From: a virus
Direction: 5' to 3' (one strand)
DNA length: 33,414 bases
Virus record (IMG/VR): IMGVR_UViG_3300022187_000117
Location: 1 to 33,414 of that record
Positions 1 to 33,414 of this stretch are shown here, one piece after another. Each line of letters opens with the position of its first letter. Within the stretch, counting starts at the first letter, position 1. The notes under the pieces were generated by a model that worked only from the letters and a program-made list of their open reading frames with translations, was not told the DNA's origin and ran no database searches. Position numbers and translations under genes: made by a program.

Positions 1-481
1 TAGATCGAACATCTGCTCTAAAGGATAAGATATTTGCTGGTACATCATAATCAGCTACCTCTGTTGATTTTGTAATATACCAATCTGTTGGTGCAAGTAA
101 TCCACTTGCTTGTTGTTTGACTATTCTTTTCTTTTCAGTTTTTAAACCATAATTAATAACTTGGTTGCCATCATCATCTAAAACATTATTACCATCTTCA
201 TCTACTGCGTTTTCATCATTTAATCTTTTAGCAGTTGCAGTTCCCCAAGATTTAGTAACTTGACCATTAGCAAAACTATATTGTTCGTTTGTGTTATTGT
301 AATATGCTGGGTCTTTGTAATTAGTTGAATCAGTTATAACTTCATATAATCCTATTGCTTCTTTTTCAGCAGTAGTCCAAAGTTCAAATATTTTAGCTGG
401 GTATTGATTATCATTTAATTCAAATCCTTTTGGATATGAGAATGTTTTTGTTATCTGTCCATTTTCTACTAAAGCATACAT
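1..481 (-). CDS. Tail fibre-associated / tail assembly chaperone-like protein, truncated by the left window edge
   Basis: An open frame starts at the ATG at 481 and runs off the left edge, giving the first 160 residues. It begins MYALVENGQITKTFSYPKGF, has an acidic asparagine-rich stretch near residues 90-110, and ends with a segment containing LLAPTDWYITKS followed by a run near VPANILSFRADVR. That last pattern (proline-threonine-aspartate-tryptophan, then a short helix rich in arginine) is typical of C-terminal parts of phage tail fibre assembly proteins, so this is an inferred role. It starts 4 bases after the stop of the upstream fibre gene, with a poor ribosome binding site, so it is probably translated by coupling. 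The protein is a partial sequence and its family is not certain. Confidence 0.7.
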   Translation of the reverse strand, partial: MYALVENGQITKTFSYPKGFELNDNQYPAKIFELWTTAEKEAIGLYEVITDSTNYKDPAYYNNTNEQYSFANGQVTKSWGTATAKRLNDENAVDEDGNNVLDDDGNQVINYGLKTEKKRIVKQQASGLLAPTDWYITKSTEVADYDVPANILSFRADVRS

Positions 482-485
482 ATTA

Positions 486-1136
486 TTAACCTATATTTAA
501 TGATCTTCCTGTTTCTAATAAATTTGTTCCATCAGATTTAAAAACAATCACATCTTTTGCAGATGCAGTTGTAGTTAGAGTTGGTGCAGTTGCCCCTGTG
601 AATTTGTAAGCACTATTAAAAGTTAATGTTCTTGAGCCTGTACCATCTTGAATTATTGTTAATGAATAAAATGCACCAGCTTGTTGGTTTGTTGGTGCGT
701 TAAGTGTTCTGTTTCCAGCTAGTGTAACTTTTGCAACTTGTTGAGTTGATAAATTCCAATCTATAGTAGCACCATCAGTTAATGTTTGTTCAGCAAAATA
801 ACCTTTTTTTGTAAATAAGATATTACTATCAGATAAAGTTAAAACTGTTCCTGTTGCAGTTGTTGAAAGTCCTGTAATTGAAATTGTACTATCTAACCAA
901 TTAACTGTGTTAGCTGAATGGTCTAAAGTTGCCAAAGATATATCATCTGCACCATCATAATATTTTAGAGTTGGATTAGTTGCTGAGGTAGTATCTAGCC
1001 AAATCGTCCCCACAACAGCACCACTTGGTCTTGATGTTCCAGAATTAGATGAATTTATTGCAGATAAAACATTATTAATATCTGTTCTAGTAGCTGGAAA
1101 TGATTGGTTTGCTATATTGTAATCGTGTTGTGCCAT
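486..1136 (-). CDS. Putative tail fibre / receptor-binding structural protein
   Basis: This 216-residue protein begins MAQHDYNIANQSFPATRTDI and is rich in serine, threonine, asparagine and glycine, with almost no cysteine. A segment near residues 35-60 (GAVVGTIWLDTTSATNP, then a YYDG motif) is the usual N-terminal module of short phage fibre or tail spike-associated proteins. The rest is repetitive beta-structure of the sort LTDGATIDWNLSTQQVAKVT. Its position after the J-like tail tip gene and before another fibre-associated gene fits a part of the tail end that contacts the host. The start at 1136 is 17 bases after the J-like stop and has a modest GGAGTATAAG site. The exact function and receptor cannot be read from the sequence. 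Confidence 0.8.
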   Translation of the reverse strand: MAQHDYNIANQSFPATRTDINNVLSAINSSNSGTSRPSGAVVGTIWLDTTSATNPTLKYYDGADDISLATLDHSANTVNWLDSTISITGLSTTATGTVLTLSDSNILFTKKGYFAEQTLTDGATIDWNLSTQQVAKVTLAGNRTLNAPTNQQAGAFYSLTIIQDGTGSRTLTFNSAYKFTGATAPTLTTTASAKDVIVFKSDGTNLLETGRSLNIG

Positions 1137-1153
1137 GATTTCTTATACTCCTT

Positions 1154-4100
1154 TTAAAAACCTTTTGCAATAAAATCAAATGTTCTCGATATATTTGTTC
1201 CACTTGAATTTTTAAATAAAACATCAAAGCCATTAATTGTTTTATTAGATACTGTGAAGAAATCTCCTGTTGCCATGTTTTCTCCTGTGATACCAACTGC
1301 ATAATTAACAGATTTGTATGGGTTTGTAAATGTTACTGTTTTAGTTCCAGCACCAGATACTATATCATTTCCACTAAATATTCTATCAGGCATATCTATT
1401 GTAACTGTTACTTCTGATACGACAGGAGTAGAAGCACCATCTGTTGAAGTTAAAACAACTCTAAATTTAAAAAATCTAGCAGTATAATTTCCTATTACAA
1501 AATTTTGAAAAGCTGTGTATGTTGAGTTATCATCACTTGTTGCTATTTCTAAATGTGCCTCACAGTTGGCTGGTGTATCTCCATCAAAGTTAGAAGGTGC
1601 AGAATCAAATAATCCACTTTTATTATCAAAAAGGTCATCTGGATTATCAGATGTTTGACTTAAAGTTGCAGTAATTCTTGCAGTATGTTTTGCACCTATA
1701 TCAATTACATCTGCAAATTCATAATTACCATTTGCATTAAAATCAGCATTAGAAACACCAGAATCAAATACTCTAGTAGTTTCATCATCAAATAATCCAG
1801 AAGCACTATCAAAGAGTTCTGATGAATCTAATTCTATTGCATTGTCAGTTAATAATGTATTTGTAAATGTACCAGTAAAATTAGGGTGTTCTGATTGTGT
1901 TGCAACTGCATTATGATTAACAACATCAGTTACATTAGAAATAATAGATGTTGCATTAGAACTAAAGTTACCAAGTTTATCAACTGCTTTGATTAGATAA
2001 GTTCCAGCCCTAGCTGGTACAGTTATTGAAGTTGCTGGTCTTGATACTTTTGTAACTAAATTAACTGAGTTTTGCCAATCAGCAGTTCCATCTGTTTCAA
2101 TAGCATATCTAATTTGATAATATGCTAAATCTAAATCTGGTATCTGTGTCCAACTTAAATGTGCATTTGTTCCAACAATGTTACAAGAAAAATCATTAAT
2201 ATCAGATGGTGGCTCAATAGCACCTACGATTGTTCTTTGTGCTGATACATAAGCTGATGATACGCCTAAACTATTTACAGCTTTAACTCTTACGTCATAC
2301 ACCTTTTGGTCAACAACATTTAAAACTCTATGATTTAATCCTTTACCTTGAGCATAAATAATAAAATCTGAATCTGTACTTAACTTGTATTCTACTTGGT
2401 AATAATCAATAAATTTATCAACAGAAGCACCTATAGATATATCTAACGCTACAATTACAGTTCCATCATTATACTCAACTAAAGTATCATCAAGTGTAAC
2501 ACTTGCTGGTGGTTGGATAGTAAATGGATTAGGAAGATTAGTAGCTGGTACTGTCGGTGCTTGTGTTTTAGTTGCCCAAGTATAATGTGCGTCTTGATGT
2601 TCTACTAAATCTAAACCAAGTGTGAAATCTGGATTAAATTTAATAGATAAAACTCTAAAAGGTTTAGCACTAAATCCAATTGAACTATGCGTTATATTTA
2701 CAATATCTCCTATTGCTAAATCATACGCACTAAAAGAAACATTAATCGATAATCTTAAAGAATCTCTAGTCCGTCTAAGTATAACTTCTGCCATTTCTTC
2801 TGCTTGATAAGTATTTGTTATGACTTTGCCAAAATCAAATCTACCCTCTAACAAAAATCCACCATCATCAGCTTTCATAGTTGAATGACGATCTGCACTT
2901 GGTAATCCACTATCATCTATTGGTGGAAACTGTACTTCGTCAACTTGATAATTACGATCAGGGTTAACATAAGTTACAATAACTCTATTATACTTTTCGT
3001 TTTTAGCTGGAGTTGTTAAAGTATATCCACCTATAATATTATCTTCTGTTAATGTTATTGATGCAGTTCCTGTTGTTTCAATAATTAAATTGTATTTACC
3101 TTGTGTGTATGGCAGATAACCTCTACACCCTTTTAAAAGTTCTCTTACATTTTCTAATAATTTTTTAGAAGTATCTATAACTGCATTAGTATCAAATATA
3201 TTTATATCACTACCACCAGAATAAGGTGTAACTTGTGTTTCGCAAACTTGTGAGGCATCATAAAAAGATTGTAAATCTATTTCACTAATTGCTAATCCTT
3301 TTCCATATCTTTCATTTGTTAAATAATCTAATAAGCACCAAGCTGGATTAGTTTGAAAAGATGCAGATTGCTCTACTAAACTTGAATTATAAGTTCTTAC
3401 TTTTTTTCCTTTTATTCTAGCTTGTACTTTTGGAATTCCACTAAATGCGTCTTGATTCCATTTAAACCTTAATGCTAAATAGCAAAGACCAGATAGCTTA
3501 TGATTACTTCCCCAATTTGATAGTGCTGATAATATACCTGAAGCAGATTGCCCATCAGTTCCAAAGTGTGGTTCTACTCTAATTAAACTTTCTGCACTTG
3601 AGCCTTCTTCATTTGGGTCAGCTTTATAAAAATTGCTATCTGAACTATTTACTTCTACTTCTGTTCCATCTGATAATGCACTTGCCCATGTTACAACTTT
3701 GTCATCTACTCTTATTTCTTCAATAGAATTTATTTCTCCCTCTGCCATAACGATAGCCATATAAAGATATTGATTTGTGTTACCACCACCAGAATCTAAA
3801 AAGACACGAGTACCACCAACTAATCTTTCTCCATAAATTACAGGAATGTTTGAGTCATTACTTTGTTTATTTAAAAGTATTCCTGTTTCAAATTCATCTG
3901 CTTCATTTAATCCATAATCTGGAATGTCAGGAACTTTAGGTCTAAACAACCATGATATTGCGATGGTTGCAATTATCTGTACTACTTTATTGGTTGTGAA
4001 ATAACTAACAGCTGCTGAAATTAATGCAGTAAAAAAAAAAGATTTAATTTTAGTTTTTTTAACTTCTAATCCAGCACCACCATATTGTTTTAAAAGTTTT

Positions 4101-4204
4101 TCTTCTCTTTTATTTATATAAGCAAGGAACTCTCCTTTGGGTGCGTGTTTGTTTAAAATTTTCTTTGCTAATTTGATTAGTAATTTTTCAAACCATCTAA
4201 ACAT
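1154..4204 (-). CDS. Tail tip / central fibre protein (lambda gpJ-like)
   Basis: This is the largest protein here, 1016 residues. A basic amphipathic start (MFRWFEKLLIKLAKKIL) is followed by a hydrophobic segment at roughly residues 54-85, then the diagnostic stretch NIPVIYGERLVGGTRVFL and an EGEINSIEEIRVDDKVV segment, as seen in gpJ-type tail tip attachment proteins. The middle has repeated fibronectin type III-like units (LSWTQIPDLDLAYYQIRY and similar). The C-terminal third is rich in D, S, N and F with repeated LFDSASGLFDDE-like units. Such proteins form the tail tip and touch the receptor; here this is inferred from family resemblance and position. It overlaps the preceding gene by TAATG. 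The hydrophobic N-terminal stretch may take part in membrane contact. Confidence 0.88.
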   Translation of the reverse strand: MFRWFEKLLIKLAKKILNKHAPKGEFLAYINKREEKLLKQYGGAGLEVKKTKIKSFFFTALISAAVSYFTTNKVVQIIATIAISWLFRPKVPDIPDYGLNEADEFETGILLNKQSNDSNIPVIYGERLVGGTRVFLDSGGGNTNQYLYMAIVMAEGEINSIEEIRVDDKVVTWASALSDGTEVEVNSSDSNFYKADPNEEGSSAESLIRVEPHFGTDGQSASGILSALSNWGSNHKLSGLCYLALRFKWNQDAFSGIPKVQARIKGKKVRTYNSSLVEQSASFQTNPAWCLLDYLTNERYGKGLAISEIDLQSFYDASQVCETQVTPYSGGSDINIFDTNAVIDTSKKLLENVRELLKGCRGYLPYTQGKYNLIIETTGTASITLTEDNIIGGYTLTTPAKNEKYNRVIVTYVNPDRNYQVDEVQFPPIDDSGLPSADRHSTMKADDGGFLLEGRFDFGKVITNTYQAEEMAEVILRRTRDSLRLSINVSFSAYDLAIGDIVNITHSSIGFSAKPFRVLSIKFNPDFTLGLDLVEHQDAHYTWATKTQAPTVPATNLPNPFTIQPPASVTLDDTLVEYNDGTVIVALDISIGASVDKFIDYYQVEYKLSTDSDFIIYAQGKGLNHRVLNVVDQKVYDVRVKAVNSLGVSSAYVSAQRTIVGAIEPPSDINDFSCNIVGTNAHLSWTQIPDLDLAYYQIRYAIETDGTADWQNSVNLVTKVSRPATSITVPARAGTYLIKAVDKLGNFSSNATSIISNVTDVVNHNAVATQSEHPNFTGTFTNTLLTDNAIELDSSELFDSASGLFDDETTRVFDSGVSNADFNANGNYEFADVIDIGAKHTARITATLSQTSDNPDDLFDNKSGLFDSAPSNFDGDTPANCEAHLEIATSDDNSTYTAFQNFVIGNYTARFFKFRVVLTSTDGASTPVVSEVTVTIDMPDRIFSGNDIVSGAGTKTVTFTNPYKSVNYAVGITGENMATGDFFTVSNKTINGFDVLFKNSSGTNISRTFDFIAKGF

Positions 4205-4770
4205 TATTCTCTACCCCACTTAACATCTTGTACTGTTTCTGATGAAAAATCCATACCAACATCTGTACTAAAAAATCTTTGTTGTGAAGTGTTGTTTGTT
4301 TTTCTTCCATTTTTCTTTTCAAAATCAGCCCAATGTGAAACAACAGATAAATTAACTATACTTTCTTTTGTGGTTTCATTAATTGCAAAATTTTCTATAT
4401 TTCCTTTATAAAGAAGAAAGGGATCTGAAATTATTTGATTTGTATTAGTTAACAATCCTCTAAATATAGTTACTTCGTCATTTGTTATATTTTCATTTAA
4501 TACTGTTGAAATGAATGTTTGATCTGCACCAGATAAAGATATTAATAAACTTGATTTAGTTACATCTATTTCTTCAGTAAAATCAGAAATACCAATAATA
4601 AAATCTGATGGGGTATAAGTAACTGAAGAACCTGATACTGATGAAGTTAATGAGAATGAACAATCGGTAAAATTAACAGGAGTACTAAAATTTATTGTAA
4701 GAAAATGAAAAGGTCTAATATCATTCGTCGCTAATGCTGTCTTGATTGATGATGTTAAATTCCTTGTCAT
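4204..4770 (-). CDS. Minor tail / tail tip assembly protein
   Basis: This 188-residue protein begins MTRNLTSSIKTALATNDIRP. It has a beta-rich body with an FTEEIDVTKSSLLISLSG segment and an IFRGLL motif, followed by a WADFEKKNGRKTNN segment near residue 150 and a C-terminal VKWGRE. The arrangement (short helix, beta sandwich, then a basic segment before a tryptophan) resembles DUF2163-like hub or tail tip proteins of gene-transfer agents and siphophages. That resemblance is by eye only. It lies directly before the gpJ-like gene and after two further tail genes, in the usual place for baseplate hub components. Its start lies 50 bases inside the upstream 76-residue gene. Confidence 0.72.
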   Translation of the reverse strand: MTRNLTSSIKTALATNDIRPFHFLTINFSTPVNFTDCSFSLTSSVSGSSVTYTPSDFIIGISDFTEEIDVTKSSLLISLSGADQTFISTVLNENITNDEVTIFRGLLTNTNQIISDPFLLYKGNIENFAINETTKESIVNLSVVSHWADFEKKNGRKTNNTSQQRFFSTDVGMDFSSETVQDVKWGRE

Positions 4771-4951
4771 TATGCTTCTCGTAAGTAGTTCTAACTAATT
4801 GTTCCGTACCTTTTATCATAGTAATTTCAAACTTGCTATTAGGTTTTTTAAATTCCTTCAGGTCGTTAGTTCTTATATTTATTTCACTTTCATCTACTAT
4901 GATTTCAGCAACAAAGTCAGCCGTAACAAGGTGGGTTATTTTATATTTCAT
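4721..4951 (-). CDS. Small conserved tail-region protein, unknown function
   Basis: This encodes 76 residues beginning MKYKITHLVTADFVAEIIVD. It is charged and lacks membrane segments, and the pattern suggests a small mixed alpha/beta domain. It starts on the last base of the upstream tail gene's stop (TAATG) and its 3' end overlaps the next gene by 50 bases, so it is embedded in the tail tip operon and probably coupled. I do not recognise a family. A tail tip chaperone or small structural part is possible from context only. Confidence 0.65.
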   Translation of the reverse strand: MKYKITHLVTADFVAEIIVDESEINIRTNDLKEFKKPNSKFEITMIKGTEQLVRTTYEKHNDKEFNIINQDSISDE

Positions 4952-5571
4952 TAAAGAGATTCTTCTACATCAAATTCAAATTGATATAATAACGCTCCAT
5001 CATTAGCAGTACCAACAGCACCAAACTCTTGAATATCATTAGTTAGATGTACTGTAAAAGGAACATTGTCATAAGTTACTACTGAATCATCTGCTACTGT
5101 TTGTAAAAGAGGTGGCTCGATAGTTACTGTTGAAGCACCACTAGAGGCTTGGACATCTGCTACAATCATATAAACTTTATCGTGACTAGCAAACTTAATA
5201 AAATCTCCTGACTTAAATGCGTGTGGATTGTCATTATGGTGTCCGTCCATAGCAATCGTTGTATCTCCTACTGCGTGAGAGCCATTTACCAATACAGTAT
5301 TAGTTTCATTACCTCTGGCATTTGTAACTTCTGGTGGGATAATGGTAAAGTTTTCTTTGCCTGATCTTTGTTTAATTATAAAAGCCATTAATTCTCCATA
5401 AACATCTGATCTAGTTCCTGTAATAACTCTAATAGTAAATGCAAATCTTTGATTGTCTATCTGTCTAGCAAGTTTTTTACCAGATACACTTTTTGAAATA
5501 ATAGTATTTTGAATAGACTTTATTCCTAAAGATTCAAACTTAGCAGAAGATATTGGAAAAGCACCTGACAT
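4951..5571 (-). CDS. Distal tail / minor tail protein
   Basis: This 206-residue protein begins MSGAFPISSAKFESLGIKSI. An N-terminal beta structure with the segment QNTIISKSVSGKKLARQ is followed by a domain containing FIIKQRSGKENFTIIPPEV, and a C-terminal QFEFDVEESL. The opening (an aromatic/serine stretch, then arginine-rich beta strands fitting over a tube) is what one expects of a distal tail protein that caps the tail tube. The position directly downstream of the tape measure gene supports it. It overlaps the tape measure stop by TAATG. The identification rests on position and general pattern, not on a named domain. Confidence 0.75.
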   Translation of the reverse strand: MSGAFPISSAKFESLGIKSIQNTIISKSVSGKKLARQIDNQRFAFTIRVITGTRSDVYGELMAFIIKQRSGKENFTIIPPEVTNARGNETNTVLVNGSHAVGDTTIAMDGHHNDNPHAFKSGDFIKFASHDKVYMIVADVQASSGASTVTIEPPLLQTVADDSVVTYDNVPFTVHLTNDIQEFGAVGTANDGALLYQFEFDVEESL

Positions 5572-7535
5572 TAAATTAAACTCTCCTGACCTCTTTCATT
5601 AACTGCGTTATTAATTAATTGAGTTATAGTTCCTCTTGATCTTACAAGTAATTCTTCAAAGCCTGAAGCATCTACTGTGTTAATGTTAAAATTAACTGTA
5701 GTACCACCACCATTTCTTGTGCCTCTTGCGTTTTGAGTTATTTGACCGGTTTGATTAGGAACGAATAATTCTGGTCCTCTCTCTCCAACTACAACAGCTT
5801 TACCTTTTGATACAGCACCACCTTTAGCAAAAAATTCTAATCCACTTCCACTTCCACCACTACCACCTCCTAGAGCATTGAATAATATTGCTCTTTTTCT
5901 TTCTGTGTTTTGAGACTTCATTAAATTTAATTTATCTGCTTCAGCTTCTACTTCTTCTCTGTTTAAAATTTTGTTAATTTGTCGTAGTGCTATTTCTTCA
6001 ATTAGACTTGATAAAATATTTACCATAATACTTTGTGCTATTTCTTTAAGTGTCATGTTTAAATCTTTACCCCTTACAACTACTTCTGCAAGTCCTTTTG
6101 ATAAACTTTTAACTGAACCAACTATACCTTTTGCAAGTCTTTCATTAACACTTTCTAATTGTTTTTTAATTTTTTCTTGAATTATTTCTCCAACTTTTCC
6201 AAAATCAACTCCTGTTTCTTGAACTTCTTTTTTTACTTTACCAGCTAAGTCTAAAAGTTTTTTCATTTGTTCGTTAGTTAATTCCATATTCTTCATTACT
6301 GATTCTATAAATTTTTCTACAGCTTTTGTTGCAATCATCCAATCTTGAGTATTTTCTGCTGATGCTCTTGTTTGTGCATTTAGTTCAGCTAATGGTGTTT
6401 GTAATCTTTCAGCCGCATCTTTAAATTCTTTAACAGTTTTCATATTAGCATTGAAAGTTTCTTCAGAGATTAATTTTAAGAATCTCATAGATTTTGCCAT
6501 ACCCTCTATCATAGAACCATAAGCACTAGATAGACTTCCTAACATTGATCTTAATGAATCAAAAATAGAACCAAGAAATAAAACTAATAATTTACCTTTA
6601 CCACCTAACATAAGGAAACCAACTACACCTAATTCTTGAACTCCTCTTGGTAATGATTTTAAAACCTCCATTGTTCCTTTTATTGCATGTGCAACAAACA
6701 TAAATGGTCTTCGTAACGAATCTACAATAACAGCTCCACTAATTAATATTTGTTTAGTAACTGTAATTAAAAAATCTGAAGTTCTTGCACTAGCTTTTGC
6801 TAACATCTCTCCATTTTGTTCAATCATTTCATTTATAACAACAAGACCATTTTTAATAAAATCAAAGAAACCAGCTCTGTTAGTTTCAAGTTTAAATTTA
6901 AAAAGTTTATCTGATAACATTGAAAGTGTTCCTGTAAAGGTAACTGCCATAACTTTCATCGCATTACCAAATTCTCCATCTGGTCCAAATACTTTGAAAA
7001 AAGCATCTCTAGTTTCTTTTGCAGTCTTTTTCGCACCAGCTTCAAATCCTAATAAATCTCTAACGCCTCTTTCTCTAAATACATCAGCGGCCGCTATACC
7101 ACCTGAAAATGCTCTTTGTATTTGTGTTGCAGTTATAGCAAAGTCTAATCCTGTTACTGTAGCAACATTACCTGTTACTTCTAAAATCTTTGCTAGTTCT
7201 TCTGCATCTTTAGATACAACAGCTAAGTTTCCTGAAGCCGCTGAAATTTCTCCGAGTGAAAAAGGTACTTTAGCCGCAAAATTAATTAATTCATTAAATG
7301 CTTTGTTACCCTCTTCCATTCCTTTAAATAGAAATGCAAATCTAACACCTAAATTTTCTACTTGTGAACCAACACTTAATAATGATTTGATAACTAACGC
7401 ACCACCTATACCAGCTAATGCACCTTGTATTGAAAATACGGTATTTTGTAATCTACCTAAACCAGCTTGAACAGAACCTAATGCTTGTTTTGTTTTATCT
7501 TTTGCAAGAATGTTTATAAGTAAATTTTGAGCCAT
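5571..7535 (-). CDS. Tail tape measure protein
   Basis: A 654-residue protein on the tail side of the chaperone genes. It begins MAQNLLINILAKDKTKQALG and has hydrophobic helical stretches around residues 38-55 and 300-330, long predicted helices and coiled coils between about 380 and 530, and the C-terminal signature GGAVSKGKAVVVGERGPELF typical of siphophage tape measures. In the family the protein sets tail length and is ejected ahead of the DNA. At 654 residues the tail would be short to medium (about 100 nm by the usual 0.15 nm per residue, an inference). The ATG at 7535 lies just past the end of the frameshifted chaperone product at 7538. Confidence 0.92.
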   Translation of the reverse strand: MAQNLLINILAKDKTKQALGSVQAGLGRLQNTVFSIQGALAGIGGALVIKSLLSVGSQVENLGVRFAFLFKGMEEGNKAFNELINFAAKVPFSLGEISAASGNLAVVSKDAEELAKILEVTGNVATVTGLDFAITATQIQRAFSGGIAAADVFRERGVRDLLGFEAGAKKTAKETRDAFFKVFGPDGEFGNAMKVMAVTFTGTLSMLSDKLFKFKLETNRAGFFDFIKNGLVVINEMIEQNGEMLAKASARTSDFLITVTKQILISGAVIVDSLRRPFMFVAHAIKGTMEVLKSLPRGVQELGVVGFLMLGGKGKLLVLFLGSIFDSLRSMLGSLSSAYGSMIEGMAKSMRFLKLISEETFNANMKTVKEFKDAAERLQTPLAELNAQTRASAENTQDWMIATKAVEKFIESVMKNMELTNEQMKKLLDLAGKVKKEVQETGVDFGKVGEIIQEKIKKQLESVNERLAKGIVGSVKSLSKGLAEVVVRGKDLNMTLKEIAQSIMVNILSSLIEEIALRQINKILNREEVEAEADKLNLMKSQNTERKRAILFNALGGGSGGSGSGLEFFAKGGAVSKGKAVVVGERGPELFVPNQTGQITQNARGTRNGGGTTVNFNINTVDASGFEELLVRSRGTITQLINNAVNERGQESLI

Positions 7536-7537
7536 AT

Positions 7538-7696
7538 TTATTTCTTCATGTTAGCTTTGGACTGTTCACTTTCATCTAACATAAATCCAATCCAAAGATT
7601 AAACTCATATTCACTCATCTGACTAAGTTCAGATAAATTTATTTTGAGCCTATCTGCTAGTATTAGCATATTTTTAAGCTCTATGTCAGTACTTAC
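7538..7696 (-). CDS. Tail assembly chaperone, -1 frameshift extension (gpGT-like C-terminal part)
   Basis: There is no good independent start, but the -1 frame relative to the upstream 113-residue gene is open from the slippery site at 7696-7702 to TAA at 7538-7540. It adds 52 residues beginning VSTDIELKNMLILADRLK and containing MSEYEFNLWIGFMLDES. The fused product would be 165 residues (join 8034-7696 and, after a one-base slip, 7696-7538). This is the T part of a G/GT chaperone pair, which in siphophages binds the tape measure and recruits the tail tube protein. It ends two bases before the tape measure ATG, exactly where such extensions end in lambda-like tail operons. Inference from arrangement and slippery sequence; strongly supported. 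Confidence 0.85.
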   Translation of the reverse strand, partial: VSTDIELKNMLILADRLKINLSELSQMSEYEFNLWIGFMLDESEQSKANMKK

Positions 7697-8034
7697 TTTT
7701 TTTTTAATTCCTCAGCACTTGGAGTTTGAACCATGGCTATAGCTATCTTTGACAGTACATCGGAATCTACTTTATGCATGATTGGAAGTTTATCTTCTAA
7801 TGAAAAAATCTTTTCGCCATCTTTATCAATAGCTTTCATAATAACTACATCAGCTAATAGTCCAGCATCGTTTAGATTTTCTGTTTTATTAAAAAGTTTT
7901 TTCTTTTCTGCAAGAGTTATTGGTTGCCAATATATAATAGTTGGTTGACCTTTTTCGTCTTGCCATTCTTCCACTTCAATAGATTGAACACCTAGAGACT
8001 CAAAATGAGATTTTGCTCTATCAATAATCTTCAT
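7693..8034 (-). CDS. Tail assembly chaperone, short form (gpG-like)
   Basis: The 113-residue protein begins MKIIDRAKSHFESLGVQSIE and contains ITLAEKKKLFNKTENLNDAG and a C-terminal AMVQTPSAEELKKK. It lies between the major tail protein and tape measure genes, the standard place for the tail assembly chaperone. Its last codons are TTA AAA AAA AAG then TAA, so the stop directly follows a slippery run that lets some ribosomes continue in the -1 frame. In the family the short form predominates and both forms are absent from mature tails. The upstream major tail gene stops 8 bases before its start. Confidence 0.85.
   Translation of the reverse strand: MKIIDRAKSHFESLGVQSIEVEEWQDEKGQPTIIYWQPITLAEKKKLFNKTENLNDAGLLADVVIMKAIDKDGEKIFSLEDKLPIMHKVDSDVLSKIAIAMVQTPSAEELKKK
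7696..7702 (-). promoter_or_regulatory. Programmed -1 ribosomal frameshift site
   Basis: On the minus strand nine A residues (7705-7697) are followed by G. In the zero frame this gives A AAA AAG directly before the UAA stop, the same heptamer as in E. coli dnaX. An A AAA AAA option begins three bases earlier. Slippage by one base backward opens a 52-codon extension. No clear stem-loop was found downstream by eye; the stop codon beside the site may provide the pause. Confidence 0.85.
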
Positions 8035-8042
8035 AAATTAGA

Positions 8043-8429
8043 TTATACTGTTCCTACTGTTAAAGCACCTGTACCTTGAAAAGTAACACTTCTAGAAATA
8101 ACTCCATCTAAAGTATTTGAAATTGACATTCCTGTTACAATTCCACTACCTGAATATGAAGCATCACCAGATGTATTACCCTCTGGAAGTAATGTGAAAG
8201 TTAAAGATGAACCTACTGTCATTTCTTCTTGTGAAGTATCTGTTTCGTCAAAATGACATTCAACAGAACCACTAAATGAAGTTCTTCCTGCTAAAAATGT
8301 TTTTGCAGAATCTGATAATGATGTATCTTCAACAACATCGCCTGTAGTTTCTAAAGTAAAGGCAGTTACTTCGCCTGTTACGTTAGATCCTGTTTTGACG
8401 ACACCTTCTTTTCCGTGATGGGTTGCCAT
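8043..8429 (-). CDS. Major tail (tube) protein
   Basis: The 128-residue protein begins MATHHGKEGVVKTGSNVTGE and is almost entirely beta-strand-like, with many serine, threonine and glycine residues, an FLAGRTSFSGSVECHFDE stretch, and VTFQGTGALTVGTV at the end. This composition, the compact size and the position between tail terminator and chaperone genes fit the tube-forming major tail protein of a siphophage. The strong GGAGAAAAAATC site before the ATG fits a highly expressed structural protein. Its 5' end overlaps a small upstream gene by 52 bases. The family name is not read directly, so the call is by pattern and synteny. Confidence 0.82.
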   Translation of the reverse strand: MATHHGKEGVVKTGSNVTGEVTAFTLETTGDVVEDTSLSDSAKTFLAGRTSFSGSVECHFDETDTSQEEMTVGSSLTFTLLPEGNTSGDASYSGSGIVTGMSISNTLDGVISRSVTFQGTGALTVGTV

Positions 8430-8557
8430 GATTTTTTCTCCTTGGTTTTAGTTTTGGTATTAGCTGGTTTATATCCTAGCTTCTCATAGTGTGCAAGATT
8501 ATTTTCGTTTATTGTAATCTCATCACTACCTTTATACATTTTTATATCTTTTGCCAT
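8378..8557 (-). CDS. Small tail-region protein overlapping the major tail gene
   Basis: A 59-codon open frame begins MAKDIKMYKGSDEITINENN and continues LAHYEKLGYKPANT, then a lysine/threonine-rich tail. MYKGS....ITINENN..HYEKLGYKP is a pattern common to small phage head-tail region proteins. The last 17 codons lie inside the start of the major tail gene in another frame, so the true C-terminus is partly constrained by that gene. It starts 18 bases after the stop of the small acidic gene, with an AAAGG site. The function is unknown. The conserved-looking first 33 residues support a real gene. Confidence 0.6.
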   Translation of the reverse strand: MAKDIKMYKGSDEITINENNLAHYEKLGYKPANTKTKTKEKKSWQPITEKKVSSKQDLT

Positions 8558-8575
8558 AACACCTTTATAATTGAT

Positions 8576-8725
8576 TTAATCTTCTTCTTCAAGTTCTTCA
8601 TTATCTTCTTCATAGTCTTCATATGGGTCTCCTTGTTCTTCAAGTTCTTCCTTAACTTCTTCACAAAGTATTGAAATCTTATCATTAAGTTTTTCTATTT
8701 TGTTAATTTTTTTTAATATGCTCAT
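8576..8725 (-). CDS. Small acidic protein, unknown function
   Basis: A 49-codon frame begins at the ATG overlapping the tail terminator stop (TAATG at 8725). It reads MSILKKINKIEKLNDKISIL and then becomes extremely acidic, with runs of glutamate and aspartate to the end. A short helix followed by an acidic disordered tail is all that can be seen. The tight overlap argues for translation. It could be a small chaperone or DNA-mimic-like peptide, but there is no direct support for either. Confidence 0.55.
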   Translation of the reverse strand: MSILKKINKIEKLNDKISILCEEVKEELEEQGDPYEDYEEDNEELEEED

Positions 8726-9162
8726 TATACAGTACCAGCTTGATGTTCATAAATTACTCTAACTATCATTGACACTCCTCCATATGGAAACAATGTACCA
8801 GCATCAGTTTCTATAGAAACAACTTCAGTATCTAAAGCATTTCCATTTCTTGTTATATCAGTTTCTAATGCTTCTTCAATAACTTCCATTAATTGGTTTC
8901 TTGCAGTGTCAATATTAGTTTCATTTGTCTTAACAAATCCTGATATTAAAAATTCTAGAGTATTAATTCTAGTTTTTGCTCCACTTCCTAATTCTTGGTC
9001 TTCTTTTATTTCTTCTTGTGTTTGAACTAGTACTGCTGGGAATTGTTGTTCAGATAATTCTTCTAAAGGAAACGGTTGTCTAGTTACCTTTTTAATTGTT
9101 ATAGCTGATATACCAGAAATAGTACTTGCTATATTACTTGCAATATTTTCTCTTGTACTCAT
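8725..9162 (-). CDS. Tail terminator / tail completion protein
   Basis: The 145-residue protein begins MSTRENIASNIASTISGISA and carries an EELSEQQFPAVLVQTQEEI segment, a LEFLISGFVKT strand, a helix NQLMEVIEEALETDI, and a C-terminal VSMIVRVIYEH. The order (helix, strand with conserved proline, beta hairpin, long helix, final strand) is that of the gpU / minor tail completion fold, which closes the head-proximal end of the tail tube. It overlaps the preceding HK97 gp10-like gene by 4 bases, which is the usual neighbour. The assignment is by pattern and position. Confidence 0.78.
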   Translation of the reverse strand: MSTRENIASNIASTISGISAITIKKVTRQPFPLEELSEQQFPAVLVQTQEEIKEDQELGSGAKTRINTLEFLISGFVKTNETNIDTARNQLMEVIEEALETDITRNGNALDTEVVSIETDAGTLFPYGGVSMIVRVIYEHQAGTV

Positions 9163-9620
9163 AATTTTAATCTTCTTATTTCTTTACTTACTAAATTTTC
9201 AAATTGTTTTTTTATAACATTTTCTACTTTTTTGTTAAATCCAAAAAATGGTCTTTCAGGAAGATTGCCTGATCCTGTTTGATGCCAATAAGCTCTCTTA
9301 CCCATTCCCATATCATTAAAATAAACTTGTGCTTTGTAGTTATTAACTACTCTTGATTTCATACTTTGTAACATTCTGTTACTATCTTGTAGATCAACAG
9401 TCGTCTTACCTTTAAGTGCTGAGTATTCAGGAGAGTATCCAACAAACCTACCAGCAGTATATTTTTCTCCTCTAGTAGTTTTTTCTTCTATAGTTCTTCT
9501 TAATTGTTCTCCAGCTTGTTCTAATCCTTTTCTAGTAACACGAGGAAATCTTTTTAGAAATCTGTTAAACTTTTTTTGAATCTTTTTTGTATTAGTAGAG
9601 AAGTGAACTGATAAAGCCAT
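9159..9620 (-). CDS. HK97 gp10-like head-tail completion protein
   Basis: The 153-residue basic protein begins MALSVHFSTNTKKIQKKFNR. It has an N-terminal helix with LEQAGEQLRRTIEEKT, a central GRFVGYSPEYSALKGKTTVD segment, and the typical YWHQTGSGNLPERPFFGF motif before a C-terminal helix. The HQTG....PERPFFG motif is characteristic of the HK97 gp10/tail completion family that sits at the head-tail joint. It lies between the connector and the tail terminator and is coupled to both by short overlaps (9620 and 9159-9162). Confidence 0.88.
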   Translation of the reverse strand: MALSVHFSTNTKKIQKKFNRFLKRFPRVTRKGLEQAGEQLRRTIEEKTTRGEKYTAGRFVGYSPEYSALKGKTTVDLQDSNRMLQSMKSRVVNNYKAQVYFNDMGMGKRAYWHQTGSGNLPERPFFGFNKKVENVIKKQFENLVSKEIRRLKL

Positions 9621-10105
9621 TATCTAATAAGTCTTCCTGAACCATGTAAATTTTCTCTTTCAGCAACACTAATAGTACCACTATCATCTGAATCGTACTC
9701 TACACCATCTTCAAGTATTTTTTGAAATTCAATATTGTATTGGCTATTATAAAATTCAATCATTCTTTCAAATCTATCTTTATCAGCTTCAGGTCTAAAT
9801 TTTGTTAATGCTGGAAAAAAGAATTTACCTAAAAATAAATAAACACCAGCTCTAGTAAATTGATCTAAATTAACTCTAGTGTTGTCTAACTCTACTGTAT
9901 TTAAAACTGTTATATCTGTAAAAACATTTGACTTATATGTTTGCCACCATTTTATTCTTAACTCTCTTAAAATATCATCTGTAGTTAAACCTAACCATGT
10001 AGTTACTTTTGCATCATTAGAAGCTATACCAAAATCAAAAGCATCTGGTTGGTATGTTTGTATATCTGAAACTGTAATAACATCTGAACCTGTAAAATTT
10101 GTCAT
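9620..10105 (-). CDS. Head-tail connector / adaptor protein
   Basis: The 161-residue protein begins MTNFTGSDVITVSDIQTYQP and is mainly helical, with LRELRIKWWQTYKSNV and a DRFERMIEFYNSQYNIEFQK helix. It is followed by an acidic loop and a C-terminal LHGSGRLIR. It lies just after the major capsid gene and before the gp10-like gene, where siphophages keep the adaptor that bridges portal and tail. A hairpin separates it from the capsid gene, so its expression may be lower than that of capsid. The family assignment is from position and helical pattern. Confidence 0.75.
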   Translation of the reverse strand: MTNFTGSDVITVSDIQTYQPDAFDFGIASNDAKVTTWLGLTTDDILRELRIKWWQTYKSNVFTDITVLNTVELDNTRVNLDQFTRAGVYLFLGKFFFPALTKFRPEADKDRFERMIEFYNSQYNIEFQKILEDGVEYDSDDSGTISVAERENLHGSGRLIR

Positions 10106-10129
10106 AATAATATTCCTATAATTGATTGA

Positions 10130-10147
10130 TGGGGGATTGCTCCCCCA
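10130..10147 (-). terminator. GC-rich hairpin downstream of the major capsid gene (attenuator or terminator)
   Basis: A perfect 6-bp stem (TGGGGG / CCCCCA) with loop AGCAAT on the transcribed strand stands out in an AT-rich sequence, 17 bases after the capsid stop. No strong U-run follows, so partial termination or 3'-end stabilisation of capsid mRNA is more likely than full termination. The loop is complementary to that of the hairpin at 28973-28992. Confidence 0.65.
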
Positions 10148-10163
10148 CCAAAAGTTGCATTAA

Positions 10164-11015
10164 TTAGAATGCCGCGTCCACTGTTACTTGACAGCCAAAG
10201 TCGTCTTTAACAACGCCTGTACCGTAAGTTACAGAACCTACGATTTCAGTTGCTCTTAAAGATGCATCTCTTTGAGTCTCGATTTTGAAATCAGATTTCA
10301 TCGCAAGACCTAAAGATTGAGGATGGAATACACCTCCAACTCCGTCATCATTACCATCAGTTGCAATATTTGCATTTTCAAAAAGATCGATACCGAATAC
10401 TGTTCCAGCATAACCACTTCTTAAAATTTGCTCTTGAGATTGACCTAATGCGTTTGCACCAGTTGAGTAACCAGCCGCTGTTAGAGTTTTCTTCAAGTTA
10501 AACATTGCTTTAGGAGCAAACACACCATAGTAAGGTCTAGGGATGTTCAATGATCTTAAAGTTGCTTCAGCTTGTAATAACAGATCAGCAGTTAATTCAG
10601 TTCCAGCCGCACCAAGATCGTTTCCTGACGCAAAAGAACCAAATAGAGCTGATAAATCTGCATCTACTTTTTTAGCAATCGCTTCACCGAAAAGTTTTCC
10701 GATGTCAGCCGCCACATCTCTTGACGCAGTATCTCTACCTAGGTCAGTTAATGTAGTCATAACTCCAACTTCAGAAGCAGTTATAGTTGCTTCAGTTGGG
10801 TTAATTGCTGTGTTTGATAAATCAGTTGCTTCAGCTACTGCCGCCGCACTGATAGTTGGATATACAGGAACTGCAATTTGTTTGCCTTGTCCTGTGATAT
10901 TGTAAGTCGTAACCAAAGGTCTCATAACAGAAGTTTCTTGGAAGTTAAAAATAGCTTCTTGGATAATTTCTGTGTACAGTTCCGATAGCGTTGACGATGT
11001 TGTTTCGTTTGCCAT
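10164..11015 (-). CDS. Major capsid protein
   Basis: This 283-residue protein begins MANETTSSTLSELYTEIIQE and has the layout of HK97-fold capsid proteins of this type. An N-terminal helical segment includes AIFNFQETSVMRPLV and is followed by AVPVYPTISAAAVAEATDLS, a spine-like helix region FGEAIAKKVDADLSALFGSF, a P-domain LNIPRPYYGVFAPKAMFNLK, and a C-terminal beta segment ending GCQVTVDAAF. Its G+C content looks higher than its neighbours, consistent with strong expression of an abundant protein. It follows the scaffold-like gene by 11 bases with a GGTAATAAA site, and a hairpin follows its stop. Confidence 0.9.
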   Translation of the reverse strand: MANETTSSTLSELYTEIIQEAIFNFQETSVMRPLVTTYNITGQGKQIAVPVYPTISAAAVAEATDLSNTAINPTEATITASEVGVMTTLTDLGRDTASRDVAADIGKLFGEAIAKKVDADLSALFGSFASGNDLGAAGTELTADLLLQAEATLRSLNIPRPYYGVFAPKAMFNLKKTLTAAGYSTGANALGQSQEQILRSGYAGTVFGIDLFENANIATDGNDDGVGGVFHPQSLGLAMKSDFKIETQRDASLRATEIVGSVTYGTGVVKDDFGCQVTVDAAF

Positions 11016-11026
11016 TTTATTACCTA

Positions 11027-11731
11027 TTAATTATTAATTGTTAATTTAGGATTTAATTTGAAACCACCTTTAGACTTACGCATTTCTTTGTAAATCTTAT
11101 AATCAGATGGATTGTTTAAATCCAATTCGCCTATTGATTTCGGTTTAAGGCTATTACCACCGATACTACTCTGGCTTCCTGATCCAGACAAAGACCCTTG
11201 ACGGAAATGTGGGTTAGTATCTAAAAACTCCTTTACTCTATCTTCTACAGTTAAAGGTTGTCCTTTTTCGTTATATCTGATGTTTCGGTTATTATCAAGT
11301 ACTTCAACTCTCCCATCGTCAGATAATTGTAATTCAGATTTTAACAAAGATACTATTTGTTCAGGAACAACAGCTTTATTTGAAGATGCTACAGCAAGTA
11401 TCTGTTTATCAATCTTCTCAGCTACCATTTCATTTTTAATTCTTTGGATTTCTTGTTCCTTTTCAGATAATCGTTCTTGCATTATCTTTTCAAGTTCTTG
11501 TTTTGTTTTAGCTTCTTTTAATTGTTCTTGTTTAACAAGTTCAGCTTTTTGGTTTTCTTCTTCTTGTATTTTCTTTTCGTACTTTCTTCTTTCAGCCATA
11601 ATTCTATTTTCAATCATGCTGTTAACTTGATCTTGAGTGAAAGTTTTTGTTTGTGGTTGTTCAGAAACTTCATTTGTATTAGTTTCTGTATTTTCAGTTG
11701 TAGGTTCTACTACTTTTGTTTCTTCTGACAT
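11027..11731 (-). CDS. Capsid scaffold-like protein
   Basis: The 234-residue protein begins MSEETKVVEPTTENTETNTN. It has an acidic, low-complexity start, then a long charged coiled coil (residues ~35-105, rich in E, K and Q, for example ELEKIMQERLSEKEQEIQRI), and a basic C-terminal part with DTNPHFRQGSLSGSGSQSS and SKGGFKLNPKLTINN. Charged helical proteins with a basic C-terminal helix directly upstream of the capsid gene are usually scaffolding proteins that shape the procapsid and bind capsid subunits. No separate protease is recognised, so scaffold removal may be by exit rather than cleavage. A strong AGGAGTAAT site precedes the ATG. Confidence 0.85.
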   Translation of the reverse strand: MSEETKVVEPTTENTETNTNEVSEQPQTKTFTQDQVNSMIENRIMAERRKYEKKIQEEENQKAELVKQEQLKEAKTKQELEKIMQERLSEKEQEIQRIKNEMVAEKIDKQILAVASSNKAVVPEQIVSLLKSELQLSDDGRVEVLDNNRNIRYNEKGQPLTVEDRVKEFLDTNPHFRQGSLSGSGSQSSIGGNSLKPKSIGELDLNNPSDYKIYKEMRKSKGGFKLNPKLTINN

Positions 11732-11739
11732 ATTACTCC

Positions 11740-12759
11740 TTATTCAGTTATTATTGTTCCGCTTTCGTCATACCAATCTGGGTTAACGAAGCTCCATTGA
11801 TGACGACAATTATATCCACCACGAACTAATAATGGATCTCCTGACTTCTTGCCTTTCCAAGACTTAGATGCCCAAAGTTGTTTGACTTCATCAATCGTAA
11901 ATAGTCCTCCATTTCGTATATCATATTCCCCACTTCTTACAAGCCTACAATGATCTCTAGTTGTAGGAATAATATTACCAAAATACTTACACATTGTTAA
12001 TCCAGCTTCTACTGACTTATGTAAATTTAGAGTTGCGTCAAATTCTCTAAGTCCATCATTTAAGATTTGGCCAGCATATCGTTTCATGTTTTCGCCTGAC
12101 CTTGTTGTTGCATACTTAGATTGTAATGTTTGAATATTTTTATTTAATTTTGACCTAACTGTAACTCTTTCTGGTCCTGTAAGTCTTCTAACTCTAACTT
12201 CATCTTTTTTTATTTGGTTAATAAGTTTTTGTACTTCTGTATCATTAGCAGTTGCATAGATTCCATTTATTGTTTGTCTTAGTTCTGTTTGTAGTTCAGT
12301 AAAGTTAGTTCCAACTAATGTACTTTGATATATTTTATCTGAAATTGTTCTTGTAAATGTATTTGCAACATCTTTGAATTGAGTAAATGATTGTCTTTTT
12401 AGATTTGTTATAACAGATAAGTCAGAATCGGTTAGTTGTTGAAACTCAACAGGAATCCTACCAATAGTCTTAAATGCTCTTTCAATTCTTTTTGCTTGTT
12501 TAGAATAACCCTCTCGAACAACTTTATCTGACCAAGCTAAATATTCTCTTTCTAAAATTTCTCTAATTATAGGTCTTGATGCTACTGCTGACTTTAATTC
12601 AAACAACTTACCCTCTTTCAAAGGAAGTGTTCCAACATAAGCCATTACTTCTTTTTCTATTTTATCTAATGCTCTAATCAAATCTTCATAGTATCTAGCT
12701 TCAGCTAACTCAATTTGAGAGATTCTATAATTTGTCATTTGTTCAACAATATCGGACAT
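11740..12759 (-). CDS. Head morphogenesis protein (SPP1 gp7 / Mu gpF-like minor head protein)
   Basis: The 339-residue, mostly helical protein begins MSDIVEQMTNYRISQIELAE. The C-terminal part carries the family signature TTRDHCRLVRSGEYDIRNGG, a segment ending LWASKSWKGK, and GGYNCRHQW, with paired cysteine/histidine residues that likely bind metal. Such proteins are found in small numbers inside the head and help procapsid assembly and DNA entry. Normally it directly follows the portal gene. Here a plus-strand island of five genes separates the two, so it may need its own promoter in 12760-12934. No good ribosome binding site precedes the ATG. Confidence 0.86.
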   Translation of the reverse strand: MSDIVEQMTNYRISQIELAEARYYEDLIRALDKIEKEVMAYVGTLPLKEGKLFELKSAVASRPIIREILEREYLAWSDKVVREGYSKQAKRIERAFKTIGRIPVEFQQLTDSDLSVITNLKRQSFTQFKDVANTFTRTISDKIYQSTLVGTNFTELQTELRQTINGIYATANDTEVQKLINQIKKDEVRVRRLTGPERVTVRSKLNKNIQTLQSKYATTRSGENMKRYAGQILNDGLREFDATLNLHKSVEAGLTMCKYFGNIIPTTRDHCRLVRSGEYDIRNGGLFTIDEVKQLWASKSWKGKKSGDPLLVRGGYNCRHQWSFVNPDWYDESGTIITE

Positions 12760-12768
12760 GAAAGTTAA

Positions 12769-12798
12769 ATATCATTAAAAGACTAAAAAACCAAGCAA
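12769..12798 (-). promoter_or_regulatory. Possible leftward promoter for the head genes
   Basis: On the minus strand TTGCTT (12798-12793) is followed after 18 bases by TGATAT (12774-12769), 10 bases before the ATG of the head morphogenesis gene. Match to consensus is moderate. The reason to look here is that the plus-strand island separates this gene from the portal operon. Confidence 0.3.
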
Positions 12799-12825
12799 CA
12801 GATAAAATTAATTTTTTTTTGATTG

Positions 12826-12836
12826 GTAACAGTTAC
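12826..12836. promoter_or_regulatory. 11-bp palindrome, candidate operator in the divergent region
   Basis: GTAAC-A-GTTAC is a perfect odd-symmetry dyad in the 175-base non-coding gap between the head morphogenesis gene (leftward) and the plus-strand island (rightward). Its size and symmetry suit a helix-turn-helix dimer. The Cro/C1-type regulator near 26.4 kb is a candidate binder; this is inference. Confidence 0.35.
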
Positions 12837-12898
12837 TCATTTTTTACAAATTGGACAAAATCGTTTAGAACTTACAGGATGTGTAAAACCGAATGTTG

Positions 12899-12904
12899 TA
12901 TAAT
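12899..12904 (+). promoter_or_regulatory. Probable -10 box of the plus-strand island promoter
   Basis: A perfect TATAAT lies 31 bases upstream of the first island ATG at 12935. No good TTGACA is found 16-18 bases upstream, so the -35 element is weak or an activator may be needed. A GGAGAG ribosome binding site (12923-12928) follows. Confidence 0.5.
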
Positions 12905-12934
12905 GGAGAATGAAAAAAAAACGGAGAGTAAAAT

Positions 12935-13114
12935 ATGATCATGTCAAAAAAGTATTGGGATGAACTTTTAGAGAAGTCTAAGAATGAAAAGTTAGAACCT
13001 TTAGAAGTTGTACCAATAGAACAACAAGAACAAGAAGGCAAAATTCTAGATGAAGAATCTAGATGGATGTTAGCTAAACAAAAAATACTAAACGGAGGGA
13101 AAACAAATGAGTAA
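12935..13114 (+). CDS. Plus-strand island protein 1, unknown function
   Basis: A 59-codon frame with start ATG at 12935 (a second in-frame ATG lies at 12941) follows a GGAGAG site. It begins MIMSKKYWDELLEKSKNEKL, has a glutamine/glutamate-rich middle and ends with SRWMLAKQKILNGG. It is hydrophilic and helical with no membrane segment. It overlaps the next island gene by 8 bases, and its own 3' end contains that gene's GGAGGG site. I do not recognise it. Being first in a divergent small-gene operon, it may be an early host-takeover or regulatory protein, which is inference. Confidence 0.65.
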   Translation: MIMSKKYWDELLEKSKNEKLEPLEVVPIEQQEQEGKILDEESRWMLAKQKILNGGKTNE

Positions 13115-13337
13115 AGATCACTTAACAAAATGGTTAAAAGAAAACAAAGAGAGTGTCATAGCACAGATGGTTGAAAAAGATCCTAACGAAAGATTAATGA
13201 TGGCTCTATCAAATGGAATGGAGTTAGAAAAATCTAAATACGATGATTGGGATGATAACAAACATTACATTCATGTTGAGATAAGTTTTAAAAATAACAA
13301 TGCTCATCTGTATTTTGTTAGAAAAGAGAAGAAATAA
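13107..13337 (+). CDS. Plus-strand island protein 2, unknown function
   Basis: The 76-residue protein begins MSKDHLTKWLKENKESVIAQ and has an N-terminal helix, a central acidic DDWDDNKHYIHVEISF segment and a basic C-terminal end. It reads like a helix followed by a small beta hairpin. The GGAGGG site 5 bases before its ATG is the best in the island. No family is recognised. Small, charged, soluble proteins in such islands are often inhibitors of host functions, but nothing here shows a target. Confidence 0.7.
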   Translation: MSKDHLTKWLKENKESVIAQMVEKDPNERLMMALSNGMELEKSKYDDWDDNKHYIHVEISFKNNNAHLYFVRKEKK

Positions 13338-13426
13338 CCACTAACTATGCTCTGTATTAATTGTTGATCCTATAAATGGAATATACGAGGGTAGGATATA
13401 TGAAAAAAACAACAATAGGAGATAAA

Positions 13427-13606
13427 ATGAAAACAGGAACATTAGTAAGACCTAACAATCCAGATAATTTACAAGAATTAAGGGATGGAGAGTTAGCTGA
13501 AGTTATAGATACAAATAATGAAGATGCAGTTTTAATTAGATTTAACGATGGACACGAAGAATGGAAATTGTTAGAAAATGTTAAATTAATAGAGGAGAGA
13601 TCATAA
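13427..13606 (+). CDS. Plus-strand island protein 3, small beta-barrel-like protein
   Basis: The frame is open from an ATG at 13376, but the best start is the ATG at 13427, which has AGGAG five bases upstream; ATG 13400 is another option. From 13427 it is 59 residues: MKTGTLVRPNNPDNLQELRD, then GELAEVIDTNNEDAVLIRFN, then DGHEEWKLLENVKLIEE. The alternation of short strands with glycine/asparagine turns suggests a small SH3- or KOW-like barrel, a guess from pattern. It overlaps the next gene by one base (TAATG). Confidence 0.65.
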   Translation: MKTGTLVRPNNPDNLQELRDGELAEVIDTNNEDAVLIRFNDGHEEWKLLENVKLIEERS

Positions 13607-13851
13607 TGTACTACAACATATACACTAAGAAAGAGTTCTCAGGTAAGAATCTTGAGAAGTTACAATCTACAAATCTACAAGGTGGATTTTGTACTTTTAA
13701 CCAAGCTAGAAAAATGGGTGGTAAAGTAATCAAAGGAAGTAAAGCAGTTACTAAACTTTCTAGAATGGTTATGGATGGAAAGGAAACTGAGTTTAGAAGT
13801 TATCCTGTATTCCATGTTTCTCAAATTGAATTTAAACAGGAGGACAAATAA
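13606..13851 (+). CDS. ArdC N-terminal-domain-like protein (possible anti-restriction protein)
   Basis: The 81-residue protein resembles the N-terminal ssDNA-binding domain of ArdC/DUF1738 anti-restriction proteins. An FSGKN turn lies at residues 11-15, the hallmark FCTFNQARKMGGKVIKGSKA at residues 28-47 (family pattern W.TF.QA...GG.V.KGEK), and YPVFHVSQIE at 67-76 (family pattern Y.VFN..Q.E). The usual tryptophan is F or C here. Full ArdC is near 300 residues with a C-terminal metallopeptidase-like domain, which is missing here, so this is a stand-alone small form. Known ArdC proteins protect incoming DNA from type I/II restriction. Similarity is judged by eye and the function is inference. 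A GAGGAGAG site precedes the ATG. Confidence 0.6.
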   Translation: MYYNIYTKKEFSGKNLEKLQSTNLQGGFCTFNQARKMGGKVIKGSKAVTKLSRMVMDGKETEFRSYPVFHVSQIEFKQEDK

Positions 13852-14090
13852 TGTTTATTCCAATTCAATCTGTAGGCTCTTTAAATGTTCATTTAATTAA
13901 CACTAATCACATTATAGATATAATTTTATCTATGAGAGGAGATGAAAAACAAGTTGCTATAATTAAAATGAATAATGGTACTTCATATACTACTTGTAAA
14001 GTTGAATTGTTAAAAAAATTACAAACAACTCAGCAAGTTAAAGCATTAGAAGATGAAATAGAGGAGTTTAGAAAAAATAGAAAAATATAA
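13851..14090 (+). CDS. Plus-strand island protein 5, unknown function
   Basis: The 79-residue protein begins MFIPIQSVGSLNVHLINTNH. It has a beta-rich first part (IIDIILSMRGDEKQVAIIKM, then NNGTSYTTCK) followed by a charged helix to the end. The strand-turn-strand NGTSYTT pattern recalls small FlbD-like beta domains, but that is weak. It overlaps the fourth island gene by TAATG, has an AGGAGG site, and ends 13 bases before the convergent portal gene's stop, with no hairpin between them. Confidence 0.65.
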   Translation: MFIPIQSVGSLNVHLINTNHIIDIILSMRGDEKQVAIIKMNNGTSYTTCKVELLKKLQTTQQVKALEDEIEEFRKNRKI

Positions 14091-14103
14091 TTTAATTTAG
14101 GGG

Positions 14104-15516
14104 TTACTGTATAGGTTCTGCAGTAACCTCTTCCTCTTGTTCTACTTCATCCTGAGTAAATTCTCCAACTTCAGCTTTAGCTTCAATCTCATCAAAGATA
14201 GTTCCTAACTTCTCATCATCATCTACTATTGATCTTGCTATCTCTTTATCAATTTCTTTATTTAGAGTTGGAGATCCTACATTGATTGCTTTTGCTTGTT
14301 GATAGAACATAAGATCAGAAGCGTAGTCTCTAATGTTGAACGAATCAGGATAAGATATTTCGCCATCAAATTCTTTACCTTGGAACTCAGCAAACATTTT
14401 AAATATTTGTTCTTCTGCTAATTGTAAGTGATCTGCTTTTTCAGATAGTCTAGCATTCAATAATTCAAATTCTGTTTGCAAAGCTATTCCTGATGCGATT
14501 TGTTGTTTAGTAGTTCTTACTGCTCCAACATGACTAATTCTATTGATTGCATCTACTTTAGTTGAAATCGAATCCATGATAGCTTGTAAGTTCTGACCAC
14601 TAGGTTGTAACAGATAAGGTTTTAAGTTTGGTTCCATTTCTTCAGGAATCTCTATTATAGCACCAGCTCCAGCTGAAGCATTAACTCCAGGAGTCTTAAC
14701 TAGTGAGGGGTGGTTAGTTAATCTAACAAGTTGTTCAATTTCAGAATATTCATTGTAAATAGATTTTTGTAGATCAGCAATATCAGTAAGATCGCTCATG
14801 CCAATTCCTCTTTTGTGAGATTTAGAATTGAATAAAATAACTGCTGGTATTTTGCCCAAGCGATTAGGTACAGTATCTATTGTTTGAGGGTCATCATATT
14901 CACTTTTCACATACACAGTTTCAATTCTATCTGTGTACCATAACCTAAAGTAAGTTCCGCCCTCACTATCAACTTCTTCTCGAATTTTCATGTAATCTAA
15001 AACATATCTTCCATTAACTTGTCTTTGGTAATTCCAATCAAAAACATTCTCAGGAGTAATTATTGATACATAAGGTCTAACTTCTGCATCAAGTTCTTGT
15101 GCCATAGTTTGAGTTGTAAAGTTTGGCTTATCTAACATCAAAAAACAATGACCATAAATAGATGCATAGTTTTGTGCTTGTGCAATAACTGTATTGAAAG
15201 AGTTACCATCTAAGTCAGCATCTTTTAAGAATAATTCTAACATAGGGTCATTAGCTAAGTTACCAAAGTCTCTACTTGGTTTAACTCTAAACAAAAAAGA
15301 TGAATAAATTTGAACTATATTTTTGCAATGATTATCTAATGCAGTATTGCTTAGTCTTTTTGCATATTCGTTATCAAGTTCTAAATTATATCTATGAAGA
15401 TATTGACCAGCAGTATAATCAAATCCACCATTGTATGATCTGATATAGAACTCCCATTTATTTACTGATTCTTCATAGTCTTTATGAACTGATATAATTT
15501 TGTCTGAGTTTGCCAT
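14104..15516 (-). CDS. Portal protein
   Basis: The 470-residue protein begins MANSDKIISVHKDYEESVNK and lies directly downstream of large terminase. Segments such as YNGGFDYTAGQYLHRYNLEL, VRPYVSIITPENVFDWNYQR and SDLTDIADLQKSIYNEYSEI are typical of DUF4055-like portal proteins. The C-terminus is strongly acidic. The portal forms the dodecameric DNA channel at one capsid vertex and docks terminase. One base separates its ATG from the terminase stop region. Downstream, readthrough would run antisense through the plus-strand island, so transcription of the two may interfere. Confidence 0.88.
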   Translation of the reverse strand: MANSDKIISVHKDYEESVNKWEFYIRSYNGGFDYTAGQYLHRYNLELDNEYAKRLSNTALDNHCKNIVQIYSSFLFRVKPSRDFGNLANDPMLELFLKDADLDGNSFNTVIAQAQNYASIYGHCFLMLDKPNFTTQTMAQELDAEVRPYVSIITPENVFDWNYQRQVNGRYVLDYMKIREEVDSEGGTYFRLWYTDRIETVYVKSEYDDPQTIDTVPNRLGKIPAVILFNSKSHKRGIGMSDLTDIADLQKSIYNEYSEIEQLVRLTNHPSLVKTPGVNASAGAGAIIEIPEEMEPNLKPYLLQPSGQNLQAIMDSISTKVDAINRISHVGAVRTTKQQIASGIALQTEFELLNARLSEKADHLQLAEEQIFKMFAEFQGKEFDGEISYPDSFNIRDYASDLMFYQQAKAINVGSPTLNKEIDKEIARSIVDDDEKLGTIFDEIEAKAEVGEFTQDEVEQEEEVTAEPIQ

Positions 15517-15517
15517 A

Positions 15518-16753
15518 TTATTTCATTGTCCATCTTGCTGGATTAGAATTTGGTGTTTGAACAACTAAAGGCTTAATGTAATCAATCATGTATCCTAAAG
15601 CGTCGTTCATATGGTCAAATCCGTCTTCCTTGTTAGGAATGTTTGTATCTTCCTTGTATGTTTGTCTTTGTAACCCTTTTATCAAAGTTTTGCAAGATTT
15701 ACTAACAAAAATGTATCTATTGCCTTGTGAATCTTTAAGTTTGGAATTGACAGCATTAATTCTATCTCTAACAGCTGGGTGCTTATGTTTTACTTTAACT
15801 TGGAAACCAGCATTTTGTAAAATAGATAAATCAGTTCTCCCTCCAGCAGAAGTCTTTCTTTGCCTTGAAGCTGGGTCAGGATAAATAAAAATAGGCATTC
15901 TAGTTCCATATCTATTTCTAATTTCTTCACACATCTCATCAGTATTACTTCCATAAATGATAACTTCATCTACAATATAAATTCTATCTTTTTCAATTTG
16001 GCTAACACAAGCTGACATTGGAGATACGTTAAAGTCCATTCCAATATGTAATGATTTAGTCCAATCAATAGATTTCTCAATAACAGATTCAACAGGATGA
16101 AAATTGTAATAGATACTTCCAGCATAGTTTTCAAATGTACCTTCAAATTCTTGTCTAAATGTTCTTTGATCTAAGTCTAGTCTTGCTTGTTGGATTTCAT
16201 CTTCGCTAACCATTCCACCCTCTAGTGTAGTGAACTGAAAGCTATCCCATTCCTTATCTTGCTTACCTTTAAGATACATCTCATAAGTCCAATTACCATA
16301 TCCTTTTGGAGTACCACACATAAGAACATGACCCATTGTATCTGCTATACTTGCTCTAAGTACTTCAAACCAAGTCTTTTTATCTATGTCAGCAAATTCG
16401 TCTAAAATTAAAAAGTCTAACCCCGTTCCACGAAGTGAATCATAATTGTCAGCCCCCTTCAATGATATTTTACTATGAGATTTTTTGACTGTGATAGTCA
16501 TAGTAGTTTCATTAATGTCTTCAATCCAATTAAATTGATTTAACATTTCTTTTAAACTTGACCATGCTATTTCTTTGGCCATCTTAAATGTAGGTGCAAC
16601 ATACCAAATTTTCTTATTTGGTTGAGACGCATACTTCATCATTTCAGTAATACATAAATAAGTTTTACCAAATCTACGACCTGATATTAAAACTCTAAAC
16701 CTACTACTATTTGATGATACTTTAAGCTGGGGTTTTGTGAGAGTGATTTTCAT
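15518..16753 (-). CDS. terL: Terminase large subunit
   Basis: The 411-residue packaging motor has all main motifs visible. Walker A GRRFGKT is at residues 25-31, Walker B LILDEFADI has D118 and E119, and the coupling motif CGTPKGYGNW starts at 146. The C-terminal RNase H-like nuclease has D240 (GMDFNVSP), D293 (YPDPAS) and a late acidic residue in GFDHMNDALGYMI. It pumps DNA into the head and cuts the concatemer at start and end of packaging. It overlaps the end of a small secreted-protein gene by 32 bases. The probable small subunit lies about 1.5 kb upstream, beyond a run of tiny genes, which is further than usual. Confidence 0.95.
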   Translation of the reverse strand: MKITLTKPQLKVSSNSSRFRVLISGRRFGKTYLCITEMMKYASQPNKKIWYVAPTFKMAKEIAWSSLKEMLNQFNWIEDINETTMTITVKKSHSKISLKGADNYDSLRGTGLDFLILDEFADIDKKTWFEVLRASIADTMGHVLMCGTPKGYGNWTYEMYLKGKQDKEWDSFQFTTLEGGMVSEDEIQQARLDLDQRTFRQEFEGTFENYAGSIYYNFHPVESVIEKSIDWTKSLHIGMDFNVSPMSACVSQIEKDRIYIVDEVIIYGSNTDEMCEEIRNRYGTRMPIFIYPDPASRQRKTSAGGRTDLSILQNAGFQVKVKHKHPAVRDRINAVNSKLKDSQGNRYIFVSKSCKTLIKGLQRQTYKEDTNIPNKEDGFDHMNDALGYMIDYIKPLVVQTPNSNPARWTMK

Positions 16754-16943
16754 TACAAAAGTAAGATATGTATAATTTGTCTTCCTCGAATTTTTCTTTG
16801 TATTGGTTTGTTGTTTTAATTGTTACCATAGCACCAGCTTTAGTGCAATCTGTCCAAGTGTTAAATTTTATAGGATGAACTGCTGGAGTATTACAGAATC
16901 CTGTAATGGCAGAGCAGATAGTATAAGCTAGAACGAATTTCAT
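16722..16943 (-). CDS. Small secreted cysteine-containing protein
   Basis: The 73-residue protein begins MKFVLAYTICSAITGFCNTP, with a hydrophobic stretch of about 15 residues that looks like a signal peptide. It has four cysteines (10, 17, 33, 63) in a pattern that could form disulfides after export. Proteins of this kind sit near the lysis/spanin-like genes of several marine phages; I do not know a proven role. It overlaps large terminase by 32 bases and starts 4 bases inside the preceding gene (ATGA). An accessory lysis or superinfection role is possible. Confidence 0.7.
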   Translation of the reverse strand: MKFVLAYTICSAITGFCNTPAVHPIKFNTWTDCTKAGAMVTIKTTNQYKEKFEEDKLYISYFCNENHSHKTPA

Positions 16944-17164
16944 TCTTTGGATACTATCTTTTTAATCGACTTACTTCCATCTATATTTTCTTCTAATTCA
17001 GCTTGTACTTTACCACACTTATATTCGATATTACTGTTCGCACTTCTCTCAGCTTCTCTTTTGCCTTTTAAACAATCTGACATTTTCTCTTGGATTCTAT
17101 GCTCTTGTAACTCTCCAGCAACAAACATACACAAAGCAACTACTGAACTAATGATTGTTTCCAT
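16940..17164 (-). CDS. Small membrane-anchored protein, spanin-like candidate
   Basis: A TTG at 17170 keeps the frame open, but the ATG at 17164 is the better start, since AGGGA lies 8 bases upstream. From it the protein has 74 residues: METIISSVVALCMFVAGELQ, then EHRIQEKMSDCLKGKREAER, then a charged helix. One N-terminal membrane helix with a short coiled coil and two further cysteines resembles an i-spanin or holin accessory protein, but it is short. It overlaps the upstream coiled-coil gene by 17 bases. The function is inferred from shape and context only. Confidence 0.65.
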   Translation of the reverse strand: METIISSVVALCMFVAGELQEHRIQEKMSDCLKGKREAERSANSNIEYKCGKVQAELEENIDGSKSIKKIVSKE

Positions 17165-17516
17165 TTGCAAAGTCCCTTTGTTTATCTTTTAACTTTTCTA
17201 CATCTCTTTGTAGTTTTTCAACCTGATCTTTAAGAAACTCAATATTAACTTTATTAGTCATGTTTTGTTCTTGTGTAGTTTCTAACTTTTCAGTTGTTTT
17301 ATACAAATCTTCAATAAGCATAAATTGTTCTTGGTCTATGGGTTTCTGCGTACTAGCTTCTAATAGGTCTTGTTCAAATAGTTGGTTTTTAGTTTCTAAA
17401 TTATTAACTCTTTCAATCACACCAAAGTAAGCCCAAACGCCTAAAGCTACTGTTCCTATAATAGCTATTAAGTTTCTTAATGGTAATGCAACAGATGTAT
17501 TGTCAGATATTTTCAT
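17148..17516 (-). CDS. Membrane-anchored coiled-coil protein (holin or spanin accessory candidate)
   Basis: The frame is open from an ATG at 17531, but the ATG at 17516 overlaps the stop of the preceding 27-residue frame (ATGA), so I choose it. This gives 122 residues beginning MKISDNTSVALPLRNLIAII. A membrane helix lies at about residues 15-34 (IAIIGTVALGVWAYFGVI), followed by a long coiled coil rich in E, Q and K to the end. Such one-helix plus coiled-coil proteins in phages are usually lysis accessory or structural proteins. No ribosome binding site is visible, consistent with coupling. It overlaps the next gene by 17 bases. Confidence 0.72.
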   Translation of the reverse strand: MKISDNTSVALPLRNLIAIIGTVALGVWAYFGVIERVNNLETKNQLFEQDLLEASTQKPIDQEQFMLIEDLYKTTEKLETTQEQNMTNKVNIEFLKDQVEKLQRDVEKLKDKQRDFANGNNH

Positions 17517-17596
17517 AATGGTTTCATACATAAGGCAAGAAATACAAAACCTAAAATTAACATTCCTGTAAAGTAATAGTTCATAGTCCTACCCAT
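17513..17596 (-). CDS. 27-residue membrane peptide
   Basis: The frame reads MGRTMNYYFTGMLILGFVFL and ends ALCMKPL. It is almost wholly one hydrophobic helix. Its stop overlaps the ATG of the next gene as ATGA, and its start lies two bases after the end of the preceding frame, which supports translation. It is too short to name; small hydrophobic peptides of this kind can act as holin partners. Confidence 0.45.
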   Translation of the reverse strand: MGRTMNYYFTGMLILGFVFLALCMKPL

Positions 17597-17598
17597 AA

Positions 17599-17739
17599 TT
17601 ATTTTTTTTTCCTTTTTTTCTTTAGTAACTTAACTCTAGAATGCCATATCCAATTACTAAATTTTAAAACATAAGTTTCTACAAAAGAAATTGCATCATC
17701 TAACCAACAAAAAAATTTGTATAAAAATTTATCTATCAT
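17599..17739 (-). CDS. Small aromatic basic protein, unknown function
   Basis: A 46-codon frame starts with ATG overlapping the previous stop (ATGA at 17736-17739) and a good AAGGAG site. It reads MIDKFLYKFFCWLDDAISFV, then ETYVLKFSNWIWHSR, and ends in a run of lysine and arginine. The aromatic amphipathic first part and basic tail suggest a peripheral membrane protein. The function is unknown. Confidence 0.55.
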   Translation of the reverse strand: MIDKFLYKFFCWLDDAISFVETYVLKFSNWIWHSRVKLLKKKRKKK

Positions 17740-17999
17740 TTCCAACTCCTTATAGCCCAATACACAGGAGCTAAGTTCTTTTGACCTCTTACTTTTTTAA
17801 GAGTTGCACCATGCCTAGCTAAAAATGATTTTCTTCTTGCTGGTATGTTCTTTTTGATCTTCATTGACGGATCGCCAAATCTAACTACCTGAACTCTACC
17901 TGAACGCTTGTTCTTAACATACACGCCAAACTTTTTTGATTTGCCTGGTGTTCTAAAAGGTTTATTTAACCTAACTGTACGTCCTTTGTATTTAGCCAT
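17736..17999 (-). CDS. Conserved small basic phage protein, unknown function
   Basis: The 87-residue, strongly basic protein begins MAKYKGRTVRLNKPFRTPGK and continues KKFGVYVKNKRSG, RFGDPSMKIKK, PARRKSFLARHG and YWAIRSWK. This order (KGKTVKLNKP, VYVKN, FGDP..IKK, RRKSFRARH, YWSCKMW) is a recognisable family in many phages. In most members the end holds cysteines (ARH.C and YWSCK), which here are replaced by glycine and alanine. No proven function is known to me; nucleic-acid or capsid association is plausible from charge. It lies in the run of small genes between small and large terminase. Confidence 0.75.
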   Translation of the reverse strand: MAKYKGRTVRLNKPFRTPGKSKKFGVYVKNKRSGRVQVVRFGDPSMKIKKNIPARRKSFLARHGATLKKVRGQKNLAPVYWAIRSWK

Positions 18000-18012
18000 A
18001 CAAGACTAAATA

Positions 18013-18141
18013 TCATACTAGACCATACATTTCTAATAGTTTTTTAATCTTTGAAAATAGTTTAAGAAGATTATCTCTTTGATCTTTAACTATCTTCAAT
18101 TCAGATTTTATTTGTTCTAATTGTTTATTTTCCTTGTCCAC
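18013..18141 (-). CDS. Short coiled-coil protein, GTG start
   Basis: A 42-codon frame starts at GTG 18141 after an AAAGGTAAG site. It reads MDKENKQLEQIKSELKIVKD, then QRDNLLKLFSKIKKLLEMYG, an uninterrupted amphipathic helix with leucines and isoleucines at heptad positions. It overlaps the end of the upstream gene by 17 bases. The function is unknown; a small oligomerising adaptor is likely. Confidence 0.5.
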   Translation of the reverse strand: MDKENKQLEQIKSELKIVKDQRDNLLKLFSKIKKLLEMYGLV

Positions 18142-18280
18142 GATACTTACCTTTGCCTCTTAATCTTCTTTTATGTTTGTTCATAGTAGATGTGATAGGT
18201 TTTCTACCGATAGAGGTACCTTTCTCAGTCTTAGTATATTCAACAGTTGCTCCAAAAATATTACCTTTCTTCTTTGACAT
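18125..18280 (-). CDS. Small basic protein, unknown function
   Basis: A 51-codon frame starts at ATG 18280 inside the end of the small-terminase-like gene (20-base overlap). It reads MSKKKGNIFGATVEYTKTEK, then GTSIGRKPITSTMNKHKRRL and a glycine/lysine/arginine-rich end. The composition is that of a disordered nucleic-acid-binding peptide. The tight overlap pattern on both sides supports a real gene; no family is recognised. Confidence 0.55.
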   Translation of the reverse strand: MSKKKGNIFGATVEYTKTEKGTSIGRKPITSTMNKHKRRLRGKGKYRGQGK

Positions 18281-18629
18281 CTTCTACTTGTGCTTCAATA
18301 ATTAATGGTAATGGTTCATTTATATTTTCATTAACAGTTCTATCTTTCATTCCTAAGTAGTTTTTACTTAACCAAATTTGCATTGGTGTATTATCTTTCT
18401 TAATAGCCTTATCAAACATTTTCTTTCTAAGACTTGCCTTACCTTTTTCTCTATTCTGGTCAATAATTTCGGCATAATTACGCCTTAATGTTCTAGCTGA
18501 TACACCCATAACAGATGCACATTCTTCTATAGTACAACCAATAGATGCTAAGTTTCCTAGTATTTTTACATCTACTTCTTTTTTAGGTCTTCCAATAGTT
18601 ATTAATTCTTTGCTGTTACTTTTGTCCAT
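18261..18629 (-). CDS. terS: Probable terminase small subunit
   Basis: The 122-residue protein begins MDKSNSKELITIGRPKKEVD. A helix-turn-helix follows at about residues 25-52 (NLASIGCTIEECASVMGVSA, then RTLRRNY), then a helical region KASLRKKMFDKAIK and the typical NTPMQIWLSKNYLGMKDR motif. This set of motifs is common in phage proteins annotated as small terminase, which recognise the packaging start site and hand DNA to the large subunit. It overlaps the ParB-fold gene by 14 bases. Large terminase is about 1.5 kb downstream in the same operon. A plain DNA-binding regulator is the alternative. Confidence 0.75.
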   Translation of the reverse strand: MDKSNSKELITIGRPKKEVDVKILGNLASIGCTIEECASVMGVSARTLRRNYAEIIDQNREKGKASLRKKMFDKAIKKDNTPMQIWLSKNYLGMKDRTVNENINEPLPLIIEAQVEDVKEER

Positions 18630-19233
18630 TTTTAGCCTCTACAATTAAATACTCAAATGCTTCACTATCATTCTTATAATCAGTTTGTTCAGCACACCAC
18701 TTGACCCAATCCTGCCACATTTGATATACTGCATCGTCAATTTTTATAGTTAATGTTTTAGTACCATCAGATTCTTTAGGTTCTTTTTGAGTAGGTTCTT
18801 CCCAATCAAAATTACCAAAATTAACTAAGTTATCTATCTCATCTGGTGTATCTGGTAATATGTCTTTTAAGGTATCAGTATCTATATCTGGTAGTACATC
18901 ATTCTTAATTAGATCACTAAATGCTTTCAAATCATCATCAAACCATACATGATTTCTTCGTCTAGCAATAATAATGGCTTTTGACTTCGGAATATCTCCA
19001 AAGTTTTCAACCTGAATTTGTTGCCATCCTATTCTTTTTAATGCTTCTAATCTATGGTTTCCATCTATAACTTCATACTTATCATTTAACTTTCTTACTG
19101 CTAGTATTCCAGCACTATCATCATATTTTATAGATTTTATTAACTTGTTTATCTGTTCTTCAGTACCATCTGTCTTATAATTCCATTCAGCTTTAACTAA
19201 ATTGTCTATGTTCATGGTTTCTACTTTATTCAT
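18616..19233 (-). CDS. ParB/Srx-fold protein, possible DpdA partner (DpdB-like)
   Basis: The 205-residue protein has a ParB-type N-terminal domain: NIDNLVKAEWNYKT, EEQINKLIKSIK, and the signature VIDGNHRLEALKRIGW, with G58-N-H-R61 as the nucleotide/catalytic loop. A linker and a C-terminal helical part (DAVYQMWQDWVKWCAEQ) follow. Proteins of this fold bind CTP or nick DNA. It is coupled to the DpdA gene by ATGA with a GGGAGCC site. In the bacterial dpd cluster a second gene, dpdB, helps DpdA insert the base, and to my recollection it is also ParB-like. Phages also often place a ParB-like gene beside terminase, so the partner could be packaging instead. Confidence 0.78.
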   Translation of the reverse strand: MNKVETMNIDNLVKAEWNYKTDGTEEQINKLIKSIKYDDSAGILAVRKLNDKYEVIDGNHRLEALKRIGWQQIQVENFGDIPKSKAIIIARRRNHVWFDDDLKAFSDLIKNDVLPDIDTDTLKDILPDTPDEIDNLVNFGNFDWEEPTQKEPKESDGTKTLTIKIDDAVYQMWQDWVKWCAEQTDYKNDSEAFEYLIVEAKNGQK

Positions 19234-20036
19234 TCTTGGCTCCCAGCATATTTTTTGTATTCCTGAAGTTTAAGGTAAGCCTCCCAATAGAATACATTAG
19301 TTGATTTACTTGAATCTTTAAATTCGTCAATTTTATTCTCTTTTAGTTTGTTTATATCGACTTTTTCCATGTTTGGCAAAGCCTTGGATCTAAAACTATT
19401 AAATCTGCTACCTGAAAACCAACTTGTACTATCACAACTGTAACAATATTGAAATTCTTTCATCATTTTTAACTCTGTGCAACCTAACAAATGTACTTTC
19501 TTACCTTTAGAAGTAGCTTTTTGACTTATGTATCTTGTTATCTTTAGTCTTTCAGCATTAGATACATTAAACCTTAACTCAGGAACTGATACAGCAATAT
19601 AATCTGAATAATCAATTAACTTATCTGGGTTTTCATCTTCTAAGTGATAAACATTTATAATTGGAACATTTACTTGAGTCTTAAATTTTTTTCTCATTTC
19701 CCAAGCAAACTCAGGCGAGATTTTCTTTTGAACATCACATTCTACTATTGAATGTTTGTATCCTGTTTTATTAACAAAGTTAGCATAATCATCTTGCCAT
19801 TCAATAATCATTTGTTCTGTTAAAACTGTATGGCTTTTTGCACCAAACATTAATGTAAATAGACCTGAATCTATAATAGTATGAGTATAACTATTAAGAC
19901 ACTTAATAAAATCAATAGCATGTTGGTCTTTGTATCTTCTTATTTGATAAAAACTTCCAAGAACATAATTTACTCCAGCTTTCTTTAATGGCTTAGACAT
20001 TCCTACATCTTCATGCCCAGCAAAATGAACTTTCAT
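19230..20036 (-). CDS. dpdA: DpdA-type DNA guanine transglycosylase
   Basis: The 268-residue protein belongs, by its motifs, to the phage DpdA branch of the tRNA-guanine transglycosylase family, which swaps guanine in DNA for a 7-deazaguanine. Motifs in order are the start HFAGHEDV, IIDSGLFTL with D56 (general base/recognition), VECDVQ with D101, INVYHLED with H131, AVSVPELR, KVHLLGCTE near 180-188, and CYSCDSTSW with D202 as likely nucleophile. It is much shorter than bacterial DpdA, as phage forms are. Whether it replaces some or all guanines cannot be read. It overlaps the 47-residue gene by TAATG and the ParB gene by ATGA. Confidence 0.88.
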   Translation of the reverse strand: MKVHFAGHEDVGMSKPLKKAGVNYVLGSFYQIRRYKDQHAIDFIKCLNSYTHTIIDSGLFTLMFGAKSHTVLTEQMIIEWQDDYANFVNKTGYKHSIVECDVQKKISPEFAWEMRKKFKTQVNVPIINVYHLEDENPDKLIDYSDYIAVSVPELRFNVSNAERLKITRYISQKATSKGKKVHLLGCTELKMMKEFQYCYSCDSTSWFSGSRFNSFRSKALPNMEKVDINKLKENKIDEFKDSSKSTNVFYWEAYLKLQEYKKYAGSQE

Positions 20037-20179
20037 TACTTATGTTTTTTTTGTACAGTAAAACTAGCTTTTTTTACTGCTCCCTTATGTGGTTTGTATG
20101 CTCCTTTCATTAGTTTGAAACCTTTACCTGACTTCATCCAATGAAAACCTCTAGGTGCTGAAACTGTTTTCTTAACCAT
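20036..20179 (-). CDS. Small basic protein in the modification island
   Basis: A 47-codon frame starts at ATG 20179, two bases after the T-fold gene's stop, and ends as TAATG with the DpdA start. It reads MVKKTVSAPRGFHWMKSGKG, then FKLMKGAYKPHKGAVKKASF and a basic end. APRGFHWMKSGKGFKLMK is a pattern seen in small proteins of other marine phages. It is strongly basic, so DNA binding is plausible. Its tight coupling to DpdA suggests co-function, which is inference. Confidence 0.6.
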   Translation of the reverse strand: MVKKTVSAPRGFHWMKSGKGFKLMKGAYKPHKGAVKKASFTVQKKHK

Positions 20180-20181
20180 AA

Positions 20182-20526
20182 TTAAACCTCGTACTGATAA
20201 ACTACTGATCCGTTTTCATTATCTTCAAAAACAGAACATTTTTCTAAATCATACTCTTTTACTAATTCTTTTGCAATCATTTCACAAGACATATCTCCAA
20301 ACTTACAACATTCACTATCTGCATACTTATCATGTAAATAATCTAAAATTTCTCTTTTGAATCTTATAAATTCAACATCTCTATCATCATGGTTAACTTT
20401 TTTTTCACATTCTATATGAAAGATATGTCTATGAGGGTCCTTTAAAAATTTAACATCTTCATATGGACATTTTGACCATTGATGAATACCTTCTACTTGT
20501 AATTTACAAACTATTGTTGTTTTCAT
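20182..20526 (-). CDS. Small T-fold (QueD-like) protein with full zinc triad; candidate 7-deazaguanine-tailoring enzyme
   Basis: The 114-residue protein follows the layout of QueD/6-pyruvoyltetrahydropterin synthase. VEGIHQW gives His15, and PHRHIFHI gives His32 and His34. These three match the zinc triad (H16, H31, H33 in E. coli QueD). Then come EFIRFK (QueD DF..LK), SCEMIAKELV with E82 (QueD TSE.LA), and a terminal VFEDNENGSVVYQ with E101 in the substrate-glutamate position. The QueD catalytic cysteine position is not conserved; Cys20 lies elsewhere. It is coupled by ATGA to the PRT-FolE gene and precedes DpdA, so a step between CDG and DNA insertion, or a replacement QueD activity, is likely. 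The exact reaction is unknown. Confidence 0.7.
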   Translation of the reverse strand: MKTTIVCKLQVEGIHQWSKCPYEDVKFLKDPHRHIFHIECEKKVNHDDRDVEFIRFKREILDYLHDKYADSECCKFGDMSCEMIAKELVKEYDLEKCSVFEDNENGSVVYQYEV

Positions 20527-21371
20527 TTACACAATCTATGAAATTCGTTTTTAACTTCTGCTGATTTAAACAAACCTCTTATTGCTGAAGTTATCATAGT
20601 AGAGTTTTTCTTTTGAACTCCTCTGCAAACCATACAAAAATGTTTAGCTTCTATAATAACTCCACATCCTAAAGGATTCATTACTTTCATCATTCCATCA
20701 GCTATTTGATTTGTTAATCTTTCTTGGATCTGCATTCTTCTTGCATACACTTCTAACAATCTTGATAATTTAGAAAGTCCTACAACATTTGCTCTTGGAA
20801 TATATGCAATATGTGCTTTTCCAAAAAATGGTAGCATATGATGTTCGCAAGTAGAGTAAAATTCAATATCCTTAGATATAATCATTTCATCGTAATCAAC
20901 ATTAAAACTAGTTTTTAATACTTCTTCAGGTGTTTGATTGTAACCACCATAAATAGTTTTCCATGACTTAACTACTCTTTTAGGTGTATCTATTATTCCC
21001 TCTCTTAAAGGATTGTCTCCTAAATGTTCAATCATTTTAGCTACTGTATGTTCAGCGTCTTCTTCAGCTTGTTCCCAAGGAAATACAATATAGCCATCAT
21101 ATTTACTTCCAATTTGTTTATCTACTACTGTTAAAAATCTAGCTTTTGGAAAATTTTCTGTATGGAGTTTTTTGGTTCTACCACTATCAACTATATCATC
21201 TACAATAACAGTTGCTTTGTTTGGATCATGTGTTTTTTTGCATTCTAAAAAATTTGAAACAATCATTCCGCCTTTTGGAATACCAAAAACTATATCATCT
21301 GGTGTTATCTTGTCCTGGACAGGAATTAGAAGTTCAAAAAAGTCATCCCAACTCAAATATTTTTTAATCAT
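20523..21371 (-). CDS. folE: Phosphoribosyltransferase-GTP cyclohydrolase I fusion
   Basis: The 282-residue protein has two parts. Residues 1-100 are a small phosphoribosyltransferase-like domain with FGIPKGGMIVS and the PRPP-binding loop TVIVDDIVDSGRT (54-66, D58/D59). Residues about 101-282 are GTP cyclohydrolase I: TPKRVVKSW, zinc ligands C175 and H178 in YSTCEHHMLPF, the core VVGLSKLSRLLEVYARR, and HFCMVCRGV with H244 and zinc ligand C246. FolE turns GTP into dihydroneopterin triphosphate, the first step to 7-deazaguanines. The PRT domain may salvage or hydrolyse a base or nucleotide, or channel purine; its substrate is unknown. It overlaps QueD by 8 bases and the T-fold gene by ATGA. Confidence 0.92.
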   Translation of the reverse strand: MIKKYLSWDDFFELLIPVQDKITPDDIVFGIPKGGMIVSNFLECKKTHDPNKATVIVDDIVDSGRTKKLHTENFPKARFLTVVDKQIGSKYDGYIVFPWEQAEEDAEHTVAKMIEHLGDNPLREGIIDTPKRVVKSWKTIYGGYNQTPEEVLKTSFNVDYDEMIISKDIEFYSTCEHHMLPFFGKAHIAYIPRANVVGLSKLSRLLEVYARRMQIQERLTNQIADGMMKVMNPLGCGVIIEAKHFCMVCRGVQKKNSTMITSAIRGLFKSAEVKNEFHRLCK

Positions 21372-21810
21372 TTATATATATTGCTGAATTTCCTGAATGT
21401 TCTCTTACTTCAACTGACATTAACTTAACTCGTTCATTACTATTAACTTCTATCGTAGTAGCTATTTGTTTGCAAATATATTCTGCAAATTTTTCACAAC
21501 CAACGTGAGGAATAATTCTAAGTTGTATTAAACCTTTTTCTTCTAATTCTTTAAATGTTTCTAGTTCTGGGTCATCTTCTGCTACTACAGTTTTATGATC
21601 AAAAGTTTCTTCTAAAAATTCTTTTACAAATTTTAGATCCCCAAAGTCATAAACCCAATTTCTATCGTTTAACATTCCTTTAAAATTTAATCTTACTGAT
21701 AAAGCATAACCATGAATATATTTACAATGACTATGTTTTGCTCTCCATTGTCGGAACGCACAAGATAATCCAATACTGTGATTGTAAGTTTTAGTTGAAA
21801 TATAGCTCAT
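21364..21810 (-). CDS. queD: QueD-like 6-carboxytetrahydropterin synthase homologue with altered zinc site
   Basis: The 148-residue T-fold protein has catalytic residues matching E. coli QueD: Cys29 (HSHCKYIHGY), Asp71-His72 (TFDHKTV) and Glu137 (VEVREHSG), plus DFGDLK at 55-60. Of the three zinc ligands only His33 is kept. The first (usual AH) is Phe19 in LSCAFRQW, and the third (usual HGH) is Tyr35 in HGYAL. His26 and His28 nearby could substitute. The role inferred from context is conversion of FolE product to 6-carboxytetrahydropterin. It is coupled to QueE by ATGA. The changed site may mean a different metal geometry or a shifted reaction. Confidence 0.82.
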   Translation of the reverse strand: MSYISTKTYNHSIGLSCAFRQWRAKHSHCKYIHGYALSVRLNFKGMLNDRNWVYDFGDLKFVKEFLEETFDHKTVVAEDDPELETFKELEEKGLIQLRIIPHVGCEKFAEYICKQIATTIEVNSNERVKLMSVEVREHSGNSAIYIND

Positions 21811-22424
21811 TTAACATTTATAATTTTATGAGTTTGTAAACTTAATTTATACTCTTGGTTGTCCTTTATCAAAGATAAACAGTTTTGTAAAGACTTAGCG
21901 TGTTCGTTATATTCTGGTTGCAAGTACTTATATCCATTAAAGTTCTTTAAATGTTCTTTATAAAAGTCTAATTCATTCCCCTCAGAAATAACTAACTTAA
22001 ATTCATTTGCTCGTCTCCAAAAGCCTTGTAATACAGGAAATTTAGGACTTATATGTTGTTTTGGCGAAAGTGTTACAAATACTTCATCAGATATAGGTTG
22101 CCAATAACTTCCCGATGTTTCAATACTAACTTTTCTTCCTGTTTTAATTATTTCATTACAAAGTTCAGGTAAATTTTTATTAATAAATGGTTCGCCACCA
22201 CTTATAACTACAAGATCAGATTTAAGTTCAGCAATAAGTTCTTCTATAGTTTTTTTATGTTTTTTAATTTTTTTGTTATAATAATCTCCATCTGGTTCAT
22301 ATCCTGTATCACAAAAATAACATCCAACAGGACATCCATAAGTTCTTATAAAATCACAAGCAGTACCGGTATGATAACCCTCTCCTTGTAAAGTTTCTTG
22401 AAAAGTTTCATGTATATTTATCAT
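21807..22424 (-). CDS. queE: 7-carboxy-7-deazaguanine synthase, radical SAM
   Basis: The 205-residue protein has the radical SAM CxxxCxxC cluster motif at C31, C35 and C38 (YGCPVGCYFCDT), a QGEG start at 13-16, an SGGEPF SAM-binding motif near 75-80, SIETSG, TLSPKQHISPKF, QPEY and a C-terminal SLQTHKIINV. This is the full QueE set. It contracts 6-carboxytetrahydropterin to 7-carboxy-7-deazaguanine using SAM, Mg2+ and a 4Fe-4S cluster. It is the first recognised gene of the modification island and is coupled to QueD by ATGA. Its end product would be CDG, as no QueC follows in the window. Confidence 0.95.
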   Translation of the reverse strand: MINIHETFQETLQGEGYHTGTACDFIRTYGCPVGCYFCDTGYEPDGDYYNKKIKKHKKTIEELIAELKSDLVVISGGEPFINKNLPELCNEIIKTGRKVSIETSGSYWQPISDEVFVTLSPKQHISPKFPVLQGFWRRANEFKLVISEGNELDFYKEHLKNFNGYKYLQPEYNEHAKSLQNCLSLIKDNQEYKLSLQTHKIINVK

Positions 22425-22425
22425 A

Positions 22426-22692
22426 TTAAATTTTTTCCATCTTTATAATGCAACCTTTAGGAAACACATTACAATCTGAAAATTCTTCTTCCTTGTTATC
22501 ATATGTGCAAAATGTATGCACAAACTTTTTACTATTATTAAAAATAAATGCAAATGTTGTTTTTGAAGCTGGTTCCATGTTAATTAATCCATCATAACTT
22601 CTATGTCCAGCATCCCCAAAAATATCAACCCAAGTAATTTTATATAGAAAGTATTTTTTTTTGTTAACTATTATACTATTGTTTTGTTTCAT
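22426..22692 (-). CDS. Conserved small phage protein before the modification island, unknown function
   Basis: The frame is open from a TTG at 22704, but the first ATG (22692) is more likely, giving 88 residues. These begin MKQNNSIIVNKKKYFLYKIT, followed by WVDIFGDAGHRSYDGLINME and, near the end, a CNVFPKGCIIKM segment with two cysteines. The W.DI.GDAGH..Y....NMEP pattern looks like a conserved small domain of marine phages. It ends one base before the QueE start, so it may be in the same transcript and could be part of the island or of the early operon. I do not know its role. Confidence 0.65.
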   Translation of the reverse strand: MKQNNSIIVNKKKYFLYKITWVDIFGDAGHRSYDGLINMEPASKTTFAFIFNNSKKFVHTFCTYDNKEEEFSDCNVFPKGCIIKMEKI

Positions 22693-22810
22693 TTTGACTT
22701 TCAACTAATGCTTTGTAAAATTCTAATTGTGTTTTAAGTATTTTATTTTCTAGAGATAGATTGATAAGCCTTGTCCTTAAATATTTAAAAATTCTTAAAA
22801 AATTTTTCAT
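22676..22810 (-). CDS. Small helical protein, unknown function
   Basis: A 44-codon frame overlaps the previous stop by ATGA (22807-22810) and ends 17 bases inside the next gene. It reads MKNFLRIFKYLRTRLINLSL, then ENKILKTQLEFYKALVESQN. A basic amphipathic helix followed by a short coiled coil suggests membrane association or oligomerisation. The overlap pattern supports it. Confidence 0.5.
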   Translation of the reverse strand: MKNFLRIFKYLRTRLINLSLENKILKTQLEFYKALVESQNETKQ

Positions 22811-22935
22811 CTAAGTTTGTATTTTCTAACAGCTTTTTGAATTGAACGATTAACATTTACTTTTCCTCTTCTTTTTTTACCTACTATCTTTTTAGTGTAT
22901 AAAACAGAGAGCGATGTTGACGTCGCAACGGTCAT
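22807..22935 (-). CDS. Small basic protein, unknown function
   Basis: A 42-codon frame begins MTVATSTSLSVLYTKKIVGK and continues KRRGKVNVNRSIQKAVRKYK. It is serine/threonine-rich, then strongly basic. It starts two bases after the DUF1376 gene's stop and ends in ATGA with the next frame. The function is unknown, and nucleic-acid binding is only suggested by charge. The GC-rich start differs from its neighbours. Confidence 0.5.
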   Translation of the reverse strand: MTVATSTSLSVLYTKKIVGKKRRGKVNVNRSIQKAVRKYKLR

Positions 22936-22937
22936 AG

Positions 22938-23723
22938 CTAAAAATCCTTTTTAAGTGGTTCATCATCTTTAAACTTGTGTTTATACCATTTTTCTCCATC
23001 TAGCAATATTTCCATATAATTACCAAAACTACCTACAATCTTATATTCTCTACCATCTTTTAATTTTGTTTGAATTATGGCTTTTTTTGGGTCTAATTTA
23101 ACATCTTCATCCTCAAATCTTCTTTGATTAATCCAAGTTGAGACATGAGGAATAAATGTCTTATCTTTAATTTTACCTGAAAAATGATTAAATATTTTAG
23201 CAAGTTGTTTAGGATCTTCGTTTTTACATTCTTTTTCATATTTAACTTTAGCCATCTTTTTACTACCTCTCTTGTTGCTAATCTTATCCCAAAAAATTTC
23301 AAAATTATTATTATTATTTTTAGGAATAGGTATAGGACTAGGTATAGGTGCCATCGTTTCGCTATTAGCACCATTCCACCTTTTAGATGCTCCTCGCTTA
23401 CCTGATTCGCTTTTATTTAAGTAATATTTTTGTAAATATTCGTATTCTTTTGTGATTCTACCATGTGTCCATGTATTTATTGTATCGTTTACAACTTTTT
23501 CTGTATTTTTAAAAAATTCATTTAAAACTTTTTTCACTGTCTCTTTACAATTTACATTAACACAATGACATATTCGTTCTGCTGATAAAGTAGAAAATGG
23601 CTTTGCATTTTTAGTCCAAGCAAAACACAATAATCTTATATATATTCCAACTTCTTCATTAGATAAATGTACTGTTTCAGCTGTAAATGTATCTGTAAAT
23701 AATGGTATTGAGGGTAGTTTCAT
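22938..23723 (-). CDS. DUF1376-domain replication protein
   Basis: The 261-residue protein begins MKLPSIPLFTDTFTAETVHL, then SNEEVGIYIRLLCFAW. This is the N-terminal DUF1376 domain found in phage and prophage replication initiators. A low-complexity linker follows (IPSPIPIPKNNNNN, about 125-145), then a helical domain with KYEKECKNEDPKQLAKIF and FIPHVSTWINQRRFED, typical of phage O-like or DnaA-like initiators. It probably binds the origin and recruits the host helicase. No helicase or primase is in the window. It is coupled by ATGA to the HNH gene. No iterated origin repeats were seen inside it, but the linker is A/T-rich. Confidence 0.8.
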   Translation of the reverse strand: MKLPSIPLFTDTFTAETVHLSNEEVGIYIRLLCFAWTKNAKPFSTLSAERICHCVNVNCKETVKKVLNEFFKNTEKVVNDTINTWTHGRITKEYEYLQKYYLNKSESGKRGASKRWNGANSETMAPIPSPIPIPKNNNNNFEIFWDKISNKRGSKKMAKVKYEKECKNEDPKQLAKIFNHFSGKIKDKTFIPHVSTWINQRRFEDEDVKLDPKKAIIQTKLKDGREYKIVGSFGNYMEILLDGEKWYKHKFKDDEPLKKDF

Positions 23724-24031
23724 ATCATCTCCTTTGCTAGTTTAAATGGTTTTTCATATTCGTCTTTGTAAAGTGTCTTATATACTTTTTCTAAAAGTTC
23801 CAACTCAGTACCCATTTGTTTTACAAATGTTTTCTTACTTCCATGAATACTAAATTTTCCTGTGTGATGATCCATACATAATGGAATTACACACCAATCA
23901 GAACTTCTTCTTCCTATTCCTGTATTTACTCTTATGTGATGAAGTTGTGGGGGTCTTCTACAAACTAAACATCCAAGTTCAGCGACATTGTTAAGATGTT
24001 CTTTTAAGATTTTAGACTTATATCTTGCCAT
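23720..24031 (-). CDS. Ref/DUF968-like HNH nuclease
   Basis: The 103-residue protein has ELGCLVCRRPPQLHHIRVNT, then GIGRRSSDWCVIPLCMDHHT and GKFSIHGSKKTFV. The paired CxxC (C19, C22), the HH of the HNH loop and the later C..HH fit the Ref (RecA-dependent nuclease) / DUF968 fold. Such proteins cut DNA at RecA-made D-loops and assist recombination. The length is close to the nuclease domain alone. It lies between the winged-helix gene (28-base overlap) and the replication initiator (ATGA), in a recombination/replication block. Confidence 0.85.
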   Translation of the reverse strand: MARYKSKILKEHLNNVAELGCLVCRRPPQLHHIRVNTGIGRRSSDWCVIPLCMDHHTGKFSIHGSKKTFVKQMGTELELLEKVYKTLYKDEYEKPFKLAKEMI

Positions 24032-24303
24032 ACAATCGCTTTTCTTCCATATTGAGTTGTAACTCTCTTTCCACTATCTTCAATTAAGTTCAACACTTGT
24101 AACTCTCTTACTCTTGCACACACACTTGATAAAACCATTTCTAGTTCATATGCTATTTGTTCATTTGAACTTGGTTGTGTTTTTATAAGGTCATGTACTC
24201 TCTCTCTAAGAGTTTTTACTTTTGGTTGTTGTTTTTCATAAGCGTGTTTTGATGTCTCTGTATTGTTATGTGCTTTATAACTAAATAAATCATAATTACT
24301 CAT
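24004..24303 (-). CDS. Winged-helix DNA-binding protein
   Basis: The 99-residue protein has a hydrophilic start (MSNYDLFSYKAHNNTETSKH) and a C-terminal domain of winged-helix type: LRERVHDLIKTQPSSNEQIA, YELEMVLSSVCARVRELQVL, then NLIEDSGKRVTTQYGRKAIV as the wing. The form (helix-helix-recognition helix, beta hairpin) is typical of small MarR-like or phage regulatory proteins. It overlaps the HNH gene by 28 bases and starts on the preceding gene's last base (TAATG-like). It may regulate or assist replication; no target is shown. Confidence 0.72.
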   Translation of the reverse strand: MSNYDLFSYKAHNNTETSKHAYEKQQPKVKTLRERVHDLIKTQPSSNEQIAYELEMVLSSVCARVRELQVLNLIEDSGKRVTTQYGRKAIVWQDISLKS

Positions 24304-24620
24304 TAGCTAACTCCTAGTTTCATTTCTGTTTGTTTAAATGAAATAGCTATTTTATAATTATCATATTCGTATCTTGCTTGAATTAACTTTTTTTCTGCAA
24401 GAGCATAACTTTTAACTACATCTTGATAATCTTTATCTAGCATCGCTTCATGTTCAGCTTCAGCATTTGTTTTAACAAACTTTTTGTGTTTAAGTACACA
24501 TTTTGAAAACATTGCTTTTTTTCCAGCTTCTAAAAGAATAACTTTTTCTTCTGCATCTGACCATTTGTTAGATAACTCATTAAGTTGTTCTTTAATTTGA
24601 TCACTAGTGAGTATTGTCAT
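24303..24620 (-). CDS. Helical coiled-coil protein, unknown function
   Basis: The 105-residue protein begins MTILTSDQIKEQLNELSNKW and is nearly all helix and charged (DAEEKVILLEAGKKAMFSKC and KSYALAEKKLIQARYEYDNY). It resembles small helical proteins found beside single-strand annealing or exonuclease genes in phages, but I cannot assign a family. It overlaps the upstream gene by 17 bases and the winged-helix gene by one base. A scaffold or partner in the recombination module is a guess from context. Confidence 0.65.
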   Translation of the reverse strand: MTILTSDQIKEQLNELSNKWSDAEEKVILLEAGKKAMFSKCVLKHKKFVKTNAEAEHEAMLDKDYQDVVKSYALAEKKLIQARYEYDNYKIAISFKQTEMKLGVS

Positions 24621-24870
24621 TATTATTCTCCTGTTCTATTTCATCTAATCTTTCTCTCATCTTATCTATTTCGTTTTGTAATGGACTATCATTACTTTCT
24701 AACATCTTAGCGAATACTCTTACAAAATGAGTTAAGTGCATATCTCCAATGTTAAGTAATTGCATTTTAGATTTAGAATAGTAAGTTAAATTTAACAATC
24801 TTCCTAAATCTTCTGGTACTGCTCTTTTTTCTAAAAAACTTTGTATCTCTAGTAATTGTTTTATTTTCAT
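24604..24870 (-). CDS. Small helical protein, unknown function
   Basis: The 88-residue protein begins MKIKQLLEIQSFLEKRAVPE, then DLGRLLNLTYYSKSKMQLLN, and ends in an acidic helix EIDKMRERLDEIEQENNN. A good AGGAG site lies 7 bases before the ATG. The sequence suggests a helical bundle with a C-terminal coiled coil. It sits in the recombination block between the coiled-coil genes. No family is recognised. Confidence 0.65.
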   Translation of the reverse strand: MKIKQLLEIQSFLEKRAVPEDLGRLLNLTYYSKSKMQLLNIGDMHLTHFVRVFAKMLESNDSPLQNEIDKMRERLDEIEQENNNDNTH

Positions 24871-24879
24871 ATTTATCTC

Positions 24880-25077
24880 CTAAGGATAGAGTAACATTTC
24901 TTCCGCTTCTCTCTCCAATTGTTTTATTTGTTGTTTTAAGTTTTTGTTTTCTTCTTGAAGATTATGAATAATTTGTTTTAATGTTTTAAAAGCTAATTCA
25001 CTCTCATCAAGTTGTCTTGTTAGATCAAGGCTACCACGATCTTCAGTAGCCTTAATTTTTTTACTTTTATCACTCAT
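24880..25077 (-). CDS. Small coiled-coil protein
   Basis: The 65-residue protein begins MSDKSKKIKATEDRGSLDLT and then has a continuous coiled coil (LKQIIHNLQEENKNLKQQIK) to the end. It begins on the final base of the SSB-like gene's stop region (TAATG) and precedes an AGGAG site for the next gene. It probably works as an oligomeric partner of its neighbours. The function is not shown. Confidence 0.62.
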   Translation of the reverse strand: MSDKSKKIKATEDRGSLDLTRQLDESELAFKTLKQIIHNLQEENKNLKQQIKQLEREAEEMLLYP

Positions 25078-25442
25078 TAAAATGGTGCGTCTTCCATTGG
25101 TAAGTCATCATCCATTAAATCAGGTCTTTGATCAACTTGTTGTGGCTGATTGTATGAATTGTTTTGTTGATATTGTTGTTGTTTTGGTTTGCCAATATAA
25201 AAAGTAATCTCACAGTTTTCATTACCATTATATTCAGTCATTCTAACACCAATTTTAAGAGGATTTCCATTTGCTCTCTCTTGTTTAATGTCAGGACTTT
25301 TTAACCATTCGCCTAACTTTTTTAAGAAGAACTCATCTCCATCTCCTTTGAAATCATAACTTGTTGGCTTGGCTTTGTATTTATTTTTAAATACCTTTAA
25401 AGTAATTCCTTTAAAGTTACTTTGTTTTCTTTGGTTTTGCAT
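25077..25442 (-). CDS. SSB-like protein with acidic C-terminal tail
   Basis: The 121-residue protein has a beta-rich first part (GITLKVFKNKYKAKPTSYDF), strands such as GVRMTEYNGNENCEITFYIG, a glutamine/asparagine-rich linker (QQQYQQNNSYNQPQQ), and a terminal acidic tip DLMDDDLPMEDAPF. A body, a flexible glutamine linker and an acidic tip ending in Pro-Phe are how bacterial SSB recruits its partners. A full OB fold cannot be proven by eye. It sits beside the RecB-like nuclease gene (26-base overlap) and a Ref-like nuclease, so a single-strand binding role is likely. Confidence 0.65.
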   Translation of the reverse strand: MQNQRKQSNFKGITLKVFKNKYKAKPTSYDFKGDGDEFFLKKLGEWLKSPDIKQERANGNPLKIGVRMTEYNGNENCEITFYIGKPKQQQYQQNNSYNQPQQVDQRPDLMDDDLPMEDAPF

Positions 25443-26208
25443 TTGCGTTTTTCCTTTTATTTGCGTTATATTCCTTTAGCTGATCGTTATAAAGTTCTAA
25501 TGACTTATAACAATCTAATAGTCCAAGGAATGCTTTTGTGTGTAAAGGCTTATAAGATAAGATACGAGATTCAAAATCATCATCGTTCTTAGGTAATCTA
25601 ACAATGCAAAGTTTATTTATTTTTTTGCTTGTTTGTTCCTCATAAGCATACTTGTAAGCATGAAGTTGTAAGCAATAGTTATGAAATATACCATTACTTG
25701 TTTTTATGTCTATTAAGATTAAATTGTTACTGTTGTCAGTAGCAACTATATCTAATGTTCCACAAAAACCCTTTTCTGAATACAAGAGTTTTTCAGATTC
25801 TAATAATTTAAGTTTATTAGTAGTCCAAAAGTTTTTAAACTTTTCAAAACAGTTTTTCACAATCTTATCTTCTGGTTCTATGACTTCTAATCCTTTAAGC
25901 CAATCCTCAGCAAGTTTATGAACTATCGTTCCTATTCCTAAAGTTTTTTGTTGTGTTTTTTGATTAATGGCATCAGCTTCAATCATTACATCTTCTATAA
26001 CATCTAAAGGAATTTTTTTAGATACCATAGCCTGTTTAATTAATTTCTTCTGATTAAATAACTTCCAATTCCATAAACCATTGTTAGCCATCATATCTAG
26101 AATACCAGATGTTCCTGGAACATACTGATTGTCCTTTACATACTTATGACCTGATTCGTTGAAAATTATTGTATGACCATGTTCGGTCTTATGCGTGTTG
26201 TTCGACAT
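25417..26208 (-). CDS. PD-(D/E)XK nuclease (RecB/Cas4-like exonuclease)
   Basis: The 263-residue protein begins MSNNTHKTEHGHTIIFNESG and shows PD-(D/E)XK core motifs: H97 in GTIVHKLAEDW, GFCGTLDIVAT with D153, LILIDIKTS with D167 and K169, and QLHAYKYAY (QxxxY) with Q181 and Y185. There is no obvious C-terminal iron-sulphur cysteine set, so it is nearer RecB-type phage exonucleases than Cas4. It likely resects DNA ends for recombination or concatemer formation with the SSB-like protein. An AGGAG site 7 bases before the ATG is clear. It overlaps the repressor-like gene by 20 bases. Confidence 0.85.
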   Translation of the reverse strand: MSNNTHKTEHGHTIIFNESGHKYVKDNQYVPGTSGILDMMANNGLWNWKLFNQKKLIKQAMVSKKIPLDVIEDVMIEADAINQKTQQKTLGIGTIVHKLAEDWLKGLEVIEPEDKIVKNCFEKFKNFWTTNKLKLLESEKLLYSEKGFCGTLDIVATDNSNNLILIDIKTSNGIFHNYCLQLHAYKYAYEEQTSKKINKLCIVRLPKNDDDFESRILSYKPLHTKAFLGLLDCYKSLELYNDQLKEYNANKRKNANAKPKKTK

Positions 26209-26614
26209 TTGCGTTCTCCTCTGTTTTTGCGTTTTGTATTGCGTTTTTGTTCATTGATAATACTATACCATCAAAATAATTTGTAAACTCAGATATATCA
26301 CATTTTATCTTTTCGACAAATATTAAAATAGAATGAAAAGGTATTCTGTTTATACCATTCTCATATTTTTGAATTTGTTGGAAAGTTACCCCTAACCAAC
26401 TAGCAACTCTTTCTTGAGTATAGTATTTTCCTATAACATGACCTCCTCTTTGTATTTCTTTTTTTAGTCTAATTTTTTTCATTGTTAGACCAAGAACATC
26501 ATAAAAAATACTAATGTTCTCTTGTTGATTAAGACCTAACTGATCTAATCTTTTTTGTATTACTTCTTCACACTGTTCAGGTGTTTTTATCTTTGTTGGA
26601 ATTGTTACTATCAT
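26189..26614 (-). CDS. Cro/C1-type helix-turn-helix regulator
   Basis: The frame opens at an ATG at 26644, but the one at 26614 (MIVTIPTKIKTPEQ) has a GGGGAT site and is preferred, giving 141 residues. The HTH lies in the middle: TQERVASWLGVTFQQIQKYE, then NGINRIPFHSILIFVEKIK, a classic Xre pattern with QKYENG. An N-terminal helical arm (EVIQKRLDQLGLNQQENISI) and a C-terminal disordered tail surround it. It could repress its own operon or the 12.8 and 28.9 kb intergenic sites. No integrase or excisionase is present, so a lysogeny switch is not shown. Confidence 0.8.
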   Translation of the reverse strand: MIVTIPTKIKTPEQCEEVIQKRLDQLGLNQQENISIFYDVLGLTMKKIRLKKEIQRGGHVIGKYYTQERVASWLGVTFQQIQKYENGINRIPFHSILIFVEKIKCDISEFTNYFDGIVLSMNKNAIQNAKTEENANVEQHA

Positions 26615-26798
26615 AAAATCCCCATTGTCCTTTCTCTGTTTCACTTAGTTTATTAAATTGCTCTTTAAAGCATATCCTACATAACGCTGTATCGTTATAC
26701 ATAGAATTTTTTGATACAAACCATGCAAGTGTATCTTTAATTTTAAAACACTTTGCACATTTCATTGTAAGTAGTTTTTTTCCAAACAACTTTTTCAT
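26577..26798 (-). CDS. Small zinc-ribbon-like protein
   Basis: The 73-residue protein begins MKKLFGKKLLTMKCAKCFKI and has CAKC at about 14-17 and CRIC at about 40-43. This is a two-CxxC pattern for one zinc site. A hydrophilic tail rich in D, N and K follows. Start codons at 26798 (overlap ATGA with the lipoprotein gene) and an internal ATG at residue 12 are both possible. It may bind nucleic acid or a host protein. No family is known to me. Confidence 0.65.
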   Translation of the reverse strand: MKKLFGKKLLTMKCAKCFKIKDTLAWFVSKNSMYNDTALCRICFKEQFNKLSETEKGQWGFYDSNNSNKDKNT

Positions 26799-27067
26799 TA
26801 GTTAAGAACCGAATGACCTCTGTTGTTAAGGCATTTTCTAACTAATGCTTCGTATTTAGTATCCATATCTTTACTAAATGACCAATACAAAATGTTTGAG
26901 ATAAAATTAGTGTTATCTTTTCCAATCTTATCACAATGTTGTAAGTCATTAGTTAGTTCTACTGCTTTTGCTTTATCAAAAGTACCACTTCTACCTGAAG
27001 TATCTACTAATGGCTGGTAAGCACAGTTAGTTAGAAATATTAAAATTATTAAGTATATTTTTTTCAT
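26798..27067 (-). CDS. Small lipoprotein
   Basis: The 89-residue protein has a lysine-started signal peptide with a hydrophobic core (MKKIYLIILIFLTNCAYQPL) and a lipobox LTNC giving Cys15 as the lipidation site. The mature part continues VDTSGRSGTFDKAKAVELTN, then DLQHCDKIGKDNTNFI, and ends with two cysteines. Proteins of this layout occur in marine bacteria and their phages. Phage lipoproteins often block superinfection or modify the outer membrane, so this is a reasonable guess, not shown. It overlaps the next gene by ATGA. Confidence 0.8.
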   Translation of the reverse strand: MKKIYLIILIFLTNCAYQPLVDTSGRSGTFDKAKAVELTNDLQHCDKIGKDNTNFISNILYWSFSKDMDTKYEALVRKCLNNRGHSVLN

Positions 27068-27311
27068 ATTTGCGTCTCTCTTGTTTGTACTCTTTTGAGT
27101 TTGTTGCTTTTGAGTGTGGCATTATAGAATAAACATCTTCAAAAAATGGATTGTTGTCTCCAAATGTCCACCCTCTCTTTTTAGAAAGTTTCGTCATAGC
27201 TTTTATTCTTCTCTCTTGAAACTTTTCTATTTTCTTTTTTTTAATCTCAAATGTTCTACCTTTGTTTTCACTTATAACATCTAAGATTCCCCATCTAGTT
27301 TGTTCTACCAT
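27027..27311 (-). CDS. Small basic protein, unknown function
   Basis: The frame is open from 27353, but AGGAG lies 8 bases before the ATG at 27311, so I start there. The result is 94 residues beginning MVEQTRWGILDVISENKGRT. It is strongly basic and helical, with KKKKIEKFQERRIKAMTKLS and KKRGWTFGDNNPFFED. The C-terminal end overlaps the lipoprotein gene by 41 bases in another frame. A DNA- or RNA-binding role is plausible from charge. No family is recognised. Confidence 0.6.
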   Translation of the reverse strand: MVEQTRWGILDVISENKGRTFEIKKKKIEKFQERRIKAMTKLSKKRGWTFGDNNPFFEDVYSIMPHSKATNSKEYKQERRKYEKNILNNFNISN

Positions 27312-27415
27312 AATATAACTCCTACAATAAATCCTACTACAAAGCATATCCATTCTCTACGATAGTAAAGTTCAAGTGCTTTCCAATCTTTAGGTGTCTT
27401 TCCAAATATTTGCAT
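27305..27415 (-). CDS. 36-residue membrane protein
   Basis: The frame begins MQIFGKTPKDWKALELYYRR and ends with a single membrane helix EWICFVVGFIVGVILW. Its stop lies just past the ATG at 27311 of the next gene, so the two overlap by 7 bases, and it starts within 2 bases of the preceding DUF3768 stop. That packing supports translation. The function is unknown. Confidence 0.5.
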   Translation of the reverse strand: MQIFGKTPKDWKALELYYRREWICFVVGFIVGVILW

Positions 27416-27416
27416 A

Positions 27417-27773
27417 TTAATATTCCTCCGATTTCATAATTGTCATTACTCGTCTTGTTTTAGTTTGGTCAGCTGGATCTTCAGATAAACCACTATGTCT
27501 TTTATCATAATAATCTATTTTAAAAAAATAATCTGCTCCATCAACTGTTACTTTCCCAAAGTCATGTTCTTTGTATGGGTCATTATCTTCATTAAATTTA
27601 TCAAAGTTTCTAACTTCTTCAATAATTTCTTTATATTTACCTGAAGAAAAGACTCCTGAAGTACAAATAATTTGACCTCCTTTACCCTCTTTTCTTAAAC
27701 AATCGTTTAGTTTAACTATTTTTTCTTTTCTTATAACTACTTCTACGTCTTCTAGTACTTGTCCTAAGTTCAT
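27417..27773 (-). CDS. DUF3768 protein
   Basis: The 118-residue protein carries the DUF3768 motifs: KLNDCLRKEGKGGQIICTSG, then NFDKFNEDNDPYKEHDFGKV (with NDPYKEHDFG), KIDYYD at 85-90, and SEDPADQTKTRRVMTIM near the end. DUF3768 occurs widely in alphaproteobacteria and their phages and plasmids. Its biochemical role is not known to me. An AGGAG site lies before the ATG. It is part of the first leftward (early) operon, downstream of a small basic gene. Confidence 0.88.
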   Translation of the reverse strand: MNLGQVLEDVEVVIRKEKIVKLNDCLRKEGKGGQIICTSGVFSSGKYKEIIEEVRNFDKFNEDNDPYKEHDFGKVTVDGADYFFKIDYYDKRHSGLSEDPADQTKTRRVMTIMKSEEY

Positions 27774-27782
27774 ATATTCTCC

Positions 27783-28037
27783 TTAATGTAATGTTGCGTT
27801 AGTTGGTTTTTTCTTTTTTGGTTTAGCTGTAAGTTCTTTGGAACTACTCATAGCATCTTTCATAAGTTCCATAGCATCTTTTTTTGTAGGTGCTACATCA
27901 AACAAACATCTAAATGTTTCATAAAATATTAAGTATAAAATATTAGATATTCCTATTGTGTCGCTATATTTATCTACTAAACATTCTAAATGAGAAGTAA
28001 CATCTTTATGAGCTTGATTCATTTTTCTTTTAGACAT
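27783..28037 (-). CDS. Small helical protein, unknown function
   Basis: The frame is open from 28097, but the ATG at 28037 has AGGAGG 9 bases upstream and overlaps the preceding membrane gene's stop (TAATG), so I start there, giving 84 residues. It begins MSKRKMNQAHKDVTSHLECL, followed by VDKYSDTIGISNILYLIFYE, a partly hydrophobic helix, and ends with a run of lysines (KELTAKPKKKKPTN). It resembles small helical accessory proteins. No family is recognised. Confidence 0.65.
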   Translation of the reverse strand: MSKRKMNQAHKDVTSHLECLVDKYSDTIGISNILYLIFYETFRCLFDVAPTKKDAMELMKDAMSSSKELTAKPKKKKPTNATLH

Positions 28038-28144
28038 TATATCCCTCCTTGTGTTGCCCACACATGAAGACAAGCCATTATAATTATAACAAAACACGAA
28101 ACACTTAAAGTAAAACCTAAAGTGTATAAAATCATTTTTTTCAT
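28037..28144 (-). CDS. 35-residue membrane protein
   Basis: The frame begins MKKMILYTLGFTLSVSCFVI and continues IIMACLHVWATQGGI. It has one strong hydrophobic helix with a short positively charged start. It overlaps the preceding stop (TAATG at 28144) and its own stop overlaps the next start (TAATG). Its last codons include the next gene's AGGAGG site. The function is unknown. Confidence 0.5.
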   Translation of the reverse strand: MKKMILYTLGFTLSVSCFVIIIMACLHVWATQGGI

Positions 28145-28461
28145 TATGCTACTCCGAAGATTTCTCTGTATTTCATAAAAGCTAAATGAAACCCAAGTGG
28201 ATTTCCATTAGCTTGTCTTTGAATTGAATATAACCAAACTGTATATCCTGTATTCCAAAGTTTATTAGCTTTAAGACTATCTTCATAATCTGATGAAGTG
28301 TTTAAATCTTCATCTGTACCTTTTGTGATATTTAAAATATCAACTACTTGTTTTACAGTTTTAGCTTTTTTAATTTGCTTACCATCAATTAAATCAAAAT
28401 AAATTTGTAATTTATTATCTTTAAAATCTAAGTGATAAACTTTTTTAGTTATGTTTTTCAT
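28144..28461 (-). CDS. Small protein, unknown function
   Basis: The 105-residue protein begins MKNITKKVYHLDFKDNKLQI and has a VKQVVDILNITKGTDEDLNT segment and a C-terminal aromatic stretch NTGYTVWLYSIQRQANGNP. It is soluble, mixed alpha/beta. A GGAGATATA site and TAATG overlaps on both sides place it firmly in the operon. No family is recognised; it is in the first third of the early genes. Confidence 0.68.
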   Translation of the reverse strand: MKNITKKVYHLDFKDNKLQIYFDLIDGKQIKKAKTVKQVVDILNITKGTDEDLNTSSDYEDSLKANKLWNTGYTVWLYSIQRQANGNPLGFHLAFMKYREIFGVA

Positions 28462-28709
28462 TATATCTCCTTAACTGATTTGATATTATTTTTTCTAAAA
28501 AACTTATCAGCCATCTTCAATGAACTTATAGTAAAGTTAAATCCTTGATCTAATAAGTCAGCCTTAACATCTTTGAATACTTCGTTCATAGATTTTTCTA
28601 TAAATAAAATATTAGAAATGTTTTTAGGTTTAGATTGTTCTTTGAAAGAACGAAAAACAATTTTAGTTAATGTTCTGTTATCAAAGTTGATTGTTATGTT
28701 CTTACTCAT
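28461..28709 (-). CDS. First gene of the main leftward early operon, unknown function
   Basis: The frame is open from 28739, but AGGAG lies 9 bases before the ATG at 28709, so this is the likely start, giving 82 residues. It begins MSKNITINFDNRTLTKIVFR and has RSFKEQSKPKNISNILFIEK and LKMADKFFRKNNIKSVKEI. It is basic, mixed alpha/beta. It is the first gene after the 28.71-28.99 kb regulatory region, so it is probably the earliest expressed gene of this operon. No family is recognised. Confidence 0.68.
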   Translation of the reverse strand: MSKNITINFDNRTLTKIVFRSFKEQSKPKNISNILFIEKSMNEVFKDVKADLLDQGFNFTISSLKMADKFFRKNNIKSVKEI

Positions 28710-28972
28710 TTGTGTATCTCCTTGTTTGTTTTTTTTCATAATTAAGATTAGGAAATTTTTATATGTAGTTCAACTAGAAAAGATATTTTTTTTATTTACT
28801 TAAATGTGGTTTATTAACTAGATAATATGCAGTTTTATATTTTGTACCAAGTTATGCTATGTATTTAAAATTGAATTAAAAAACTTCTTTCAATTATTTG
28901 TGGTATGTCATATATTGAACTTGATCATTAAATTGATCGCTTTTTTTCATATAAAGTATATCTCTCTGTTTG
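28710..28972. other. Non-coding regulatory region between the lysis/tail block and the early operon
   Basis: This is the longest gene-free stretch in the window and is very A/T-rich. It holds a good leftward promoter (TTGGTA at 28850-28845, 17 bases, TATTAT at 28827-28822, minus strand), an inverted repeat AATTGAA (28869-28875) / TTCAATT (28889-28895) that overlaps a TTGAAA -35-like box, and a smaller dyad GATCA (28923-28927) / TGATC (28934-28938). No open frame or RNA gene was recognised in it. Confidence 0.7.
28822..28850 (-). promoter_or_regulatory. Probable leftward early promoter
   Basis: TTGGTA, a 17-base spacer and TATTAT on the minus strand match a sigma-70 promoter closely (four of six and five of six bases). 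It lies about 113 bases before the first early ATG at 28709, after the GC-rich hairpin. A second, weaker candidate, TTGAAC-17-TAATCT, lies further downstream near 28747-28775. Confidence 0.5.
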
Positions 28973-28992
28973 GGGGTGGAGCAATCCACCCC
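28973..28992 (-). terminator. Strong GC hairpin ending the lysis/tail block
   Basis: A perfect 7-bp stem (GGGGTGG / CCACCCC) with loop ATTGCT on the minus strand sits 3 bases after the stop of the gene at 28996-29232. It is the strongest hairpin in an A/T-rich region. No clear U-tract follows, so termination may be partial or factor-assisted. The loop is complementary to that of the hairpin after the capsid gene. Confidence 0.7.
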
Positions 28993-28995
28993 TAC

Positions 28996-29232
28996 TCAAT
29001 TTATACTTCTTTCTAATCCTGTCATGTCAGTATCTTCATGTATTCCTGTGTATGTCATTTCATAGTTAACTAAATAAACATCTTGTCTTTTTTCTATTTC
29101 AGAAATCATTTCATTTACTTTTGTGAAGTATGGAAAAACATCTACAAATCTAAAAACCACATAATGTCCGTACGGACTTGTTTGAGTTTCTAATTGAAAT
29201 TCTAATTCTGTAATAACTGCATCCACTTTCAT
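28996..29232 (-). CDS. Small protein, unknown function
   Basis: The 78-residue protein begins MKVDAVITELEFQLETQTSP, then YGHYVVFRFVDVFPYFTKVN and EMISEIEKRQDVYLVNYEMT. It is soluble, mixed alpha/beta, and acidic. No ribosome binding site is obvious. It is the last gene before the hairpin at 28973-28992 and follows a holin-like gene. I do not recognise a family. Confidence 0.62.
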   Translation of the reverse strand: MKVDAVITELEFQLETQTSPYGHYVVFRFVDVFPYFTKVNEMISEIEKRQDVYLVNYEMTYTGIHEDTDMTGLERSIN

Positions 29233-29244
29233 GGATGTATTATA

Positions 29245-29622
29245 CTATTTTCTTTTAATTAATTCAGTACCTTTTATGCCATAAATTGCACCAACTACTG
29301 ACACGAATAAAATTTGGAACCACATCGGAAGTTCTTGGAAATATCCAAAGAATAAATCTATCTTTATTTTAATGTCTGGATCGTCGCTAAAAACACTCCA
29401 CACCAATAAAAGAATAGGAGCGGAAACAAGCAATAATACAAATTCATCTTTCCACGAATTTTGCTGATCATTTTTAATAACTTTTGTATATTCGAGTTCT
29501 CCACTTGCTAATTTTTCTGCATGTTTGCTTTCGGCATCTGCCATAAGCATCTTAGTTTTTTGTCGTTGCTTATATACATGACTACCAGCATTTATTGCAA
29601 GTTTAATTGCACTTAACCACAT
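29245..29622 (-). CDS. Holin-like membrane protein
   Basis: The 125-residue protein has an N-terminal amphipathic helix, a charged middle (QKTKMLMADAESKHAEKLAS), two clear membrane helices at about residues 61-79 (FVLLLVSAPILLLVWSVFS) and 101-117 (WFQILFVSVVGAIYGIK), and a charged end ELIKRK. This is the layout of the GTA_holin_3TM-like group of holins, which make holes for the endolysin. The endolysin is 1.6 kb upstream in the same operon. It overlaps the DUF3310 gene by 10 bases. Confidence 0.75.
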   Translation of the reverse strand: MWLSAIKLAINAGSHVYKQRQKTKMLMADAESKHAEKLASGELEYTKVIKNDQQNSWKDEFVLLLVSAPILLLVWSVFSDDPDIKIKIDLFFGYFQELPMWFQILFVSVVGAIYGIKGTELIKRK

Positions 29623-29855
29623 TTTAATTCCTTTGCTAATTTACAGTAATGAATTATCTTATCATATCGTTCAGCAGGATTCTCGCCTTTTTTTTGCCTA
29701 ACTGCATATTTCACAATATTACCATCAATAAAGTCTAAATTATGAGAAACTATTAGCTCTATTGGTTGAATCTTGCCTTTATAGTGTGTACCACCTATTT
29801 GAGTGTCTAAGGCACTCTCCGTCGCTCTATGGCTGTTTAAACGTCCTTTTTTCAT
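29613..29855 (-). CDS. DUF3310 protein
   Basis: The frame opens at 29873, but the ATG at 29855 overlaps the phosphoesterase stop (ATGA) and has GGAGAG just before it, so it is chosen; 80 residues. It carries the DUF3310 signature: IGGTHYKGKIQPIELI, then NLDFIDGNIVKYAVRQKK and RYDKIIHYCKLA. DUF3310 is common in phages and often called a nucleotide kinase-like protein, without proof known to me. Here it sits in the lysis region, not with nucleotide genes. Confidence 0.88.
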   Translation of the reverse strand: MKKGRLNSHRATESALDTQIGGTHYKGKIQPIELIVSHNLDFIDGNIVKYAVRQKKGENPAERYDKIIHYCKLAKELKCG

Positions 29856-30553
29856 ACTATCTCTCCTATCCAATCTCCTTTGGCATTTAGCACCATCGGT
29901 AATAGTCTAGGTATGCCATTTAGTATGATTCCACAACCTATAATAAATCTAGTTTTAAAATTTTTTGCATATGCAAAAGCCATGCTCTTTTGGTTTATAA
30001 GGCACCCCACATTCATGCCAAAAAATAAGTTATCAGGATTTGCCCACCAAGATATTACAAATTTTGTATGATAATGACCTTGAACACAACTCATTCCCAT
30101 TGCTTGTGAAGTTTTTAATACATCTGCACTTCTACCATGTGTAAAAAAACATCTTTGTCCATTTGACATTGTAAGTGTTAGATCATCAATCCACTTCCAT
30201 TTTTTAGTGCCTAAGAAATCTCCATAGTCTTTTAAAAATTCTTTACTCATTCCAAACTTTAATGCTCGTCTATAAACTAAACTAGAATGGTTTGAATCTA
30301 CTTCTGTAACTTCAGGAAATATACCCTCAAGTTCTTTAACATATTTTCTAGCTTGTTGAAGTTCATGTCCTGCAGAAAAAAGATCAGGGTTATGTTCGTG
30401 CATAGATATTGCATGAAAGTCTAAACTATCTCCAATATTAACAACAGTATCAGGTTTAAATTCTTTTTTTATAGCTTTAAGAAATGCGAAACTATCTTTG
30501 TGATGATATGGGATGTGCATGTCAGAAATGACTAAGATTTTAGAATTTTTCAT
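29852..30553 (-). CDS. Calcineurin-like metallophosphoesterase
   Basis: The 233-residue protein has the full set of dimetal phosphoesterase motifs: D11 and H13 in VISDMHIPYHH, GDSLD with D42, N88-H89 in DSNHSS, H139 in FFTHGRS, and H160 and H162 in VQGHYHT. In phages such enzymes may be phosphatases, nucleases or tail-associated factors. The substrate cannot be read from the sequence. It is coupled to the DUF3310 gene by ATGA and lies near the lysis genes. It probably acts in the cytoplasm; no signal peptide is seen. Confidence 0.9.
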   Translation of the reverse strand: MKNSKILVISDMHIPYHHKDSFAFLKAIKKEFKPDTVVNIGDSLDFHAISMHEHNPDLFSAGHELQQARKYVKELEGIFPEVTEVDSNHSSLVYRRALKFGMSKEFLKDYGDFLGTKKWKWIDDLTLTMSNGQRCFFTHGRSADVLKTSQAMGMSCVQGHYHTKFVISWWANPDNLFFGMNVGCLINQKSMAFAYAKNFKTRFIIGCGIILNGIPRLLPMVLNAKGDWIGEIV

Positions 30554-30571
30554 ACAAGTATTCCTTGTATA

Positions 30572-30814
30572 TTATTTTGAAAGAAAGTAAAGAACCTGAG
30601 CAATAAACAGAATTGCTATAGCACCAACTCCATATAAAATTTTATTTGTTAAGCTATCAAATTTTGAATCTAATTTAGAATCAATCTTATCTATGTCTTG
30701 ATGCATATGTTTAAGATGATTAGTTTTAATTATATTTATTTCTCTAGTTAATCCTTTAACATGGCCATATAAACTTATTAAATGTTCGCCTGTTGTTTTA
30801 GGATTTTTAGCCAT
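30572..30814 (-). CDS. Membrane-anchored coiled-coil protein (holin/XhlA-like candidate)
   Basis: The 80-residue protein begins MAKNPKTTGEHLISLYGHVK, has a coiled-coil/helical middle with repeated DSK units (QDIDKIDSKLDSKFDSL), and ends with one membrane helix (ILYGVGAIAILFIAQVLYFL). The form recalls XhlA-type haemolysin/holin partners. It follows a beta-rich protein gene by TAATG and precedes the phosphoesterase. A lysis role is inferred from context and shape. Confidence 0.7.
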   Translation of the reverse strand: MAKNPKTTGEHLISLYGHVKGLTREINIIKTNHLKHMHQDIDKIDSKLDSKFDSLTNKILYGVGAIAILFIAQVLYFLSK

Positions 30815-31098
30815 TAGTCAACTGCGCAGATGTTTATTTCTCCACTGCCTCCACCATGATGTAAAAATGCAACTTTATCGCCTGAGATAAAACTAAATAC
30901 TTCTACTGTATTTGGTGGAAGCAAGACATCTTCTTCGGTAGCAGTAGGATTACTGCCAAACTTTATATGAGCATGACTTGTAACTGAAATTCTGACTTTA
31001 CCTGAACCGGTATTAATAGCTGAACTTTGCGCTGATGAGGACCCAATTGTATGAGTCTCAGGTGTAAAATCAGGATCTATTCTAGTTACATTTGTCAT
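30814..31098 (-). CDS. Small beta-rich protein, structural candidate
   Basis: The 94-residue protein begins MTNVTRIDPDFTPETHTIGS and is rich in serine, threonine and glycine, with VRISVTSHAHIKFGSNPTAT and DVLLPPNTVEVFSFISGDKV segments. This reads as a beta-sandwich of a capsid decoration or tail ornament type. It starts on the stop of the tiny basic gene and ends as TAATG with the next. No named family is seen. Confidence 0.65.
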   Translation of the reverse strand: MTNVTRIDPDFTPETHTIGSSSAQSSAINTGSGKVRISVTSHAHIKFGSNPTATEEDVLLPPNTVEVFSFISGDKVAFLHHGGGSGEINICAVD

Positions 31099-31169
31099 TA
31101 CATTTTCTTTCTTCTTTTACCCATTTTGGATTTCATTTTTGTTTTTTTCTTTTTTTTTCCGTAAGCCAT
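31098..31169 (-). CDS. 23-residue highly basic peptide
   Basis: The frame reads MAYGKKKKKTKMKSKMGKRR and ends KKM. It has a good AAGGAG site before its ATG and overlaps the next gene by TAATG at 31098. Small lysine-rich peptides beginning MAYGKK are common in phages of this type. A DNA- or RNA-binding role is likely but not shown. Confidence 0.55.
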   Translation of the reverse strand: MAYGKKKKKTKMKSKMGKRRKKM

Positions 31170-31179
31170 TTTATTCTCC

Positions 31180-31659
31180 TTAATTGGTTAGTTTTCCACC
31201 TGACCATTTTGCATCAGGTAATCCATTTTTATACGATTTGCCATCAAATGTTAATACTTGTTTTCTATTTGAGCCATCTTTGTATGATACATGAATCCAA
31301 CCACTATTAGCTTCTCCAGTATAGTACTCCAAGATTAGCTGGTCAAAGTCGCAATTGTTTTGAATCCATAAAGCTACTTGAAGATTAGAGACACCAGCTA
31401 TTTCAAAATCTGTTGCGTTTCCTGTAGTATGCTGTGATGTTTTTTTACTGCCTATTGCTTCGCATAATTCTTCTGATCTATAACCAGATGTAATAGTAAC
31501 AGGCTTATCAAATTTAATTCTTACAGGCTCTAATACTTCATAACATAGATCGCCTAAGTTTTTTATTTCTCCAGCACCAGCTTTATTCTTAATACCTTTT
31601 CTTGTAGCAGTTTGGCTTTTTTCAAATTCTTCTAGTGTAAAATGTTTTGATAACTGCAT
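31180..31659 (-). CDS. Endolysin, peptidase M15 family
   Basis: The 159-residue protein begins MQLSKHFTLEEFEKSQTATR and shows the M15/VanY-type metallopeptidase motifs: ITSGYRSEELCEAIG with SGYR at 58-61, SQHTTGNATDFEI with zinc ligands H77 and D84, and WIHVSY with H123. No signal peptide or membrane anchor is seen, so it needs a holin to reach the wall. The family cleaves peptide bonds in peptidoglycan, often L-Ala-D-Glu. It is in the lysis block with the holin candidates. Confidence 0.92.
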   Translation of the reverse strand: MQLSKHFTLEEFEKSQTATRKGIKNKAGAGEIKNLGDLCYEVLEPVRIKFDKPVTITSGYRSEELCEAIGSKKTSQHTTGNATDFEIAGVSNLQVALWIQNNCDFDQLILEYYTGEANSGWIHVSYKDGSNRKQVLTFDGKSYKNGLPDAKWSGGKLTN

Positions 31660-31661
31660 AA

Positions 31662-32705
31662 TTACCTCGCTGTTGTTGGAATTTTTGTAGATGAAACAAA
31701 TGGAGAATCTGCAAATGCCATGTAGATGTATGTTGACCCAGAACCATTTAAAGCACCATCAGTAGTTCTCCATTTAAAACCATTAGATAAAAAATCTATA
31801 TTGTCATCTGTTTCTTCTGCTCTACTATCATTAATTCTTATAGGGTTATTATCTACATTGTAGCCAAGTCTTTTATTATCATAAATTCTCCAATCAGAAA
31901 CGCCACTACTTAATTTTGCTATTATTACTGCTGGTTTAAAACCTGTATAAACGAATGTTCCATCACTATTGCCATTCCCTGTGTATGAGCCTGTTTTGGA
32001 ATAACCTTTTTTTTCTGCGAAGCAGTAGGCTATCATACCATCACTAGAGCCATTGGTATTACTATTATTACCTACACTAAAAACAGTTGAAGTTGGTGCA
32101 GTTGCATCAAAAGTTGTAGATGATGCTCCTTTTGCATTTGCTTCATTTAATCTTAAAAAATAATCTTTAGGAGAAGAATCTAATGCACTGTGATAAACAA
32201 TCCAATCTACAGCATCAACTCTATTTTTTAATATCATTACATCTGGAGTAACTCCAAGTCCATGTCCAACAGTGGCTGATGCTTCTGTACCTGTCCAAGA
32301 CACAATACTAAATCCAGCAGTAGTGTTAGCAGATACAGAACTTGTTATGCTTCCATCTGTGTTTGATGATGCTGTGCCACCAGCTAACCAGTTCCATGCT
32401 ACATAAGTTTCTGAGTTTTGATTAACAGTTCCGTCAGAACCTACTTGAAATCCATCTGATTGAAATGCTTGTAATCTATTCGTAGTATCTGTTATTTCTG
32501 CAAGATTTTCATTACTAAATAAATGAGGAGTTGCACCAATAATTGAATTTGCTAATAAATGAAAAGAAGTATTAGTTCTTTCTTTTAACCATACCAAATC
32601 TGGCTGAAATCCAACACCTGTTATATTCCTGTCATCAGCACCATTTCCTGTCCATAAAACAGTATTAAAATAATCTGTTGGTTTATCTATTGTTGTGTAA
32701 GCCAT
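31662..32705 (-). CDS. DUF7483-like tail fibre / receptor-binding protein
   Basis: The 347-residue protein has repeated FNTVLWTGNGADDRNITGVG, FQPDLVWLKERT, SETYVAWNWLAGGTA, SWTGTEASATVGHGLGVTPD and CFAEKKGYSKTGSYTGNGN units. These sugar-binding-like beta repeats (VTPDVMILKNR, FKPAVIIAKLS) are typical of DUF7483 domains in marine phage fibre proteins. It probably forms the outer host-binding part of the tail. It follows the SPRY protein's stop by TAATG and precedes the endolysin. Confidence 0.85.
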   Translation of the reverse strand: MAYTTIDKPTDYFNTVLWTGNGADDRNITGVGFQPDLVWLKERTNTSFHLLANSIIGATPHLFSNENLAEITDTTNRLQAFQSDGFQVGSDGTVNQNSETYVAWNWLAGGTASSNTDGSITSSVSANTTAGFSIVSWTGTEASATVGHGLGVTPDVMILKNRVDAVDWIVYHSALDSSPKDYFLRLNEANAKGASSTTFDATAPTSTVFSVGNNSNTNGSSDGMIAYCFAEKKGYSKTGSYTGNGNSDGTFVYTGFKPAVIIAKLSSGVSDWRIYDNKRLGYNVDNNPIRINDSRAEETDDNIDFLSNGFKWRTTDGALNGSGSTYIYMAFADSPFVSSTKIPTTAR

Positions 32706-33414
32706 TATCCATACTCCGCTAAGTTTTTAGAATTAAGTGCATAATATCCACTAGGTACTGCATATTCAAAGTTTCCATAGCCATTACCATCACTATTTCC
32801 AGATGAGATTGTAAAAGATTCTACTCCACCAAAATTGACAACAAATACAGGAGAAGCACCACCACTTGCAAAACAAGGAACATAATTTCCATCAGTTATA
32901 GAAATAGTGCCTTGTGTAGTTCCATTTTTATACCAAGTAACTTCATTATCATCTAAATTTAAAGCACAACCAATAATATCACCACTTGAATAAGATGCAC
33001 CATAAGAAGCACCACCATCTCCATCTTTATATCTATTACCATTCCCAGAATAATAAACTAAACTTCCAGCTTGTTGAAATGTGTTTCCTGTATAAGTTGA
33101 TACATCTGGTCTTAACCAACCAATAAATGATTCAGTACCACTATTTAATTCTACTTCATAATACCATTTTCCTGATGATACAAAAAAATTTCCTGTAATT
33201 AAATCATTTGCTGTTAAACCAACATTTGTATTTGCTTGTCCTAATGATGGCGCACCAATTTTATCTAAAGGATTTAATAAACAAAAGTTATTAGTACAAG
33301 TATCAGTAGCTTGATCTCCAGAAGTTAAATTATTTACAGTAAAGTTATTTCCATTACCAGATACATCTGCACCTAGACTACCAGAGTTTTCAAAGTCTAA
33401 ATAGAATCCATTTG
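32705..33414 (-). CDS. SPRY/concanavalin-like fibre protein, truncated by the right window edge
   Basis: An open frame continues from the right edge (no start inside the window) to TAA at 32705-32707, giving the last 235 residues or so. It has a LamG-like opening (NGFYLDFENSGSLGADVSGN), a SPRY domain (SSGKWYYEVELNSGTESFIG; later NLDDNEVTWYKNG), and the C-terminal VPSGYYALNSKNLAEYG seen in many phage SPRY fibre proteins. It is likely a receptor-contacting tail protein. The upstream N-terminal part lies outside the window. Confidence 0.88.
   Translation of the reverse strand, partial: NGFYLDFENSGSLGADVSGNGNNFTVNNLTSGDQATDTCTNNFCLLNPLDKIGAPSLGQANTNVGLTANDLITGNFFVSSGKWYYEVELNSGTESFIGWLRPDVSTYTGNTFQQAGSLVYYSGNGNRYKDGDGGASYGASYSSGDIIGCALNLDDNEVTWYKNGTTQGTISITDGNYVPCFASGGASPVFVVNFGGVESFTISSGNSDGNGYGNFEYAVPSGYYALNSKNLAEYG

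Follow-up and report, generated by a model that had tools for sequence, protein, structure and literature searches.

A QueD-like T-fold protein in place of QueC in a predicted 7-deazaguanine DNA-modification cassette of a small marine phage

The window, which is the entire virus record of 33,414 bases (a record that may be incomplete), carries a compact gene cassette that very probably swaps the guanine of the phage DNA for a 7-deazaguanine base. QueC is absent from it, and its replacement is very probably a small T-fold protein, a role that the initial annotation had missed. dDG is the best prediction for the final base. By genome similarity, the phage is a small marine phage akin to those that infect SAR11, which makes a SAR11-type host likely.

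Seven tightly packed genes on the minus strand, encoding QueE, QueD, a PRT-FolE fusion, the T-fold protein, a 47-residue basic protein, DpdA and a ParB-fold protein, occupy positions 18616 to 22424 (Table 1). All seven ORFs are found at these coordinates, with successive spacings of -4, -8, -4, +2, -1 and -4 bases. The chained island described in the initial annotation is thus real, its spacings running from -4 to +2 with a single -8, and the boundaries given there are the ends of a real cassette. In fact, homologues of the two flanking genes directly adjoin, 4 bases apart as annotated, in the pelagiphages HTVC111P, HTVC026P and HTVC202P, and therefore the block between them is regarded as a cassette. 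These three phages and HTVC112P are genome relatives of the window phage with the same surroundings and, unlike it, all lack the cassette. HTVC112P has a different insert directly before TerS, consisting of ParB, DnaJ/SNF2-like and FkbM-type methyltransferase genes; its ParB was compared with the window ParB-fold protein and rejected as a close homologue. The same DpdA is found on six IMG/VR contigs, five of which contain the entire pathway block. Among close relatives, the gene for the 47-residue protein is intact in L005, L006 and L008, but in L012 and L013 it is either degenerate or gone. Therefore, it is not an essential part of the cassette.

Table 1. Genes of the cassette and of its two flanks in the window.
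Feature	Coordinates	Strand	Evidence
TerS-like gene (terminase small subunit-like), right flank, outside the pathway	18261..18629	-	phrog_309 2.5e-9
ParB-fold partner protein, 205 aa, possibly DpdB-like	18616..19233	-	ParB_N 5.1e-6; phrog_723 1e-14
DpdA, predicted DNA guanine transglycosylase, divergent short subfamily without Zn site, 268 aa	19230..20036	-	phrog_887 1.2e-17
47-residue basic protein	20036..20179	-	ORF; no function assigned
T-fold QueD paralogue, 114 aa, proposed CDG decarboxylase (DpdL-type) replacing QueC	20182..20526	-	phrog_17812 (unknown function) 3.5e-22
PRT-FolE fusion, 282 aa	20523..21371	-	PF01227 9.9e-70; TIGR00063 above cut-off
QueD-like CPH4 synthase, usual phage type, 148 aa	21364..21810	-	phrog_2389 4.6e-41; PF01242 1.8e-18
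QueE-like radical SAM enzyme, 205 aa, predicted CPH4 to CDG	21807..22424	-	phrog_2076 E 4.5e-33; Radical_SAM 4.4e-13
Conserved pelagiphage gene, left flank, outside the pathway	22426..22704	-	homologues 46-48% identical adjoining TerS in HTVC111P, HTVC026P, HTVC202P

The genes for making a 7-deazaguanine base, FolE, QueD and QueE, are present in the window by profile matches to all three families, and the earlier proposal that together they would yield CDG holds. The QueE-like protein matches the NCBIfam QueE model at 2.7e-32, under the curated cut-off of that model, and the window QueD is 41-47% identical to QueD of ACP17 and phiST. In the PRT-FolE fusion, residues 1-100 form a minimal domain like xanthine/guanine PRTs and residues from about 103 to 282 are GTP cyclohydrolase I.

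DpdA lies in the same block. All of the best 50 VIA-align rows for its structure model (pLDDT 85) are TGT, with Z up to 16.7; plain Foldseek put other TIM barrels at the top, and TGT emerged only on realignment. Searching PDB sequences with the DpdA profile returned no match. The predicted catalytic Asp pair, D56 in a DSG motif and D202 in a DST/SSW motif, is invariant in 43 sequences, and the 9g-like DpdA of JG054 has similar motifs. The zinc site of TGT, in which three Cys and a His follow the nucleophile, was looked for in the window DpdA, which has no Cys after D202. A ParB gene lies no more than 1.5 kb from DpdA in 101 of 121 loci of the window DpdA family and in none of 95 loci that have either of two other types of DpdA, a linkage consistent with the ParB-fold protein helping DpdA. 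A ParB-fold protein also adjoins DpdA in bacterial dpd islands, where DpdB is ParB-like (PMC12839542, PMC6392294). The window protein has the ParB fold and the DpdA linkage expected of DpdB, a protein that DpdA needs and that is also defined by ATPase activity; it differs from the DpdB of those islands in its length of 205 residues.

Phage 7-deazaguanine DNA modification with DpdA is known from phages 9g, CAjan and Rosebush (Hutinet 2019, PMC6884629). There, as in the window, FolE, QueD and QueE make the base and DpdA inserts it. The window DpdA is related to the 9g-like type, sharing phrog_887 with the DpdA of JG054, but it is shorter and distant from that type (hhalign probability 91%, 21% identity). 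Another difference from these systems is that QueC is replaced by the T-fold protein.

The claim that QueC is missing is borne out for the whole record, in which none was found; nor was any found in 10 further records that share this DpdA or T-fold, or above cut-off in 50 T-fold contigs searched whole, whereas 23 of 50 QueD contigs in a comparison set have it. The initial annotation had also allowed that a host QueC might be borrowed. In a search of 40 SAR11 genomes, none reaches the QueC cut-off (best TIGR00364 score 35.9 bits, against a cut-off of 150.3). Matches to PF06508 occur in 39 of these 40 genomes, but they score at most 33 bits, are mostly short and lie in frames of 250-640 residues; since they are weak and short, and the QueC equivalog TIGR00364 passes none, they are read as other PP-loop enzymes. 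If the host is SAR11, QueC cannot be borrowed from it. Thus, the QueC of a dPreQ0-type system was found neither in the record, nor above cut-off in its relatives, nor in 40 likely host genomes.

What stands in place of QueC is apparent from viral loci at large. Among 133 informative loci, 87 have the T-fold gene only, 41 have QueC only, none has both, and five have neither; of these five, one (L031) is mis-assigned and the others are truncated by the end of a contig. Every sampled pathway locus that is fully visible has QueC or the T-fold gene, never both. Of 80 loci retrieved through QueD alone, with T-fold and QueD ORFs told apart by best score, 20 have T-fold only, 42 QueC only, 18 neither and 0 both (Fisher p 9.5e-9, kinship ignored). 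On the QueD tree, at least 5-6 switches between T-fold and QueC fall on well-supported branches; counting only phylogenetically independent pairs on such supported branches leaves too small a number to reach significance (median p 0.125). The gene order shows a swap in one slot: dpdA-queC-folE-queD-(prt)-queE in L217, L250, L280 and L240 corresponds to dpdA-tfold-folE-queD-(prt)-queE in L212, L220, L241, L242 and L248, and the same swap is found inside the window's own DpdA family (L347 vs L315 and L341). One T-fold locus, L089, has a weak QueC-like ORF several kb off the cluster, at 21 bits and under the cut-off. Given the mutual exclusion and the shared slot, CDG is very probably processed further, and the T-fold protein would act on it in QueC's stead, most likely as a decarboxylase.

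The structure model of the T-fold protein (pLDDT 93.9) finds its best structural matches in QueD, with a Z of 12.4 and an rmsd of 2.2 over 106 residues. Direct profile comparison with a three-row QueD alignment is weak, and the kinship was decided by structure. Residues H15, H32, R33, H34, R49, E52 and E101 are invariant, and three His and one Glu are so across the family. The zinc-type triad H15, H32 and H34, invariant in 47 sequences, aligns to the H...HGH of 2dj6. An SCE motif also appears invariant; this is partly an artefact of the search pattern, and the motif was excluded from the evidence. With E. coli QueD/6-pyruvoyl-tetrahydropterin synthase (4ntk/4ntm), the protein shares the fold, the three zinc-type His and the anchoring Glu. 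Unlike QueD, it has no Asp-His pair and no conserved Cys nucleophile: in the corresponding region, positions 16-31, none of the 47 sequences' columns holds a conserved Cys, a Cys at position 20 occurring in 18 of 47. A separate QueD-family protein is encoded in the same operon. As regards the nitrile reductase QueF, none of the 47 members matches PF14489, QueF-like folds are weaker structural matches (Z 8.5) and there is no QueC for preQ0.

The T-fold protein is probably the DpdL of Cui 2023, reportedly a predicted CDG decarboxylase. The same family stands beside FolE, QueD and QueE in Cellulophaga phage phiST, which is said to be among the phages of that study and whose DpdA belongs to another subfamily (phrog_20335) than that of the window. 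Chryseobacterium phage MA9V-3 is another isolated phage with this T-fold. The dDG and dCDG phages there are said to carry CDG genes without QueC, as the window cassette does.

It is tempting to propose a self-contained pathway, and we consider the following one probable as a whole. FolE, QueD and QueE would convert GTP to CDG; the T-fold protein would convert CDG to 7-deazaguanine, most likely by loss of the carboxyl group, as its fold and its exclusion of QueC suggest; DpdA, aided by its ParB-fold partner, would exchange guanine in DNA for 7-deazaguanine; and the PRT half of PRT-FolE would most likely turn the released guanine into GMP, refeeding FolE. Since the T-fold protein would act on CDG in QueC's stead, dDG is a better prediction than plain dCDG; the initial annotation had named dDG as an alternative and dCDG as the most economical product, and the latter is less likely than was supposed there. 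The system offers a testable case in which one small protein would decide between the dPreQ0 and dDG branches, across at least three DpdA subfamilies.

The T-fold protein might instead turn CDG, or an imported precursor, into some other, hitherto undescribed 7-deazaguanine base, which we consider unlikely. Nine virus records, including the complete phage Roos (host Faecalibacterium sp. FM8), have the T-fold gene and DpdA without QueE, and eight of them have the precursor transporter YhhQ, so that the substrate may not always be CDG of phage origin; in these records, the T-fold protein must use a host-made or imported precursor, and CDG would fit only where the host is able to make it. However, among the 60 loci of the DpdA set that have the T-fold gene, CDG genes accompany it in 52, and simple decarboxylation requires no gene for a co-substrate; the window cassette has no such gene. 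An unprocessed product is a little less probable still. Here, DpdA would insert CDG directly and the T-fold protein would act elsewhere, for instance in aiding QueD or channelling substrate; the minimal CDG gene set is present without QueC, and dCDG is reportedly a known phage base (Cui 2023). Yet, among the fully visible loci sampled, none that carries the pathway lacks both T-fold and QueC, and the T-fold gene occupies QueC's slot. A mere QueD helper should also accompany QueC, which the T-fold gene never does, and so the helper reading is disfavoured. Equally doubtful is a broader scheme in which the T-fold protein forms a second, QueC-independent branch point leading to an undescribed base, from phage CDG or, where YhhQ accompanies the T-fold gene, from an imported precursor, with PRT-FolE closing the guanine loop so that every guanine expelled from DNA would end up as a further modified base.

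The PRT domain bears on a further alternative. The tubercidin pathway has a CDG-specific PRT, TubE, and a UbiD decarboxylase, TubF (PMC6112128); by analogy, the PRT domain, here fused to FolE, could make a CDG ribotide, with modification at the nucleotide level. The tubercidin route resembles our proposal in that decarboxylation of CDG yields a 7-deazaguanine core (PMC6112128), but it passes through the ribotide and a UbiD enzyme, whereas the window has no UbiD and has a base-exchange enzyme instead. The best PDB matches of the PRT profile are a purine PRT (1vdm, 4.1e-22) and the E. coli XGPRT (1a95, 5.2e-17). Its PRPP motif, VIVDDIVDSGRT, is present and the 6-oxopurine-binding lysine, K85, is conserved in 90% or more of 15 rows; the flexible loop is absent from the fused form. 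Related loci have the same fusion in 44 ORFs, a count in which some ORFs come from a single contig present in two copies. PRT-FolE fusions and free PRTs also occur in QueC phages such as JG054 and MMDA13 and in 12 QueC loci, and DpdA, in the same cassette, needs a free base. A CDG ribotide is therefore quite improbable. Its likeness to guanine PRTs and its presence in QueC phages as well suggest that the domain may rather recycle the guanine released by DpdA. This would be a candidate role for the PRT part, so far overlooked, that many phage FolE proteins have.

Among the 40 SAR11 genomes, 30 have TGT and 35 a YhhQ-type transporter, and the Q precursors are probably salvaged; QueD/PTPS was found in none of the 40. 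Uptake of host-supplied preQ0 or preQ1 for insertion by DpdA, with FolE, QueD and QueE serving another purpose, would fit such salvage but is most improbable, as the phage brings three CDG enzymes, useless for preQ0 without QueC, to a host with neither QueD nor QueC, and their genes share one cassette with DpdA. With the cassette, de novo synthesis of 7-deazaguanine would be found in a group of phages; the bacteria likely to host them, which are abundant in the ocean, are without it.

The seven open reading frames that the initial annotation had described as a tightly chained island are indeed so arranged, on the minus strand (spacings of -4, -8, -4, +2, -1, and -4), and they are a real, self-contained, QueC-less modification cassette with exact borders. 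All seven lie between the two bordering genes listed below, whose homologues adjoin in phages HTVC111P, HTVC026P, and HTVC202P, with a 4-base spacing as annotated. The same DpdA (93-99% identity) is present in six IMG/VR contigs, and in five of these the whole pathway block occupies the same position. HTVC112P has another insert directly before TerS, so DNA-modification genes may preferentially collect at this site in pelagiphages. Close to it, HTVC111P encodes a putative DNA cytosine methyltransferase.

Features of the window and of compared loci (L-numbers)
Feature	Location	Strand	Basis
QueE, QueD-like, PRT-FolE, T-fold protein phrog_17812 (family without an assigned function), 47-residue basic protein, phrog_887 (DpdA), ParB_N	18616-22424	-	family matches
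Bordering gene	22426-22704
Bordering gene, TerS	18261-18629
HTVC112P insert: ParB, DnaJ/SNF2-like gene, FkbM-type methyltransferase	L376:3474-5696
PRT-bearing "FolE"	window 20523-21371, residues 1-100; L378:5902-6795; L379:5902-6789
phrog_19196 P-loop kinase-like gene	L002:8320-8799; L003:8342-8812; L031; L036; L038
DpdA + YhhQ-type phages	L294; L296; L298; L301; L307; L316; Roos, L001:9885-10556

QueC is missing, as had been claimed, from the 33,414-base window, a whole virus record but possibly an incomplete genome, and it was not found in six related contigs and four isolates. Could the host lend it? Since the structural genes share 75-78% nucleotide identity with those of Pelagibacter phages HTVC111P, HTVC026P, HTVC202P, and HTVC112P, SAR11 bacteria are the likely hosts. 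None of 40 SAR11 genomes (L090-L167), picked with a 16S probe sequence, passes the QueC model TIGR00364, which argues against the borrowing of QueC from such inferred hosts that the initial annotation had allowed for. QueD/PTPS is likewise found in none of the 40. TGT occurs in 30, so most of these genomes are complete enough for the absences to carry meaning, and the Vut_1/YhhQ transporter family occurs in 35. From this gene content, SAR11 seems to salvage queuosine precursors rather than make them de novo, and the phage supplies its own route to CDG.

What, then, stands in for QueC? QueC exceeded the cut-off in none of 50 whole contigs carrying the T-fold protein, a QueD paralogue, and in 23 of 50 comparison contigs carrying QueD. 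Each search contributed at most 80 loci, and the three sets share some of them; of the 133 loci that show enough genes, 87 have T-fold only, 41 QueC only, 5 neither, and none both. Four of those five end at the contig end beside the cluster, and in the fifth, L031, the T-fold is joined to a further domain. The 80 loci fetched by QueD alone, among the matches listed, divide into 20 with T-fold only, 42 with QueC only, 18 with neither, and none with both (p = 9.5e-9, uncorrected for kinship). At least 5-6 switches of state fall on well-supported branches of the QueD tree; no independent pair goes against the rule, yet the pairs are too few for significance. The same operon slot, in a similar gene order, holds queC in L217, L250, L280, and L240 and T-fold in L212, L220, L241, L242, and L248, and the swap recurs within the DpdA family of the window (L347, with a DpdA 30% identical to the window protein). 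Judged from these comparisons, the T-fold protein replaces QueC.

The T-fold model (pLDDT 93.9) best matches QueD structures (Z 12.4, rmsd 2.2, 106 residues); the sole match in a PDB sequence search was the PTPS homologue 2dj6 (E 0.05). QueD coordinates zinc through histidines and anchors its substrate with a Glu; H15, H32, and H34 of the T-fold protein align with the former and E101 with the latter. The family alignment has no conserved counterpart of QueD's Cys nucleophile, so the protein should not catalyse the QueD reaction, which another protein of the same operon covers. A pocket that takes the guanine-like edge and puts a metal close to the 7-carboxyl would suit a decarboxylase. Cui 2023 reportedly gave the name DpdL to a predicted CDG decarboxylase and detected both dDG and dCDG in phages; the T-fold family is a candidate for DpdL. 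dDG is our best prediction for the final base, and a reasonably probable one; some other T-fold product, the second choice, is improbable, and dCDG, with the CDG from FolE, QueD, and QueE left unprocessed, slightly more so. Beside the T-fold in phiST-type clusters, and sometimes fused to it, is a P-loop nucleotide-kinase-like gene (weak guanylate kinase match) that may serve guanine recycling; phiST also has a MazG-like gene there.

The N-terminal 100 residues of PRT-FolE form a minimal purine PRT (profile matches to 1vdm, 4e-22, and E. coli XGPRT, 5e-17). Each DpdA insertion would free one guanine, which a guanine PRT would turn into GMP, feeding the GTP pool drawn on by FolE. The fused PRT lacks the flexible loop, so its activity is putative. 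Both the fusion and free PRTs are found among QueC phages, e.g., JG054 and MMDA13, so the PRT is not bound to the T-fold branch. Many phage proteins annotated as FolE only, in both QueC and T-fold systems, have such an N-terminal xanthine/guanine-type PRT.

The DpdA model (pLDDT 85) has TGTs as all its best 50 structural matches (Z up to 16.7), and D56 and D202 are strictly conserved across 43 relatives. By tblastn, 50,697 phage records yielded only the DpdA of Faecalibacterium phage Roos (34%), which likewise lies beside a T-fold gene. In 101 of 121 loci of the window's DpdA family, DpdA has a ParB-fold gene no more than 1.5 kb away; none of 70 phiST-type or 25 ACP17-type family loci does. 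Because bacterial islands encode a ParB-like DpdB (PMC12839542, PMC6392294), the window's protein is, by analogy, likely a helper in base insertion.

FolE, QueD, or QueE lies near the T-fold in isolates phiST, MA9V-3, and ACP17, and none of the three near that of Roos. Nine virus records have T-fold and DpdA without QueE, eight of them with a YhhQ transporter, so in these the host or medium must supply the substrate. DpdA also stands beside a YhhQ-type queuosine-precursor transporter, with no synthesis genes in view, in phages with and without T-fold, and these may import the base.
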